A stretch of DNA of 57,139 bases from Calditrichia bacterium (GTDB lineage: Bacteria; Calditrichota; Calditrichia; RBG-13-44-9; J075). Of this stretch, positions 1 to 57,139 are shown piece by piece. Below the pieces are notes generated by a model. The model was not told where the DNA came from and searched no databases. It worked only from the letters and a program-made list of their open reading frames with translations. Positions within the stretch are counted from its first letter, which is position 1. Each line of letters opens with the position of its first letter. The DNA is taken from NCBI GenBank assembly GCA_028284905.1, contig JANQQU010000078.1, positions 1 through 57,139 of the forward strand, written 5' to 3'. The translations under genes and the position numbers were made by a program.

Positions 1-39
1 TTACTTGAGAGAATCTTCTATAAAATTCGTTATTTCCCA

Positions 40-54
40 ACCGCCAGGGGCGGT
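40..54. other. Short GC-rich hairpin at window edge
   Basis: ACCGCC and GGCGGT are separated by AGG, giving a 6-bp stem with a 3-nt loop in an AT-rich stretch. There is no clear T-run on either side, so terminator function is uncertain. The rest of bases 1-120 shows no gene: the frame ending at base 1 on the minus strand is closed again by a stop at 61-63. Confidence 0.35.
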
Positions 55-130
55 ACTACTTTATTGTACAATGGGGGTACGACTTAACAACACATAACAG
101 GGTTCAGAGTTAAAAAACTGCTCATCTGTT

Positions 131-163
131 CATTTGCCCATTTGAATATTTGCCCATTTACTC
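131..163. repeat. Solo copy of the TTTGCCCATTTG dispersed repeat
   Basis: Bases 131-150 are identical, over 20 bases, to the reverse complement of 48506-48525, the left inverted repeat of the four-helix-bundle cassette. The following bases (TGCCCATTTACTCA) also resemble the outer flank of that repeat. It abuts the 3' end of the minus-strand gene at 162. No four-helix-bundle gene accompanies this copy. Confidence 0.7.
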
Positions 164-521
164 AATACCCAATGTCCGGCAGGTCCTTCCAGCGCGGCTC
201 TGCTTCCGGCTTAAAGTTTTTTGTGGCCATAAAGTTCAGTCCCTGGTGAAAATTCAATTTAAATTTTCCACCCCCGAAATGTTCCAGCAAAAAGTTTTCC
301 GGATCACTGAGCAGCGGCATCATCGTGCTGGCATCATACTTCGCTAAACCTTTAAATCGCACGGAATTATGCCAGGGTTCCTGCACCAGCACCGTCACTG
401 TCGCTTCACTCATGATTTCAATAAAAGCCTGCTGTTGCATTTCCTGACTGGGATCATTGTCACCCAACCGACGCAAATGTTTTAAGACATAATCTTTACA
501 AATTTCCCAGACCCAGTCCAT
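162..521 (-). CDS. Hypothetical protein
   Basis: I do not recognise this protein of about 119 residues. It has no signal peptide and no membrane segment. It has an aromatic N-terminus (start of MDWVWEIC), a central Glu/Gln-rich helical stretch and a Gly-Gly-Gly-Lys turn near residue 85. The ATG at 521 lies 10-11 nt after an AAGGAA ribosome binding site. A TTG two codons upstream (527) is only 4-5 nt from that site and is an alternative start. The gene stands alone on the minus strand and its stop abuts the dispersed repeat at 131-163. Coding status rests on an open frame of usual length with a plausible ribosome binding site. Confidence 0.55.
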   Translation of the reverse strand: MDWVWEICKDYVLKHLRRLGDNDPSQEMQQQAFIEIMSEATVTVLVQEPWHNSVRFKGLAKYDASTMMPLLSDPENFLLEHFGGGKFKLNFHQGLNFMATKNFKPEAEPRWKDLPDIGY

Positions 522-732
522 AGGCAATTCGTTCCTTCTTAAAATTGAGTAACTGTTTTATCAGAATTCTGCCGATGCTGGCTTGTTTTTTTACGCAGAA
601 TTCGCTAAATAATTTCGGGCGACGCAAAAACCCGGTTTATTTTCATAAGTCTTCCAGCACTATCAGAAAAGGATGTTTTTTCCGATGATGTTGATAATTG
701 TGGCAATATAACCAATTGAAACGAGTTATTCA

Positions 733-1248
733 ATGAATGAGCATTCCCTACCATCATTAACTGAAGTTCGTGACAGTGTGATTAACTTTTTGGTATTCTT
801 CACTTCCGATCAATGTGAAGCTGCCTGCGCGAAAATTTTTCCCGGTGGAAAATTTGCTTATGAATTGTCTCGTATTTGGTTCGACGAAATTTACTGGCCG
901 GGTGAGCGCTATCTGGAAAGTTTCAAAGGGGACTATTCTGAAATTCAGGCAGCGCATTTTCGGAAGGCGTTTAATGACGACGAGTGGAAAACTATGGAAA
1001 GATTTCATCGCTTTTTTGAATTGAGGATCGAAATGATCCCGGATAAGTATCGTCAAGCAGCCGCTTTTCCGAATACCGATTCCTGGCAAAATCTGGTCAA
1101 AGATGCCAAATACCTGGTGGAAGAGCTGGAACCGAATCCGGACAGACGGGCAGAACGCCTGGAAAAAATGCTCGCACATTTGCTCACAAAAAAATTTGGC
1201 GCTGTGCAATGGTTGCAACTTTCCGGCGACAACAATACAGCGGAATAA
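733..1248 (+). CDS. Hypothetical protein
   Basis: A soluble protein of 171 residues that I do not assign to a family. It is rich in aromatic and charged residues, has two cysteines near the N-terminus (CEAAC, around residues 28-32), and its C-terminal third looks like a charged helical pair (VEELEP, RRAERLEKML). There is no signal peptide. It is isolated between a minus-strand gene and the oxidase operon, separated from the latter by more than 600 bases that include a promoter. Length, codon pattern and the ATG support a real gene; function is unknown. Confidence 0.55.
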   Translation: MNEHSLPSLTEVRDSVINFLVFFTSDQCEAACAKIFPGGKFAYELSRIWFDEIYWPGERYLESFKGDYSEIQAAHFRKAFNDDEWKTMERFHRFFELRIEMIPDKYRQAAAFPNTDSWQNLVKDAKYLVEELEPNPDRRAERLEKMLAHLLTKKFGAVQWLQLSGDNNTAE

Positions 1249-1432
1249 TTTCTAAGTTCTCCCCCTAAATTGCTTCATCCGAACGATCCCCCATTCCCAT
1301 TAAAAATCCAATTATTGCGGATTTTTCAGCCCGGGGATTCCCGGAAAAAGAGATGTTTTCCCCCCCGGATATAAGAATATGTTTTTATTGAACAAATTCT
1401 TAGCAAAAAGTGACCTGTTTTTTTTGATTTTC

Positions 1433-1445
1433 GGGGAATTTCCCC
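1433..1445. promoter_or_regulatory. Palindrome abutting the oxidase-operon promoter
   Basis: GGGGAA-T-TTCCCC is a perfect dyad that ends exactly where the TTGACA -35 element (1446) begins. The position fits an operator for a regulator of the downstream operon. Which protein binds, if any, cannot be told from the sequence. The upstream bases 1249-1432 hold no gene that I can see. Confidence 0.4.
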
Positions 1446-1474
1446 TTGACATTAATTCAAATTTTCGATATCAT
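1446..1474 (+). promoter_or_regulatory. Sigma-70 type promoter for the oxidase operon
   Basis: TTGACA (1446-1451), a 17-base spacer and TATCAT (1469-1474) form a near-consensus sigma-70 promoter. Transcription would start near 1481 and give a leader of about 400 nt before the first gene at 1882. Confidence 0.7.
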
Positions 1475-1483
1475 CTTCTCGTT

Positions 1484-1810
1484 CCCTTTTCATAAATAAA
1501 AGGGCACGCTCCTATGTATTTTTCAGAGCAGCAGTTTGCCGTAACAGCAAAGGATTTGAAGATTCTTTATTTCATATAAATTGAAGAAATAACTGCTTAC
1601 AGTACTGAAAGCGATTCGAGAGCGCGTACCATCTACTTCCTACCATTCGCTTGTGTGTTGCAGATATTATCCGTATCACCTGAAAAGAAGCACCATTAAG
1701 CATTTTACCTTTTTGTTTTAAACCTGCAGGCGATTTATGCCACCGTTAGTGATGTTTTTCTCGAACATCAAGAGATGAATCGTGCAGGTGGAAAGCCAGT
1801 CTGGCTTTCC
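1484..1810 (+). promoter_or_regulatory. Structured 5' leader of the oxidase operon
   Basis: The leader holds several inverted repeats. CCCTTTT/AAAAGGG (1484-1504) lies at its 5' end. CCTGCA..CGATT (1723-1735) pairs with AATCG-TGCAGG (1778-1788) and encloses TGATGTT/AACATCA (1750-1770). GGAAAGCC/GGCTTTCC (1790-1810) follows directly. Adjacent stems of this kind in a long leader suggest post-transcriptional control. I recognise no known riboswitch class. Bases 1505-1722 hold no convincing ORF. Confidence 0.45.
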
Positions 1811-1881
1811 AGAGTTCCTTATATGATGCTTGAGGTATGATTTATCAAACACACAACCAAACAACATAGGAGATTCTATCC

Positions 1882-2655
1882 ATGAAATTAAAGACGCTAT
1901 TCGCGATACTCGTAATGGCTATTTTTATCGTATCTTGTGGTGGAGGCGGCAGCGATTCCGGATCAACGTCTGAAGCTCCTCCGGCCGACAATACGCCGGC
2001 AGCAGATCTTACCCCGGCGGGTACCGCAACTATTAGCGGCGCGATCGCTTTCAGTGGAGATGCCCCGAAGCCTCGGAAAGTTCGACAGGACCAGGATTGC
2101 AAAGCTTTGCATGATGGCGATGTTTTTTCCGATAACGTTGTTGTAAACGACAACGGCACGCTGAAGAACGTTTTTGTATACGTAAAAGAAGGTCTGGAAG
2201 GTAAAAAATTCGCGATTCCTTCCGAGCCGGCCGTTTTAGACCAGAAAGGCTGTATGTATGATCCGCATGTATTCGGCGTTATGGCTGGTCAAACAATTAA
2301 AATCCTCAACAGCGATCCTTTCCTGCATAACATTCATGCCCGCCCGGAAGTCAATCGTCCGTTTAACTTCGGTATGCCGAAGCAGGGTGATGAGCGCGAC
2401 AGATCGTTCAAAAAAGCAGAAGTTATGGTTTTTATCAAGTGCGACGTGCATCCCTGGATGGGCGCTTATTGCGGCGTTCTCGATCATCCTTACTACAGTG
2501 TTAGTGGCGCTGACGGCAGTTTCACTATCAGCAATCTGCCCGCAGGTGACTATGTGGTAGAAGCCTGGCATGAGCAGTATGGCACGCAGACCATGAATGT
2601 TACTGTTGCTGATAACGAAACCCAGACTGCTGATTTCACTTTTGCAGCCAAGTAA
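1882..2655 (+). CDS. Cupredoxin-like lipoprotein of the oxidase operon
   Basis: A predicted lipoprotein of 257 residues: a hydrophobic N-terminus ends in the lipobox IVSC (Cys19), followed by a Gly/Ser/Pro/Ala-rich linker to about residue 47. The body resembles the plastocyanin/methylamine-utilisation type of cupredoxin fold. It has a beta-rich region, then NSDPFLHNIH and CDVHPWMGAYC; these His, Cys and Met residues could bind copper. The last 50 residues (GADGSFTISNLPAGDY) match a carboxypeptidase regulatory-like beta-sandwich. It is the first gene after the promoter and structured leader and has an AGGAG ribosome binding site. It is followed by a strong hairpin and then oxidase subunit I. 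A role in electron donation or copper delivery to the oxidase is inferred from position and residues. Confidence 0.75.
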   Translation: MKLKTLFAILVMAIFIVSCGGGGSDSGSTSEAPPADNTPAADLTPAGTATISGAIAFSGDAPKPRKVRQDQDCKALHDGDVFSDNVVVNDNGTLKNVFVYVKEGLEGKKFAIPSEPAVLDQKGCMYDPHVFGVMAGQTIKILNSDPFLHNIHARPEVNRPFNFGMPKQGDERDRSFKKAEVMVFIKCDVHPWMGAYCGVLDHPYYSVSGADGSFTISNLPAGDYVVEAWHEQYGTQTMNVTVADNETQTADFTFAAK

Positions 2656-2722
2656 GGTTTCTTCACGCTTTACATATTTGTAAACAATCCCCAAGAAGCA
2701 TGCATATTTATAGTAAATCACT

Positions 2723-2752
2723 GTCCTGCTCATTTTTTAAAATGAGCAGGAC
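2723..2752 (+). promoter_or_regulatory. Strong intercistronic hairpin
   Basis: GTCCTGCTCATTT pairs perfectly with AAATGAGCAGGAC (13 bp, 4-nt loop) in the gap between the lipoprotein gene and subunit I. No T-run follows, so it is more likely an mRNA-stability or processing element than a terminator. It could let the lipoprotein be made at a different level from the oxidase. Confidence 0.6.
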
Positions 2753-2785
2753 GTATGATAAACTCTAATAAGGAAGGTAAAGACT

Positions 2786-4558
2786 ATGGCCGATAGTGAA
2801 AAGGATCATGGCCATCATCACGAAGAGAGCTTTATCCGCAAGTATGTTTTCTCGACAGATCATAAGGTTATCGGAATTCAATACGGGATCACCAGTCTGC
2901 TCTTCCTGTTATTCGGCTTTGTTCTAATGATGATGATGCGGTGGCAGTTGGCCTACCCGGGCGAACCGATGCCATTGATTGGCTGGATGTTTGGCGAAAG
3001 CACCATGCCGGATGGCGTTATGTTACCGGAATTTTACAACCAGCTCGGCGCGATGCACGGAACGATTATGGTTTTCCTCGGCATTGTTCCGCTGGCAGTA
3101 GGCGCCTTTGGAAACTACGTTGTGCCGCTGCAAATTGGTGCGCCGGATATGGCATTTCCGAAATTGAATATGGCCAGTTACTGGGTATTTTTCCTGGGCG
3201 GCGTTACGATGCTGATCAGCTTTTGGGTACCGGGTGGTGCTGCAAAAGCCGGTTGGACCTCTTATCCCCCACTGGCAAATATTGAAACGACCGGGCAAAC
3301 CATGTGGTTGATAGGGATGATATTCCTGATCACCTCATCACTGCTCGGGGCAGTAAACTTTATTACCACAATTATTCAGCTACGCGCACCGGGTTTAACC
3401 TTTATGCGCATGCCCTTTTTTGTCTGGGCGCAGTTAGTTACTTCATTTTTGCTATTGCTGGCATTTCCCCCGCTGGAAGCAGCCGGCGTTCTGCAGTTAA
3501 TGGACCGTGTTGCCGATACCAGTTTCTTTATGCCTACTGGCCTGGTTGTTAGTGGCGAAGTGATGAATCTCAGCGGTGGCGGCAGTCCGTTGCTCTGGCA
3601 ACATCTCTTCTGGTTCCTCGCGCATCCGGAAGTTTACGTATTAATTTTACCGGCGATGGGTATTGTCGGGGAAATTATTGCTAACAACACCCGTAAGCCG
3701 CTCTGGGGTTACAAATCCCTGGTTTATTCGGTTATTTTCCTGGGCTTCATGTCTTTCATCGTTTGGGCCCACCATATGTATATTACCGGAATGGGGACGG
3801 CCATCAGTACGTTCTTTCAGTTGACGACGATGATTATCTCGATTCCATCGGTAATTATTCTTTCTGCACTGTTCCTTTCCTTATGGGGCGGTTCGATTCG
3901 TTTTACCACGCCGATGCTTTTTGCACTCGGTTTTCTCCCAATGTTCGGGATTGGCGGACTCACTGGTCTGCCGCTGGGTCTTGCGCCCCCCGATATTCAT
4001 TTACACGATACTTATTACGTAATTGGGCACTTCCATTATGTGGTGGCGCCGGGAACAATAATTGCGATGTTCGCCGGTATATACTATTGGTATCCGAAAG
4101 CCACCGGGCGAAAGATGAGTGATATGCTTGGCAAGGTCCACTTCTGGGGAACAATTATTACTATGAACGGTATTTTTATGCCGATGTTCATCCAGGGAAT
4201 GGCCGGGGTATCCCGTCGTCTTTATGATGGTGGACAGCTATATGATTTAGCAGAGCCAGTGCTTCACTGGAACGAGTTTATGTCTATTTCCGCATGGTTA
4301 TTAGGCCTTTTCCAACTGCCGTTTATCTGGAACTTTTTCTACAGCATCAAAAAAGGTGAAAAAGTGGATGATAATGTCTGGGAAGCGACCACATTGGAAT
4401 GGACGGCAACAACTTCTCCTCCGCTGGGACATGGCAACTTCGAAGTTCTGCCGCAAGTGTACCGCGGTCCTTACGAATACAGCGTACCGGGCGCAGCATC
4501 GGATTTTATTCCGCAAAATGATCCGGAAGAACATCAATCGGTAGCAGAGGAGGCATAA
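2786..4558 (+). CDS. ctaD: Heme-copper (A-type) cytochrome oxidase subunit I
   Basis: The catalytic membrane subunit reduces O2 to water and pumps protons; 590 residues, about 12 helices. Visible ligands are His91 (GMHGT) and His417 for the low-spin heme, His415 for the high-spin heme (GHFHYVV), and His280 with His329/His330 for CuB. Tyr284 in HPEVY is the cross-linked tyrosine and Glu282 marks the A1 type. The D-channel entrance Asp121 (GAPDMAF) and Asn128 are kept. In contrast, the helix VIII K-channel segment that usually reads PTGIKV is PSVIIL here, so Lys becomes Ile358, and the channel serine eleven residues after the tyrosine is Gly295. The N-terminus is His-rich. An AAGGAAGG ribosome binding site precedes the ATG. 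Subunits III, IV and II follow. Confidence 0.95.
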   Translation: MADSEKDHGHHHEESFIRKYVFSTDHKVIGIQYGITSLLFLLFGFVLMMMMRWQLAYPGEPMPLIGWMFGESTMPDGVMLPEFYNQLGAMHGTIMVFLGIVPLAVGAFGNYVVPLQIGAPDMAFPKLNMASYWVFFLGGVTMLISFWVPGGAAKAGWTSYPPLANIETTGQTMWLIGMIFLITSSLLGAVNFITTIIQLRAPGLTFMRMPFFVWAQLVTSFLLLLAFPPLEAAGVLQLMDRVADTSFFMPTGLVVSGEVMNLSGGGSPLLWQHLFWFLAHPEVYVLILPAMGIVGEIIANNTRKPLWGYKSLVYSVIFLGFMSFIVWAHHMYITGMGTAISTFFQLTTMIISIPSVIILSALFLSLWGGSIRFTTPMLFALGFLPMFGIGGLTGLPLGLAPPDIHLHDTYYVIGHFHYVVAPGTIIAMFAGIYYWYPKATGRKMSDMLGKVHFWGTIITMNGIFMPMFIQGMAGVSRRLYDGGQLYDLAEPVLHWNEFMSISAWLLGLFQLPFIWNFFYSIKKGEKVDDNVWEATTLEWTATTSPPLGHGNFEVLPQVYRGPYEYSVPGAASDFIPQNDPEEHQSVAEEA

Positions 4559-4565
4559 GCAGATT

Positions 4566-5183
4566 ATGGATATTCCTTATACTGTAGAAGAAAGGCCGGA
4601 TACCGGGCTAAATAATGCCAAGTTAGGTATCTGGCTGTTCCTGGCATCGGAAGTGATGCTGTTTGGCGGACTCTTTTCCGCATATATCTTTCTGCGCATC
4701 GGTGCCCCGGAATGGCCGGGCACAATGGCCGGGCAAACCTTTGCGACATCCTTTGAGGTGCTCAATGTGCCAATTGGTACTTTCAACACCTTCGTGTTGA
4801 TTGCATCGAGTGTGACCATGGTAATGTCCTGGGCTTCACTGATGATGAAAGATTTCAAAAAATATAAACTCTATATGGGGCTAACGATCTTGCTGGCGCT
4901 GGCCTTCCTGGTAGTGAAGGGTTTCGAATATGGCGGAAAGTTTTCCGCCGGAATGTTCCCTTCGGAAAGCACATTCCTGGCGATCTACTTTACTTTAACC
5001 GGTCTGCATGGCTTACACGTTATCGGTGGTATCGTTGTTAATGCGTATTTCTGGGGACCGGGCGCCAAAATGTGGGAAACCGACCCGGATCGTTTTACCA
5101 ACCGTATCGAAATTGCCGGCCTCTACTGGCACTTTGTCGATCTGGTATGGATATTCCTCTTCCCAACCATCTACTTACTATAG
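4566..5183 (+). CDS. ctaE: Cytochrome c oxidase subunit III
   Basis: A membrane protein of 205 residues with about five helices, the short form of subunit III without the two extra N-terminal helices. Typical motifs are the N-terminal LGIWLFLASEVMLFGG, LTGLHGLHVIGG in the centre and YWHFVDLVWIFLFP at the C-terminus. The subunit stabilises subunit I and the D-channel proton uptake path. It lies 7 bases after ctaD and ten bases before the subunit IV gene, so the genes are co-transcribed. Confidence 0.95.
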   Translation: MDIPYTVEERPDTGLNNAKLGIWLFLASEVMLFGGLFSAYIFLRIGAPEWPGTMAGQTFATSFEVLNVPIGTFNTFVLIASSVTMVMSWASLMMKDFKKYKLYMGLTILLALAFLVVKGFEYGGKFSAGMFPSESTFLAIYFTLTGLHGLHVIGGIVVNAYFWGPGAKMWETDPDRFTNRIEIAGLYWHFVDLVWIFLFPTIYLL

Positions 5184-5192
5184 GAGACGAAT

Positions 5193-5510
5193 ATGGGTCA
5201 TTCAACAAGTATCGAAGAAGTCAAAAAACATGTGAAGACGTATTACATGGTATTCGGCGCACTGATGGTGTTGACGGTGGTAACGGTAGCAATTGCCTAC
5301 CTGCATCTCTCCATCATACCGGCATTAATCCTGGCATTATTCGTGGCTACGATTAAAGGTTCGCTGGTCGCCTGCTATTTTATGCACCTGATCTCTGAGA
5401 AAAATATGGTCTATTTAACGCTGGGCATTACCATGTTATTCTTTGTTTTCATGATAGGCATTTTTATTTTCGCTTACTATGGTCAAGAAGGAGTTTACGT
5501 TGTCCCTTAA
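5193..5510 (+). CDS. ctaF: Cytochrome c oxidase subunit IV (prokaryotic type)
   Basis: A small membrane protein of 105 residues with three hydrophobic segments (about residues 22-42, 49-70 and 77-97). The motif around residues 55-70 (ATIKGSLVACYFMHL) is characteristic of the bacterial subunit IV family. It is an accessory subunit that helps assembly or stability of the oxidase. A GGAGACGA ribosome binding site precedes the ATG. Its 3' end overlaps the start region of the next small gene, indicating translational coupling. Confidence 0.9.
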   Translation: MGHSTSIEEVKKHVKTYYMVFGALMVLTVVTVAIAYLHLSIIPALILALFVATIKGSLVACYFMHLISEKNMVYLTLGITMLFFVFMIGIFIFAYYGQEGVYVVP

Positions 5511-5706
5511 AGCTTTTCATATCATTTTCATTGTTGCAGCTACTTTACTGGCCTTTGGCTTCGGCGGATGGTTAATCTACTACCATATCGAAAACAGTAG
5601 TTACACTTTCCTATTCCTCGGCCTTATTCATTTAATCGCCGGGGTAGGATTGATCGCTTATGGTAAACGATTCCTCCAGAAATTGAAGCATGTCAGCTAT
5701 ATGTAA
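5500..5706 (+). CDS. Small two-helix membrane protein of the oxidase operon
   Basis: A protein of about 68 residues with two hydrophobic helices (residues 5-26 and 34-52) and a basic C-terminus (KRFLQKLK). I do not recognise a family. Start choice: the TTG at 5500 lies 6 nt after a strong AAGGAG (5488-5493). The ATG at 5479 would add seven residues but has no ribosome binding site, and the AAGGAG would then fall inside the gene. With the TTG start the gene overlaps ctaF by 11 bases. Its place among oxidase genes suggests an accessory subunit or assembly factor; this is inference. Confidence 0.75.
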   Translation: MSLKAFHIIFIVAATLLAFGFGGWLIYYHIENSSYTFLFLGLIHLIAGVGLIAYGKRFLQKLKHVSYM

Positions 5707-5747
5707 TGCTGTCGCTAAAAGAATTTAGTAGAAAGGAAGGTTAAACG

Positions 5748-6053
5748 ATGACACGGCAAAAAGTCTATTTCGTATTGATCCACCTGGCTTTGGTACTGCT
5801 GCCTCAGCTCATCTTTGCCTGTGAAAAATGTTTCGGCGCAAAAGATAATTCCGCAACCACTCAGGGAATTGGATTTGCAATGTTACTGTTATTGACGATT
5901 ACCGCCATGGTGTTGGGCAGCATTGTCGCATTCTTTATCTATATGGCAAGAAGAATTCGCAAAGTAGAATCCGGCGAAATTCTTGTCACCGATAAAGGCT
6001 ACCTGCTGACTCATCCCGGTTTAGTGCGGGAAATGAGAGATTCTAACGGATAA
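5748..6053 (+). CDS. Small membrane protein with CxxC motif in the oxidase operon
   Basis: A protein of 101 residues. A signal-like hydrophobic N-terminus (to about residue 25) is followed at once by ACEKCFG, a CxxC motif that would face the periplasm. One membrane helix follows (about 42-66), with RRIRK just after it, then a soluble C-terminus. The CxxC could bind copper or act in thiol redox chemistry during CuA assembly. I do not know a named family. An AAGGAAGG ribosome binding site precedes the ATG. It lies just before the subunit II gene, whose copper site it may serve; this is inferred from context. Confidence 0.75.
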   Translation: MTRQKVYFVLIHLALVLLPQLIFACEKCFGAKDNSATTQGIGFAMLLLLTITAMVLGSIVAFFIYMARRIRKVESGEILVTDKGYLLTHPGLVREMRDSNG

Positions 6054-6068
6054 AGGAGTAAAACAGAT

Positions 6069-6833
6069 ATGCCTGATATTACTCAATACCTGGGACTACC
6101 GGAACTGGCTTCTGCCCATGGCGGAGAGATCGATTATATGATCGGGCTGGTGCACTGGTTAATGCTTATCCTCTTTGTGCTCTGGACGCCCTATTTTATC
6201 TACGTTCTTTTCCGTTTTCGCCAAAAGAAAAATCCGAAAGCCAGCTATAGCGGCGCAAAAGGCACCCTCTCCAGCTATCAGGAAATTGCTGTGGTTGTTG
6301 CCGAACTGGTCTTGCTCTTCGCTTTTGCAATTCCCAGTTGGGCCGAATTAAAGCAGGATTTTCCGGATGAAAAGGACGCAATCGTTGTCCATGTTGTCGC
6401 GGAACAGTTTGCCTGGAACGTGCATTATCCTGGTAAAGACCGTATTTTTGGCAAGCGCGATATCAACCTGGTAAACACCCAATTAAATCCGCTTGGCCTG
6501 GATCTTGACGATCCGATGGGCCAGGATGATATTATCGTCATCAATGAACTACACCTCCCGGTCGATCAACCGGTCATTGTTCATTTGACTTCCAAGGATG
6601 TTATCCATTCCTTTGCCCTCAATACCATGCGGGTGAAGCAGGATGCAATCCCCGGTCTGGATATTCCCGTTTATTTTACCCCGATTAAAGAAGGCGACTA
6701 CGAGATTCACTGCGCCCAGCTTTGCGGTTTGGGACACTCCCGGATGCGTGGCATCCTGAAAATTCACTCTGAAGCAGGCTACACCGCCTGGATGGATGAA
6801 ATGATACAGGAACTGGAAGAATACGGACGATAA
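6069..6833 (+). CDS. ctaC: Cytochrome c oxidase subunit II
   Basis: A protein of 254 residues with two N-terminal membrane helices (about 24-48 and 74-96) and a periplasmic cupredoxin domain that holds the dinuclear CuA centre, the entry point for electrons. CuA ligands are His180 (DVIHSF), Cys215, Cys219, His223 and Met226 in CAQLCGLGHSRM. The residue usually Glu between the cysteines is Gln217. There is no fused cytochrome c domain, so the electron donor must be separate, possibly a free cytochrome c or the operon's cupredoxin lipoprotein. Unusually for the family, the gene lies after the subunit I, III and IV genes. An AAGGAG ribosome binding site is present. Confidence 0.95.
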   Translation: MPDITQYLGLPELASAHGGEIDYMIGLVHWLMLILFVLWTPYFIYVLFRFRQKKNPKASYSGAKGTLSSYQEIAVVVAELVLLFAFAIPSWAELKQDFPDEKDAIVVHVVAEQFAWNVHYPGKDRIFGKRDINLVNTQLNPLGLDLDDPMGQDDIIVINELHLPVDQPVIVHLTSKDVIHSFALNTMRVKQDAIPGLDIPVYFTPIKEGDYEIHCAQLCGLGHSRMRGILKIHSEAGYTAWMDEMIQELEEYGR

Positions 6834-6842
6834 AGGATTAAT

Positions 6843-7937
6843 ATGGGTTTTAGAAATTTTCGACGGGATGGCTATCAGCCCCTGCTCCACCGTTTTGCTC
6901 TGCTGACAGCCGCTGTCGCAGTATTCCTCATCGTTGCCGGTGCTACCGTAACCAGCACCGGCTCCGGTGATGCAGTACCGGACTGGCCACTTTCCTACGG
7001 CTCACTAAATCCCCCCATGATTGGCGGCATCTTTTACGAACACGGTCATCGCCTGATCGCTGGTTTTACCGGCATTCTGGTAGCAATACTCGCGTTGCTA
7101 CTCTGGCGAAACGAATCTCGTAAATATGTGCGCTATCTTGGTTATGCAGCCCTGATTGGCGTCGTTGTCCAGGCGACTCTCGGTGGCCTGCGGGTGCTGT
7201 TAATTTCCACAGAATCCGTGCAGGATGCTGCTTTTGCGCTGACTGGTGCTTCAGTAGAGCCGACACGAATTGCCGTATCAGTCACCCACGCCTTCCTGGC
7301 GCAATCTTTACTCTGTGCGCTTTTTGCCATTGTGCTGTTTACTTCCCGTAAATGGATTCAATGGCAAAACACCCGGGAATTTGCCGAATCGTTACCGCAA
7401 AGAGCAAAAACGGTCAGTATCGTTTTAACGGTTACAATCTTTCTGCAATTGGTGATTGGTGCGCTGGTTCGCCATACACAAGCCGGGTTGGCTATTCCCG
7501 ATTTTCCGCTCGCTTTTGGGCAATTCATCCCCCCCTTTGGCAATTTGCCCAATAATCCGAATGCGCCTTTTCCACTCACCGATGGGGAAGTTTTTCTAAA
7601 AGTATTGGTGCATTATGCCCATCGCCTGGTTGGTTTCCTTATTTTTGGGCTGGTAACTTATCTATATATTAAGTATCGTAAATCGCCAATAGCCGGGAAG
7701 TTTTATTCGGTGTTAATGGGATTAACATCCTTGCAAATTATCCTTGGCGGTATTAATATCTGGAGTGGTAAATCTGTACTGGCAACAATTCCGCACGTCG
7801 TTGTCGGCGCATTGATTCTGGCAAGCAGCATTCTGGTCAGCTTATGGGTTTATCGCATGCAGCGTGGTCAGTCAAAATCATCCGCTTCGGTGAAGAATCT
7901 CCCCGAGCACGAGCTGGTCACCGCTGGAAATTCTTAA
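6843..7937 (+). CDS. ctaA: Heme A synthase (CtaA/COX15)
   Basis: A membrane enzyme of 364 residues that oxidises the C8 methyl of heme O to formyl, making heme A for the oxidase. It shows the expected eight-helix, two-fold layout with conserved histidines: EHGHR near residues 60-65, VTHAFLAQ near 147, HYAHR near 257 and IPHVV near 320. The early motif DWPLSYG and the matching DFPLAFG in the second half are also typical. The C-terminal 25 residues are soluble and charged. No heme O synthase (ctaB) is visible in the operon, so it must be encoded elsewhere. It lies 9 bases after ctaC. Confidence 0.93.
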   Translation: MGFRNFRRDGYQPLLHRFALLTAAVAVFLIVAGATVTSTGSGDAVPDWPLSYGSLNPPMIGGIFYEHGHRLIAGFTGILVAILALLLWRNESRKYVRYLGYAALIGVVVQATLGGLRVLLISTESVQDAAFALTGASVEPTRIAVSVTHAFLAQSLLCALFAIVLFTSRKWIQWQNTREFAESLPQRAKTVSIVLTVTIFLQLVIGALVRHTQAGLAIPDFPLAFGQFIPPFGNLPNNPNAPFPLTDGEVFLKVLVHYAHRLVGFLIFGLVTYLYIKYRKSPIAGKFYSVLMGLTSLQIILGGINIWSGKSVLATIPHVVVGALILASSILVSLWVYRMQRGQSKSSASVKNLPEHELVTAGNS

Positions 7938-7973
7938 TTGTTCTATCAGTAAACTTTAGCTTTAGAAGTACTT

Positions 7974-8615
7974 ATGACTACAATCAAACGCGTATTTCCA
8001 CTCGCCCTTTCCGCTTTAATTATCCTCATGGCAATTTCCTGGTTGATCTTTTGGTCTCAGGCACAAAAACAGACCCCGGACAACTTCTATGGCACCGAAG
8101 ATGATGTACTGCATGATTTCGGACCGGTCGCAGAGTTTAATCTCACTGAACGGAGCAATAAGCCGCTGGGGTTGGCAGATCTGAAAGGAAAGATCTGGAT
8201 TGCCGATTTTATCTTCACCACCTGCCCCGGCCCTTGTCCGATTCTCACCCAGAAAATGAGCCAGATGCAAACCGCCATGCAATATGCCGATGACGTCAAG
8301 CTGGTTTCCTTCTCGGTTGATCCGGAGCGGGATACCCCGGAAGTGCTGTCCCAGTATGCTGATAGTTATGGCGCCCAACCGGATAAATGGTATTTCCTGA
8401 CCGGTGATAAGAAAGAGATCTATAACTTTGCTATCAAAAGCCTCAAACTGAATATTACCGAAGAAGACAACCAGATTATCCATAGCACGATGTTTGTATT
8501 GGTGGATAAAAACGGACATATCCGTGGTTATTACAACACCTCAAAAGCAGAATATATGAGCATGCTCGCCCGTGATGTAGAACGCCTGCGACAGGAAGGA
8601 ACCGAAAGCGAATGA
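7974..8615 (+). CDS. SCO1/SenC family copper chaperone
   Basis: A thioredoxin-fold protein of 213 residues with an N-terminal membrane anchor (about 9-28). The copper site is Cys84 and Cys88 in CPGPCP plus His170 (IIHSTM), exactly the Sco pattern. The family delivers copper to, or keeps reduced, the CuA cysteines of subunit II. Other family signatures are the VSFSVDPERDTP and GDKKEIYNFA regions. The stop codon overlaps the next start by four bases (ATGA), so it is translationally coupled to the DUF420 gene. Confidence 0.93.
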   Translation: MTTIKRVFPLALSALIILMAISWLIFWSQAQKQTPDNFYGTEDDVLHDFGPVAEFNLTERSNKPLGLADLKGKIWIADFIFTTCPGPCPILTQKMSQMQTAMQYADDVKLVSFSVDPERDTPEVLSQYADSYGAQPDKWYFLTGDKKEIYNFAIKSLKLNITEEDNQIIHSTMFVLVDKNGHIRGYYNTSKAEYMSMLARDVERLRQEGTESE

Positions 8616-9028
8616 TCGAATTTCATCAGCTGCCCACCGTAAATGCACTGATTAATAGCACCAGTTTTATTTTGCTTCTTAGCGGTTATTATTTTATCAA
8701 GCAGAAGAATATTAAAGCACATAAAATCTGTATGCTCGGCGCAGTGTTGATGTCCTTCCTGTTTATGTGGTCTTACATTACCTATCATTCCAATGTCGGT
8801 TCTGTGAAGTTTATGAAAGAGGGCTGGATTCGCCCGGTTTACTTCACGATTCTCATCAGTCATACGATACTGGCTTCAACGATCATTCCACTGGCCGGTG
8901 TTACTGTTTATCGGGGGTTGAAGAATCAGGTGGCTAAGCACGTTAAGATTGCCCGTTGGACGCTGCCGATTTGGCTTTACATTTCTTGTACTGGTGTGAT
9001 TATTTATTTGATGCTTTATCATCTGTGA
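8612..9028 (+). CDS. DUF420 family membrane protein
   Basis: A protein of 138 residues with four hydrophobic helices. Motifs FHQLPTVNALIN at the N-terminus, HKICMLGAV, and ILISHTILA near residue 88 match the DUF420 family (B. subtilis YozB/CtaM-like), several members of which are needed for oxidase maturation. The histidines in helices 2 and 3 could bind metal or heme. It is the last gene of the oxidase operon, overlaps the Sco gene by 4 bases, and is followed by a terminator hairpin. Confidence 0.9.
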   Translation: MIEFHQLPTVNALINSTSFILLLSGYYFIKQKNIKAHKICMLGAVLMSFLFMWSYITYHSNVGSVKFMKEGWIRPVYFTILISHTILASTIIPLAGVTVYRGLKNQVAKHVKIARWTLPIWLYISCTGVIIYLMLYHL

Positions 9029-9044
9029 TACTCTTCTTGCCCCG

Positions 9045-9063
9045 CCCCGGACTGCGTCCTGGG
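9045..9063. repeat. Hairpin repeat after the oxidase operon
   Basis: CCCCGGAC and GTCCTGGG flank a TGC triloop (8 bp with one mismatch). Sequence and loop resemble the hairpin that follows at 9077-9089, suggesting a compound repeat or tandem terminator. Confidence 0.4.
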
Positions 9064-9076
9064 CTAGTTTAGGGTT

Positions 9077-9098
9077 GCCCTTGCAGGGCTGATTTTTT
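9077..9098 (+). terminator. Rho-independent terminator of the oxidase operon
   Basis: GCCCT-TGC-AGGGC is followed by TGATTTTTT, a short GC stem with a T-run, 48 bases after the DUF420 stop. Confidence 0.65.
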
Positions 9099-9126
9099 CT
9101 GAAATCTTCCTTTTAAAACCTCCAAT

Positions 9127-9245
9127 CATGGTGAGCTTGTCGAACTGTGATTCGCCTTTCCTTTTTTTTAAGCATCAATAATTCAGTGCAGTGATTCACC
9201 CTTCGATGGGTACATCCTGACCTTGCCGAAGGGCTCAGGATGAAT
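9127..9245. repeat. REP-like intergenic hairpin repeats
   Basis: CATCCTGA (9213-9220) pairs with TCAGGATG (9235-9242) and encloses CTTGCCGAAG. A second stretch near 9131 (GTGAGCTTGTCGAACTGTGA) has the same CTTGTCGAA core. This looks like degenerate palindromic repeats of the dispersed kind. The rest of the 9029-9400 gap has no gene; the minus-strand frame across it follows these repeats and is not credible. Confidence 0.5.
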
Positions 9246-9400
9246 GGCAGTTCCTGGATACTATCTGATCCGGCGCTGGCAACAACCTCAAAAAGTATCT
9301 TCCAGAGATTATCCTGCATCGAATATCCTGTAAACACTTTCTGCAGCATTTGATTCAACCAGCATTACATTTCAAATTGACTAACGACTTCGGAGTGAAT

Positions 9401-10783
9401 ATGGAACATTATGATTTATGCGTTATCGGCGCCGGCTCGGGCGGACTGGTGGCGGCGACCACCGGAAATCGCCTCGGGCTAAAAACCATTATGGTGGAAA
9501 AACATAAAATTGGCGGGGAATGTACTCATTCCGGCTGCATCCCCAGCAAAGCATTTATTAGTGCAGCAAAATCTTACCAAAATCTACAAGAGACTAAAAA
9601 ATATGGTCTGCCGGCAGCATCTTTCGAAACTGAATTTGATTTCGGGAAAGTGATGGCCCATGTCGATGATGTCATTCAGAGTGTGTATCAACATGAAACG
9701 CCGGATGTATTCGAGAAAATGGGCATCACTGTTGTTGTCGATCCGGCCGGTGCCCACTTCCTCTCCCCTACTCACTTAAAAGTTGGATCCCGGGAATTTA
9801 CAGCAACTCATACCATTATTTGTACCGGTTCCTCTCCCCGGCATTTTGTTCCGGATGGCATAGAAAATATCGACTTCCTCGATAATGAAAATTTCTGGCA
9901 GTTACGCAAACAGCCGAAGTCAATCACCTTTATCGGAGGCGGGGTGATTTCTACCGAGCTCGGACAGACTATGCGCCGTTTTGGTAGCACAGTGAATATC
10001 ATTGAACATAATCCCCGCATCCTAAAAGTAGTTGATGACGATGTTTCTGCGCTAATGATCGACTTACTTGAGAAGGAAGGGGTTAACTTATATCATGATA
10101 CGGAAATCCTGAAATGTGAAAAACAGGCTGACGGCGTCCGCCTGACCTTACAAACACCTGACGGCATTAAATCTCTTGATAGTGAAGCAGTCTTTCTGGC
10201 CATTGGACGAGTTCCGAATGTTCAGGGCCTCGACCTGGAAAAGGCTGGCATTAAATACTCAACGCGCGGCATTGCAACGAACGGGTTTCTGCAAACCAGC
10301 GCGGAAAACATATACGCCTGTGGAGACGTCACCAGTCCGGCAAAATTTACTCATGCCGCTTCTTATCAGGCAGATATTTGCGTCCGCAACATCATTAAAG
10401 GCAATCATAAGCAGAATGATCTCAGCGTATTTCCCTGGGCAATTTTTACCGATCCGGAAATTGCTCACGTCGGTCTCAGCGAAAAACAGGCCCGGGAAAA
10501 ACACGGCAATGACATCCAGGTACTTCAGGTGCAGGCATCTTTGGATCGCTTTATTACAGAGTTGAAGACGACAGGGTTCATTAAGATTATTCTCGATGGT
10601 GAAGATAAAATAATTGGCGCGGATGCCATTGGTGCCCATGCCGGGGAATGGATCCAGCTAATCACCATGGCAATCAAGCATGATATTTCAGTAGAAGCGT
10701 TTGCCGATACGATTGTCGCTTATCCGACCTTCTCCGAGATCGTAAAGAAAGCCTTTGTTCGCCATCTGAGAACGAAGGATTAA
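9401..10783 (+). CDS. Pyridine nucleotide-disulfide oxidoreductase (dihydrolipoamide dehydrogenase/mercuric reductase-like)
   Basis: A class I flavoprotein disulfide reductase of 460 residues. It has an N-terminal FAD-binding GAGSGG, the redox-active pair in GGECTHSGCIPS, a central NAD(P)-binding GGGVIS motif, the second FAD motif IYACGDVT and the dimerisation domain. The C-terminal active-site segment reads YPTFSE instead of the HPT-E of lipoamide dehydrogenase, and the Cys pair of mercuric reductase tails is absent. It therefore belongs to the broad mercuric-reductase-like subgroup of unknown substrate. Start: the ATG at 9401 follows GGAG by 5 nt; an in-frame ATG at 9350 has no ribosome binding site. 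The glycosyltransferase gene follows five bases later. Confidence 0.88.
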   Translation: MEHYDLCVIGAGSGGLVAATTGNRLGLKTIMVEKHKIGGECTHSGCIPSKAFISAAKSYQNLQETKKYGLPAASFETEFDFGKVMAHVDDVIQSVYQHETPDVFEKMGITVVVDPAGAHFLSPTHLKVGSREFTATHTIICTGSSPRHFVPDGIENIDFLDNENFWQLRKQPKSITFIGGGVISTELGQTMRRFGSTVNIIEHNPRILKVVDDDVSALMIDLLEKEGVNLYHDTEILKCEKQADGVRLTLQTPDGIKSLDSEAVFLAIGRVPNVQGLDLEKAGIKYSTRGIATNGFLQTSAENIYACGDVTSPAKFTHAASYQADICVRNIIKGNHKQNDLSVFPWAIFTDPEIAHVGLSEKQAREKHGNDIQVLQVQASLDRFITELKTTGFIKIILDGEDKIIGADAIGAHAGEWIQLITMAIKHDISVEAFADTIVAYPTFSEIVKKAFVRHLRTKD

Positions 10784-10788
10784 GTAGA

Positions 10789-11487
10789 ATGATCAGCATC
10801 ATTATCCCGGTGCTCAATGAAGCCGGCTTCATTGAGAATATGCTCCAGTCGGCTCTGATGCTCAGGGATGAGGCGAACTTCGAAATTCTGATTGCAGATG
10901 GTGGCAGCAGCGATAGCACCGTCCGGATCGCCTCCCAGTATGCCCGAATTGTAAAAAGTCCAGCTGGCAGAGCAATTCAACAGAATACTGCCGCCCGGCA
11001 AGCCTCCGGCGACATTTTCTTTTTTGCACATGCCCATATGACCATTCCTCGAGGAACATTACGGACTATTCGGGAAACAATTACTGGCGATGAATATGAT
11101 GGCGGAGGGTTTTCCAATTTATTTTCCGAGCATAATGAAAAAATTAAGCACCTGGGCCGCATCCTGAATTTTCGCTTATTTGATAATGACCATGGAGACA
11201 ACACGATATTTTTTGGAGATAACGGCATTTTCGTCCGCAGAACTGTCTTTGAAGCAATGGGTGGTTTTCGGGAAATTCCGATTATGGAAGATTATGATTT
11301 TTCCCAAAGGCTCCGCGCAAATTATCGGGTAAAGCGCATCCTGCACCCACGGTTGCTAATCTCGCCAAGGCGCCATCTGGAAAATGGATTTCTAAAAACG
11401 CGTTTGCAGTGGATCCTTATTAAAAAGCTCTACTTGATGGGTGTTTCACCGGAAAGGTTGAACCGTTGGTACCGAAAAGCGCCATAA
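10789..11487 (+). CDS. Family 2 glycosyltransferase (TIGR04283-like)
   Basis: A cytosolic GT-A glycosyltransferase of 232 residues. The N-terminal SIIIPVLNEAGFIE and ADGGSSDST form the nucleotide-sugar site, AHAHM occupies the DXD region and IMEDYDFSQRL is the acceptor/base motif. The short length and NTAARQASGDIFFFAHAH fit the small GT2 subgroup labelled TIGR04283. The substrate is unknown. The C-terminus is basic (RWYRKAP). It is co-directional with and almost touching the oxidoreductase gene, but no shared function is obvious. Confidence 0.88.
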   Translation: MISIIIPVLNEAGFIENMLQSALMLRDEANFEILIADGGSSDSTVRIASQYARIVKSPAGRAIQQNTAARQASGDIFFFAHAHMTIPRGTLRTIRETITGDEYDGGGFSNLFSEHNEKIKHLGRILNFRLFDNDHGDNTIFFGDNGIFVRRTVFEAMGGFREIPIMEDYDFSQRLRANYRVKRILHPRLLISPRRHLENGFLKTRLQWILIKKLYLMGVSPERLNRWYRKAP

Positions 11488-11516
11488 ACAAAACCTGCGA
11501 TGAAAGAATATCAGCC

Positions 11517-11582
11517 GCCGGGTGCTCCGAATGAAATTGCAAGGACCGATCACCTTAAATCCCAAACTCAGTAGCACCCGGC
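11517..11582. repeat. 10-bp inverted repeat between convergent genes
   Basis: GCCGGGTGCT (11517-11526) and AGCACCCGGC (11573-11582) are perfect complements 46 bases apart, between the ends of two convergent genes. No T-run follows. It may act as a bidirectional stop or be a repeat remnant. Confidence 0.4.
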
Positions 11583-11597
11583 ATATGATATCAGTCA

Positions 11598-12584
11598 TCA
11601 ATTACGCCGCTTTGCCTCAATGAGCATTACATCCTCGATCCAGGTTTTCCCCTCATCAAATGTGCGATCAGCTGCCCAGGAGAAACGATCTTCCGCGATA
11701 TTGTAAAAGCGAATCCGCTGACGGAATGTCTGGCCGGCAGGTGTTTCCCCGTTAAATTCCGCATGGAATTCACCATCCCGGAATTGCCCCCTCATCAACC
11801 AATGCGTAGATGAGTTCGCTTGCATATAGGTCATTACCCACTGCTGACTGTTGGGATCGTAAGAACGCCAGGTGCTTCCCTGATAACCACCGCTGCCATA
11901 CCATTCATCCTGAATCGCAAATCCGTTTAGCGAATAGTATGCTTTCCATAGTGCAGTTTGATCGCGAAAGCTGCCATCCGCTAATTTTACTTTCTGAATA
12001 CAATCCCACTCCCCGATCAGGAAATTCAATTGGGCAGTTTCCAATGGCGCTTTTCGATTCATTCCTGCCGGGCATTGGAAATCATCGGCCTTGCCCTGAA
12101 AGTTTTTCCAGAAAGCTTCCGCTTTTTCGATTAATGCCGATTCATCGCCATGTTCCCAGGCTGCTTTTGCATCAAATCCATGATCGTTATAAAAGAGATA
12201 TAAGCGACCGTTTATTATCTTGAATGAGCGGGGATCCGCAGCGTAGCGTTCCGGTGCAAAGCCAGTTTGTTCAAGATCAAGCGTGAAACCAAAAGCACAC
12301 CAGCCGCCGAAACCGGGTAAATATTTTTCCGGATTATCAGCAAATTTTTCTGCGTTCGCTTTATCGAGAAACTGGAAGCGCAGTCCGTCGTAGTCGACAA
12401 CATGTGCCGGTAATCCTTTTCGGGCAGCATTTTCTATGTGATATGCGACGACATCATAACCATCGATCGCGATATGAGTATCATCGGCATAATGATACCA
12501 GAGCGGCGATTGCGATTCCTGCGCGCCTAAAAAGCCAGCAAGCAACATCATAACCCCTGATATTCTCAGTATTAATTGCAACAT
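11598..12584 (-). CDS. Exported YHS-domain protein fused to a DUF1579-like domain
   Basis: A protein of 328 residues. A signal peptide (about 1-21) precedes a YHS-like domain (about 30-150) with IDGYDVVAYH, FLDKANAEKFADNPEKYLP and GGWCAFG, the fold seen in small metal-binding domains. From residue 180 (ETAQLNFLIGEWDC) the rest resembles the DUF1579/lipocalin-like beta-barrel family (SLNGFAIQDEW, WRSYDPNSQQW). The fusion of the two is notable. Function is unknown; export and the YHS domain suggest metal or small-ligand handling in the periplasm. An AAGGAG ribosome binding site precedes the ATG. The upstream gene is a membrane AraC regulator in the same direction. Confidence 0.8.
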   Translation of the reverse strand: MLQLILRISGVMMLLAGFLGAQESQSPLWYHYADDTHIAIDGYDVVAYHIENAARKGLPAHVVDYDGLRFQFLDKANAEKFADNPEKYLPGFGGWCAFGFTLDLEQTGFAPERYAADPRSFKIINGRLYLFYNDHGFDAKAAWEHGDESALIEKAEAFWKNFQGKADDFQCPAGMNRKAPLETAQLNFLIGEWDCIQKVKLADGSFRDQTALWKAYYSLNGFAIQDEWYGSGGYQGSTWRSYDPNSQQWVMTYMQANSSTHWLMRGQFRDGEFHAEFNGETPAGQTFRQRIRFYNIAEDRFSWAADRTFDEGKTWIEDVMLIEAKRRN

Positions 12585-12709
12585 CGTTTTCTCCTTGGAA
12601 AATGTTCATCTCTTTCTAATCTGTCGCCCTAATTTATGGAGATTTAAAAGAAAAGATGCGGATGACCCGTCTCAACGGATCGGATGGGAGGTATATGCGC
12701 GAGAAAAGA

Positions 12710-13864
12710 TTAGTGGCTGGATGTTTTCGCAGGCTGACGATTATCTTTAATATATTCAGAAGGCGTCTGCCCGGTAAATTGTTTGAATATACGATAGAAT
12801 GATGCTCTGCTATTGAACCCTACATCAGCGGCGATGGCGAGAATTGTGTAGTTTTCATACCGAGGGTCCGTAAGGCGTTGCTGCACTTCTTCAATCCGAT
12901 AGCGATTAAGTAGATCGTGAAAACTCAAGCCAAAAGATTGATTGATTACCTGAGAGAGTTGATGCGGTGTTATATCGATCATTTCAGCCAGAGAGCGCAG
13001 TGATAGCTGACGCTTCAGAAATGCTTTTTCAGTGCCGAGCGTAAATTTCAGGCGATCATGGTAGACGGAAAGGTTTTCAGGCGTCATCGGGGAGCGTTCG
13101 TATTTAATATTCTTTGGGGCTGATTCGGGGAAAAATTTTTGCGGTTTCAGTATTGCCAGGTAAGCGACGGTATAGGTAAAACAGGATAAGATTAAAATTG
13201 ACAAATAAGGCGCAAGTGCGAAACGAACATATTGAAAATGAATCGCAAAATATAGCAGAATGTCTAAAGCGAGGAAAACCGTAAAAATAAGCAATAAAGA
13301 TCTTAGCCATGTTAAATGCGCTGGTATTTTATCCCGGGAGAATGCATGTTCCTTGATAAAGGTGTTTAGTTCCCGGCGGGATTGCAACATATGCCAGCCG
13401 ATCTGCAACGTGTAGAAGCAAAGCAATGCAACACTTAGCAAACGAACTGACTCACTTTGTGGCGTTTGCAGATAGGCTAGCTTTTCAGCAGCGTTTTTTA
13501 GATAAAATGGCAAGGAAATCCCCACCACTGCTAATAATGGTAATCCGTAAAGGAAAATTTTTCGGGGCGATAGCTTTAATGGCTGACCCGTTAATGTCCG
13601 AAAGTAACCGTAGATTAATGGTCCCATTAAAAACCACAGGGGAAAAATAATTGAAATTAAATGCGGCCAACGTTGATACCAGCCGAGTAAACCAGCAATA
13701 TAATCTGAAATTAAAAGAGATAAGACCAATAACAACATCCCCATCCAGCGGTTTGCATTTCGATTGCCGCGTGGACTGGTAAAGAAAATACCGGCGAGAA
13801 ATAATCCCTGAAATGCACCGATACTTAAAAAAATGGCTAGGATGATAGGCAGTTGGTTTTGCAT
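12710..13864 (-). CDS. Membrane-anchored AraC family transcriptional regulator
   Basis: A protein of 384 residues. Residues 1-240 hold about seven hydrophobic helices, starting with QLPIILAIFLSIGAFQGLFLAGIFF. Residues 270-384 form an AraC-type double helix-turn-helix DNA-binding domain (SLRSLAEMIDITPHQLSQVIN, ILAIAADVGFNSRASFYRIFK, FTGQTPSEY). This layout is common in Bacteroidota and relatives: a membrane sensor directly tethered to a DNA-binding domain. Targets are unknown. The YHS-domain gene 125 bases downstream on the same strand is the obvious candidate. Confidence 0.9.
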   Translation of the reverse strand: MQNQLPIILAIFLSIGAFQGLFLAGIFFTSPRGNRNANRWMGMLLLVLSLLISDYIAGLLGWYQRWPHLISIIFPLWFLMGPLIYGYFRTLTGQPLKLSPRKIFLYGLPLLAVVGISLPFYLKNAAEKLAYLQTPQSESVRLLSVALLCFYTLQIGWHMLQSRRELNTFIKEHAFSRDKIPAHLTWLRSLLLIFTVFLALDILLYFAIHFQYVRFALAPYLSILILSCFTYTVAYLAILKPQKFFPESAPKNIKYERSPMTPENLSVYHDRLKFTLGTEKAFLKRQLSLRSLAEMIDITPHQLSQVINQSFGLSFHDLLNRYRIEEVQQRLTDPRYENYTILAIAADVGFNSRASFYRIFKQFTGQTPSEYIKDNRQPAKTSSH

Positions 13865-13989
13865 CTAATTAAAACTTTTTTAGGAAATTGAAACGAAAGT
13901 GTTTTTTACAAAAAAGCGTATTGATCCACATTCGCGGATACTGTTGCTTACTCTCAATATGTAAAAATGTTTCTTATAACAGGCTCGCG

Positions 13990-14448
13990 TTAACTGCAGA
14001 TGGCAGCAGCTGTCTCAACGGCTTCTATTTCCAGAGGGGCGTTTTCGTAACCTACAGAAATACATTCATATAAATATTGCTGAAGAAAAGCAGCGATGCT
14101 GCCAAATCGTTCATATTGAGCGGTATGGACCAGTTCATGGACAAGTAATTCACGACCGCCAATCATCTCGTTGTTCACCAGAATACCATAGCGTAATGCC
14201 ATTCCCAGGGTTGCTGGCGTCAGGAAATTCATTGCCCTGGCAGCATTCCGCAGTAACGTATTTTCCGGTTGAGGAATTTCATCAACATGCAGAATCCGCA
14301 CTCTCTCAGGGTGCTGAACGCCGATAGCGCTGGCATCCGCTAATAATTGATCACTCAACGGTTCTCCGAGTGATAAAATCTCTTTCTCTTGTTTGGCCAC
14401 CCAATCGGTAGCCAACGGCAATAGCGCCTGCAGCGTTTCAGGAGTCAT
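13990..14448 (-). CDS. Small HExxH protein, putative metal-dependent hydrolase
   Basis: A protein of 152 residues. The motif HELVHTAQYERFG near residue 105 is a zincin-type HExxH helix, and a downstream YECISVGYENAPLEIEA could supply a third ligand (Glu). The preceding PATLGMALRYGIL resembles the edge strand of small metallopeptidase domains that sit beside conjugation or toxin proteins (DUF4157-like). There is no signal peptide. It is 17 bases downstream of a lipoprotein gene on the same strand, so the two probably form an operon. Catalytic activity is inferred only from the motif. Confidence 0.7.
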   Translation of the reverse strand: MTPETLQALLPLATDWVAKQEKEILSLGEPLSDQLLADASAIGVQHPERVRILHVDEIPQPENTLLRNAARAMNFLTPATLGMALRYGILVNNEMIGGRELLVHELVHTAQYERFGSIAAFLQQYLYECISVGYENAPLEIEAVETAAAICS

Positions 14449-14465
14449 TTCCGGGCAAACCCTCT

Positions 14466-15008
14466 CTATTGGATTCTGTAAAAGTGGCCATGAAATTTAT
14501 CCGTTTCCATTCCCCAGGGCATCCCATAGTTTGGTCCGGAATAAGTGGTGCATTGACATGCCGTCGCATATTGAGAGAACAGCAGATAAAGACGCTCATT
14601 CAATATTTCAAACACAAACTCTTCAATGAGGCCATTATCAGCATGGAAAAGGATTGTATTGTCGGTAATTTGGTAAGCGCCGGTAACCTGATGTTCCGTT
14701 TTAAACAATTCATTGCCTTCACTAAAGTATCGAATCTCCGTCTCAATGTTAAACGTTTCGCTCTCCAGATTGAAGGCAATCGCTTTCAGAACCGAATCCA
14801 GCAAAGCTGTATCCATTTGCCGAGTATTCATTTCTGCGAGGACGGTCTCGCTGTCCATTGCAGCAGAGAATGATGTCACCCAATCGCCAATCAGCGGATT
14901 TATGGCAGTATTATCTTCGAGCGGCGTATCCGATTGGCATCCCAAAAAAGGAATCAAAAAAAGTATCAGAACAAAAAATATAATTCTCAACCCGGATCGA
15001 TTCTTCAT
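14466..15008 (-). CDS. Putative lipoprotein
   Basis: A protein of about 180 residues of unknown function. The N-terminus (MKNRSGLRIIFF...) is a lipoprotein signal ending in FLGC at about residue 23. The mature part is beta-rich, with no motif I can name. The C-terminal region has a CQC pair (ATACQCTTY) and ends in HFHGHFYRIQ-like residues. Start choice: the ATG at 15008 lies 5 nt after GGAGG; a longer frame begins at 15053 but lacks a binding site. It is co-directional with the HExxH protein gene. Confidence 0.7.
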   Translation of the reverse strand: MKNRSGLRIIFFVLILFLIPFLGCQSDTPLEDNTAINPLIGDWVTSFSAAMDSETVLAEMNTRQMDTALLDSVLKAIAFNLESETFNIETEIRYFSEGNELFKTEHQVTGAYQITDNTILFHADNGLIEEFVFEILNERLYLLFSQYATACQCTTYSGPNYGMPWGMETDKFHGHFYRIQ

Positions 15009-15138
15009 CATATCCTCCAATTGCAACCGTATTTTCTCTGACCATTCTCTCAATCAAGAAATAAAAGAGACTGTACATCACTAGTCTCTGGCCGCAGCAT
15101 TTTCTAAGCACACGGCCAGATTGAGAAGAACTATAATT

Positions 15139-15372
15139 TTATGATTCTTTATTTTCCATTCGGTAGGATAATGCTTTGGACGGGCAATTATTAATTGCCT
15201 TAATAATTTCTTGTGTTTCTGCAGCCGCTGCGTCTACCCAGGGCCGACGCCGGGGATCGAACACTTTCGGCAAACTACGGAAACAGTTTGCCGAATGGCT
15301 ACAGAGATGTGGCTTCCAGACGATGGTTACTTCACCATTCGAATACTCTTTTACAACTTTCTTCTCTCCCAT
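15139..15372 (-). CDS. Small (4Fe-4S) mono-cluster protein, Fer4_19/YjdI-like
   Basis: A protein of 77 residues. Cysteines in LCSHSANC (about residues 24 and 30) and in NNCPSKAL (about 63), together with LPKVF and the Trp that follows, match the divergent 4Fe-4S domain family Fer4_19. Family members often accompany an N-acetyltransferase or CDGSH partner; neither is here. Start: the ATG at 15372 follows AAGGA by 7 nt, which is preferred over the TTG at 15378. Role: electron transfer or iron-sulfur storage, by family only. Confidence 0.8.
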   Translation of the reverse strand: MGEKKVVKEYSNGEVTIVWKPHLCSHSANCFRSLPKVFDPRRRPWVDAAAAETQEIIKAINNCPSKALSYRMENKES

Positions 15373-15503
15373 ATTCAAGTCCTTTTAAAATTTGAAGATT
15401 CTTTGGCAGGATTTCACTGCCATGATTATTTATGGTTGTAGAGTTTCTCGAATTTTTTACACCATTGTATGATGACACCAGGCGTTTTGGTGCCATAATA
15501 ACT

Positions 15504-17903
15504 TTATAAAAATCGTGGATATTTTGCCGGATTTGCTTCATGCATCATATCATAAACTGTCTCGATAATATCTTCGGTGTTAGGCTTCGAACAATAGTCA
15601 CCATCGGAACCATATGCAGGACGGTGTGCTTTCCCCGGCAAAGTGCGCGGATCGGCATCGAGATGATAATATCCCTGCTGCTTTTCCAGCACTTCCTGCA
15701 TCATATAGGCAGTGCAGCCACCGGGAACATCTTCATCGACAAAAACGATGCGGTTGGTCTTTTTCAACGAATCGACAATCATGCCGTTGATGTCAAAAGG
15801 CATCAGGGATTGCACATCGATCACTTCGACATCAACATCCAAACCGGCCAGAACTTCGGCAGCTTCCATTACAATTCGGCAGGTAGCGCCATAGGTTACC
15901 ACTGTTACATCATCGCCATTGCGCAGTACTTCCGGCACACCTAAAGGCACAGTAATATTACCAATATTTTCCGGTAGCTGCTCTCGCAGGCGGTAGCCAT
16001 TAAGCACCTCGATAATCAACGCCGGATCATCGGATTGTAGCAGCGTATTGTAAAAGCCGGCAGCAATGGTCATATTCCTTGGTACCAGCACATACATGCC
16101 CCGTAAGAGGTGGAGAATCCCTCCCATCTGCGAACCGGAGTGCCAGATACCTTCCAGGCGATGGCCACGGGTTCGGACGATTACAGGGGCTTTTTGGCCG
16201 GCCTTCGTCCGCCAGCGCAAGGTGGCAAGGTCGTCGGACATAATTTGCAGTGCATACATCAGATAATCAAGATACTGAATTTCTGCGATAGGGCGGAGTC
16301 CACGCAATGCCATGCCTATTGCCTGTCCGATAATTGTGCATTCCCGAATACCCGTGTCAGAAATCCGCAGGTCGCCATATTTCGCCTGCAATCCCCGGAA
16401 GCCCTGATTAACATCGCCAATCTTACCAACATCTTCACCAAATGCTATAATACGCGGGTCGCGGGCAAATGCCTCATCGAAACAGGCGTTCAGCACTTCA
16501 AATCCGGTTTTAAATGGAGATTTATCGGTAAATACCGGTTTTACTTCCCGGACGTTCATCGCGGACATTGTTGATTCGCTATAAAGATGGGAGGCATAAC
16601 GATCTTCATTCGCGACTTGTTCTTCTGCCTTCCAGTCCAGCAATTGCTGGCGGGCCGGATGCTGCGAATACCGGGTGGCAATCAACGCTTTGCGGACAGC
16701 AACCATGATGTCCCGGCGAAGCGGAATTTTTATCCCGGATAATTGTGTCTCAATTTTATTCAATTCAGCGGTATTTTCCGGCTCACTGGCCAATGTGCGC
16801 AGAATGCCACATACGTAGTCCAAATCTTCTGTAATCGGCTCTTGAAATGCTTTCCAGGAACGATTGCGGATCATATCGACTTCCTGCCGGCATTCTTCTT
16901 CGATTTCATCAAGATCATTCGCGGTGGTAATATTGGAAGAAATCATCCACTCGCGCATTTTCTTCAGGCCATCAAAATCCTTTTCCCACTGCAGTCGCTC
17001 TTTCGATTTATACCGTTCATGACTACCGGATGTAGAATGACCCTGCGGCTGAGTTACCTCGACCACATGCACAATCGCCGGCACATGATCTTTCCGCGCA
17101 GTGGCAACTGCTTTCTGATAAGTATCCACCAGGGTCGGATAATCCCATCCTTTAACCGTATAAATATCGTATCCTTCTTTACTTCCCCGCTTCCGCTGGA
17201 ATCCTTTCAATAATTCGGACATATTCTGTTTTAGCATTTGATGCTCATTGCTTACCGAAATCCCATATCCGTCATCCCAGATAGACATCACCATCGGCGC
17301 CTTCAACACACCGACTGCATTGATGGCTTCCCAGAACATTCCTTCCGCACAGCTGGCATTGCCAATCATACCAAATGCAACTTCATTGCCATAATTGGAA
17401 AAGCGAGTCATTTCGTGTAATTCTTCCAGTTCCCGGTAGAGGCGGGAGGCATAAGCCAATCCAACCAGGCGAGGCATTTGTGAGGCTGTCGGAGAGACAT
17501 CCGAAGAAGTGTTATAACGACTGAGTTGATCTTTCCAGTTACCCTGTTCGTCCAGCAAACGGGTACCGAGGTGGCTGTTCATCTGCCGACCGGCGCTGGC
17601 AGGATCTGCTTCAACATCGGCGTGGGCATAAAGCTGGGCAAAAAATTCGTCAATTGTATGTTCGCCCAATGCCATCATTAAAGTTTGATCCCGGTAATAT
17701 CCGGACCGGAAATCCCCCTTCTGGAATGCGTGCGCCAAGGCAATCTGCGGTATTTCTTTACCGTCCCCAAAGATGCCAAACTTGGCTTTACCGCCCATTA
17801 CTTCTTTACGGCCAAACAAACTTGCCTGGCGGCTTTTGTAAGCAATTTTATAATCATTGATTATTGAATCTGCGGACAAACTAAGCGTTTTAAGTTTTAC
17901 CAT
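15504..17903 (-). CDS. 2-oxoacid dehydrogenase E1, fused alpha and beta subunits
   Basis: A thiamine-diphosphate enzyme of about 799 residues. The N-terminal half is the E1 alpha part (MMALGEHTIDEFFAQL, GNASCAEGMFWEAIN, IWDDGYGIS). The C-terminal half, from about residue 470, is the E1 beta part (AFGEDVGKIGDVNQGF, RISDTGIRE, EVLDVQ-like VEVIDVQSLMPFD, FVDEDVPGG). It oxidatively decarboxylates a 2-oxoacid, probably branched-chain or pyruvate, and passes the acyl group to E2. No E2 or E3 gene is adjacent, though the flavoprotein at 9401 is E3-like. Start: the ATG at 17903 follows GGTGGA by about 4 nt; in-frame ATGs at 17924 and 17936 are alternatives. Confidence 0.9.
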   Translation of the reverse strand: MVKLKTLSLSADSIINDYKIAYKSRQASLFGRKEVMGGKAKFGIFGDGKEIPQIALAHAFQKGDFRSGYYRDQTLMMALGEHTIDEFFAQLYAHADVEADPASAGRQMNSHLGTRLLDEQGNWKDQLSRYNTSSDVSPTASQMPRLVGLAYASRLYRELEELHEMTRFSNYGNEVAFGMIGNASCAEGMFWEAINAVGVLKAPMVMSIWDDGYGISVSNEHQMLKQNMSELLKGFQRKRGSKEGYDIYTVKGWDYPTLVDTYQKAVATARKDHVPAIVHVVEVTQPQGHSTSGSHERYKSKERLQWEKDFDGLKKMREWMISSNITTANDLDEIEEECRQEVDMIRNRSWKAFQEPITEDLDYVCGILRTLASEPENTAELNKIETQLSGIKIPLRRDIMVAVRKALIATRYSQHPARQQLLDWKAEEQVANEDRYASHLYSESTMSAMNVREVKPVFTDKSPFKTGFEVLNACFDEAFARDPRIIAFGEDVGKIGDVNQGFRGLQAKYGDLRISDTGIRECTIIGQAIGMALRGLRPIAEIQYLDYLMYALQIMSDDLATLRWRTKAGQKAPVIVRTRGHRLEGIWHSGSQMGGILHLLRGMYVLVPRNMTIAAGFYNTLLQSDDPALIIEVLNGYRLREQLPENIGNITVPLGVPEVLRNGDDVTVVTYGATCRIVMEAAEVLAGLDVDVEVIDVQSLMPFDINGMIVDSLKKTNRIVFVDEDVPGGCTAYMMQEVLEKQQGYYHLDADPRTLPGKAHRPAYGSDGDYCSKPNTEDIIETVYDMMHEANPAKYPRFL

Positions 17904-18050
17904 TTTTCCACCGACCTCAATCATAAGCTGCCTCATCGATATTCAACAATACACATTTCACATATTAAATTAATTAAGGAATCCCGATTGAGAATGACAA
18001 CTGATTAAATCTTTTTTTTCTCTTGCGTTATGAAAAGTGCCTAAATAAAA

Positions 18051-18077
18051 GAAGGCTCCTTATTATCAGGAGCCTTC
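18051..18077 (-). terminator. Terminator after the micro-ORF
   Basis: GAAGGCTCCT and AGGAGCCTTC (10-bp perfect stem, 7-nt loop) are followed on the minus strand by TTTTATTT. It ends transcription about 30 bases after the stop of the 14-codon ORF at 18107-18151. Confidence 0.8.
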
Positions 18078-18106
18078 GGAATTAAGTAAATGCTGTAAAG
18101 AATGCT

Positions 18107-18151
18107 TTACGCTTTTTTTACTTTCATTTTGATTTTCATTTTCAGTTTCAT
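18107..18151 (-). CDS. 14-residue Lys/hydrophobic alternating micro-ORF
   Basis: ATG at 18151 opens a 14-codon frame reading MKLKMKIKMKVKKA and ending with TAA. AGAAGG lies 6 nt before the ATG, a good ribosome binding site, and a strong terminator follows the stop. Strict alternation of lysine with Leu, Met, Ile or Val gives an amphipathic strand of net charge about +8. It lies 68 bases downstream of the VanZ-like gene, so it may be the last cistron of that transcript or have its own promoter. Possibilities are a small bioactive or membrane-active peptide, a leader peptide, or chance in an A-rich stretch. No homologue is known to me. Confidence 0.45.
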   Translation of the reverse strand: MKLKMKIKMKVKKA

Positions 18152-18219
18152 GAAAGACCTTCTATATATATGAAATAAAACTTATTAAATTATTAGAACT
18201 TCAAAAAAAGCTAGCGAAA

Positions 18220-18648
18220 TTAGGATTTTTTCGCAGTGATGCCAAGCAAATTAGTTTTTTTTGCACTTCGGCTGTAAAAGTACCAAAATATATACACACC
18301 TATTATACATCCAACGCCATCAGCTATTGCGTCATAAACATCTGCCGTTCTTCCCGGTACAAATGATTGATGGAACTCATCACTAATACCATACAATGTG
18401 CCTAATACGAAGGAGAGCGACAGATGGTTTCGTTGCCAGAAAAGATAGGTCTGTTGAAAGTATAACGCCCGGCAAATCAAAACGGCGAAAAATGCATATG
18501 CTATCGCATGTTCCAACTTGTCTTCATAGTCAATCCCGATCTCCGGGGTCGGCAGTCTGGGAAAAGATGATAAAACAAAAATTACCACTGCTGCCGCAAT
18601 CGCCGGGGCCTGGTACCACCAAAAGTTATATGATTTATTCTCTGTCAT
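18220..18648 (-). CDS. VanZ family membrane protein
   Basis: A protein of 142 residues with four membrane helices. DKLEHAIAYAFFAVL, SDEFHQSFVPGRTADVYDAIADGVG and the closing helix match the VanZ-like family, named after the teicoplanin-resistance accessory protein but of unknown role in most bacteria. Start: the ATG at 18648 lies 7 nt after AAGGA; the GTG at 18666 overlaps that site and is rejected. It stands alone apart from the downstream micro-ORF and terminator. Confidence 0.85.
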   Translation of the reverse strand: MTENKSYNFWWYQAPAIAAAVVIFVLSSFPRLPTPEIGIDYEDKLEHAIAYAFFAVLICRALYFQQTYLFWQRNHLSLSFVLGTLYGISDEFHQSFVPGRTADVYDAIADGVGCIIGVYIFWYFYSRSAKKTNLLGITAKKS

Positions 18649-18782
18649 CTCAAGTTCCTTTGTCACAGGTGTTTCGTATTCACATTAGCGAATACCAGCA
18701 TAACTACTTTCTATAAATTCGAAATGCCCCAGGTCATTGATTCAAAGAATTTTTTGCGGGAGAGAAAAGTAATTCAGGGAGA

Positions 18783-19988
18783 TTATTTTGAGGAGGATTT
18801 GCGCTTTTTTCGCGCAGAAAGGGTATCCGCATGGGTAAGGCCGGATTTGCCGAACTTTTCCTGGAGCTTATCCATCACTTTTTCCAGAGTCATTTTGCGC
18901 TCATTTTCCACATCCAGGAGGCTGGTTTGCATTTTATTTTCGTCGATCAACTGGCTAACGCCAACCCCAATCAAACGAACCGGGCGGCCTTTGTAGAATT
19001 CATCAAACAAGCTTTTACTTATACGAAAAATCTCGTCTGTCAAATTTGTTGGGTGAGCGAGCGTTTTGTGGCGAGTGAAGGTTGAAAAATCTTCATATCG
19101 AATTTTTAACTGAATGGTTTTCCCGCGAAGGGTTTTCTTGCGCAAACGAACGCTGACGTTTTCCGATAATGACAATAATGTTGCGGAGAGCAACTCCAGA
19201 TCTGTATGATCTTCCCGGAAAGTGGTTTCATGACTAATCGATTTAACCGGATCCCGGTCATGCACTTCCCGTTCGTCAATTCCCCGGGCCATACGATGAA
19301 GGTGAGGTCCCATTTTTCCGTATTTTTTGGTAAGCAGGTCCAACGGAAATTCCCGCAGCTGCCGTACCGTGGTGATACCGAGTTTTTCCAGGTTGGCAAA
19401 GGTTTTCTTACCAACGCCCCAAAGCTTCGTTACCGGCAGTTGATCGAGAAACTCCTGAACATTTTCCGGTGGGACAATCGTCATACCATCCGGTTTCTGA
19501 TAGTCGGAGGCAATTTTAGCCACGCTTTTCGAAGGTGCGATACCTACTGAGGCAGTCAGGCCTGTTTCTTCGAAGATTCGCCGCCGAATCTCACTGCCAA
19601 TCTTTTCCACGGAACCAAACAAGTGTACGCTGCCACTAACATCCATAAAAGCTTCGTCGATGCTTACGGGCTGCACTTGTGGCGTAAACTCATCGAGAAT
19701 ACTCATGACCTGTCGGGAATAATCAGAATAAAGTTGCCCTTTTGGCTTAACGTAAATGCCGTGCGGGCATAATTTGTAGGCTTTGGAAATTGGCATCGCG
19801 GAATGAACACCAAAGACGCGTGCCTCATAGGAAGCAGTCGATACAACCCCTCTCCCCCGTCCTTTTTTCGGGTCAGCACCAATAATGACCGGCTGACCAC
19901 GTAATTCAGGATTTTTCAGCTGTTCAATCGCTGCGAAAAAAGCATCCATATCAACATGGCAAATCACTTTTTTCCAGGATTGGATCAT
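18783..19988 (-). CDS. dinB: DNA polymerase IV (Y family)
   Basis: An error-prone translesion polymerase of 401 residues. Catalytic acidic residues are Asp13 in HVDMDAFFAAIE and the pair in SIDEAFMDVSG near residue 105. The steric-gate region, YSDYSRQVM, the helix-hairpin-helix segment (LWGVGKKTFANLEKLGI) and the little-finger domain (SISHETTFREDH) all follow in the usual order. The C-terminal tail is basic (ARKKRKSSSK) and lacks an obvious clamp-binding QLxLF motif. Its start overlaps the end of the upstream exported-protein gene by 4 bases (ATGA), so the two are translationally coupled. No LexA box was identified upstream. Confidence 0.95.
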   Translation of the reverse strand: MIQSWKKVICHVDMDAFFAAIEQLKNPELRGQPVIIGADPKKGRGRGVVSTASYEARVFGVHSAMPISKAYKLCPHGIYVKPKGQLYSDYSRQVMSILDEFTPQVQPVSIDEAFMDVSGSVHLFGSVEKIGSEIRRRIFEETGLTASVGIAPSKSVAKIASDYQKPDGMTIVPPENVQEFLDQLPVTKLWGVGKKTFANLEKLGITTVRQLREFPLDLLTKKYGKMGPHLHRMARGIDEREVHDRDPVKSISHETTFREDHTDLELLSATLLSLSENVSVRLRKKTLRGKTIQLKIRYEDFSTFTRHKTLAHPTNLTDEIFRISKSLFDEFYKGRPVRLIGVGVSQLIDENKMQTSLLDVENERKMTLEKVMDKLQEKFGKSGLTHADTLSARKKRKSSSK

Positions 19989-20677
19989 AGTCCGAAAACC
20001 GCCAGGGCAATAACAATTCCAGCGACTGCTGCATATGCAAAATTTTTCAGGATATTATTGCTACCGGTTGTTGGAGAAATATTGGTAGCATCACCAGATT
20101 GCAGTTCACTTTTAGCAATAAACAAATCGCCTGCGATTTCAACGGACGAAGATTGTCCATCAGCGCCTTGTAAATCAAAACGGGATTGCATATTGGCATC
20201 GAGGCCGGTATTAAATAAGCGTTTCGTTAACGACAACGAGCCGTTTTGATTACTGGCATAAATCTGATTGGTTATAAACTCTCCATTCGCCATAAAGAAA
20301 ATGCTGGAGTCTGCCCCATCAAAATTATAGGTAATCGAATCTGCTATTTCTTTACCCAGATTGATAAAAACTTCATATTTCGGCAGGTTTACATCCGTTT
20401 CTTCATTTGTAAGCATTAGATGGAGATAATAATCGTCGCCAGCATGTAACTGTGGGTAATAGTAAAACTGCATACCGTCATCATTACGGACCTGGAGGGT
20501 TGTATCATACTTCACGCTCACATTCTCATAAAAGCCAATCTTTTCGACCTGATAATTATGGGCAGCAGCTTCTCCGATTTTAACAGACAGCTCTCCAAGA
20601 TTCTCTGAATTATCCTGCGCGATAATGGAAGTAAAGGTTAGTGAGATGAGCAGGGCAATACATAACAAAAGTTTCAT
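19985..20677 (-). CDS. Exported protein with C-terminal membrane helix
   Basis: A protein of 230 residues of unknown function. It has a cleavable signal peptide (LLLCIALLISLTFTSIIAQ), a beta-rich middle without recognised motifs, and a C-terminal hydrophobic helix of about 20 residues (NFAYAAVAGIVIALAVFGL) that would anchor it. An AAAATT-rich region with GAGGAAAA precedes the ATG. It overlaps dinB by 4 bases and is therefore in an operon with it, which does not obviously explain its role. Confidence 0.7.
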   Translation of the reverse strand: MKLLLCIALLISLTFTSIIAQDNSENLGELSVKIGEAAAHNYQVEKIGFYENVSVKYDTTLQVRNDDGMQFYYYPQLHAGDDYYLHLMLTNEETDVNLPKYEVFINLGKEIADSITYNFDGADSSIFFMANGEFITNQIYASNQNGSLSLTKRLFNTGLDANMQSRFDLQGADGQSSSVEIAGDLFIAKSELQSGDATNISPTTGSNNILKNFAYAAVAGIVIALAVFGL

Positions 20678-20737
20678 AATTTTCCTCGATTTATCATCGT
20701 TTAAGCAAATCGGCCAATCTGATCCATCATAACTTTG

Positions 20738-21856
20738 TCAATTATCTTCACCGAGAGAAATCGCTTCGAACCGCTGGAGAACTTCACTGTCCTGTTCGTT
20801 GCTATTATCCAGATATTGCTTATAGTATTCCCGGGCTTCCGAATATTTTTCTTCACGTTCTGCCAGGAAACCCATAAAACGATATGCGTCCCAGTAATCG
20901 GGTTTTATACGTATCAATTTTTCAAAATATCCCATACTTTCCGGAAAATAGGATTTTTTGTATTTTAACACGCCGAGGTTGTATAACATTTCCAGGTTTT
21001 TCGGTTCAACTTTTTCCAAAAGCGTTAATTGCTGAATTGCCGCATCGGGTTTATCTCGTTCCAGGAAGTAGCGAGCGCGGTATAAATAAACGGCCGGATC
21101 GTTTCGGGAAAGTCGATCCGCTTCGTTGAGTACAGAAAGTGCCGCGTCATAATTACCACTTTCAAAAAGTGCAAAGCCTAAAAACTTATGCCCATCAGGG
21201 TCATCTTTAACAAGTTCTGTATACTTTTCCAGGGGTGTAATTGCATTCTTATAATCTTTGGTTTGATAATAAACCTTTCCCAGCCAGCGCCAATAATCAG
21301 CCTTTGGTTCCGGTACGGCTTTCAGATACGCCCGTAAATGATCCATTGCCAGCAAAGAGTTTTCCAATTCGTAATAAATACCGGCCAGTTTTAGGTGCAC
21401 ATCGGTTGAATCCGGGTAATTTCCGGCAATCCGCTTAAGAAAATTGGCAGCAGTTTCATATTCTTTTTCGGATAAATACAGCTCACTTAAGCGGGATAGC
21501 GCCATCGGATGAGAGCTCTGATAGGAGAGGCAGCGAAGATAGGATGCTTTTGCAGAATCCGGATCTTCCAACTGTTCATATACCCAACCTCTAATATTGT
21601 GTATATTTGCCAGTCCCGGATTGTAGTATAGCGCTGAATCCAAGCTAACCAGCGCAGATTGAAAATCTCCGGCGCCGATAAAATCTTCTGCCTGATAATA
21701 ATAACGGTATGTCGTGCGTTCCGGATCCACATGAACGGAACGATCCCGCCCGGATGAACTACACGCCATCATTACAGTTAAGGCCACTATAGCAAGCAAA
21801 TATGTTGCGAGGCGAGCCCAATATTTTCGATTCATTTTCATAGTAAACTCTTGCAA
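20738..21856 (-). CDS. TPR-repeat lipoprotein
   Basis: A protein of 372 residues. A lipoprotein signal ends in VMMAC (about residue 32). The rest consists of about eight tetratricopeptide repeats (for example FQSALVSLDSALYYNPG, KNAITPLEKYTEL, PESMGYFEKLIRIKPDYWDAYRFMG). It is likely a periplasmic or outer-membrane-attached scaffold; the partner is unknown. Start: the TTG at 21856 follows GGAGG by 6 nt, the best-placed site. ATGs at 21841 and 21835 lie further away but would also leave an intact signal. Confidence 0.82.
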   Translation of the reverse strand: MQEFTMKMNRKYWARLATYLLAIVALTVMMACSSSGRDRSVHVDPERTTYRYYYQAEDFIGAGDFQSALVSLDSALYYNPGLANIHNIRGWVYEQLEDPDSAKASYLRCLSYQSSHPMALSRLSELYLSEKEYETAANFLKRIAGNYPDSTDVHLKLAGIYYELENSLLAMDHLRAYLKAVPEPKADYWRWLGKVYYQTKDYKNAITPLEKYTELVKDDPDGHKFLGFALFESGNYDAALSVLNEADRLSRNDPAVYLYRARYFLERDKPDAAIQQLTLLEKVEPKNLEMLYNLGVLKYKKSYFPESMGYFEKLIRIKPDYWDAYRFMGFLAEREEKYSEAREYYKQYLDNSNEQDSEVLQRFEAISLGEDN

Positions 21857-21961
21857 TGAATTCCTCCGAATTTAAACGGGAGGTGCCGTTCAATGCTTAT
21901 TTTGCAAATCTCATTTCCCTTAAATATAGCACCCAGATTTGATATAATACGGTCAATTGTA

Positions 21962-23041
21962 TCAAATTTCCAAAATATTCTCAAAAATCGTCGATAATGT
22001 TTTCTCTGTCGCGCCACGCATAGAAACACCGGGATATTTATTTGCTGTTGCACAATCTTCCGCTAGCTTTAATTCATCCTGCGATACGGCATGAAACCAT
22101 TTTTTTTCCTGGCATCTGCTCGCAAGATATATCTGCTCAGTTTGCCCCGGAGTGGGAATAAACAATGCCTTTTTTCCGGATTCAGCAAGCTCCATTAGCG
22201 TTGTGTAGCCTGGCCGGGAAACGATCATTTTCGCATTATTAATCAAAGTGGATATTTCCTCGCGAGACAAATGGGAAAATACCTGCAAGTCTTCATCATC
22301 CTTTAAACGTGCAGTAGATTCACTCTTCCCGAGCACGACTACTTTTTTTCCCGGTATCATTTCTATTTCAGACAGTATACGGCTTTCCAGCAATGTTCGC
22401 TGTGGTTCCGGCCCGGAAATCGACACCAGTAAATCCAGCGTTGAATCAGACTCTTTTTTTTCAACACTGGAGATGATTCCAGCATAGGCATAAGTCGTTC
22501 GATTTTCCGGATGTCTGCTTAATGCACCGGAAAGCAGTCCTCCGTCTGTTCCTTTCTCATCAAGAATAATTACTTTCCGGAATTTTTTATGAAAGTAAAA
22601 ATTGCCAAGAGCGGCAAAATGTGCGAATGCATCCATGCCGGCCGGCATTGCAAAATAGACCTGATGTGTTAAAAAATAGCTGGGAACACTACGATGATAG
22701 GCGCCGTAGCAATGGTCGCTGAAAATTATGCCCGGGGAGTATTTTTCGACGATATGGTTGGTAAGTTTTCGTTCTTCTGCAATTCGTGTCAATACAAGAG
22801 GTGCCTGAAGCATTAATTTGGGGATAAGCCAACGGCCGCGGGAATATTCAATCGCATAATCCGGAGTAACAACAGTTTCTATTTCCGGTAGTTCGTGTTC
22901 GAGAAAACGCAGGGCGCGGCCATTACTACCGATAATTACACGCCAACCCCGTGTGATAAATCCGCGGATGATTGGTAAACTTCGGGCAGCATGTCCCAAC
23001 CCCATGTTCAGCACACTGTAATAGACGCTTCGTTTAGCCAT
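21962..23041 (-). CDS. GT-B fold glycosyltransferase (MurG/GT28-like)
   Basis: A protein of 359 residues with the two-domain GT-B layout. The N-terminal GLGHAARSLPIIRGFITRGW is the acceptor-side glycine loop and HA motif. The C-terminal domain has the donor-binding MIVSRPGYTTLMELAESGKKALFIPTPGQTEQ region typical of GT28 (split here across residues 280-310). The substrate is unknown. It overlaps the upstream hydrolase gene by 8 bases, so they share an operon. It could act on a glycolipid, as GT28 relatives do. Confidence 0.85.
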   Translation of the reverse strand: MAKRSVYYSVLNMGLGHAARSLPIIRGFITRGWRVIIGSNGRALRFLEHELPEIETVVTPDYAIEYSRGRWLIPKLMLQAPLVLTRIAEERKLTNHIVEKYSPGIIFSDHCYGAYHRSVPSYFLTHQVYFAMPAGMDAFAHFAALGNFYFHKKFRKVIILDEKGTDGGLLSGALSRHPENRTTYAYAGIISSVEKKESDSTLDLLVSISGPEPQRTLLESRILSEIEMIPGKKVVVLGKSESTARLKDDEDLQVFSHLSREEISTLINNAKMIVSRPGYTTLMELAESGKKALFIPTPGQTEQIYLASRCQEKKWFHAVSQDELKLAEDCATANKYPGVSMRGATEKTLSTIFENILEI

Positions 23042-23708
23042 GCTTCAGCTGGGTTGCCTCAATCCAGTCCGCAACTTTGACGGACACATTTTCCAGTACT
23101 GCCGGATAGCTAACGCCCTGGCGGACCAACACTTTAAATGAATGGTCGCCACCTTCGACCCAATGCAAAGTTGCACGATCTCTTAAGTCGTTAAGGGTAC
23201 TTTGCAATAAATCCATGCGGGCATGGCCATCGCGGGTGCCCTGAATAAACAACATCGGCAGCATTAATGGAAAAAGATAACTATCCCGAATATCATCAAA
23301 ACGCCCGGGGGGATGTAACGGATATCCGAGAAATATCAATCCGTTCAAATGGGGGAATTCATTGGCAACCATGGTGGCTATCCGCCCCCCCATACTTTTA
23401 CCTCCGATATACAATCCGGAGAATTTCAAATTACTGATTGCCCACTCGATCACCAATTTCCAGGCATCCTCCAGTATTTCCGACCGATCAGGAATTTTTT
23501 TCCCGGCAACCATGTAAGGGAAGTTAAAGCGAACGATATTGATATTTCGTTCTTGCAGATGGTTTGAAATTGTTGTGAGAAATGCGGTGTCCATATTATT
23601 ACCAGCACCATGTGCCATGATAAACAATGGGCGGTCTGCATCTATTTTATCCTGACACCAAATTTCTACTCTTTTGTCTCGATACAAAGGCAGGTCTATT
23701 ACCGACAT
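23034..23708 (-). CDS. Alpha/beta hydrolase (Tex30/KANSL3-like)
   Basis: A protein of about 224 residues. The nucleophile elbow GGKSMGGR holds Ser, the acid is in IQGTRDGHA and the catalytic His in GGDHSF. LFIMAHGAGNNMD forms the oxyanion loop, all in the order of the Tex30/dienelactone-hydrolase-like family. The substrate is unknown. Start: the ATG at 23708 lies 8 nt after GGGGAG. A longer frame to 23840 runs into the terminator at 23827-23854, so it is unlikely. It is the first gene of a pair with the glycosyltransferase. Confidence 0.83.
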   Translation of the reverse strand: MSVIDLPLYRDKRVEIWCQDKIDADRPLFIMAHGAGNNMDTAFLTTISNHLQERNINIVRFNFPYMVAGKKIPDRSEILEDAWKLVIEWAISNLKFSGLYIGGKSMGGRIATMVANEFPHLNGLIFLGYPLHPPGRFDDIRDSYLFPLMLPMLFIQGTRDGHARMDLLQSTLNDLRDRATLHWVEGGDHSFKVLVRQGVSYPAVLENVSVKVADWIEATQLKHG

Positions 23709-23826
23709 TCGTTGCGCTCCCCAACAGTTAGCCGTAATCAAAGCTGTTATCATTGTCTTCGAAAAGATGCTATCCAGAAAAATATGGGGGAACAATCGGG
23801 AAGTCAAGTGATTCTCCGCTAAAATG

Positions 23827-23854
23827 AAAAAGGCGCTCAAAAGAGCGCCTTTTT
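23827..23854 (-). terminator. Bidirectional rho-independent terminator
   Basis: AAAAAGGCGCTC-AAAA-GAGCGCCTTTTT has a 12-bp stem including the A/T ends. It ends the ribosomal protein S1 transcript, whose stop codon is at 23882 on the minus strand. It is symmetric and would also work on the plus strand. Confidence 0.9.
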
Positions 23855-23881
23855 CGAATTGGAAAATGTATAACAGTCAGC

Positions 23882-25939
23882 TTATTCGCCGTCTGCCTCG
23901 GATTTCTCATCCTTCTTTTCTTCAGCATCTTCCTTTTTGTCGTCGGCTTTCTTCTTCCGTGTCGTCTTCTTCGGCTTAGCTTCGGCTTCAGCTTCTCCAG
24001 CCGGTGCTTCTTCAGCAGCAGCTTCTTCTTTAGCCTCTTCTTTAGCTTCAGCCGGTGCTTCTTCAGCAGCTTCTTCTTTATCTTTCTTTTTCGCAGAAGA
24101 CTTACGGCCTTTGCCTTCTTCCGGAGATTCTTCCAGTTCCGGCACGTCGTCGACCATTTCCTTCAGAGTGGTCGGCGTCAGGGAGTGTTCGGTGAGATAA
24201 TCATCGACAACTTCCTTTTCCTTACCCTTCAGGTATTCGGTAACAGAGAGAACGATTCTCTTGTTTTCCTTATCGAACTCAACAACAGCCAGCGGTAATT
24301 CATCACCGACTTTGAAGTGATCCGCAGCGCGTTTGATGTTGTTTTTGCCCAGTTCTTTCAGCGGCACAAAAGCATCTACGCCCAACGGCAGGCTGACGAT
24401 AACGCCTTTATCAATCAAGCGAACGATCTTGCCACGTACTTCAGTTTTTACCTGGTAAGCAGCTTCAAAGGCATTCCAGGGATTCTCTTCTACCTGCTTA
24501 TGACCAAGGGCAATGCGGCGTTCGTGCTTGTTGATATCCAGCACAACCACTTCGATCTCTTCGCCCTTGCGGATAACTTCACTTGGGTGGCGAATTTTAC
24601 GCGTCCAGGAGAGATCGGAAATGTGAACCAGTCCGTCAACGCCTTCTTCCAACTCAACAAAGGCACCAAACGGGGTCAGGTTACGTACAACACCCTTGTG
24701 CTTACTTTCAACCGGGTATTTGTTTTCAATATCTTCCCAGGGATCCGGCGTCAACTGCTTCAGACCGAGAGAGATTTTTCTTTCATCGGGTTCAATGCTG
24801 AGCAATACAGCTTCAACAATTTCACCTTCTTTAAGAATTTGTGCGGGATTTTTAATATGGTGAGACCAGCTCATTTCAGATACGTGGATCAGGCCTTCAA
24901 TGCCATGCTCCAGCTCTACAAATGCGCCGTAATCAGTCAAACTAACAACTTTTCCTTTAACTTTGGAGCCAACCGGGAAACGCTCGGCGATATTTTCCCA
25001 CGGATGTGGCTTCAGTTGCTTCAGACCGAGAGAAATACGAGATTTGTTCTCGTCGAAGTCGAGGATCATCACGTCAATCTCCTCATCGAGCTTCACCAGC
25101 TCGCTCGGATGATTTACGCGGCCCCAGGAAAGGTCTGTAATGTGGAGCAATCCGTCCACGCCACCAAGATCGATGAACACACCGAAATCGGTAATATTCT
25201 TGACAACACCGCGGCGCACCTGGCCTTTTTCCAGTGTTTTGAGAATATCGGAACGCTTGCTTTCCAGCTCTTTCTCAATAATCGCACGACGGGAAACAAC
25301 GATATTTTTCCGCTGTGCATTTACTTTTACAATCTTAAGGTTCAATCCTTTATTAACGAAAGCATCGAAATCGCGAATCGGCTTTACATCAACCTGGGAA
25401 CCAGGCAGGAATGCATCCACACCGTCCAGGTCTACAACAAAACCACCTTTGATGCGGCGGGTAATACGACCTTCGATTTGCTCTCCGCTTTCGTATTTGC
25501 TCATCAGGCGATCCCATGTGCGCAGGAAGTATACCTTGCGGCGGGAAACCTGAATGTTGCCATCAACATCTTCCGGAGATTCCAGGAATAATTCTACTTC
25601 GTCACCAACTTTGAATTTCTCGATATCGATAAACTCTTCGATGGGGAGAATACCTTCACTCTTGAAGCCCATATCCACAATTACATGGGTTGCACCGATT
25701 TCCGAAATTTGACCGGAAACGATTTCTTCTTCCTTGAATCTTTCAAAGCTCTTATCATAAAGCGCCATCAATTCTGCTGATTGTCCGCCGGTTTCTTCAG
25801 CCATCAGTCGTTCTAAATCTTCCAGTTTTACGACTTGACCGGGGGTAAATCCACCTTCCGTGGCGACTGCTTCCACAGCCTGGGTTTCAGTCTGAACTTC
25901 CTTGGTTTCAGCCTGTTCTTGTTTAACTTCGTCACTCAT
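23882..25939 (-). CDS. rpsA: 30S ribosomal protein S1
   Basis: A protein of 685 residues. Six S1 RNA-binding domains span about residues 70-560 (for example ISEIGATHVIVDMGFKSEG, FGVFIDLGGVDGLLH, YGAFVELEHGIEGLIH, FGAFVELEEGVDGLVH). It brings mRNA to the 30S subunit and unwinds structured leaders. An N-terminal Gln/Glu/Thr-rich extension of about 50 residues and a C-terminal tail of about 80 residues rich in Glu, Ala and Lys (from EESPEEGKG onward) make it longer than the 557-residue E. coli protein. GAGGAA lies 10 nt before the ATG. A terminator follows. It is monocistronic. Confidence 0.96.
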   Translation of the reverse strand: MSDEVKQEQAETKEVQTETQAVEAVATEGGFTPGQVVKLEDLERLMAEETGGQSAELMALYDKSFERFKEEEIVSGQISEIGATHVIVDMGFKSEGILPIEEFIDIEKFKVGDEVELFLESPEDVDGNIQVSRRKVYFLRTWDRLMSKYESGEQIEGRITRRIKGGFVVDLDGVDAFLPGSQVDVKPIRDFDAFVNKGLNLKIVKVNAQRKNIVVSRRAIIEKELESKRSDILKTLEKGQVRRGVVKNITDFGVFIDLGGVDGLLHITDLSWGRVNHPSELVKLDEEIDVMILDFDENKSRISLGLKQLKPHPWENIAERFPVGSKVKGKVVSLTDYGAFVELEHGIEGLIHVSEMSWSHHIKNPAQILKEGEIVEAVLLSIEPDERKISLGLKQLTPDPWEDIENKYPVESKHKGVVRNLTPFGAFVELEEGVDGLVHISDLSWTRKIRHPSEVIRKGEEIEVVVLDINKHERRIALGHKQVEENPWNAFEAAYQVKTEVRGKIVRLIDKGVIVSLPLGVDAFVPLKELGKNNIKRAADHFKVGDELPLAVVEFDKENKRIVLSVTEYLKGKEKEVVDDYLTEHSLTPTTLKEMVDDVPELEESPEEGKGRKSSAKKKDKEEAAEEAPAEAKEEAKEEAAAEEAPAGEAEAEAKPKKTTRKKKADDKKEDAEEKKDEKSEADGE

Positions 25940-26152
25940 CTAACAAATTCCTCGTTAATTAATGGTTTTATGCTTCCCTTCATTAGGAAGTCACAGCCGC
26001 CTAATATAAAGCCCCACCATCAGGTTTGCCAACAGTAAAAATAAAAATCCCTTTAAAATATCTCTTCAAACAGGATTTTTGCTGAAATCCGGAAGCACCT
26101 GTTGGAAAAAGGGTTTCAGAAGATGATTTTGGAAAATTCTTCGATTCTATTG

Positions 26153-26181
26153 TTGACAATTTTGATGAAAATCAATTTAAT
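26153..26181 (+). promoter_or_regulatory. Promoter of the M14 carboxypeptidase gene
   Basis: TTGACA (26153-26158), a 17-base spacer and TTTAAT (26176-26181). The spacer holds the dyad TTGAT-GAAA-ATCAA, which could bind a repressor between the two elements. The start would be near 26188, giving a leader of about 97 nt. The remainder of the 345-base gap (25940-26284) shows no gene. Confidence 0.65.
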
Positions 26182-26284
26182 AGAGAAGTATATAATGTAT
26201 GATAAAATACAGCGGATTGAACCCAATACGCCAAATGAGCGTTTAACGAGAATTAAGATGTTGGATTAACAAGTTCAGGGTTGA

Positions 26285-29200
26285 ATGATCACACCGAGAC
26301 TGCGCCGATATATTTTACTTTTTCTCCTGCTGCCCGTGCTATTGCTGGCCGAATGGCGTGATGGTGAGATGCGCATTCGCATCGACGATGTCACCCCCAG
26401 CGATATGAAGCGCATCATGGCACTTGGCATCGAAGTCGAACATATCCAGCTCCCTTCTCTTTACCTGTATGTTATTCCGCAAGAATATAGCCGCCTGCAG
26501 CAGTTGGGCATCTCGCCAGAGATCATTATTGCCGATATGGCCGCCTATACCCGACGACTAATGCAAAGCCAGGCAATCGCCGGCTATCACGATTATTATT
26601 CGGCGAATGCATTAACGGACAGTCTCGTTAGTCGTTATCCGACAATTATTCAAAAAGTCAGCTATGGCCTCAGCGTTGAAGGCCGTCAGCTTTTTGCGAT
26701 CAAAATCAGTGACAATGTTTTGCAGGACGAAGCAGAACCGGAAGTCGCTTTCGATGGCTGTCATCATGGCGATGAGATTATCAGCGGGGAAATTCTGATG
26801 ATGTTCATTGAAGAGCTTTGCCAGCGTTACGGCAAGGACAAACGCATCACCAAACTCGTCAATACCCGGGAAATCTGGATATTCCCATTTGTGAATCCGG
26901 ATGGCCGGCAATCGCTCACCCGGCGCAATGGCAACCATGTTGATCTTAACCGGGATTGGGGATATATGTGGGACAATTGGGGCGGCAGCAAGCTCCCCTA
27001 TTCCCAACCGGAAACCCGGGCAGTTTTCAACTGGCTAAACGATCATCAGTTTGTATTTATGCAATCTATCCATGCCGGCACGGAAATGATCTCCTATCCC
27101 TGGAGTTATCGTCCGAATGCCTGCCCGGACTATGCTGCAATTAATTTTCTCGCAACCAGCTATGCCAGCACCTCGGAATATGACATCCTTTATTATGGCC
27201 AGGGCTTCAAACAGCTATACCCGATAAACGGTAGTGCAAAGGACAGCTACTACGGTTTACGTGGTACGCTTAGCTGGACGATGGAGATTTCCGAAGACAA
27301 AGCTCCCGATGCAGACGACGTAAATAAATTTTACAAACGCAACCGGCCGGCAATGTTCAATCTACTGGAAATGGCAGGAAAAGGCGCTCATGGTAAAGTC
27401 GTTTCCGCAACGGATGCTTCGCCAGTCGCTGCAACAATCTGGTTTCGCAATGAAGAGAGCGAACTTTGGCCGGTATATTCCGATCCATTAGTTGGCGATT
27501 TCCATAAGATTCTTTTACCTGGTGAATACACTGTTAAAGTTTCCGCTAATGGTTTTCAGGAAAAAATAATATCGGGATTCATAGTGCCGGACAGCGGGCA
27601 GGCGACGCTCGATTTAGCATTACAGCCAAGCCCGGGGACATTCGGTTATCAGGTAATAGCCACTCGCATTCCCGGAAACAACTATTCCGATGAAGGACTC
27701 ACCTACCGGGCACTTGCTGCTCCCGACAATCGATACTATTCCCTGGGCAGAAATGGCTGGGTAATTATTGACATGGGCAAAACACTTTACGACCTTCCCG
27801 GCAACGATTTAAAAATTACAGATGGCAGTAAGTCGGAAGAGGGATTCCATTTATCTGTTGCCCGCCACTGGCAAGGGCCCTGGCAATTTATCGGCAGCGG
27901 CATTGGCAGCAGTGAATTTGATCTGGCAGATTATAACGTCAGTGAATTCCGCTATGTCCGCCTCGAAGATGACGCTGACGGCTTCTCCGGTACAGCGGAT
28001 GCTGGCTTTGATCTTGATGCTGTCGAAGGTGGGCTGCTTCACAGCGAAGAACCATATGTTATTGCTTCAGATTGGCGGGTAGCGGATACGCTGAGTAATT
28101 TTAATGGTGTATTTGAAGCCGGAGAAACTGTATCCCTGGTGATGACGCTGACGAATCCCGCCAATAATGCGGCAGAAAATCTGTCGGTGACTTTATCTTC
28201 CAATGACCCGCAATTAGAGGTTCTTTCCGCTAACTTTTTCGCGGATTTTATACCTGCGAACGGTAGTTTTCTTACAGATCAGATTCAATTACGGGCTTCT
28301 CCGGACATCGAAGTGCTAACGCATATCCCGCTGATGGTTGATATGAGAACTGAAGATGGAGAATCCTGGCGGCACTTGCTTACTTTGAAAGTTCACAGCG
28401 GCGCCCGTCTGCAGCTATCAGCAGATACCCTGGCATTTAACAAGGTCCTCGTTGACCAATCGCAAACGGCGGATTTAAATATTCGCAATGGCGGCCTGGA
28501 CACATTAAAGATTTTTCGTCTGGAAACCGGCAAGCAGCTATTTCTTACAGACGAAGCGCAAATGATCATTCCTCCGCAGCAGGAGAAAAATCTTCAGGTT
28601 TCTTTTCATACAACCGAAGAAGGAGCATTTGAAGATACATTGGTGATTTGGTCGAACGATCCGGCACATCCCCGGCAAACGGTTATCATGAGTGCGATTG
28701 CACAGCTTTCCCCGGAAATTCGTTTGGCGGTAGATTCTGTCGGCATTTCCCTGGCAACTCACGATCAGCATACGATTAATGTTTCCATTGCCAACGATGG
28801 CGCCGGTGAGCTGATATATGCTGCCTCATTGCCGGAATCGCGAATTTACGATAAGACACTGACGGCATACGAGATTCCCATTTTCAGCTACCATCTAACA
28901 CAAACAATTCCGGAAGCGACTGAGGCGACGCATTGGTTGACATTTTCGGAAGAAGAAATTCGGCCAATTGATTTTCGATCAACTTCACCGGCACAATTAA
29001 TTTCTTTTCCCGATGGATTTCCCTTTTTTGACCAGAGTTATTCAACGATAAAGATCCATGAAAATGGCTGGTTATCGCTACATCATTCGGAAAAAGACAG
29101 CAATATGATCACCGGGGACAGTCCAGCGCTATTAGCGCTACAGGATAAATTCGCTCTGCAAGGCAATAGCCGGGTTTACGTGGTCGAAAATGCCACCACG

Positions 29201-29914
29201 CAAGTCATCACCTGGGAAAACCTCATACAGGAAAGCAGCAGTAGCGTTGTCTCTTTCCAGGCAATTTTATTTACCACTGGTGATATTCGCTTTAACTATC
29301 AGCTACCGGAAGGCGTAGATCCGGGCTTCCAAACCGGGCTGCAGCCAGATGGTGATTATGAACTGCTTATTCCTGATGAGCCTTTAGCTGATGGACAATC
29401 CATTCTCTTTCGACGGCCATTGTCGGTTGTTATAGCGAATGCCGCACAATACCTCTCTCCCGGGGAACAGGCGACGATAAAGTTGCAAATTAATAGCAAC
29501 GCAGCACCGCTTGGTGAGTATAAAATCAATCTTGTCTTTCAGAGTAATGATCCGGAACAACCACTCCTGACGCTGCCGCTGCAGATCAACATCACAGAAG
29601 ATATTATTGCCACTGGTAATGAGAATGAGGTGCCGGAGAGCATTGTGCTTCATCAAAATTATCCCAATCCATTTAATCCGTTTACAACCATAATGTTTGA
29701 ATTACCGGAGCAATCACAGGTTCGTATGGTTGTTTACAATACGCTTGGGCAGGTTGTAAAAACATTAGTAGATGAAGAATTAGCCGCCGGCGATTACCGG
29801 GTCACCTGGGAAGGGAATAACGATATTGGGCAAGGGCTACCCAGTGGCATCTATTTTTATGAGTTAAAGGCGAAAGATTTTTCGAAGATTAAAAAGATGG
29901 TGCTGCTACACTAA
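26285..29914 (+). CDS. Secreted M14 zinc carboxypeptidase with type IX sorting tail
   Basis: A protein of 1209 residues. A signal peptide (to about 21) and propeptide-like region precede the M14 peptidase domain (about 105-365). Zinc ligands are His161 and Glu164 in CHHGDE and His near 263 in QSIHAG; the catalytic Glu is near 335 in WTMEISED. LNRDWG is the substrate carboxylate motif. A carboxypeptidase regulatory domain (about 370-450) follows, then beta-sandwich and ASPM/HYDIN-type modules (about 600-880) and further beta-rich modules. The last 85 residues are a type A sorting tail (NYPNPFNP, then GQVVKTL and SGIYFYEL) for type IX secretion. It likely degrades extracellular protein for nutrition. 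Confidence 0.93.
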   Translation: MITPRLRRYILLFLLLPVLLLAEWRDGEMRIRIDDVTPSDMKRIMALGIEVEHIQLPSLYLYVIPQEYSRLQQLGISPEIIIADMAAYTRRLMQSQAIAGYHDYYSANALTDSLVSRYPTIIQKVSYGLSVEGRQLFAIKISDNVLQDEAEPEVAFDGCHHGDEIISGEILMMFIEELCQRYGKDKRITKLVNTREIWIFPFVNPDGRQSLTRRNGNHVDLNRDWGYMWDNWGGSKLPYSQPETRAVFNWLNDHQFVFMQSIHAGTEMISYPWSYRPNACPDYAAINFLATSYASTSEYDILYYGQGFKQLYPINGSAKDSYYGLRGTLSWTMEISEDKAPDADDVNKFYKRNRPAMFNLLEMAGKGAHGKVVSATDASPVAATIWFRNEESELWPVYSDPLVGDFHKILLPGEYTVKVSANGFQEKIISGFIVPDSGQATLDLALQPSPGTFGYQVIATRIPGNNYSDEGLTYRALAAPDNRYYSLGRNGWVIIDMGKTLYDLPGNDLKITDGSKSEEGFHLSVARHWQGPWQFIGSGIGSSEFDLADYNVSEFRYVRLEDDADGFSGTADAGFDLDAVEGGLLHSEEPYVIASDWRVADTLSNFNGVFEAGETVSLVMTLTNPANNAAENLSVTLSSNDPQLEVLSANFFADFIPANGSFLTDQIQLRASPDIEVLTHIPLMVDMRTEDGESWRHLLTLKVHSGARLQLSADTLAFNKVLVDQSQTADLNIRNGGLDTLKIFRLETGKQLFLTDEAQMIIPPQQEKNLQVSFHTTEEGAFEDTLVIWSNDPAHPRQTVIMSAIAQLSPEIRLAVDSVGISLATHDQHTINVSIANDGAGELIYAASLPESRIYDKTLTAYEIPIFSYHLTQTIPEATEATHWLTFSEEEIRPIDFRSTSPAQLISFPDGFPFFDQSYSTIKIHENGWLSLHHSEKDSNMITGDSPALLALQDKFALQGNSRVYVVENATTQVITWENLIQESSSSVVSFQAILFTTGDIRFNYQLPEGVDPGFQTGLQPDGDYELLIPDEPLADGQSILFRRPLSVVIANAAQYLSPGEQATIKLQINSNAAPLGEYKINLVFQSNDPEQPLLTLPLQINITEDIIATGNENEVPESIVLHQNYPNPFNPFTTIMFELPEQSQVRMVVYNTLGQVVKTLVDEELAAGDYRVTWEGNNDIGQGLPSGIYFYELKAKDFSKIKKMVLLH

Positions 29915-29935
29915 CAAGACCACTCGCGTCAGTGA

Positions 29936-30595
29936 TCAAAACGGAATAATCCGCGATTTAATGCCGTAAACATTTTCCCGTAAAAAATTCAATTCATCAA
30001 TTTCATCCCTGCCGATAGTGCGGACATTTCCTAACTGTAATGCCGCCAGATAAGACTTCGCCGTATGTTCCATCGTCTCCAGCTTATGGCAAGCCTCCCG
30101 TAAGCTATTCCCCACAGTTAAGCTACCATGATGATCCAGCAAAAGGCAATCAGAACGATGAATTAGCTCGCGAATTGATGCCGGCACTTCCGGGGTCGAT
30201 GGACGGGCGTAGGGTGCAATAGGTATTTTGCCCAGTATGATGATACTTTCCGCCAGGATCGGTTCATCCAGTCCTTTTCCGGCCAGCATCAGGGCAATGC
30301 ATAATGGTGGATGGGCATGTACAACAGCTTTTACATCCGGGCGCTGCCGATAAACTTCCAAATGCATCAGAATTTCCGAAGACGCTTTCCGGTTACCGGC
30401 CAAATGGTTTCCCATCGTATCGATCGTTACCAAATCTTCAGGGGCTAAATCTCCCTTGCACAATCCACTGGGAGTAGCAAGAATTCTATCTTCATCCAGG
30501 CGGATGCTGAGATTTCCTTCCGTTGCGGAAATGTATCCCTTCTGGTAAATTCGCCGACCAATTTCAACGATTTCCTGCTGCGCTTGTCCGCTCAC
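29936..30595 (-). CDS. Class II aldolase/adducin family protein
   Basis: A protein of 219 residues. GNLSIRL near residue 29 and TPSGLCKGDL form the phosphate site, Glu at residue 76 region (SSEILMHLEVY) is the catalytic acid, and HAHPP (about 94-98) with HH near 155 are zinc ligands. This pattern fits L-fuculose-phosphate aldolase and relatives that split a phosphorylated sugar into dihydroxyacetone phosphate and an aldehyde. The true substrate is unknown; ribulose-phosphate epimerase-type or methylthioribulose dehydratase activities also occur in this fold. It is 11 bases downstream of the aminotransferase-like gene, same strand. Confidence 0.85.
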   Translation of the reverse strand: MSGQAQQEIVEIGRRIYQKGYISATEGNLSIRLDEDRILATPSGLCKGDLAPEDLVTIDTMGNHLAGNRKASSEILMHLEVYRQRPDVKAVVHAHPPLCIALMLAGKGLDEPILAESIIILGKIPIAPYARPSTPEVPASIRELIHRSDCLLLDHHGSLTVGNSLREACHKLETMEHTAKSYLAALQLGNVRTIGRDEIDELNFLRENVYGIKSRIIPF

Positions 30596-30606
30596 TTTTA
30601 CTCCTG

Positions 30607-31869
30607 TTACATTTCCGCCAGCACATTCAACAATCTGTCCAGTTCAGCAGTCGTATTGTAATGTACCGGGCCAACCCGAACCATGCCACCGCTTTCGCTG
30701 AGCCCCAGCGCATTTACAACTTCAACCGCGTAATAATCGCCATCCCAGACGAAAATATTTTCTTCAGCCAGTCGTTTGGCGATTTGCTGCGGGGTAAATC
30801 CTTCCCGGGTAAAGGCGATTGTCGGCACCCGCCATTCGAATTCAGCAGGATCTGTTACACCGTGTATTTTTACCCCGGGAATATTCGTTAAACCGGCAAT
30901 CAAATGCGCACTCAGTTTTTTCTCATAACTTCTTATCGCCATCATCCCGGCATGAATGTTCTGCTGACGGCCAGTGAAATGCGGCAGATCGGCTTGGAAT
31001 CCATTACCATACATCTCCCCTACCCAGGCAAGATACTCGATTGCGCCTAAAGTACCGGCCTGACCTTCGTAGCTGGGGGTACCTGTTTCGAATTTATACG
31101 GTGTTGCATCTTTGGCAGGGCGCACCTTATAAGCCGGGAGCTCCTCGAGAAGCGCTTCTTTTCCCCAAAGAATTCCCTGATGGCCGCCAAAGAATTTATA
31201 CACGGAGCAGGCGAGGAAATCGCAACCGATCGCCTGAACATCTGTCGGTCCATGGGGGACGTATTGAACGGCATCGATAAAGGAAAGCGCACCAGCCTCC
31301 CGCGCCATTGCAGCAATCTTTGTTACATCATTAATGGTCCCTAAAGCGTTGCTGGCATAAGTTGCCGCTACCAGCTTCACCGGGCCATTTAACAACCCTG
31401 TAAGTTTATCTAAATCAAAGCGATAGGTGTCGAGATTGAAAGGTAGCCATTTCACTTTTAAGCCGAGATCTTCCGCCAGGAGCAGCCAGGGATTCACATT
31501 CGCATCGTGATCCATCCGGGAAAGCACAATTTCATCACCAGCCTTGAACCATTTTCCCAGAGAGCGGGAAAGCGAGAGCGTCAGTGTGGTCATATTTGGA
31601 CCAAAAACAATTTCCCGGGGAGAGTTGGCATTGAGCAGTTCTGCAGTCGCCTGACGCGCCTCATCAGACAGGCGGGATGTTTCCAATGAGGTCCGAAAAT
31701 AACCACCGGAATTGGCATTCATATTCATAAAGTAATTATGGGTATTATCAATCACCCGTTGAGTAACCTGGGTACCGGCAGGGTTATCCAGATAAGTACG
31801 AACCCGACCGCTATCCTCCACCGCCAGTGATGGAAATTCCTTACGAATACGCTCAACATTATAACTCAT
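30607..31869 (-). CDS. Cysteine desulfurase-like PLP enzyme (class V aminotransferase)
   Basis: A protein of 420 residues with the class V aminotransferase fold. YLDNPAGTQ at the N-terminus, the central FIDAVQYVPHG PLP-binding motif and the Schiff-base lysine in CSVYKFFGGHQG are visible. Its layout matches the TIGR01976 cysteine desulfurase-like group, not the true IscS/SufS family, because the catalytic Cys loop near the C-terminus is not evident. Activity is therefore uncertain; cleavage of an amino acid such as cysteine or a related transamination is possible. It is followed closely by the class II aldolase gene. Confidence 0.85.
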   Translation of the reverse strand: MSYNVERIRKEFPSLAVEDSGRVRTYLDNPAGTQVTQRVIDNTHNYFMNMNANSGGYFRTSLETSRLSDEARQATAELLNANSPREIVFGPNMTTLTLSLSRSLGKWFKAGDEIVLSRMDHDANVNPWLLLAEDLGLKVKWLPFNLDTYRFDLDKLTGLLNGPVKLVAATYASNALGTINDVTKIAAMAREAGALSFIDAVQYVPHGPTDVQAIGCDFLACSVYKFFGGHQGILWGKEALLEELPAYKVRPAKDATPYKFETGTPSYEGQAGTLGAIEYLAWVGEMYGNGFQADLPHFTGRQQNIHAGMMAIRSYEKKLSAHLIAGLTNIPGVKIHGVTDPAEFEWRVPTIAFTREGFTPQQIAKRLAEENIFVWDGDYYAVEVVNALGLSESGGMVRVGPVHYNTTAELDRLLNVLAEM

Positions 31870-31959
31870 GACTGCTCCTTTAATTAGTAATCAAACTTCA
31901 TTGCAGTATAATATTTTCGGGAACGATTTAAAATATATTTCTTAACCGGTGTTTTGCTT

Positions 31960-32092
31960 CGTTGTTCGTTGTTCGTTCTTCGTTAAACGCTATGTTAAAG
32001 TGGCTTTCAAATCCCCCCATTTCATGTCTTTCCGTTTGTCTAGCATAGGGATCCAGCCCAACTAAAAAACGATCAACGAACAACGAACAACG
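31960..32092. repeat. Empty inverted-repeat element of GTTGTTC heptamers
   Basis: CGTTGTTCGTTGTTCGTT (31960-31977) and its exact complement (32075-32092) bound 97 bases of unique sequence. The match continues inward for seven bases with two mismatches. Each arm is a tandem array of a 7-mer. The element lies 9 bases from the stop of the pncB-like gene and holds no gene. The 231-base gap 31870-32100 contains nothing else that I can see. Confidence 0.75.
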
Positions 32093-32100
32093 ATCAACAA

Positions 32101-33657
32101 TCATTTCGCAGGGTTTTTCCGAAAAGAGCGCACCAGTCCATCGCGCATTTCCCACAGTTTCTGGGATATGGAAACATGATATATGTGCGGATTCATTAAG
32201 CGGCGAATTCCGGGGTCCAGTCGGCCAACATCCGCCTGCCGCACTTGACGGATCGTTTCGATATCCGGCAGGTCGTATACCCGCTTGCCATCCTTAAAAA
32301 TATCCACTAGCAGCGGTTCAATTCTGGAAATTTTAGTGCCGTCCATTTGTCGGCTCTTTGCGGCCTGCAACGGGTGTCGAAGGGTTAACTGATCCATGTC
32401 AGCCGGCTTTTCAGTATCCAACCCGATGAGGTCGGCAGTGGCATTGCCCCTTTTGTCGTAAAGGCGCCAAACTTTTTTATTGCCGGGATTTGGCGTTTTG
32501 CCCGGCGTTTCGGAAATCTTAATCGCAGGCACCCACTTTCCGTTGTTCTTCAGGCTCACCAGTTTGTAAACGCCACCAAGACTGGGCGCGCCATTGCTGG
32601 TTATTAACCGGGTGCCGACGCCATAAATCAGGCGTTGCAATAGATGATCCGGGTCGACGCCGTACCGCGGGGCTTCTTCCTGGATCTGAGTGGCAATTTG
32701 CCAAACAACCAGTTCATCCAGATTGTTGGATAAAACAATTGAGGTATCGGGAAAACCAGCGGCATTTAGCATTTTTGCCACCTGAATGCTTAGATAAGCG
32801 AGGTCACCGGAGTCCAGCCGAACACCGATTGGTTTATGTCCTTTTTTCTGAAGCTCTTCGAACACTTTAATTGCATTTGGCACGCCGCTGTTCAGGGTAT
32901 CGATCGTGTCCACCAGCAGCACACAATCATCGGGGTAAACCTCCGCATATGCCCGGAATGCCTCCAGCTCCCCCTCTCCCATTGCCAAAAATGTCTGGAT
33001 CATACTATGCGCATGGGTACCCTTCGGTGGATATCCAAGCACATGGGAAATACCAACATTCGAGGTAAAGTCCGCTCCCCCGATTAACGCAGCACGAGCG
33101 CCGGCATTGGCTCCCAGTCCATGGGCGCGGCGCAGACCGAATTCGAGCATTAGCTGACCGTTGCCGCTTTCCCGAATTCTCGCTGCCTTGGTTGCGATAA
33201 GTGTCTGGAAATTTAATTGATTCAAAAGGGCTGTTTCGAGAATTTGCGCAATCCCCAACGGACCGCGAACAATTGTTAACGGCACATTGGGATGAACCAC
33301 CCGTCCTTCCGGAATCGCCTGCAACGACAATCGTTGTAAATTGAAATCATTCTTCAGCCATTTCAGAAAAGCTTCATCAAACATCGGTTTTCCGACGTGA
33401 TTCTTCTGCTGACGGAGTAAGGCAATATCTGCCTCGCGAAAAGCTGCTGTTTCCATCCAGTCCAGCAACCATTCTAACCCGGCATTGATACAATAACCTG
33501 CCTGATGCATGCCGTAATTGGGATAGCTGCGAAAGAAATGATCAAAGAGCGCCTCTTTCTCATGCAGTCCCATCCGGAAATAAACCTGCCCCATCGTCAA
33601 TTGATACTGATCGGTAAAAAGAATTCCCTCTGCAATAGCGCGATCGGTTGCTTTCAT
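32101..33657 (-). CDS. pncB: Nicotinate phosphoribosyltransferase
   Basis: A protein of 518 residues that converts nicotinate and PRPP to nicotinate mononucleotide, the first committed step of NAD salvage. [14 protein letters not shown] at the N-terminus is the family start motif. HAHSMIQTF holds the phosphorylated or catalytic His region and DSGDLAYLS the PRPP/phosphate site. [22 protein letters not shown] is the C-terminal ligand loop (residues about 338-360). Its neighbour upstream is a nicotinamidase-like hydrolase that would supply nicotinate, so the two probably form a salvage operon. The stop codon sits 9 bases from the heptamer element. Confidence 0.93.
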
Positions 33658-33736
33658 AATTATTGCCTCATAAAGGTGAATTGGAAACCGGATGTTTTAC
33701 TTCCCTGCAACGCTCTCCGGATAAATGGAAACTTGA

Positions 33737-34780
33737 TCAACCGGCGAAACGACCTATTTTACCCGGCCATTCTGTTATCGGTGTATCAGTTCGAACAATA
33801 TGCATCCCGGCATTGCTAAAATTGTCATAGGCATCAGCAGCGGCATCGGTAAAGTCAATGACTTCCGGTATTACCACCGGCGAGGCACAATCTTCCAGTA
33901 AATAGACATTTTCCAGGAAGGCTGGATTTGTTCTCTGGAAATGTTGCATTAAATCATCGCAAGTCCAGGCAACGCAATGGCTTTTTGCCTGACCGGCAAC
34001 AATTACAGCATCGTATTCCTCCAGTCGTTTCAATAGCGCCTCGTTCTTCGCCACCAGGATGTTTCCACCCCGATCTTTCGCTACTTCCGGCTGCAGTACC
34101 GAATAATTTTCGGTTAAAGGGTGGGTTCCTTTCATTTGAAAGTCAGGTTGGCTATTGCGAGCAATACTGTGAAAGAAGACCGCTTCTTCGATAATAGATA
34201 CAAGTGCATGACCAATGCCACCGAGCATGGCATGATACGGCCAGACCGTATGTGTGAATTTCCCTTTCTTCGCCAACTCCCCGGTGTAATGCCGGAGGTG
34301 GGAATTGGCATCATCGGCGGACATTTGCAAATTAGCACTAAGTGCCTCATTAAATCGCCAGCGTCCTTCGGCGATATCTTCTGCGCTGATCATTGTATAA
34401 GGCCCGGGGTGCTTACCATTTTCATCGACAAAAAAGAGACTGTGAAAAATCTGCATTACCTGATGCGTATCGAGTGTGGGAATAATTCTGGTAATTGCGC
34501 CAATATTTTTGTAGATGAACGCACTTAAGCGTTGATTATCCTCAACGGCACCGTTACCGGATCGTCCACCGACATATAATTCAAATCCCGGAATACAAAA
34601 AGTATTTTGAACATCTACCAACAACAGCCCAATTTTGAATTCATCATTTGCTGCGAATGAAATGCCATTTTGCTCGGTCCAATCGCGGGCTGAAACGGCC
34701 AGTTGCTCATATTCAACTCGCCATACTTCGCCGGCTTTTTCCGGTTTAAAATGTTCTGGAAGGGGAAAATTGTTCGCCAT
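33737..34780 (-). CDS. Nicotinamidase-like isochorismatase family hydrolase
   Basis: A cysteine hydrolase of 347 residues, longer than typical nicotinamidase (about 200). The catalytic Asp is in LLLVDVQNTF, the Cys in QAKSHCVAWT, and a metal-site region DTHQVMQIFH follows. The Lys usually seen in the triad is likely within the KFTHTVWPYH segment. The long insertion between residues 95 and 170 and a helical N-terminal extension set it apart. It probably deamidates nicotinamide to nicotinate for the pncB gene 79 bases downstream; that pairing is inference. Another isochorismatase-type amide substrate cannot be excluded. Confidence 0.8.
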   Translation of the reverse strand: MANNFPLPEHFKPEKAGEVWRVEYEQLAVSARDWTEQNGISFAANDEFKIGLLLVDVQNTFCIPGFELYVGGRSGNGAVEDNQRLSAFIYKNIGAITRIIPTLDTHQVMQIFHSLFFVDENGKHPGPYTMISAEDIAEGRWRFNEALSANLQMSADDANSHLRHYTGELAKKGKFTHTVWPYHAMLGGIGHALVSIIEEAVFFHSIARNSQPDFQMKGTHPLTENYSVLQPEVAKDRGGNILVAKNEALLKRLEEYDAVIVAGQAKSHCVAWTCDDLMQHFQRTNPAFLENVYLLEDCASPVVIPEVIDFTDAAADAYDNFSNAGMHIVRTDTPITEWPGKIGRFAG

Positions 34781-34995
34781 AATGCCTCAGGAATCTACTT
34801 TGTGTATTATTTACAATATATATTTGATAAATTTAGCTTCATAAACTGCAAAAAAAAAGCGCGGAAATAAAATCGTGCATAGAAAATTTTGAGTCGCGTT
34901 ACGAAAACCCTCAGCAATTTGCTGCAGTTTGTTTATTAGTTGCAAAAACGCTAAATTTCAGACAGCATACGAATTCTCACCGCTTGCTTGTTGGT

Positions 34996-37900
34996 ATGGA
35001 AATGAAACGGCTAACTTCAATCAAAAATTTACTGGTGAAATCCTGCCAATCCGGCATGCTGACTGTATGTACACTGTTTTTAATTTCTTCCGGTTTTGCA
35101 GATGACCTTCGCCCGCTTTTTAAAGCACCTTATGTTCCCGGCCTTCCACGTGGTATTGTCATTAAAACAATACAGCAGGATCCCACTGGCTTTTTATGGT
35201 TTGGGACGGAAACAGGGCTTTATTCGTACGATGGCTACAACACAACAACTTATCGACATAAGCCTTATGATTCCAACACTTTATCAGCAAACATTATCAG
35301 CTATGTTGCGCCTTTGGAGAATGGGACGCTATGGATTGGCTGTCTGAATTCGGTAATTAATCGATTGGATTTAACCACCGGCAGATTTAGTCATTTCCAA
35401 CATGATCCGAATGATAATTCTACGATTGATGATAATACCCTGATTTATGCAGCCCTGGGAAATTCCGGTACTGAATGGCTGGTAACAGCGAATGGGGTCA
35501 ATAAACTGGAAACAACCCTAACCGCGGCTGGTGAAACAAAAATAATTTTTAGTCACCCGGAAAACAGGTTCCATACTACCCCCTGGCGAAATATTCCCTC
35601 GGAAGTCTGGCGGCAATTATCCCCCGGGCATATATGGAATAATGATAGCAAGCTGAATATTTTTATACCATCTACAGAGGTATTCCATCAACTGGATTTT
35701 TCCGATGTTTTCCCAAATTCAAGTCAAGCGCTCCCTCCGATTCAAACCTATTTTCTCGAACCCGGGCATCATAAATTGTGGGTATTGTCCGGTCATGAAC
35801 TGGCGCAATTGGATTTTCTAACCGGCGAAATACAGCGCTGGCAACTGGATATTATTTTTCCGAGATTTAAAGGCATCACCATCTCCGTAATGCAGGTAGA
35901 TTCCCGACAGGGTGTCTGGTTAACCGCTTCCGCGACCGGGCTTTACCGATTGGATCTAAGTAATAACGAGCTACAACATTTCCGGCAGGATGACATACCG
36001 GGCGGCGTTCTAAACAGTGATCGGGTAACTAAATTATATATTGATCGCAGTCAGCAACTCTGGATTGGCAGCAATGAAGGCTTAAATCTGGTCAATCTCA
36101 ATCGCCCCGGATTTGAACATTATAAACCCTATCCAAATGCGCCCGCTAGCACCAGTGACAATCGGATTGCTGCCGTCGCCGAAGATTTAATGGGGCGAAT
36201 ATGGCTTTCAGCCAATCGCAGGATCCATCGTTTTACCCCTGAGACCAATGAGTTTGAACTGGATCTTCATCAGCAAATCTTTCCCGATTCGCTGGAAAAT
36301 GCCCTGGTAAAAACATTTCTGTTTGACCGAGTGGGCAATAGCTGGTTTGGCACATTGGGCAAACATATTTTTCAGTATAGCCCGGATGGTAACTTCCAAA
36401 TTCTGAAACTCCCCTTCCCCGGCAGGCACCTGGTTCGCTCTGCCCAGGAGTTACCGGATAGCAGCATCCTTTTTGGCGTCGACTGGGATGGCGGTGGTAT
36501 CTTCCAGTATTTTCCGGAGGAAAAAAGACTTGCCGCATATCGCCAAAAAGCGGGAAGCAGCCGCACCATTAGCAGTAATCTTATTTGGAATGCATATCAG
36601 GATAAGAAAGGTCGCCTTTGGGGTTGCACATGGGGTGGTGGGTTAAACCTCTTGATGCCTGGCGATGAAGATTTTTTTCATTATCGTAATGACCCGGAAG
36701 ACCTTGCCAGTATTAGCGATAACTTCGTCACCGGAATTACTGAAACGGAGAATGGGGTCATTTGGTTAACGACCTGGAATGGCGGCATAAACCAGCTAAT
36801 AGATACGACAGCGACCGGAGAATCGGCAAGCCCAGAAGCTTATTATTTTCAGCGATTTACCGAACAGGATGGTTTACCCAACAATGTCACTTCCGGGATT
36901 CTTGAAGATCGCAGCGAAATGCTATGGCTGTTAAATGGCAGCGGCATCAGCCGGTATCGCCCCGAACAAAAACGCTTCGACAATTACAATCTTTTAGATG
37001 GCTTGCAGAGCAATAAATTTTTTGCCGGCAGCTGTCTGGAAACCCGTGATGGGAAAATGTATTTCGGTGGCACCAATGGATTCAATGCCTTCTACCCAGA
37101 TAGCATTCAGCGAAATGTTAACGTGCCGCCTGTCGTGTTAACAGCATTTAAAGTTTTTGAGCAAGACGTCGCCCTGGATACGGTCATTACCTATAAAAAA
37201 CAGTTAATTATCCCCTATTCGGACAATTTTTTCTCTTTCGAATTCGCTGCGCTTGATTATACTCAATCGAGTGAAAACATATATCGTTACCAACTGAAGG
37301 GATTTGACAAAAAGTGGGTCAACAGCGGCAATCGTCGATTGGCAATTTATACCGATGTTCCACCGGGCAGATACGCTTTCCAGGTTGTTGGTGCGAACAA
37401 TGATGGTCTTTGGAATGAAGCAGGCACGACGCTAACATTGATTATTACCCCGCCTTTTTGGCAAACCGGCTGGGCCTATGCTATTTACCTGGTTGCTTTG
37501 GTTGGTCTATTTTTTAGCGGCAAATGGGTGGTAAAAAATTGGCGGTCGCTCATTAACCTGCGCGCGCGTCGTATTTCCCGCTATAAGCTATTGAACCTTC
37601 TCGGAAAAGGCGGAATGGGTGAAGTTTATAAAGCTATTGATACCGGCGATTCGAGTATCGTTGCAATTAAACTGCTGAGCGAAGCATTGCTGGAAGATCC
37701 GGAAAATCATCGGCGCTTTCACAATGAAGGCCGCCTGCTCGCGGGATTTTCCCATCCGAATATTGTAAAAGTACTGGAAATCGGGGAGTCCGAGAAACAA
37801 AGCTATATTGCGATGGAATATCTCAGTGGGGGCACCTTAAAAGAATTCCTTCAGGAAAACCATCCCCTTCCGGAGGCCCAGGTTCAAAACTTGCTGCTGC

Positions 37901-38370
37901 GAATTGCTGAGGGCATTGCGGAAATCCACCGGCACAATATTATTCACCGCGATATTAAGACCGGAAATATTATGCTTGATGAATCCGAAAAGATACGCAT
38001 CATGGATTTTGGTCTTTCCAAATCCTCCCTGGTAACAACAATGACTAACCTGGGCACAGTGATGGGCACGTTAGGATATGTCGCGCCGGAACAGATTACC
38101 GGCACCCGCATAGATCATCGGGTAGATATATTCTCTTTCGGGGTTACACTATATGAAATGCTGCTGAATAAACTGCCCTTCTCCGGTGAAAACGAAATGG
38201 CCCTGATTCATGCGATATTCAATTATACCCCGCCTCCGTTATCGGAATTAAGGCCGGATTTATCTTCCGACTGGCACTTTATTCTGGAAAAATGTTTAGC
38301 AAAAAATCCTGAACAGCGCTTCCAAACGAGCGAGGAAATTATTGAAGCAATCAAAGCAGTTAAACTCTAA
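34996..38370 (+). CDS. Beta-propeller (Reg_prop/Y_Y_Y) sensor fused to a Ser/Thr protein kinase
   Basis: A protein of about 1124 residues. A signal peptide (to about 35) leads into two seven-bladed propellers of Reg_prop repeats (to about 730; for example DPTGFLWFGTETGLYSYDG). A Y_Y_Y domain (about 740-820) and one membrane helix (about 825-846) follow. The cytoplasmic Hanks-type kinase (about 861-1124) has a glycine loop GKGGMGEVY, VAIK lysine, HRDIKTGN, DFG and APE motifs, all intact. The extracellular part is the same as in hybrid two-component systems of Bacteroidota, but here the output is Ser/Thr phosphorylation. The ligand is probably extracellular glycan or peptide. Start: no clear binding site; ATGs at 34996 and 35002 and a TTG at 34984 are possible. 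Confidence 0.9.
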   Translation: MEMKRLTSIKNLLVKSCQSGMLTVCTLFLISSGFADDLRPLFKAPYVPGLPRGIVIKTIQQDPTGFLWFGTETGLYSYDGYNTTTYRHKPYDSNTLSANIISYVAPLENGTLWIGCLNSVINRLDLTTGRFSHFQHDPNDNSTIDDNTLIYAALGNSGTEWLVTANGVNKLETTLTAAGETKIIFSHPENRFHTTPWRNIPSEVWRQLSPGHIWNNDSKLNIFIPSTEVFHQLDFSDVFPNSSQALPPIQTYFLEPGHHKLWVLSGHELAQLDFLTGEIQRWQLDIIFPRFKGITISVMQVDSRQGVWLTASATGLYRLDLSNNELQHFRQDDIPGGVLNSDRVTKLYIDRSQQLWIGSNEGLNLVNLNRPGFEHYKPYPNAPASTSDNRIAAVAEDLMGRIWLSANRRIHRFTPETNEFELDLHQQIFPDSLENALVKTFLFDRVGNSWFGTLGKHIFQYSPDGNFQILKLPFPGRHLVRSAQELPDSSILFGVDWDGGGIFQYFPEEKRLAAYRQKAGSSRTISSNLIWNAYQDKKGRLWGCTWGGGLNLLMPGDEDFFHYRNDPEDLASISDNFVTGITETENGVIWLTTWNGGINQLIDTTATGESASPEAYYFQRFTEQDGLPNNVTSGILEDRSEMLWLLNGSGISRYRPEQKRFDNYNLLDGLQSNKFFAGSCLETRDGKMYFGGTNGFNAFYPDSIQRNVNVPPVVLTAFKVFEQDVALDTVITYKKQLIIPYSDNFFSFEFAALDYTQSSENIYRYQLKGFDKKWVNSGNRRLAIYTDVPPGRYAFQVVGANNDGLWNEAGTTLTLIITPPFWQTGWAYAIYLVALVGLFFSGKWVVKNWRSLINLRARRISRYKLLNLLGKGGMGEVYKAIDTGDSSIVAIKLLSEALLEDPENHRRFHNEGRLLAGFSHPNIVKVLEIGESEKQSYIAMEYLSGGTLKEFLQENHPLPEAQVQNLLLRIAEGIAEIHRHNIIHRDIKTGNIMLDESEKIRIMDFGLSKSSLVTTMTNLGTVMGTLGYVAPEQITGTRIDHRVDIFSFGVTLYEMLLNKLPFSGENEMALIHAIFNYTPPPLSELRPDLSSDWHFILEKCLAKNPEQRFQTSEEIIEAIKAVKL

Positions 38371-38507
38371 CGAGATTATGTAATCTCAATGAAAAAAAGT
38401 CGAACATTTGTTAGATGCAGGTAATCACAAGTCCGAAGTGAATAATTGTTGAACTTGTTTCACATGCTTCTCAAAATATCCTACGCTTTTGGAGACCCCG
38501 CTAGATT

Positions 38508-39215
38508 ATGAGATCGAAAATATTACGCCGCCTGTTTATCGCCAAGCATCATGATTCCAAAGCATCTTTTCTTTCCGATTTCCTTTTTAAAATCAGCACA
38601 AAAAGAAATGCTGATAAGCAGTTCAAACAAATTGTTAACACGGTTGATCTATCTAAATTTCAGGCAATATGGAAAAAGCACGACAACCCGCTCCAATATA
38701 AAAAATATGGCGATATTCATTATCGGACCAAACTCAATTTGACCCATGCCCTCTACCTCAGGCTTGACCAAAAACCTCCCTTAGACATTCTTGATATCGG
38801 CTGCGGTTATGGCTACTTTTCCCTGGTAAGTAAATATTTGGGGCATAACTGTATCGGGTTTGATAAAAACGAAACGCCGTTGCATAAGGACATCTTTGAG
38901 CTCTGGGACTGCAAACACATCGGGCATCGCATCAATAAAAACCAAGTACTACCGCCATTAGAGCAACAATTTGACTTAATCACCGCTTTCCTGATCACTT
39001 TTCACCAAAACCCGGACGGCACCCTCTGGAATGCAGCGAAATGGCGCACATTTCTCCAGGCCCTAAAACCTGCCCTGAAACCGGGAGGGGAAATTTTCTT
39101 TCACTTAAATGCCCTTGATGGCCGCTATTACAGCAAAGAGGTGTTTCAATATTTTGTAAGCATAGATGCACATGTCTTTGGTTCTTATGTCTGGATAAAA
39201 GCAGAAAACATCTAG
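38508..39215 (+). CDS. Class I SAM-dependent methyltransferase
   Basis: A cytosolic protein of 235 residues. Motif I is ILDIGCGYGYFSLV near residues 92-105, followed by CIGFDKNE as the acidic loop and FDLITAFLITFH as motif IV. A basic N-terminal segment (SKILRRLFIAKHH) precedes. The substrate is unknown; such genes next to surface or glycan genes often modify small molecules or lipids. It is convergent with, and ends 1 base from, the sorting-tail protein gene. A short hairpin GAGATT-ATGT-AATCTC lies in the upstream gap near 38374. Confidence 0.8.
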   Translation: MRSKILRRLFIAKHHDSKASFLSDFLFKISTKRNADKQFKQIVNTVDLSKFQAIWKKHDNPLQYKKYGDIHYRTKLNLTHALYLRLDQKPPLDILDIGCGYGYFSLVSKYLGHNCIGFDKNETPLHKDIFELWDCKHIGHRINKNQVLPPLEQQFDLITAFLITFHQNPDGTLWNAAKWRTFLQALKPALKPGGEIFFHLNALDGRYYSKEVFQYFVSIDAHVFGSYVWIKAENI

Positions 39216-39216
39216 A

Positions 39217-40374
39217 CTAGCGCATTAATATCATCCTGCCGGTATTGGTAAAATTGTTAGCGATAATCCGATAAAAATAAATACCACCGGGAATATTACT
39301 CCCGGGATACCAATCAACCGCATGTTCTCCGGGTGAGTGCCATTCGTCCAGTAAAATTGCTACCCGCTGTCCAAGGATATTGAACACTTCCAGGCGAACA
39401 TCGCCTTCAGCAACTATGGAAAAGATGATTTTAGTTTGCGGATTAAAAGGATTCGGATAATTTTGCGATAATGTATTCTCGCTCGGGATAGCTGGTACGG
39501 CCCCCGAAATTCCCACCGGTGAATTTCCAACTACCACATTGAATGCTGCCCCTTCCGGCATCGACGCGAAGCTACCCAGGCCAGCAATTTCCCACCACCC
39601 TTCGGGATTATACTGCACACCGGAATAATAATCATATTGCACCCAACCGCTGCCATCTGACCGCCAAACGGGAGTGGAAAGAATTAAGGCATTGGGATTT
39701 CTATTGGTGCTATTATGATCCAACCGTGACGCATTTCCCAAGATATTATTCTCGTTTGCAATATGCGTAAATACATCTTCGTTTTCCCAGAAGATTACCA
39801 GATTAAAGGCCATACCTTCGACCATGTAAGCAGCATTTTGGTTAAAAATGCCCCATTTTTGTAATCCATTATGATAAAAAAGCCCCAGCGGATGCAGTGT
39901 TGCCGGCGTCTCTGCCTGGTCCAGTTGTGTTAGAAAAGCAACAACATTCGGTTGGCCATTCAGCAATGGGTGATCGATGATCGTCGTATGTTCATTCAGA
40001 TTTTCCGGAGTAACAGTATGGACGAAACTGTTCGGTCCATAATGATGGGTGAGAATATTAAATACGGTGCCAACGGAGATGCCTGTTGCTGCATCCGTTC
40101 GTATTCCCCATCGTCCAATGGATGGATAATAAACAGCTGAGAAACCCGCCGCCATCGTCCCTGTTATTGAGTGGCAAACCGGATTTAGAATTACCACAAT
40201 TCCCGACTGATCATTCGTTGACCAATGGTCAATTATTGTAACGGTGCCCCCTTCAATGATGTTTTCCTCAGAAGCGGTGTGCCGAAGCTGGATGGCATGT
40301 CCGGCAACGGCGAAATTCATCAGGAAAATAATTGCAGCAAAAATCCACTTAGATATAATCAGACTTAATTTCAT
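39217..40374 (-). CDS. Secreted repeat protein with type IX sorting tail
   Basis: A protein of 385 residues. A signal peptide (about 1-28) precedes three tandem modules of about 80 residues. Each has a H-T/A-x-x-x-x-E/N opening (LRHTASEEN, FVHTVTPEN, FTHIANENN), an internal DH/DHP or LDH turn, a PNVVA/PNALIL strand and a W-x-I ending (GRWGIR, QKWGIF, GWWEIA). This matches the repeat family that I believe is catalogued as DUF7452. The last 80 residues are a type A sorting tail (NYPNPFNP, GGIYFYRI). Function is unknown. It is convergent with the methyltransferase gene, with two bases between their stops. Confidence 0.82.
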   Translation of the reverse strand: MKLSLIISKWIFAAIIFLMNFAVAGHAIQLRHTASEENIIEGGTVTIIDHWSTNDQSGIVVILNPVCHSITGTMAAGFSAVYYPSIGRWGIRTDAATGISVGTVFNILTHHYGPNSFVHTVTPENLNEHTTIIDHPLLNGQPNVVAFLTQLDQAETPATLHPLGLFYHNGLQKWGIFNQNAAYMVEGMAFNLVIFWENEDVFTHIANENNILGNASRLDHNSTNRNPNALILSTPVWRSDGSGWVQYDYYSGVQYNPEGWWEIAGLGSFASMPEGAAFNVVVGNSPVGISGAVPAIPSENTLSQNYPNPFNPQTKIIFSIVAEGDVRLEVFNILGQRVAILLDEWHSPGEHAVDWYPGSNIPGGIYFYRIIANNFTNTGRMILMR

Positions 40375-40500
40375 TTTTTCCTCCCGGCAATTTTTAAGCG
40401 ATCTGTATTAGTGAATTGTCCGGGAAAGAAATTTTTCAGAAAAAAATGTATTTTCGGATAAAAAATTTGGAAGGCTGTTGATTTGACAGGTCTGATAAAA

Positions 40501-40530
40501 TAAAAAACGCCGCAACATAGTTACGGCGCT
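40501..40530 (-). terminator. Terminator of the tmRNA gene
   Basis: On the minus strand CGCCGTAAC-TAT-GTTGCGGCG (9 bp including one G-U pair) is followed by TTTTTTATTTTA. It begins 12 bases after the tmRNA 3' end. Confidence 0.85.
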
Positions 40531-40539
40531 TTCAAGTTG

Positions 40540-40894
40540 TGGAGACGCCGGGAATCGAACCCGGGTCCGAGAAGGAGTTTGATGGTTCATCTACATGCTT
40601 ATCCGATCGATTAGATTTAACTTATGTCAGGCAGTTCGGCTAGCCCTTCATAAGCGATTCCGGTAAATCGGATTTACACAGACCAGAAAACCATGCAAAT
40701 CGTCCTGCTAATTGCGACGTCTTTCCTTACCCCTAACAGGCCAAGTTTAAGGAAGACGAGCAGCGTAAGTTACGCTGCCAGGGAATAATTATAATCGGCA
40801 TTTAAATAAATGCTCTCACTAATTGCGGGGTAATGAGAAATCCCGGCATGCCGATCCATCCTACTTCACATCCCGTCGAGACCATTTCGTCCCC
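40540..40894 (-). ncRNA. ssrA: Transfer-messenger RNA (tmRNA)
   Basis: About 355 nt. The 5' end GGGGAC pairs with 3' GUCUCC as the acceptor stem, and the T-arm motif GGGTTCGATTCCC lies at the 3' side (40547-40570). The tag frame runs from GCC (about 40801) to TAA: residues ADYNYSLAA, ending in the LAA degradation signal. A hairpin GGCAGCGUAA-CUUACGCUGC covers the stop codon. Pseudoknot 1 (CCGGGA/CCCCG region with CUCAUUA/UAGUGAG) lies 13 nt before the resume codon. CCA is not encoded (ACA follows the stem), so it is added by the CCA enzyme. The tmRNA rescues stalled ribosomes with SmpB. Confidence 0.95.
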
Positions 40895-40912
40895 ATTTCA
40901 AAGATCAGGGCT

Positions 40913-40941
40913 AACATACAACTGAAAGTATGCTGTTGCAA
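40913..40941 (-). promoter_or_regulatory. Promoter of the tmRNA gene
   Basis: On the minus strand TTGCAA (40936-40941), a 17-base spacer and TATGTT (40913-40918). Transcription would start about 10-15 nt upstream of the mature 5' end, consistent with RNase P processing. Confidence 0.65.
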
Positions 40942-41002
40942 GCCAAACGTTCTTTACATCTATTATATAATAGAACAAGAATAAAAGTTTCCCAAAAACA
41001 AA

Positions 41003-41036
41003 AACTCCTGAAACAAGATCGCTTATTCCAGGAGTT
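41003..41036 (-). terminator. Terminator of the candidate RNA upstream of ssrA
   Basis: On the minus strand AACTCCTG and CAGGAGTT form a stem with an 18-nt loop, followed by TTTGTTTTTGGG. It ends a minus-strand transcript coming from 41244 towards ssrA. Confidence 0.7.
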
Positions 41037-41244
41037 CAAAAAAAACAGGAGTGACTCGCTATGCAGACGTCGGGGGAAAACTTCTGCTTAGCTCAACGCC
41101 ACTTCCTGTCATGGAAACTCAAGGTGGGGGGAACACCTATCAAAGAGTTTCCATTGAGTGTTCACGGTGGGATTCGAACCCATAAATATCAGCTCCCAAA
41201 CGAGCTTCCGAGACTGCTGCCAGTAGGCAGAACTTCGGAAAAGT
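41037..41244 (-). ncRNA. Candidate structured RNA with a T-arm motif (unidentified)
   Basis: Read on the minus strand, five stems occur in series. They are TTCCGA/TCGGAA (41206-41240) enclosing CTGCC/GGCAG; AGCTC/GAGCT with loop GTTTGG (41191-41206); TGGG-TTCGAAT-CCCA, a perfect tRNA T-arm (41168-41182); ATGGAAACTC/GAGTTTCCAT (41111-41154) enclosing AGGTG/CACCT; and GCAGA/TCTGC (about 41064-41088). A terminator follows. No tRNA can be closed: the 3' bases CGTGAAC have no matching 5' acceptor strand. I found no RNase P, 6S or SRP signatures. It could be a novel RNA or a decayed tRNA with long insertions; the GTTTGG loop recalls tRNA-Pro. Confidence 0.45.
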
Positions 41245-41497
41245 TAAAGCATAATTGACTACCAAGCAAACGATTTTTTCAAATAAAACAACCTTTTTCG
41301 AGGGGGAAAATTGTTTTTTGATAATTTTTGCGGTTTCAGTATATTCGTCTTTCTGTCCGCAAAGCAGGCAGCAATATTTCCAGGGAAAACAAGTGAATAA
41401 AAGGCAAAAACACTAGTATACATATAAGGTTTAATAAACCCGCCCGGTCTGCCGCAAAATATGCCGCCTGCACCGGAAACCAGCACGAGGATCGCTT

Positions 41498-42946
41498 ATG
41501 TTTGATTTTATTCTGGACTTCACCACCCAACTGGACGGTATGTTATGGGGTATTTATACCATGATTCCATTGCTAGTCGGTACTGGCATCTATCTGACCA
41601 TTAAAACACGTGGTATACAGTTTACCCATCTTGTTCGATCTATTAAACTGATTTTCTCGAAAGAAGCCCGCGAGGGTGAAGGTAAAGGGGATATCTCCCC
41701 GTTTGCAGCGTTAATGACCGCCCTCGCCGCAACCGTGGGTAATGGAAACATCGCCGGCGTGGCAACAGCGATAGCGATTGGTGGTCCCGGTGCCCCGGTC
41801 TGGATGTGGATCGCCGGATTATTCGGTATGGCAACCAAATATGCCGAGGGATTTTTAGGCGTTCATTTTCGTGAAGTTGCCCCGAACGGCACAATGGCCG
41901 GTGGTCCCATGTATTACGTTAAAAACGGCCTGAAGAATAAAAAACTCGGTAGAATTCTCGGTGCAACATTTGCAGTCTGTGGCGTTATCGCCTGTTTGAT
42001 TGGGACCGGAAATATGGCGCAGTCCAATTCGATGACGGCCTCTTTGGCCAATACCATTAATCAATGGATCAACCCGGGTACATCTGCTGCTGTCCAGGCG
42101 CCGGCCTATTACTACTACATCATCGGTGTAATTATCGCGATAATGGTTGGTATGGTCATTATCGGTGGTATCAAAAAGATCGGTGCTGTATCCGAAAAGT
42201 TGGTACCGGGCATGATCGTTTTTTACATCATTTTTGCCTTGATTGTAATTGTCACCAATGCCTCACATATTCCCGATGCGTTTGCGCTCATCTTCAAATC
42301 AGCATTTGGTTTACAACCGCTGGCGGGGGCCGTGCTTGGGCAGGTTGTCTCCAGTGGAGTAAGCCGCGGCTTGCTCTCCAACGAAGCCGGGCTGGGTTCT
42401 GCGGCGATTGCCCAGGGCGCATCTTCTTCGGAAGAACCCACCAACAACGGTTTAATCGCTATGACCGGTGTTTTCATTGATACCATCCTGGTAAATACCA
42501 TGACGACACTGACCATCGTATTAACCGGCGCTTACATCCAAACCCAGGCCTGGCAGGGGCTCGATGCAGAGAATAACATCACCAGTATTCTCGTTACCCA
42601 GCAAGCTTTCGATTCAGTATTTCCCTTCGGTATCGGGGGTGCATTAATTGCTTTCGCCTCTTTCCTGTTTGGATATACCACTTTGATCGGCTGGTCCTAC
42701 TACGGTGAAAAATGTATCGAATATCTTGGTGGCGATAAGGTGATTATGCCTTTCCGTTACACCTTTATCATTTTCCTGTTTGTTGGGGCAATTTTAACCC
42801 CGATTGCCGGCACCAGCCTGAATTACCTCAATATTGTCTGGAATCTCGGTAATATCGGGAATGCCCTAATGGCCTTTCCAAACCTGATCGGCTTGATCTT
42901 CCTGGCCGGGATGGTTGCGAAAGTTACAAAGGAACGTTTAGGCTAA
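41498..42946 (+). CDS. AGCS family sodium:alanine/glycine symporter
   Basis: An inner-membrane symporter of 482 residues with about 11 helices. The family signature GGPGAPVWMWIAGLFGMATKY, the helix GNGNIAGVATAIAIGG and LLSNEAGLGSAAIA are clear. It imports alanine or glycine with Na+. The start ATG follows GAGG by about 8 nt. No glycine riboswitch or other known aptamer is visible in the 250 bases upstream, unlike many AGCS genes. It is monocistronic, with two hairpins downstream. Confidence 0.92.
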   Translation: MFDFILDFTTQLDGMLWGIYTMIPLLVGTGIYLTIKTRGIQFTHLVRSIKLIFSKEAREGEGKGDISPFAALMTALAATVGNGNIAGVATAIAIGGPGAPVWMWIAGLFGMATKYAEGFLGVHFREVAPNGTMAGGPMYYVKNGLKNKKLGRILGATFAVCGVIACLIGTGNMAQSNSMTASLANTINQWINPGTSAAVQAPAYYYYIIGVIIAIMVGMVIIGGIKKIGAVSEKLVPGMIVFYIIFALIVIVTNASHIPDAFALIFKSAFGLQPLAGAVLGQVVSSGVSRGLLSNEAGLGSAAIAQGASSSEEPTNNGLIAMTGVFIDTILVNTMTTLTIVLTGAYIQTQAWQGLDAENNITSILVTQQAFDSVFPFGIGGALIAFASFLFGYTTLIGWSYYGEKCIEYLGGDKVIMPFRYTFIIFLFVGAILTPIAGTSLNYLNIVWNLGNIGNALMAFPNLIGLIFLAGMVAKVTKERLG

Positions 42947-42960
42947 TAACGATCTTAATG

Positions 42961-43047
42961 CGGATGATTTTATTTCATCCGTCTCCATTCTCCCCTTTTA
43001 CGAACCGGAATCAATCATTATTAAAAATGACTGATTCCGGTTCTTTC
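42961..43047 (+). terminator. Tandem hairpin terminator after the AGCS gene
   Basis: CGGATGA/TCATCCG (42961-42981) is followed by a pyrimidine run ending CCCCTTTT. A second long stem GAACCGGAATCA/TGATTCCGGTTC (43002-43043) is followed by TTTC. Both lie within 100 bases of the stop codon. Confidence 0.65.
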
Positions 43048-43150
43048 ATCTCAGGATTAATTTTCAGAAAATCTTTGGTAAATCGATATTTTTGATATTT
43101 GCTAAAACTTCTCCGGGAAAAATCAGCTATATTGCTTTCAAGATCATCAA

Positions 43151-46100
43151 ATGCTGAAAAGGGCCAGGAGCATCTCTTTGAATATCCCTAATGCTGTGAA
43201 TATTGACATGGAAGATATTCTCCGCACTTCCCGCATTCCCCGCACATTCGGGCTTTATCTCCTGATTCGGGTGATTATGCTGGCCGGTGGTATTCTGTTC
43301 TTTATCCTGTTCGACCTGCGCGAATTTGAATTCGTTCAGAATCAACTGACTGACACCCAACTATTTTTACGAACCATCTTTCTTTTCGCCGGCTGGACTT
43401 TTATCCTGCTCTTGCTGCTCATATATGCATTGGTAAAAGAAAGAGTTTTTATCGTCGCCATATTCTTTGCGATCTCTTTACCTGTCGATATGTTAACCAT
43501 ATATCTCAGCGCTGCTGCCAGTGGAGGCATTGACAGTCCCCTATTTCACAACGTCTACCTGGCGATTGCCGCTCACTCCTATTTTTTCTGGGTTTACGAC
43601 TTTAAGGAGAATGGCTGGTCAGATCAATTTGGCCTTTTAAAATATTTAATCGGCGGGGGACTTGCTTCAGTTTTGCTGGCAGCCCTGGTCTATATTGCGC
43701 TTGCTGGTGACGCACTCAATCCGCTAGCATTTTCCTTGGTGCTGGCATTGCAAACATTAGTAGCGGTTACCCTGACTGTTACCGCACGGGCAATTCGGGA
43801 ACGGAATTTATTGATGCACGATATGCAGAAAGATCTGCTGCAAACCCGTTACCTCTCCGGCACACTATCCCAGGCGCTGAGCAATGTGATAAACATAGCG
43901 AAATCCACTGACCGGGAGATGCTTGAACAAAATCTGTATGAATTCGCTGCGGAAATCGGGAAAAACCTGGAAGCGGAATATTGCGCTATCGGCTTCTGTG
44001 ATAAAGACATTATCGAAGACGTCGCCACCTGGCAGGCATCCGAAAAAGATGCACCGGTAATGCAAGGATTGGAACAAGTGCGCCACGGATCGATGAAAGG
44101 CAGTTTGATTGGCAAAGTGTTACTGGAAGATTTCCAGAGCTTTACCTGGGATGCTGCTTTTCAGGGTAACATTCTTGATCCGGAGAATGAAAACTTTGAC
44201 AGCAGCAATTTACCGACATTCCGGGAAAATGCTGAAAAGTACCGGCGGGAAATTCTGCATAGTGGCGAGATTCGTCATCTCCTGATCGTCCCGATCTATT
44301 CCCAGAATGATCCCGGAAGGCCAGTGGGTTATATTCACATCATCAATCGTATGACCAGTGACGGGCAGGTCGATGTCCAGGGATTTAGTGAACTGCAAAT
44401 AAATCTTATCGACATGATCGGTTCCCAGCTCGGTGTCGCCTTCGAGAATTTTCAAATACACCAGAAAGAGAGGGCGTTACGTAAAGAAGAAGCACTGCTG
44501 AACGCCCTGGTGCTGGAGACGAACCTCGATAATGTTTTTCAGGAAATCTTAACATATCTCAATCGCATGTTCGATTCCCGGGTGGCATCACTTTGGTTGC
44601 CGGCAGAAGACGGATTTGGAGAATCCCAGGATGCGCTGAAAATAGTGCTTCGAATGGTCGCGGTTGGTCAAAACGATACCTTATCTGCCGAAGACGACAT
44701 TCTCCGGCAAAAGCTGGAATTTTGCAATATTTACAGCCGAAGCGAAGATTTTATGGGGCGATTTCTCGATCCCAATCAAACAGATCTGAGTATTCAACAC
44801 ATTAGTGATACCAGCGCAGTAAAAGATTGCTGGGCCGAATTTCAAACGGAATTCACCAGTCAGCAAATTATTGCCATTCCGATTATCAGCGCCCGGGGGG
44901 AAAATGGACTTTCAGCGAATATTCCCATTTGGGAGCAAGTGCTGGGCATTCTCTGTTTGCGTCCGCGGAATGATCGTTTTGTCTTTACGGAAAGCATGCG
45001 CAAGCAGTTAACCCGTTTTTCCCAACACCTGGCAGTGATCATCGAAAAAAACCGCTACCAACGGCGATATACGCATATCGAATTGCTTCGGGATGCCCTG
45101 GAAAAGAACCAGAATGTCCCCTATGATCAATTCTATAAAAACCTGGTGGCAGCAGTTAAGGAAGTGATTGGTGCGGAAACCTGCTCGCTCTATATGTACA
45201 ATGCCCGCAGCAATGCCTTGTATTTAAAAGCGAGCACGGCCAGTCAGGTAATTTTACTGGATGATTCCGGTGAAAAACAAACATTGCAGACCAGCGATTA
45301 TATCGGGAAAGATATTTATCCTCTGGAAGCGGACAGTATAACCGGAGAAATTTACAAGCAAGGTAAGCCAGTGTTGATATATGATGTCCTCAAACATCAT
45401 TTACTTTACCGGCAATTTGTGGAAGCGACCAATTTTACCCGGCACCAATCATTGGTTGGCGCGCCAATCATCAAAAGTAACGGGGAAAAAATTGGCGTCA
45501 TCCGCTGCAATAACAAGAAACAGGCCGGGGTGCGATTTCCGGTTTTTGTTCAAGGCAACAAAGTGTTTATGGAATTGATCGCTCGTTTCATCGCCATGTT
45601 CATCGAAAACACTGAAACGAATGCTGTGAAAGCGGAATATCTCAATCAACTGGCCCATGAGTTTTCCACACCGCTTAATGCGATGATGTCTCAAATCAGT
45701 TTTGTCAGGCGGCTATACCTTGAGGAAATTTCCGTGAAACAGCCGGATGAGGAATTCAAATACCTTTCCGATGAAGTTCATTACCTCAATCACCTGATCC
45801 AGGATATTCAGTTTCAATTCGGAGAAGGCGCCAATGCGACCGATAATTATGATTGGCATAAAAAAATCGATCTTTATCCGATCATCGAAAAAGTGCAAAA
45901 GCTTCTGAAATCCGATGCCCGCTTTGACCGGGAAATCGAAATTCAATATATTCCCGCGGTCATCCCCAAAATGCATGTGGATAAAATGCGCTTCGAACAG
46001 GTAATTTTTAATCTGCTGCAAAATGCGGTAAAATATTCGCATCGGCGTGGCAGAAATATTATTATTAGCTATGAAGCGGTTTCGCAAACATTTGAAAATT

Positions 46101-46363
46101 CCGATAGTAGTGAGTGGCACGCCATCCATGTCAAGAATTGGGGAATCGGCGTCGAAAAACGGGAAGTAGATGTCATCTTTGAAGCATATAAACGGGGAAG
46201 CAACGCGCGCCTGGTATCAGCCTCCGGCACGGGTATCGGCCTCTCCGTATCGCGAAAAATCATTGAAAATCACGGCGGGTTTCTAAAGGTGACCCGTTTA
46301 AAGTCCCCAACAATATTCACCATTTTTTTACCGGATTTTTTAACGGAAAGGAGACCATCATAA
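43151..46363 (+). CDS. Membrane GAF-domain sensor histidine kinase
   Basis: A protein of 1070 residues. Five or six N-terminal membrane helices (about 33-215) are followed by three GAF-type sensor domains (about 240-440, 460-640 and 655-815). The DHp helix has phospho-acceptor His836 in LAHEFSTPLNA. The ATPase domain has the N box NLLQNAVKYS (about 953), G1 WGIGVEK (about 996) and G2 GTGIGLSVSRK (about 1026). The first ATG (43151) has no clear ribosome binding site; ATG 43208 is an alternative. The stop codon shares a base with the start of the next response regulator gene. Signal: unknown, several GAF domains suggest small-molecule or redox input. Confidence 0.92.
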   Translation: MLKRARSISLNIPNAVNIDMEDILRTSRIPRTFGLYLLIRVIMLAGGILFFILFDLREFEFVQNQLTDTQLFLRTIFLFAGWTFILLLLLIYALVKERVFIVAIFFAISLPVDMLTIYLSAAASGGIDSPLFHNVYLAIAAHSYFFWVYDFKENGWSDQFGLLKYLIGGGLASVLLAALVYIALAGDALNPLAFSLVLALQTLVAVTLTVTARAIRERNLLMHDMQKDLLQTRYLSGTLSQALSNVINIAKSTDREMLEQNLYEFAAEIGKNLEAEYCAIGFCDKDIIEDVATWQASEKDAPVMQGLEQVRHGSMKGSLIGKVLLEDFQSFTWDAAFQGNILDPENENFDSSNLPTFRENAEKYRREILHSGEIRHLLIVPIYSQNDPGRPVGYIHIINRMTSDGQVDVQGFSELQINLIDMIGSQLGVAFENFQIHQKERALRKEEALLNALVLETNLDNVFQEILTYLNRMFDSRVASLWLPAEDGFGESQDALKIVLRMVAVGQNDTLSAEDDILRQKLEFCNIYSRSEDFMGRFLDPNQTDLSIQHISDTSAVKDCWAEFQTEFTSQQIIAIPIISARGENGLSANIPIWEQVLGILCLRPRNDRFVFTESMRKQLTRFSQHLAVIIEKNRYQRRYTHIELLRDALEKNQNVPYDQFYKNLVAAVKEVIGAETCSLYMYNARSNALYLKASTASQVILLDDSGEKQTLQTSDYIGKDIYPLEADSITGEIYKQGKPVLIYDVLKHHLLYRQFVEATNFTRHQSLVGAPIIKSNGEKIGVIRCNNKKQAGVRFPVFVQGNKVFMELIARFIAMFIENTETNAVKAEYLNQLAHEFSTPLNAMMSQISFVRRLYLEEISVKQPDEEFKYLSDEVHYLNHLIQDIQFQFGEGANATDNYDWHKKIDLYPIIEKVQKLLKSDARFDREIEIQYIPAVIPKMHVDKMRFEQVIFNLLQNAVKYSHRRGRNIIISYEAVSQTFENSDSSEWHAIHVKNWGIGVEKREVDVIFEAYKRGSNARLVSASGTGIGLSVSRKIIENHGGFLKVTRLKSPTIFTIFLPDFLTERRPS

Positions 46364-46758
46364 TGCATATTTTATTTATCGATGATGACATTAAACGGAA
46401 CCGTCCGTTAGTGCGCTATATTGAAAGTTCGGAACATTGGGAGGTGGATTGGGCAGAGTCTCCGGCGAAAGCACTGGCAAGGCTGGAAAAGCCGGATGAT
46501 ATCGACTGCATCGTTCTGGACATCATGATGCCGCCGGATGACAGTATCGACCAGGACCGCAGCATCATGGGCATGGATACCGGTCTGCTTGTACTGGAAA
46601 AAATTGATGAGATTACCGAAGGAAAAATTCCCGTGGTTGTGCTAACAGCCCGTCAGGATATGCAACGTCTGGAAACTGATCAGCGGGTAAAAGAGTATCT
46701 AAAAAAACCGCAACCTGCGGAAAAAGTGATCTCGGCTATTAAACAGGCTTGCAGCTGA
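46363..46758 (+). CDS. Single-domain response regulator 1
   Basis: A receiver domain of 131 residues with no output domain. The acidic pocket is Asp7-Asp9 (FIDDD), the phospho-acceptor is Asp53 (VLDIMMPPDD), the switch Thr is Thr95 (VVLTARQ) and the conserved Lys is Lys115 (KKP). Compared with usual receivers, an extra 12 or so residues (DDSIDQDRSIMG) lie between the Pro after the phospho-acceptor and the conserved Gly. The start codon overlaps the histidine kinase stop (TAATG), indicating translational coupling; AAAGGAG lies about 8-13 nt upstream of the ATG. Confidence 0.9.
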   Translation: MHILFIDDDIKRNRPLVRYIESSEHWEVDWAESPAKALARLEKPDDIDCIVLDIMMPPDDSIDQDRSIMGMDTGLLVLEKIDEITEGKIPVVVLTARQDMQRLETDQRVKEYLKKPQPAEKVISAIKQACS

Positions 46759-46828
46759 AGTATCTTAGAAACCCGGCAGCATCTGGCAGACGGCTGCCTG
46801 TAACCATCGTATTACTGAAGAAAGTATT

Positions 46829-47227
46829 ATGCATATTTTATTGATTGATGACGATTCAATCCGCACCCATCCTTTGGTGCATTACATAAAGAATGTAACA
46901 GAATGGGAAATTGACTGGGCGAAATCGCCAGCGGAAGCGATAGCAAAGATATCCGATGACTCGGTGAATTACAACGCCGTCCTGCTTGATGTAATGATGC
47001 CCCCCGATGAAAGCATTGACCGGCTGGAGGGCGACATGGGTTTTGGCAGCGGTCTGGCTTTATTGCCGCGTCTATCATCCATGCTGGCAGCGGATGTACC
47101 GGTAATTGTTTACAGCGCCCGGCAGGACCTGGATTTTCTTAATGATGACGAGCGGGTCGCTGCCTACATTATTAAACCGGTATCCCCCCAGGATGTCGCG
47201 GATAAAATACGGGAGCTGACTGCTTAG
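46829..47227 (+). CDS. Single-domain response regulator 2
   Basis: A receiver domain of 132 residues and a diverged duplicate of the gene before it, with the same N-terminus (MHIL-IDDD) and the same MMPPD-SID insertion. The phospho-acceptor is Asp54 (LLDVMMPPDE), the switch residue is Ser in VYSARQD and the Lys lies in YIIKPVS. No DNA-binding or other output domain is present, so it must act by protein contact. The coiled-coil membrane protein that follows is a candidate partner. It lies 70 bases after regulator 1. Confidence 0.9.
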   Translation: MHILLIDDDSIRTHPLVHYIKNVTEWEIDWAKSPAEAIAKISDDSVNYNAVLLDVMMPPDESIDRLEGDMGFGSGLALLPRLSSMLAADVPVIVYSARQDLDFLNDDERVAAYIIKPVSPQDVADKIRELTA

Positions 47228-47285
47228 CATCGCCAGTCTTACTAAACAAACACTGTAGCTCGTAAATCAAAAAACGGAATGCGCT

Positions 47286-48488
47286 ATGGCAAATCAACCG
47301 CAGGATCCGCAAACAGTTCGTAAAATTTCACGCCGTCTGAAGGTAGCGCTGGGTATCTCGATCATTATGCTCGGTGCGCTGGCTGCACTGTTTGCGCTGG
47401 GCAGCTACTTTTTCTTTATCCCATTTAGCAAACATACTTCACAGTTGGATCATTCCCTGCAAACGCTGCAGACCCTCAGCGATTTAAAGTATGAGGCGAC
47501 GGTTAGCAGCGATTCTACCCGGCGGGAAGAGATCGCCGAAAGGATTACGGCCTTGCAAGCAGAGATTCTCCGGGTAGAATCCTACCGGGAAAAATTAATG
47601 CAGGAAACCGCTACCCGGGCGGAAAACATTATCCGCATGTCGACATTTTTTGTTACCTCGGTTTCTTTCTTCTTTGGCATCTTCACCCTTGTGATTGGCT
47701 GGCTAAGCTATCGAAGATATGATGAATTAAAGCGAGAGCTGGAAGATCGTATCAAAGAACGGTATGAAATTAAAGAAGAGGTAGAAAACCAGAATGACTT
47801 GATCGACCAGCAGCGGAAAATGGTCAACAAAAGCCTGAAGGACTCGGAACAGGCGGCGGAAGTTCAGCAGAAAAAACTGGAAGAAATTCGTGATCAAATT
47901 AACGTCCAGCGAACCAATATTGATCAGCAAAAGAAAAACATGGACGACTGGCAAAAAACTTTCACATCGGAAGTAGAAGCGCAGCAGAGTAAGCTGAATG
48001 AAGCTTCCTGGGAATCAGAAAAGCTGATTGTAGAGCAAACCCGGAAAGTCACCGAACGCCTGCAGGAAATCGAGCGCCGAATGAAAGATAAGAGTAGCAA
48101 ACTTTCCGACGATATTCAGGAATTTAATCAGCAAATGGATGCGAATAATCGCCTGACAGTAGAAAACAGGCAATATATCCGAACCATCGCAGATGAATTC
48201 TATGGCTCTACAATTATCGAAATCCTTAGCGCCTTGCACGAAAGCGAAGTAATCACCGTCGAATCCTACGAGGGTTTAAAAACCCTGATGGCGGAAGCAC
48301 AATACCTGATTTCCCTCAATGATCCGGACCCGCAGGAACGCCAGAAGGCAATTTACGGTTTGTATGGTCTGGGAACCGGGAAAGCACTCTCCAAGCTCAA
48401 AATGGTAATGGAGAACCAGGAAGAAACCGCCGAACTGCGCATGCTGGCGCAGCGGGCTATATTGGAGATTGAGAAACGGGATGGGTAG
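47286..48488 (+). CDS. Membrane protein with long cytoplasmic coiled coil
   Basis: A protein of 400 residues. One N-terminal membrane helix (about 19-44), a short periplasmic helical region and a second helix (about 115-137) lead into a long charged coiled coil (about 145-290; rich in Gln, Glu and Lys, for example QQKKLEEIRDQINVQ). A C-terminal helical-repeat-like domain (about 310-400) closes it. The topology resembles chemoreceptors, but I see no MCP signalling tip motif. Its place after a kinase and two receivers suggests a sensor, a scaffold or an effector of the same pathway. I do not recognise the family. Confidence 0.7.
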   Translation: MANQPQDPQTVRKISRRLKVALGISIIMLGALAALFALGSYFFFIPFSKHTSQLDHSLQTLQTLSDLKYEATVSSDSTRREEIAERITALQAEILRVESYREKLMQETATRAENIIRMSTFFVTSVSFFFGIFTLVIGWLSYRRYDELKRELEDRIKERYEIKEEVENQNDLIDQQRKMVNKSLKDSEQAAEVQQKKLEEIRDQINVQRTNIDQQKKNMDDWQKTFTSEVEAQQSKLNEASWESEKLIVEQTRKVTERLQEIERRMKDKSSKLSDDIQEFNQQMDANNRLTVENRQYIRTIADEFYGSTIIEILSALHESEVITVESYEGLKTLMAEAQYLISLNDPDPQERQKAIYGLYGLGTGKALSKLKMVMENQEETAELRMLAQRAILEIEKRDG

Positions 48489-48505
48489 GAATGGGTAAAT
48501 ATGCC

Positions 48506-48530
48506 AATATTCAAATGGGCAAATGGGCAA
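48506..48530 (+). repeat. Left inverted repeat of the four-helix-bundle cassette
   Basis: Bases 48511-48530 are the exact reverse complement of 49096-49115. Extended to 48506-48530 and 49096-49120 the arms match at 24 of 25 positions. The core is two copies of the 8-mer CAAATGGG. Confidence 0.85.
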
Positions 48531-48640
48531 TTAATAGTTTTTGCAGATTTACAGATTTGCTCATTTGCAGATTTCTAAACTAAAATTCTAAAATTACCTG
48601 TTTCCTGGCAATTTGTATTAAAACTTACGCCGGGGAATAT

Positions 48641-49057
48641 ATGCTACCACCTCATCTGACTCATTATCAAACCTGGGAAAAAAGTGTATTTCTACGAATA
48701 CGGGAAGAATCTGTTTGGCAATTCTTTGCCTATCGCAAATCTTTGTTTTTGTATGAATTATGTTGGCATGACTGCGAAATGTTGCTCAAAGATTATCGGG
48801 GGAGACAAATAGCAAACCAATTAATTCGCAGTATGGGGTCGGTTTGTGCCAATATTGAAGAAGGTTATGGCAGAGGTTTACACAGCAAATCATATCTTCA
48901 GTTCCTTCGATATTCAATAGCTTCCGCAAAAGAGACAAAGGGCTGGTATTACAGGAGCCGCTACTTACTTTCAAATTCATTAGTAAAGCAACGCCTTGAA
49001 TTAATTTCAGAAATTATTGCATTGACGATTGTCGAACTAAACCGCAAAAAGGTATGA
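48641..49057 (+). CDS. Four-helix-bundle protein (23S rRNA intervening-sequence protein family)
   Basis: A protein of 138 residues. RGRQIANQLIRSMGSVCANIEEGYGRG (about residues 52-78) is the hallmark of the S23/intervening-sequence protein family, followed by LQFLRYSIASAKET and a C-terminal helix. Family members occur inside 23S rRNA intervening sequences or alone in intergenic DNA; the diversity-generating accessory protein Avd shares the fold. Basic residues suggest nucleic-acid binding. Here the gene lies between inverted repeats that could pair into a long stem, a design like the intervening-sequence stem. No reverse transcriptase or rRNA gene is nearby. The ATG at 48641 follows GGGGAATAT, a weak binding site. 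Confidence 0.85.
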   Translation: MLPPHLTHYQTWEKSVFLRIREESVWQFFAYRKSLFLYELCWHDCEMLLKDYRGRQIANQLIRSMGSVCANIEEGYGRGLHSKSYLQFLRYSIASAKETKGWYYRSRYLLSNSLVKQRLELISEIIALTIVELNRKKV

Positions 49058-49070
49058 AGAAGAAATAAGC

Positions 49071-49120
49071 AAATGGGCAAATCTGCAAATACAACTTGCC
49101 CATTTGCCCATTTGAAAATT
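49071..49120. repeat. Right inverted repeat of the four-helix-bundle cassette, with inner hairpin
   Basis: GCAAATGGGCAA (near 49072) and TTGCCCATTTGC (49096-49107) form a 12-bp hairpin on their own. The outer part, 49096-49120, is the partner of the left arm at 48506-48530. A partial copy, TTATTTGAAAATT, follows at about 49125. Confidence 0.85.
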
Positions 49121-49140
49121 TACTTATTTGAAAATTCAAC

Positions 49141-52100
49141 TTACTTCAGCAGTATCATCTTTTTCATCGAAACAAAATCATTCGCATTCAGACGATAGAT
49201 GTAAATACCACTGGCAACCTTCACACCAAAATCATTTGTGCCGTCCCAGGTTACCTCCTTGAATCCGGCAGTCTGCTTCGCATTCACTAATGTCTTAACC
49301 ATCTGGCCAAGCACGTTGTAGATGCGAATAGTGACATCGGCAGTTTCCTTTAGACCATACTTTAGCGTGGTCGTCGGGTTGAACGGATTCGGATAGTTCT
49401 GCTCAAGCACATACTCGGTCGGGACCAGCTCGGAATCTTCGATACCTAGCGCTATGCTATCCAGCGATACTACTGCACGGAAGTGATATTGATTAGCAGC
49501 ATCCGGCTGCCAGAGGCCGCCAGAGAAAGTATAGGCGCGCTCGTTGCCCACCGTATGATAAGGTATCCAGGTTTCACCAACAGGTCCAGGTGCGGTAATG
49601 AAACCGATAAAGAAATCACCCGTTAAATCGGCCAGGCTCGCAGCGTGGTCTCTTAAGTCCACACGAGTCATTGGCCGGGTATTGGCAAGGGTTGCTTCCG
49701 GCCAAACGTTAAACGGCGTAATTAAGTCGCTACCCGGCAGACCATTGTCTTCTGCCCAGACGTGTACTTCAATCGAGTCGAACGGGCGATTCACATCGGT
49801 GTAGGTTCTCAGCAGAATTGCACCAAGATCAGCCATGTAGCCCTGCGGTACACTGACTCTTACTGCGACGCCGTTTCCAGTGGTAATATTAGTAACGAAA
49901 TCCACTTGTGCATTGTCGTAGAAGAGGTGAGTACCAGCAACATACTCGAAGGTGTCGGCAGCGGCGCTGCTGTTGCCAAGTCCGTCACTTGCATCAAAAG
50001 TATAAGCAACATTGGCACCGGTTTCCTGTCCCGGCACGGTGTAGTAATAAGTATCATCATTCGAGCTGTCGGAAGCTGCGCTATTGTAGCTGCCGCCATC
50101 TACGGCATAGTGCACATTCGTGCTGCCAACGCCGGAAATGTCAATGATATCGGCTTGGCGGACAAAATCACCACTGGCGCCTTCAAAGAAGGCCGGGCCT
50201 TCATGCACGATGAGCGGGCCTTCCGTATCAGTATCAGCAGAGGTAATCATGACGTCGTCGATATACATGCCATCGACTTCATAACCGCCATCACTGAAGA
50301 AGCGGAAACGCACTTTCACATCGGCATTCCCGACGAATCCACTCAGTGAGTAAGTGTAGAGTTCCCAGGTATCGAACCCTTCGCCATCAAAGGTATCGAG
50401 ATTTACCCAGTTGCTGCCATCAGCAGATGCTTCGATATACATATAGTCAAAACCCTGCTCGATGTTATAGCGGGCATAAAAAGACAGCTCTGCACCAAAA
50501 GAAGCGGAGAGATCCACGCCATTGGCCATTGTCGCAGTGATGTTCAGATTCGGGGCGTAATTACCACCGGGGCTTTCGGTTAGGGAGTGGGTCGGGGAGT
50601 TTGCAAACTGTTCGGTCAACGCCCAGCTGCCGGTCAAGGTCCATTTGCTTACACCACTTTCAAAGTCATCCGTGAAAACAACGCCAGGATCGCTGTAGTC
50701 GCTGTTCGGCGTAGGAGTAAGGTCTGCAACGAAAGTGTTATTGAGATCTTCACTGGTTTCATCCGCACCGGTGACGCCATTACCACCACTGGTGGTTTGG
50801 GCACCTTCAGTGAAATCGATTCGCTGCGAGGAAAATCCAGCATTGTTGGAGCCAAGGGCGGGCACCTGGGAACCGATGTCGGTATCTGGCAGGTAAGCGG
50901 ACCCATCCGTGTCGACGTCAGGGCCATCTATCACAACGCCGGTCTTGTCCACCTGCTCATTATTCGCCGGGGAGGTGTCGTCATAGATGACATAATCGAC
51001 ATCAGCAACCAGATCGCTTAAACCATCCCAGTAATAAAGAATAAGCACTTCATCACCGCCAGTCAGCAAGCTGCCGCCGCCATCATCAATTAAACCCGGA
51101 CGCGCTTCGCGCATATTCGCTACGTCATTAGGATTATCGGTGCCATCTTCGTGCAATTCATAGGTCGGATCCACACCGTAGAGGTCAGCAAAGAGGGAAT
51201 CGCCATTTAGAGCAACGGTTTGAAACTCACCAGGCGCAATCGAAGCACCTTCCGGGAAGCGGGCATGCCAGTCGCCAAAGCCGCCACCGCCGCCTTCACC
51301 AGCCCCCAGAACAATCTGATAATAGAAAGTGGGGCCACCCTGGAAGGTTGCATCGGTGAGATAGTAGTTCGTCAGATCTACCGGCATCGGACCGGGATTG
51401 TAAATTTCAACAAATTCGCCGCCAGTCGGTGTCACTACGAATTCGGAAATCAGCAACTTTTTCGGCACTTCCGGGTCGACCACCTGTCCGCGAATTTCGC
51501 CGGAGGGCACCGAGTCGGTATGCACGTTAATGTAGATGTTGCCAGCCAGCAGTTCATCCACCAGGGCCGAAGTTAACGGCTCAGTATCGCCGCTTGTCCA
51601 GACGCCGGCAATCGTAGTATCGCCAGCGCTTACGCCGGTAACGATCGTCTTCACCACGCCGCCATTCGCACCAGCTGGCGCATTGTGGAAATGCATGGCA
51701 TTAACGTTACCTACCAGATCGCGAACATGGATCTCGTAACTTAACTCGGTACCTGCGCCATTGAGGGTCATACGGGCGCTACCGGTGCCGGGGCTGTCCC
51801 CTGCAGGTACTTCCTGGCCGGCATTAAGATAGGCCGCTTTCTCTGTCACCGGTCCCTCATCTCCACCTGGCGCATACAGGGAAATAAAGCGTGCGGAAGC
51901 GCCGGCAACAGTTTGTCTTACCACGGAGTTCGTTGTGGGATCAACTTCATGGACGCCAGCGCCATTGGTGACCAGTAAATTGCCATTACCCAATTCCCAA
52001 ACTCCGCGCAGGCCGGTAACAGCGTTTACGGTATTTAGCAGGTTACCGCTGGCATCAAAAATACTTACACCGGAAGGATTGGAAAAATTTGCCACGGCAA

Positions 52101-53064
52101 TATTTCCACCGGAAATTTCACTTAGCTGCTCCGGAAAATTAATGCCGGTGGCAAAGTCGGATAGATAATTTCCATTAAGGTCATACTGATGTACTGCATC
52201 AGAGGAACCACCGGTTACCAAAACATTATCACTGCGGATAATAATGCCCCAGGGCGAACTTAATCCACCCGCGCCATTTGTAATAAAATTTCCCTTGTAA
52301 TCACCATTCAGATCGAATTCTGCAATCGCATGTGCATTGGCATTGCTGGCAACTGTAACCAATAAATTTTCGGAGCTGGGATGATAGGCATGGCCGCGCA
52401 TATTATCCAGGATAGCGGTATTCTGGCCTCCAGCCGGTGCAAGCACCTTCAGGTAAGTGCCACTGGTATCAAACTGCTGCACCTGATCTTCTCCCGCCTG
52501 GTCAGAGACACTAAGATCACCCGTAGGCATTAATACTGCCTGAATCGGCGTAGTCAAATTGGTATCACTGGGAACAAAATCCAGGTCGATAACTTCACCG
52601 GTTGCCATATCAAAAAGCATTACCCGGTCCCCGGTAGATTCCGGAATCATCAGCATGCTGTCGCTGGCAACTTCACTTAAGGGGCGTAGCTTAACCTGGC
52701 CAATATGGGCATTTTCCACCCGGTCGTTGCCATAAGTGATTCGAGCGTTGCCGGCATCATATAAATTGCGGATATCAGCAAATTTTCCGATACTGCCGCC
52801 CTGGGCGGGATGGGCAAAATTCCGAATAACACCATACAGCGGTTGATTACCTTCAATTCCGTAAACCTCAATTATCAAGCTATTGGGTACAAAAATCTGC
52901 ACAGGCAGATCCAGTGCAATTGCCGCCTGCTTACCGGCAAGAACGGACTGTGGATTTTCCTCCGCCTGTTCCATTAATTGCTGCAATTCATTTTCCCGGG
53001 ATAATCCCGAACTAATGAATAAAAATAGTAGCAACAAAATAGCATAGTAGCGTCTACTTGTCAT
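49141..53064 (-). CDS. Giant secreted lamin-tail/CHRD protein with type IX sorting tail
   Basis: A protein of 1307 residues. A signal peptide (to about 22) leads into a beta-propeller-like region of about 300 residues (NHL-type repeats such as LVTGGSSDAVHQYDLNGNY). A CHRD domain (about 410-530; AMHFHNAPAGANGG, YINVHT) follows, then a lamin tail domain (about 535-670; LLISEFVVTPTGGEFVEIYN). Further beta-sandwich modules include an immune-inhibitor-A/MAM-like domain (about 850-990; FESGVSKW). The last 85 residues are a type A sorting tail (NYPNPFNP, ASGIYIYRL). It is likely a surface or secreted adhesin-like protein of unknown ligand. It is convergent with the cassette and not obviously in an operon. 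Confidence 0.9.
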   Translation of the reverse strand: MTSRRYYAILLLLFLFISSGLSRENELQQLMEQAEENPQSVLAGKQAAIALDLPVQIFVPNSLIIEVYGIEGNQPLYGVIRNFAHPAQGGSIGKFADIRNLYDAGNARITYGNDRVENAHIGQVKLRPLSEVASDSMLMIPESTGDRVMLFDMATGEVIDLDFVPSDTNLTTPIQAVLMPTGDLSVSDQAGEDQVQQFDTSGTYLKVLAPAGGQNTAILDNMRGHAYHPSSENLLVTVASNANAHAIAEFDLNGDYKGNFITNGAGGLSSPWGIIIRSDNVLVTGGSSDAVHQYDLNGNYLSDFATGINFPEQLSEISGGNIAVANFSNPSGVSIFDASGNLLNTVNAVTGLRGVWELGNGNLLVTNGAGVHEVDPTTNSVVRQTVAGASARFISLYAPGGDEGPVTEKAAYLNAGQEVPAGDSPGTGSARMTLNGAGTELSYEIHVRDLVGNVNAMHFHNAPAGANGGVVKTIVTGVSAGDTTIAGVWTSGDTEPLTSALVDELLAGNIYINVHTDSVPSGEIRGQVVDPEVPKKLLISEFVVTPTGGEFVEIYNPGPMPVDLTNYYLTDATFQGGPTFYYQIVLGAGEGGGGGFGDWHARFPEGASIAPGEFQTVALNGDSLFADLYGVDPTYELHEDGTDNPNDVANMREARPGLIDDGGGSLLTGGDEVLILYYWDGLSDLVADVDYVIYDDTSPANNEQVDKTGVVIDGPDVDTDGSAYLPDTDIGSQVPALGSNNAGFSSQRIDFTEGAQTTSGGNGVTGADETSEDLNNTFVADLTPTPNSDYSDPGVVFTDDFESGVSKWTLTGSWALTEQFANSPTHSLTESPGGNYAPNLNITATMANGVDLSASFGAELSFYARYNIEQGFDYMYIEASADGSNWVNLDTFDGEGFDTWELYTYSLSGFVGNADVKVRFRFFSDGGYEVDGMYIDDVMITSADTDTEGPLIVHEGPAFFEGASGDFVRQADIIDISGVGSTNVHYAVDGGSYNSAASDSSNDDTYYYTVPGQETGANVAYTFDASDGLGNSSAAADTFEYVAGTHLFYDNAQVDFVTNITTGNGVAVRVSVPQGYMADLGAILLRTYTDVNRPFDSIEVHVWAEDNGLPGSDLITPFNVWPEATLANTRPMTRVDLRDHAASLADLTGDFFIGFITAPGPVGETWIPYHTVGNERAYTFSGGLWQPDAANQYHFRAVVSLDSIALGIEDSELVPTEYVLEQNYPNPFNPTTTLKYGLKETADVTIRIYNVLGQMVKTLVNAKQTAGFKEVTWDGTNDFGVKVASGIYIYRLNANDFVSMKKMILLK

Positions 53065-53268
53065 ACAAAACCTCCATACATTAAATTGTTATGAATTAGG
53101 GAATTACGACAATAAAACGAAAGCGAACTACATGGTAAGGATGCGTCTGAAACTATTACGGGAAGCCCGTTATAATTTCGAATAAATGCCAGGATTACGT
53201 GGAAAAATACGGAAGAGAATTGATAAAGTAAATACTAATTTGAGTTTAAAAAGAAGATTTCTTAACGA

Positions 53269-54585
53269 CTAATCTAACGGTTTTGCATCCCCTCCAAAAG
53301 TAATGCCCATTTCCCGAAGCATTTTGAAAGGGGGAATGCCGCCAGCAAAAACGAAAACAAAATCATTGGGAATATCCAGCATTGCTTTGTTGGTTTTCAA
53401 ACGGACGCTGTCCGGTAGAATCTCGGTAAGATTCGAATTAAAGATTGGCTGCACCTTGCCTTCCCTGATCAACAGGTTGATACGATCTTCATTTTTCTTC
53501 TTAATGCGAAAGAATTGCGACTTTCGATAGGAGATACTGACCTTATTTCCCTTTTGCCGAGCCAATCCGACAGCGGCTTCCACGGCACTATCTCCTCCTC
53601 CGACGACGAGAACATGATTATTTGTATAGGATTTAGCATCAATAAGCTGATATGCAACTTTCTTCTGATCCTCCCCGGGCACACCAAGCTTTCGCGGGGT
53701 TCCCCGCCGTCCCATCGCTAACACAACAGAACGGGCGCGGAATTCACTGCGCTCATTTTTTACCAGGAAAAAATCTTCATGCTTTTGAACTGAAGCAATC
53801 TTATGACCTGTAGCAATTTGCAGATCAAAATCATCAATAATTTTTTCCCAAATTTCCAGAAGCGCTTCCTTGGAATATTCGCTTTTTTGCAATTTTCCGT
53901 AGAGTGGAATTTCCACCGGTTGGGTCATTACCAGTTTACGGCGGGGGTATTGTAAAATAGTGCCACCGGGGGATTGTTGATCAACCAGCAGATAGGATAA
54001 ATTATGCTTTTGGGCAGTTAAAGCCGCTGTGAGACCGGCTGGACCGGCACCAACAATAAGCACGTCTTTAATCGCCGGATCATTGGATCGATGCGCATCC
54101 CTGGCTATTTTTTCTACAGCTGTTTTTCCCTGGGCAATAGCATTGCGGATAAGTGACAATCCGCCCAATTCACCGACAACGAATAGCCCCGGCACACCGG
54201 TTTGGTAATCCATATCCAGGATAGGAATATCTTCCCGACTGCTGATATCCCCCAATCCCACTTTGATAGCCCCAACCGGACAGGCAGGTTCGCAGCGAGC
54301 ATGCCCGACACATCGTAATCCGTTGATAATCCTTGCCTTACCATAGACAATCCCTAACACATCTCCTTCCGGACAGGCAGCTACGCAAGAGCCACAGCCA
54401 ATGCATAATGAATCATCGATAAAAGGAAATTGCGCTTGAGGCTTGATAATGCCAAGCGTTTCCGCTTCTTTCCGGCGCTCGATAAAGTTTTTTTGTTGTT
54501 TCCGAAATTTAAGGAAATACGGTATAAAGATGATGATGCCCATAATAGCAGCAATCGACCAGATCAGCAAAGATTCCATATTCAA
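53269..54585 (-). CDS. Membrane-anchored ferredoxin-flavin NAD(P)H oxidoreductase
   Basis: A protein of 438 residues. One N-terminal membrane helix (about 5-25) is followed by two 4Fe-4S clusters (CIGCGSCVAACPEG and CVGHARCEPACPVG, about residues 61-105). A thioredoxin-reductase-like flavoprotein part follows: FAD motif GAGPAGLTAAL near 178 and NAD(P) motif GGGDSAVEAAV near 327, plus AGGIPPF. There is no thioredoxin-reductase CxxC pair. It probably passes electrons between NAD(P)H, FAD and the clusters at the membrane. It lies downstream of, and in the same direction as, the beta-barrel and multiheme cytochrome genes. Confidence 0.85.
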   Translation of the reverse strand: MNMESLLIWSIAAIMGIIIFIPYFLKFRKQQKNFIERRKEAETLGIIKPQAQFPFIDDSLCIGCGSCVAACPEGDVLGIVYGKARIINGLRCVGHARCEPACPVGAIKVGLGDISSREDIPILDMDYQTGVPGLFVVGELGGLSLIRNAIAQGKTAVEKIARDAHRSNDPAIKDVLIVGAGPAGLTAALTAQKHNLSYLLVDQQSPGGTILQYPRRKLVMTQPVEIPLYGKLQKSEYSKEALLEIWEKIIDDFDLQIATGHKIASVQKHEDFFLVKNERSEFRARSVVLAMGRRGTPRKLGVPGEDQKKVAYQLIDAKSYTNNHVLVVGGGDSAVEAAVGLARQKGNKVSISYRKSQFFRIKKKNEDRINLLIREGKVQPIFNSNLTEILPDSVRLKTNKAMLDIPNDFVFVFAGGIPPFKMLREMGITFGGDAKPLD

Positions 54586-54622
54586 CTTCTAGCACTCAAA
54601 TATTAAACAGAAAATTTCACTA

Positions 54623-56281
54623 TCAGAATCGGTATCCCAATTCTGCCAGAATACGTTGCCCTTTCAAATCATCTCCCCAATTATGCTCAACTTGACCGGA
54701 AAAAAAGAGATGGCGTAAAACAGCTATATATCCCGATAAATTTATCCAGTAATTATCGCGTTGTAAAACTCCGGCATTGAAGCGGTAGGCATAAACGCCC
54801 TGCGCGAGCTCTACCCGGCTACCATTCCGAAAACGGTAGCCAATCCGTGCCGTTCCGTTGTATCCTTTTGTAAAAGTGTTGGAAAAACCGGCGCCGTTGA
54901 TATTTAAGAGTAATCTTTTAACAAGAAAATTGTTCTGGGAAATGCCCCCGGCATAGGAGTAAGTATTGCGCGTCTCTGTTTCCCTTTTGCGAATGCCTCC
55001 ATTAACATATAAGCGATAGTTCCCCGGCAATAGCAAACTGGCATTTGCACGGAAGCCGGTTCGCAAAGCGTCGTCAAAAAGACTGTCAGCAAGGGAGCGC
55101 ACCTCGTAAGTCCAGTAATTTTGCCGGTTATCGAAACTGATGCCAGCACTGAATGAACGACTGAATTTATAACGGCCGGAAAGGAACAGATTGGAAAGCA
55201 CCAGGCTTTTTCCGCTTTTATCCTTGCGCCAGCTCCGGTTAATATCGATCTCTGCGCTTTGATAAAGATATAATCCCCTCCGGCTGCTAAAGCTGTTTCG
55301 AACATAAAGGAATTCCCGGCTAATCGTACCGCTATTATACTGTGCTGCCGCAGCAATGGTAGACTCATGGCGTTGGTTAGCATAATCTCCAGTGATGAAA
55401 TTGAGAAACGCGCCATATTTCTGTATTTTCGTCTGAAAGTTCGAATTGCGCCAGTCTGGCTGGGTGCCGGCCAGCAGTCCGACGGCCGTGCCAGGATTAA
55501 TATTATACTGAATCTGCAGTCCATCCAAATAACCAACCCCGCTCAGATAGTTTGAAAGTATTCGCCCAAAGCGGTAATTCAGGGGAGATTGTCGCTCGTC
55601 ATAGCTAAATGAAGCTTCATATATTCGGTTACGCCATTCGGTTTCCGGAACGTTGTTGAAACTCCGACTACGATGATTGTAGCGGGTGCGAGTGCGAACC
55701 CGTAGGGAATATTCCTTTCCCCATAGATTGCGCATTCGCAAATTCAGGCGTGCAGTTGGTTGAAAAAAATCCAACTCACTGCTACTCTGATCATTGAGGT
55801 GAAATACTCGCAAGGCAATACTGCCGCTAATTTTTGCAGCGTTTTTTCGCGTTTTTCTGTCCGGAATAATTTTTTCGCTATTCTGGGGGTTTTCAGCCTC
55901 TACGACCGTATCCTTCTCACGTTCTTCTGCCGGCGGTACTTCTGTGACGGCCCTCGGGCGCAATGCTTTCCGATAAACATTATCACCGATATTTATCGGC
56001 GCATTTAACTTTTCCACGCGGCAGGAGGTCGAATATTCAGCGACATAAGCAGCAACGATTATTGCGATCTCTTGATTGTTTCGGCGAACGATTAACGTAT
56101 CTCCGACGCTTAAACCTTTTACTTTGCCGCCTTCCAAATAAACATTTTCAGCCGACAAATATTTCACCTTAAATGTCGTTGTTTGCTCCTGGGAATGAAC
56201 AGCCGAAGTCATTATCATCGCCAGCAATGTCCACTTCAGAAGATAGAGTCTCCAATCAAAAATGTTTGTAAAATCATTCAT
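54623..56281 (-). CDS. Putative outer-membrane beta-barrel protein with SH3-like N-terminus
   Basis: A protein of about 552 residues. A signal peptide (to about 30) is followed by a small beta domain (about 35-105; VKGLSVGDTLIVRRNN, INIGDNVYR) of SH3/FlgT type and a charged linker. From about residue 145 alternating aromatic/polar strands run to a C-terminal Phe (LAELGYRF), the usual end of an outer-membrane barrel. Start: the ATG at 56281 lies 8 nt after AAGG; an earlier in-frame ATG (56305) overlaps the cytochrome stop. It lies just downstream of a multiheme cytochrome gene, which suggests a cytochrome-porin relationship; this is inference. Confidence 0.75.
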   Translation of the reverse strand: MNDFTNIFDWRLYLLKWTLLAMIMTSAVHSQEQTTTFKVKYLSAENVYLEGGKVKGLSVGDTLIVRRNNQEIAIIVAAYVAEYSTSCRVEKLNAPINIGDNVYRKALRPRAVTEVPPAEEREKDTVVEAENPQNSEKIIPDRKTRKNAAKISGSIALRVFHLNDQSSSELDFFQPTARLNLRMRNLWGKEYSLRVRTRTRYNHRSRSFNNVPETEWRNRIYEASFSYDERQSPLNYRFGRILSNYLSGVGYLDGLQIQYNINPGTAVGLLAGTQPDWRNSNFQTKIQKYGAFLNFITGDYANQRHESTIAAAAQYNSGTISREFLYVRNSFSSRRGLYLYQSAEIDINRSWRKDKSGKSLVLSNLFLSGRYKFSRSFSAGISFDNRQNYWTYEVRSLADSLFDDALRTGFRANASLLLPGNYRLYVNGGIRKRETETRNTYSYAGGISQNNFLVKRLLLNINGAGFSNTFTKGYNGTARIGYRFRNGSRVELAQGVYAYRFNAGVLQRDNYWINLSGYIAVLRHLFFSGQVEHNWGDDLKGQRILAELGYRF

Positions 56282-56301
56282 TCTTTTCACCTTGCGGATA
56301 A

Positions 56302-57139
56302 TCAATTTCTACGAATTCTGTCCAGTTGAATTCTTTTCTCACCATTTGGATGACAGTCGTAGCAGGCCTGGCTTTGATAAACATAGTCGTCAACTTCATC
56401 ATGTTTATCATCCATATCCGCCTGATTATGTTCATGGCAGAAAATACATTCAAAAGTAGCAAAAACATTATTGATATGGCAATCAGCACACAAATCCCAT
56501 TCCCCCTGATGTTCCCCGAAATAGATCGGAAAATCATGATTAAAATTTGTCTGATTCCAGTTTACAGCGTTATGACATGATTCGCAATCAGTAGGAAATC
56601 CAGCGGAAGCATGATTTGGATCCTGCACCGAATTGTAATCCTGCTGATGACAGCTGTAGCAGTCGATTGGCGTATTGGCATAACCACTTTCATGACAGGC
56701 AATACATTCCAATGGGATATGGGCGCCGGTCAGTGGGAATTGAGTATTGGTGTGATCGAACGTGGTTGTTTCCCAATCGCTTGTCGTATGGCATTGCAAA
56801 CAATCCTGACTGAAGTTATTCGCGACATGGTTTGGATCATCCACCGAATTGTAATCCTGCTGATGACAACTGTAGCAATCAATTGGCGTATTGGTGTAGC
56901 CACTCTCATGACAGGCAATGCATTCCAATGGAATATGCGCACCAGTTAAGGGAAATTGAGTATTGGTGTGATCGAACGTGGTATTTTCCCAATCATTAGT
57001 TGTGTGGCATTGCAAACAATCCTGACTGAAGTTATTCGCGACATGGTTTGGATCATCCACCGAATTGTAATCCTGCTGATGACAACTGTAGCAATCGATC
57101 GGTGTATTGGCATAACCACTCTCATGGCAGGCAATACAT
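56302..57139 (-). CDS. Multiheme cytochrome c, partial at the window edge
   Basis: The frame is open from the window edge (5' end missing) to a stop at 56302. Twelve CxxCH heme-binding motifs are visible (CIACH, CYSCH, CLQCH, CESCH, CADCH, CIFCH, CYDCH). Residues repeat with a 72-residue period, encoded by 216-base DNA repeats (same word at 56631, 56847 and 57063). The spacing and the DPNH and GAHIPLEC motifs fit the periplasmic or surface multiheme cytochrome family of the cytochrome c3/c7 superfamily. It would carry electrons across the periplasm or to the surface. Genes for a beta-barrel and a membrane flavoprotein follow on the same strand. Confidence 0.9.
   Translation of the reverse strand, partial: CIACHESGYANTPIDCYSCHQQDYNSVDDPNHVANNFSQDCLQCHTTNDWENTTFDHTNTQFPLTGAHIPLECIACHESGYTNTPIDCYSCHQQDYNSVDDPNHVANNFSQDCLQCHTTSDWETTTFDHTNTQFPLTGAHIPLECIACHESGYANTPIDCYSCHQQDYNSVQDPNHASAGFPTDCESCHNAVNWNQTNFNHDFPIYFGEHQGEWDLCADCHINNVFATFECIFCHEHNQADMDDKHDEVDDYVYQSQACYDCHPNGEKRIQLDRIRRN
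56631..57139. repeat. 216-bp tandem repeat inside the multiheme cytochrome gene
   Basis: The word AATTGTAATCCTGCTGATGA begins at 56631, 56847 and 57063, exactly 216 bases apart (72 codons). Long stretches between are near-identical, so the duplications are recent or kept alike by recombination. The array runs off the window. Confidence 0.85.

Follow-up and report, generated by a model that had tools for sequence, protein, structure and literature searches.

Features of the locus

The window, by which we mean the whole 57,139-nt stretch of DNA that was analysed (genome G000), carries on its minus strand an element at 41003-41244, which lies between ssrA and a divergent gene. The features are as follows; the hairpin coordinates were derived by hand from the sequence and from predicted folds.

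40537-40894 (-), ssrA (tmRNA), the downstream neighbour, tag peptide ADYNYSLAA, found by ARAGORN and by the Rfam scan
41002-41045 (-), T-run and intrinsic terminator hairpin, the hairpin itself at 41037-41002
41046-41158 (-), small-RNA body with two C-rich-loop hairpins, matched by models R1 and R3 with 100.8 and 96 bits
41046-41108 (-), hairpin H2, CCCCC of its apical loop at 41072-41076
41111-41154 (-), hairpin H1, loop UUCCCCC at 41127-41133
41159-41233 (-), decayed tRNA-Lys(CTT) abutting the small RNA, with T-arm at 41182-41168 and a hairpin at 41206-41191
41213-41208, within 41159-41233 (-), weak acceptor-like pairing with the 3' strand in the predicted fold
41498-42946, divergent gene, which from its look we take to be sodium:alanine symporter-like

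The folding energy of the region was -96.6 kcal/mol, compared with -68.65 ± 4.89 kcal/mol in 200 shuffles (z -5.7), and the structured RNA claimed in a preliminary description of this DNA is real. The T-arm hairpin TGGG-TTCGAAT-CCCA, the rho-independent terminator and the position upstream of the tmRNA gene in the same direction were all found as described there; the stems are likewise present, but the folds hold six hairpins (41230-41217, 41206-41191, 41182-41168, 41154-41111, 41108-41046 and 41037-41002) and not five consecutive stems. The element is an RNA gene in two halves, the C-rich-loop hairpins with their terminator and the remains of a tRNA-Lys(CTT). We found no convincing promoter before the window copy, and TTGC-N17/18-TATATT-like pairs recur upstream of many copies, most of them singly no better than shuffles. 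Elsewhere in the window, the 1128-aa ORF at 34984-38370 (+) appears by eye to encode a sensor beta-propeller fused to a serine/threonine protein kinase.

Distribution and conserved structure of the RNA

All 40 genomes of the class were searched, a set equal in number to that of the whole phylum. The covariance model R1, built from seven aligned copies (alignment A3), matched 13 of the 40 at E-values up to 0.1 with one strong copy each, and R3, built from all 13 copies, recovered the identical genomes. The copies in G007, G008 and G012 were recognised only through the model search, and a weak second match in G010 (contig C206; E 0.0107 with R1 and 0.123 with R3) was left out of the counts. R1 found no match in the other 27 class genomes, in part through missing sequence, and eight of these carry the short form described below. 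When the search was widened to 385 genomes, under stricter filters which may lose weak matches, R1 matched the same 13 only, and matches of R1 and of the short-form model R2 were confined to genomes of the class. A sequence-pattern scan of named genome contigs returned eight stretches, six of which are in Calditrichota, Calditrichaeota or Calditrichaceae and one of which, under a Deltaproteobacteria label, is on a contig as long as G006:C120 of the class set. The stretch from Acidimicrobiia is part of an open frame and is not matched by R1; it was taken as chance. Short DNA matches at G000:C36 and G005:C157 are partial similarity only, and ARAGORN reports no tRNA or tmRNA there.

The anatomy of the RNA is well supported and the evidence for a conserved structure is strong. 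Changes on both sides of a pair occur at 18 of the 35 pairs in A3 and at 24 of the 35 in the 13-copy alignment A5, where 92.6% of cells are paired as against 35-42% in slid controls; the A3 structure was derived from A3 itself and A5 was fitted to the model, so that both lean towards the structure. None of 500 shuffles reached A5 on any of five measures. In the outer stem of H1 all ten pairs of the 13-copy alignment show both-side changes, and the UUCCCCC columns of loop 1 are 92-100% identical compared with a mean of 76% for paired columns. The copies in G001, G005 and G006 have an additional helix within H2. A separate observation concerns the terminator hairpin, which by eye is near-identical in six f1/f2 genomes (CTCCTGA-YGAACGG ... 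CCGGGARTCAGGAG), with an apparent A/G-rich internal loop and a conservation exceeding what a terminator needs; this form is missing in the window.

Comparison with known RNA families

Against Rfam 15, the only family at or above gathering score in the window is tmRNA, at ssrA, and the element itself matches none; with E-values up to 10 the locus gives weak matches, among which the T-arm is scored as a 15-nt piece of tmRNA (10.9 bits). At the loci of 13 relatives only ssrA and tRNAs are above gathering score. Hence the claim of an RNA gene outside the known families stands, with no Rfam match at the element and with conservation in 13 of the 40 class genomes. Its family of C-rich-loop RNAs is absent from Rfam 15 and was found here only in Calditrichota class genomes, and the phylum thereby gains an RNA family that had not been described; a single literature query pairing the words noncoding RNA and Calditrichota returned nothing.

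The 6C RNA or B11 sRNA (RF01066) is a family of Actinobacteria which, like the Calditrichota RNA, has two hairpins with C-rich loops. However, it is over its cut-off (gathering score 47 bits) in none of the 40 class genomes, its weak matches all fall off the locus, and it gives no match at the window locus at E-values up to 10. The Calditrichota RNA differs further in its phylum and in being linked to tRNA-Lys and often, if not constantly, near ssrA. A 6C or other known Rfam RNA is ruled out by the lack of a match at the locus.

Linkage to tRNA-Lys(CTT) and to ssrA

A tRNA-Lys(CTT) gene lies directly before the RNA in 10 of the 13 genomes (G001, G005-G012 and G016), whether or not ssrA is near. 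This count includes G006, where the contig starts inside the tRNA and cuts it, and G016, where the model match begins 3 nt later. By ARAGORN, the tRNA is upstream in the same direction in five of the 25 ssrA loci (G005, G009, G010, G011 and G016), and the stretch just behind the relatives' tRNA aligns to window 41046-41158. The RNA occurs without an adjoining tRNA-Lys(CTT) in the window genome, G003 and G004, three members of a single family. Neither an anticodon-arm pattern with one mismatch nor BLAST with the intact gene, its matches then passed to ARAGORN, recovered a tRNA-Lys(CTT) from any of the three or from G002, and the gene was recovered from G001, G005 and G017. Because these four assemblies are gapped, absence of the gene from the three carriers is likely but not certain. 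ARAGORN reports tRNA-Lys(TTT) in G000, G002 and G004, and G003 has a Lys(TTT)-type anticodon arm by pattern match only. The carriers without the tRNA separate in nature the functions of the tRNA and the RNA. At the window element ARAGORN finds no intact tRNA and RF00005 stays below gathering score, and the cloverleaf is intact in relatives. The earlier suggestion of a tRNA-Pro-like gene wrecked by insertions was right as to a wrecked tRNA and wrong as to its identity, for the relatives have an intact tRNA-Lys(CTT) at the same place; ARAGORN and these relatives rule out a tRNA-Pro or an intact tRNA in the window.

The link to ssrA is looser. ssrA is over the tmRNA cut-off in 25 of the 40 class genomes and nine of the 13 long forms sit upstream of it. 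The loci extracted around the RNA in G001, G007, G008 and G012 hold no ssrA, and in G001 and G007 it is on a different contig with no RNA before it, so that adjacency to ssrA, as seen in the window, is not constant. As a side observation, ssrA is over the tmRNA cut-off in none of the three genomes of genus g8 (G008, a single contig, G012 and G014), where the tmRNA may be divergent, two-piece or lost. In G016, locus L033 has a match to Acido-Lenti-1 RNA at 154-200 (+), which scores 31 bits against a gathering score of 37 (E 0.0013) and is separated from the C-rich RNA by ssrA.

Relatives searched beside ssrA, as had been proposed, yielded the RNA behind tRNA-Lys(CTT) and also a short form in family f5, which precedes ssrA in eight genomes without a tRNA. 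In seven f5 loci, from which covariance model R2 was built, it consists of one hairpin, its loop of the UUCCCCC type, and a T-run, and ends 18-33 nt before ssrA. R2 matches nine of the 40 class genomes, namely the seven f5 loci, G025 (also before ssrA) and G016, and the G016 match (E 1.8e-5 in the 40-genome search) falls on H2 of the tRNA-linked form. In a search of 22 loci R2 again matched H2, in G016 (E 3e-7), G012 (0.0021), the window (0.0084) and weakly G007 (0.96); the remaining 18 loci, which include the nine further long-form ones, gave no match. Since the R2 matches fall on H2, the short-form hairpin and H2 are probably homologous. Searches with R1 and R2 found neither form in any of the six f6 genomes. 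At f5 and f6 loci (L022-L027, L029-L032 and L035), ssrA has a tRNA-Gly(GCC) behind it on the same strand, often with Cys(GCA) and Leu(TAA) next in line.

These neighbourhoods bear on two cis-acting explanations. The hairpins might be a trailer, which only ends, protects or processes the tRNA-Lys transcript and has no target in trans, as would suit an RNA that abuts tRNA-Lys(CTT) in 10 of 13 genomes. We consider a trailer unlikely, because conservation of the RNA persists in the three genomes that lack the tRNA, the short form occurs with no tRNA in eight, the hairpins are followed by a distinct terminator, and conservation is higher in the loops than in the stems. Alternatively, the hairpin could be a leader or attenuator of ssrA which controls tmRNA supply; its placement close before ssrA in the seven f5 loci, before ssrA in G025 and upstream of it in nine long forms would fit. 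This seems improbable given the four loci which carry the RNA without ssrA, and the two genomes among them whose ssrA elsewhere has no RNA before it.

The tRNA remains

The window, G003 and G004 each keep a T-arm-like hairpin just before the RNA. The stump of G003 folds into a perfect 7-pair stem enclosing one hairpin and the T-arm-like hairpin, and that of G004 into a 5-pair stem with a hairpin and the T-arm, where by eye six of seven acceptor positions are pairable; the G004 stump also gives a subthreshold mascRNA-like match (24.8 bits, gathering score 42.5). The window stump (41159-41233) folds only weakly as tRNA-like. In its minimum-energy fold CCGUGA pairs with UCUCGG (41213-41208) through five pairs around a U-U mismatch, and when the entire region is folded, a rival pairing displaces the T-arm. 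Thus the 3' acceptor-like strand, which had been said to lack any partner, does have one, although the pairing is weak and within what chance can give. Of 300 shuffles, 5 scored as well as the G003 stump, 8 as well as the G004 stump and 26 as well as the window stump, which suggests selection on the stump in G003 and G004; for the window stump the figures do not show it.

Judging from these predicted folds, the stumps of G003 and G004 could possibly act as tRNA mimics in the sense of a handle for RNase P or RNase Z. A precedent is the haloarchaeal t-element, a tRNA-like structure before 5S rRNA, where according to PMC4326828 the following RNA acquires its 5' end when tRNase Z cleaves. The likeness, a tRNA-like fold directly before an RNA, is clear in the predicted folds of G003 and G004 and weak in that of the window, and the t-element differs in being archaeal and in preceding 5S rRNA. 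We tentatively raise the idea, though we doubt it, that three Calditrichota genomes lost the decoding half of tRNA-Lys(CTT) and kept a shrunken acceptor/T-arm fold as a maturation handle. If so, the only job of the stump would be to let tRNA-processing enzymes free the C-rich-loop sRNA, and it would be a bacterial counterpart of the t-element, in a naturally occurring gradation that runs from a complete tRNA-sRNA fusion to an sRNA alone. The tRNA-less carriers offer a ready test of whether the stump survives solely as a processing signal.

The preliminary description had named, as one of two options, a small RNA that mimics tRNA. The small RNA is there, but its conserved part is the two C-rich-loop hairpins behind the tRNA remains. 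A mimic whose stump binds elongation factor or RNase P, with the hairpins as accessories, would agree with the T-arm kept in the window and G004 and with the T-arm-like hairpin and perfect 7-pair acceptor-like stem of G003; it is nevertheless very unlikely, as most carriers have an ordinary tRNA-Lys at that place and the acceptor-like pairing of the window is within chance.

Proposed function

The reading that we lean towards, with somewhat more belief than doubt, is a trans-acting, Hfq-independent C-rich-loop sRNA, which is released from a tRNA-Lys precursor and pairs with G-rich sites near translation starts; we hold a regulatory role, argued from analogy, with moderate confidence. Ancestrally, the RNA would be the 3' part of the tRNA-Lys(CTT) transcript. 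Because the tRNA encodes no CCA, cleavage may occur after the discriminator base, presumably of RNase Z type, and would free an RNA running from an initial CUCA to the terminator; the junction position and the missing CCA are our grounds for a cut at the tRNA end. The two UUCCCCC-type loops would then base-pair, without Hfq, with G-rich segments on or close to the start codons of a restricted set of mRNAs, whose translation would thereby be blocked. In the window lineage, where tRNA-Lys(TTT) is present, the tRNA may have become dispensable and degenerated, the sRNA being retained, and in G003 and G004, doubtfully in the window, the shortened tRNA-like fold could still serve as a processing handle. 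Transcription, processing, targets and mechanism are the parts of this model that we infer. Given the precursor link in most carriers, the RNA level may follow tRNA synthesis. Hfq is over the Pfam cut-off in none of the 40 class genomes, with weak matches inside larger frames in two f5 genomes (G017 and G033). RNase Z-like proteins were found in all 40, over the model cut-off in none.

Release from a tRNA precursor has a precedent in 3'ETS-leuZ, a regulatory RNA that in E. coli and Salmonella derives from the 3' portion of such a precursor; it is described as an Hfq-dependent sponge for other sRNAs, with an RNase E cut 15 nt behind the tRNA (PMC5222698). The Calditrichota RNA differs in that it abuts the tRNA directly and has its own conserved structure. 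For the loops, the analogy with known C-rich-loop sRNAs, which pair with G-rich sites, suggests that they should pair with G runs. As reported in PMC3771888, sX13 of Xanthomonas acts independently of Hfq to repress messages that carry G-rich motifs close to their start; compared by description only, it shares the C-rich apical loops and differs in having three stem-loops and, apparently, a stand-alone gene. Either of the two C-rich loops of B11 was reported usable against a message with a six-G tract, and the discussion of that paper states that no RNA chaperone has been identified in mycobacteria (PMC10470900). That the near-invariant C-rich loops on changing stems are a decoy, which titrates an RNA-binding protein instead of pairing with mRNA, is highly improbable, as the C-rich-loop sRNAs described in those two reports (PMC3771888, PMC10470900) depend on G-rich RNA sites. 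We know of no candidate protein.

For candidate targets of the proposed sRNA, a census of 269 start regions, from 400 kb plus the window with crude ORF calls at the first ATG, found GGGGG in 4 of 269 compared with 0 of 269 controls, which is compatible with few targets for the loops. The sampled start regions have AGGAG-type ribosome sites; this disfavours a global anti-Shine-Dalgarno role and makes a limited target set likelier.

Follow-up and report, generated by a model that had tools for sequence, protein, structure and literature searches.

Inverted short-unit arrays around a four-helix-bundle gene: a likely family of intervening-sequence-like mobile elements with gene-less copies

In the genome of a Calditrichia bacterium, a gene for a four-helix-bundle (4HB) protein lies between inverted repeats, and copies of the repeat without the gene occur elsewhere in the same DNA. 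The arrangement raises the question whether gene and repeats form one mobile unit, and what the gene-less copies are. The window, i.e. the whole stretch of DNA that was analysed, comprises 57,139 nucleotides (contig JANQQU010000078.1). From its letters alone, a preliminary description had proposed a mobile cassette of the type found as intervening sequences (IVSs) in 23S rRNA, here residing in intergenic DNA.

The geometry on which this proposal rested was confirmed. Positions 48511-48530 (TCAAATGGGCAAATGGGCAA) are the exact reverse complement of 49096-49115, and the sole gene between these arms is a 138-aa 4HB open reading frame (48641-49057), itself placed between convergent genes at 47286-48488 (+) and 49141-53064 (-). 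A perfect 12-mer (48563-48574/49079-49090) is part of a second, nested inverted pair (48547-48576/49061-49090, 87% over 30 nt), and a wider inverted pair extends over 48497-48539/49087-49129 (81% over 43 nt). The exact arm copy reported at 131-150 (AATATTCAAATGGGCAAATG) was found as well. Local alignment of the upstream flank with the reverse-complemented downstream flank gave a score of 42, corresponding to z = 15 relative to shuffles. The arms are not a unique 25-mer; they consist of an 8-bp unit repeated in tandem, (C)AAATGGG/GCARATGA, where (C)AAATGGG has the variants GCAGATTT and GCAAATGA. The gene lies between inverted arrays of the 8-bp unit GCAAATGG. At either end of the gene, two arrays of opposite orientation, one plus and one minus, form a small hairpin. 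The features are as follows:

130..161 (-): solo (gene-less) array, unit family of the window arms
31959..32093 (no strand assigned): solo palindromic element with 7-bp unit arms (AACGAAC/TTCGTTG), inner 83 nt, no gene
48506..48530 (+): outer arm on the 5' side, built of 8-bp units in tandem, (CAAATGGG)n, rich in G on the sense strand of the gene, exact inverse of 49096-49115
48540..48575 (-): inner array on the 5' side, made of AAATCTGC/GCAAATGAGC units, opposite in orientation to the outer arm and forming a hairpin with it
48576..48631 (+): AT-rich leader, equal layout in the other eight cassettes of the genome
48632..48637 (+): GGGGAA, ribosome-binding-like motif, 3 nt before the ATG
48641..49057 (+): gene for the 138-aa 4HB protein (PF05635 23S_rRNA_IVP, TIGR02436), predicted pI 9.5
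49063..49092 (+): inner array on the 3' side (GCAAATGGGCAAATCTGCAAAT), inverse of 48547-48576
49096..49131 (-): outer arm on the 3' side, inverse of its 5' counterpart

Folded as RNA, the cassette reached -170.8 kcal/mol, compared with -141.6 +/- 6.8 kcal/mol for shuffles. In the predicted structure, the arms pair into one long stem that holds the gene in its loop. A defining trait of IVSs, inverted ends able to form a stem around an S23p reading frame, is therefore present.

Profile searches placed the window protein in PF05635 (47.2 bits, cut-off 33.8) and TIGR02436 (57.4 bits, cut-off 24), and no Pfam family other than PF05635 matched the gene. The structural model is a confident four-helix bundle (pLDDT 95.9), which in fold comparisons matched 2gsc (Z 17.4), 2rld (Z 16.4) and Avd, a protein of diversity-generating retroelements (DGRs), with which it shares the fold (Z 13.1). 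Unlike Avd, the window gene has no adjacent reverse transcriptase or variable-repeat cassette. The 4HB protein is under strong purifying selection (dN/dS about 0.1-0.15) and has no known catalytic motif. To our knowledge, structures exist for S23p/IVP proteins and their function is not known. We found no sign of phage carriage: the window protein had no match in viral contigs, and two other family members had none in phage records. Several PF05635 copies (G015:C111, G031:C61, G016:C163 and others) contain internal stop codons, as expected of decaying mobile elements.

The window copy is one of nine PF05635 genes in the 8.55-Mb genome, where the other family proteins have only 17-30% identity to the first. 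All nine genes share the same order of parts: an upstream array, a leader, GGGG(G)A before the ATG, and an inverted array right after the stop codon. The motif before the ATG is present in 9/9 cassette genes versus 2/284 other ORFs. The cassette genes that carry it (L001-L007, L009 and the window copy) are very divergent, and relatives have other motifs. Each cassette has its own 7- or 8-bp unit (AGTTCAG, TTAGGGGA, TAAGGCC-like, AGTTATC/TAACTGA, a longer GC-rich unit, GGAATGC, CCAATGT, CAAATGGG and GCAGATGA), so that arms differ widely within this one genome. The arrays of L002 and L003 were missed by the repeat finder and recognised by eye, and L003 fails the strict arm test described below. 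At a further locus (L085, G000 C52:89801-90011), AGTTCAG arms surround arrays of the AAATGGGC family, a nested insertion of array families.

In order to see how general the arms are, we compared the upstream flank with the reverse complement of the downstream flank for 81 family members, drawn from the phylum and from two Chloroflexi, counting arms as matched at z>4. Matched inverted arms were present in 70% of these genes, compared with 2.9% when flanks were swapped between genes and 6.4% for 156 other genes from the same loci. By this strict test about 30% of the family genes are armless, including several with short arrays recognisable by eye. The best period was 7, 8 or 14 in 51/55 arms, and in 50/53 cases the 5' arm contained more G than C on the sense strand of the gene.

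The repeat unit is not independent of the protein. Across genomes, protein similarity predicted arm similarity (Mantel r 0.30, reached in 0/1000 permutations), although the correlation is modest. When the 7/8-bp label was placed on a maximum-likelihood tree built from 68 proteins, 8 changes were needed versus 16.7 after shuffling, with none of 500 shuffles as low. The window and L009 proteins are 56% identical, and their units are GCAAATGG and GCAGATGA. Outside the phylum, the nearest proteins found belong to the Chloroflexota loci L101, L102, L159 and L170, with units GCAAATCG, GCGAATCA, GCGAATCT and GCAAATGG; the window clade keeps GCRAATSR-like 8-mers both in this genome and in these Chloroflexota, and more distant Chloroflexota relatives have heptamers. 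Both the length of the unit (7 or 8) and its sequence go with the protein phylogeny, across phylum borders as well. We infer that this co-variation is the trace to be expected of a repeat-recognising protein, for which there are no binding data.

The preliminary description had suggested comparing homologous sites with and without the cassette. The window locus itself does not allow this, because none of 39 relatives has an orthologue of its upstream gene, and there is no orthologous locus to compare. This upstream neighbour (47286-48488) is a 400-aa membrane/coiled-coil gene without Pfam match, and the phylum sample contains no orthologue of it. For related cassettes, however, homologous sites were found both filled and empty, as in MITEs and other transposons with terminal inverted repeats, with arms gained or lost together with the gene. 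In Nostoc plasmids, a junction between the 441-bp and 288-bp genes of an operon contains a cassette in L147, L148 and L152 and is empty in L149, L153, L154, L155 and L156. A second junction has a different cassette in L149 and is empty in the other plasmids. The empty Nostoc site consists of 3 bp between the genes and has no array, and therefore arms and gene came together. In Picosynechococcus PCC 7003, a cassette lies between cas10 and cmr3, where PCC 7002 has 12 bp. In both genera the empty sites lack arrays, arms and gene being absent together. The cassettes of L147 and L148 are 99.5% identical, and the adjoining genes are 92.5% and 91.7% identical; the cassette is therefore younger than its surroundings.

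The Picosynechococcus cassette is on a plasmid (L143:3001-3357) and falls within a type III-B CRISPR operon. A large-scale CRISPR screen lists the 23S rRNA IVP domain among CRISPR-linked proteins (PMC10910872), a link that may reflect such insertions or arrays.

Transposons of that kind would also have a target-site duplication of fixed length; here the flanks at one Nostoc junction (GGTTCTA|AATC...GATT|CTA) suggest CTA at most, and none is clear elsewhere. Cassettes are in the sense of the upstream gene in 89/99 cases versus 719/930 background pairs (p 0.003), which fits either a process acting on transcripts or a dependence on read-through transcription. Surviving sites are intergenic, often at the stop codon of the upstream gene and in its sense. 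Judged from these comparisons, the family moves as a unit with its arms and leaves solo derivatives. The proposal of an IVS-type mobile cassette in intergenic DNA is thereby supported for the family, by the architecture common to all nine cassettes, by the empty sites and by members in 23S rRNA; for the window copy, movement is only inferred, and so is the binding of the protein to its own stem.

The empty sites also bear on two readings in which gene and arms do not travel together. The arrays might be passive slippage repeats and the 4HB gene the sole mobile part, inserting into the loops of existing palindromes. The wide variation of arms among the cassettes of one genome, the abundance of solo palindromes and the position of IVSs in an rRNA hairpin would suit such passive arrays. 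We nevertheless regard this as very improbable, since the Nostoc and Picosynechococcus empty sites have no array, unit length and sequence follow the protein tree, and genomes without the gene are almost free of arrays. A pre-existing hairpin as the target of a bare gene is rejected in view of the array-free empty sites.

Alternatively, the gene could be a resident with a regulatory stem, whose protein binds to arrays in the mRNA of its own gene and in further mRNAs, without present mobility, in line with the regulon that MacGregor 2015 proposed for TAACTGA repeats. Arms that flank the ORF and fold in RNA, strong purifying selection and the intercistronic position of arrays are all compatible with regulation. 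The presence or absence of the cassette between close plasmids, its age, younger than that of its flanks, and the disruption of a 4HB gene by a solo element (see below) show movement, and we consider this reading unlikely. Regulation may exist on top of mobility, not in its place.

Returning to the mobile unit with its own arms, we looked at the copies without a gene. An 18-mer of the repeat (AAATGGGCAAATGGGCAA) occurs 144 times in the 8.55-Mb genome versus 0 times for the same word read backwards, and is nearly absent from 39 relatives (3 matches, all in one). With dispersed gene-less palindromic copies (these 144 and the solo arrays), the window repeat behaves as required of repeats of the REP type. 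Solo palindromes are common. For 13/19 solo arrays in the window genome, the match to an arm of one of its own nine cassettes exceeded the match to 95% or more of the random arm sets that were drawn from other genomes. The solo element at 31959-32093 has a C6 run inside its 83 nt (G6A on the other strand) and is perhaps a gene-less remnant of another cassette type. In a 400-kb sample, no GGGGGA leader motif was found on the G-rich strand of solo elements.

In a comparison of 13 genomes from the phylum, intergenic 7/8-bp arrays became denser as the number of family genes rose (Spearman rho 0.96, p 4e-7). Array density was 0-0.9 per 100 kb without the gene and 3-14 per 100 kb where there were at least 8 copies; a closed genome that has 5 copies had 1.0 per 100 kb. 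The densities come from partial DNA samples of related genomes, without correction for phylogeny or assembly quality, and the p value should not be taken literally. Arms in large numbers without a link to this gene family would, according to the preliminary description, have refuted its proposal. They are indeed many, but linked to the family, because the density of arrays follows the number of genes, and the sequence of the unit follows the protein.

Solo elements insert too: in L152, a gene-less element of 185 nt with matching heptamer arms interrupts a 4HB gene that is intact in L148. The REP-like solo arrays are non-autonomous copies of the element, a conclusion for which one insertion is demonstrated and which otherwise rests on statistics.

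The resemblance to REPs and REPINs with their RAYTs (TnpA_REP, Y1) is considerable. Both systems have a gene within inverted repeats, many intergenic gene-less palindromes and a species-specific repeat. They differ in that the protein here is a four-helix bundle without Y1 transposase motif, and in that the arms are tandem arrays, whereas REPs are single hairpins; the systems coexist in genomes with different repeats. One might still suppose that host Y1 transposases move REP-like arrays and that the 4HB gene merely travels along or has an accessory role. The numbers of Y1_Tnp and 4HB genes do correlate (rho 0.60; partial 0.59 after genome size), and REPs are likewise palindromic, with solo copies that outnumber the gene. 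Yet no Y1 (HUH) transposase lies between the window repeats, the Y1 genes of the genome being elsewhere. Y1 genes (L195-L214) are bounded by their own, quite different, classic REP hairpins (matched arms in 13/20) and not by 7-8-bp arrays. Moreover, 4HB genomes without detected Y1 exist (G018 with 6 copies; G025, 96% complete, with 2 copies), and the unit tracks the 4HB protein. We therefore judge movement by Y1 enzymes to be unlikely, but would still give it some weight. RAYT/REP as the same system is rejected, given the different REPs of the Y1 genes; a helper role is not excluded, as gene numbers correlate. Two independent repeat-and-protein systems, Y1/REP and 4HB/array, stand side by side in the same genomes.

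The 4HB family is known from IVSs in 23S rRNA, and the relation of these to the intergenic cassettes can be addressed directly. Two family members, L077 and L137, lie within 23S rRNA genes (RF02541), both at the same place in helix 45, with arms of CAAGGTT-type heptamers that start inside the rRNA helix. They alone have a 23S location; the window copy is between two protein genes. The 23S IVSs of Coxiella and Leptospira (PMC4990558) resemble the window cassette in protein family and in having an ORF in the loop of a stem formed by inverted ends, and in the Coxiella IVS, GACAGAT heptamers in tandem precede the S23p gene (PMC4990558). Differences are that the window copy and nearly all others here are intergenic and not in rRNA, and that extended 7-8-bp arrays as arms and many solo copies are undescribed for IVSs in the literature found. 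Because L077 and L137 in helix 45 have the same kind of heptamer arms, the intergenic cassettes and the classical IVSs look like one family, with the IVSs as its copies in the rRNA niche.

We consider it likely that these genes and arrays constitute an IVS-like family of mobile elements, made up of a basic 4HB protein gene with inverted short-unit arrays and of solo arrays as non-autonomous copies; recognition of the arrays is inferred. An autonomous copy would be the gene for a basic 4HB protein (23S-IVS/S23p) bounded by inverted arrays whose unit is 7 or 8 bp according to protein clade. In the transcript, the arms would form a long stem whose loop holds the gene. As DNA, they move together with the gene, which the empty sites in relatives show, and gene-less solo arrays would relate to it as REPs do to RAYTs. 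The protein probably recognises its own array as an RNA or single-stranded DNA stem and mobilise or keep it; the cutting or joining enzyme is not identified. The IVSs of 23S rRNA would be family copies that landed in rRNA helices. Recognition of cognate arrays by the 4HB protein is most likely, but in the absence of binding data it is inferred, from three points: unit and protein co-evolve, the protein is basic, and its fold is that of Avd, which is RNA-bound in DGRs.

How such an element is copied is less clear. An Avd-like 4HB protein could bring the stem RNA to a reverse transcriptase, the copy being written at intercistronic DNA sites. Such retro-mobility would agree with the fold match to Avd in the DGR ribonucleoprotein, with the bias towards the sense of the upstream gene and with insertion in rRNA, but 4HB and reverse transcriptase numbers correlate weakly (rho 0.27), and RVT_1 is absent from the family-rich, near-complete genomes G017 (closed, 9 copies), G034 (12), G021 (8) and G008 (closed, 5). 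We regard this route as quite improbable. An RVT_1 reverse transcriptase as obligatory partner is rejected on the grounds of its absence from these four genomes. Over retro-mobility we slightly prefer a route through a DNA hairpin, served by host functions or by the protein itself; which activity cuts and joins is unknown.

The proposed element may also account for repeats described elsewhere. Arrays of TAACTGA are known from Beggiatoaceae, cyanobacteria and Bacteroidetes (PMC4679880), and arrays of GGGAATC from Xanthomonas and of GGGGA(C/T)T from Nostoc (PMC4692102). Like the arrays studied here, these STRR and heptamer arrays are dispersed, intergenic and often in inverted pairs, and one cassette of the present genome (L004) has TAACTGA-type arms around its 4HB gene. 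No partner protein or mobile element has been reported for them (PMC4679880, PMC4692102), whereas the arrays here are tied to the 4HB gene. The Xanthomonas and Nostoc study saw no general link with mobile elements (PMC4692102), and it has been proposed that a repeat-binding protein might itself be a mobile element (PMC4679880). We found no literature linking heptamer-type arrays to the PF05635 family, but only open-access papers were covered and an earlier description cannot be excluded. The chances seem to us even that the family represents a new class of mobile elements, in which a non-transposase 4HB protein recognises and, through co-evolution, specifies a 7- or 8-bp unit and creates and spreads inverted arrays. 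This would explain the 23S IVSs and many STRR, TAACTGA and GGGAATC arrays across phyla whose origin is unexplained.

A gene known until now mainly as an unexplained passenger of ribosomal-RNA inserts thus appears to belong to a genome-wide element for which rRNA intervening sequences would be only one niche. The spread of arrays in cyanobacteria, Beggiatoaceae, Bacteroidetes and Xanthomonas, previously without a mechanism, can now be tied to the S23p/IVP family. Arrays and family are joined by a code-like match of protein clade to repeat unit, by empty sites and by solo derivatives, and the element is probably the source of many unexplained 7-8-letter repeat arrays in bacterial genomes.
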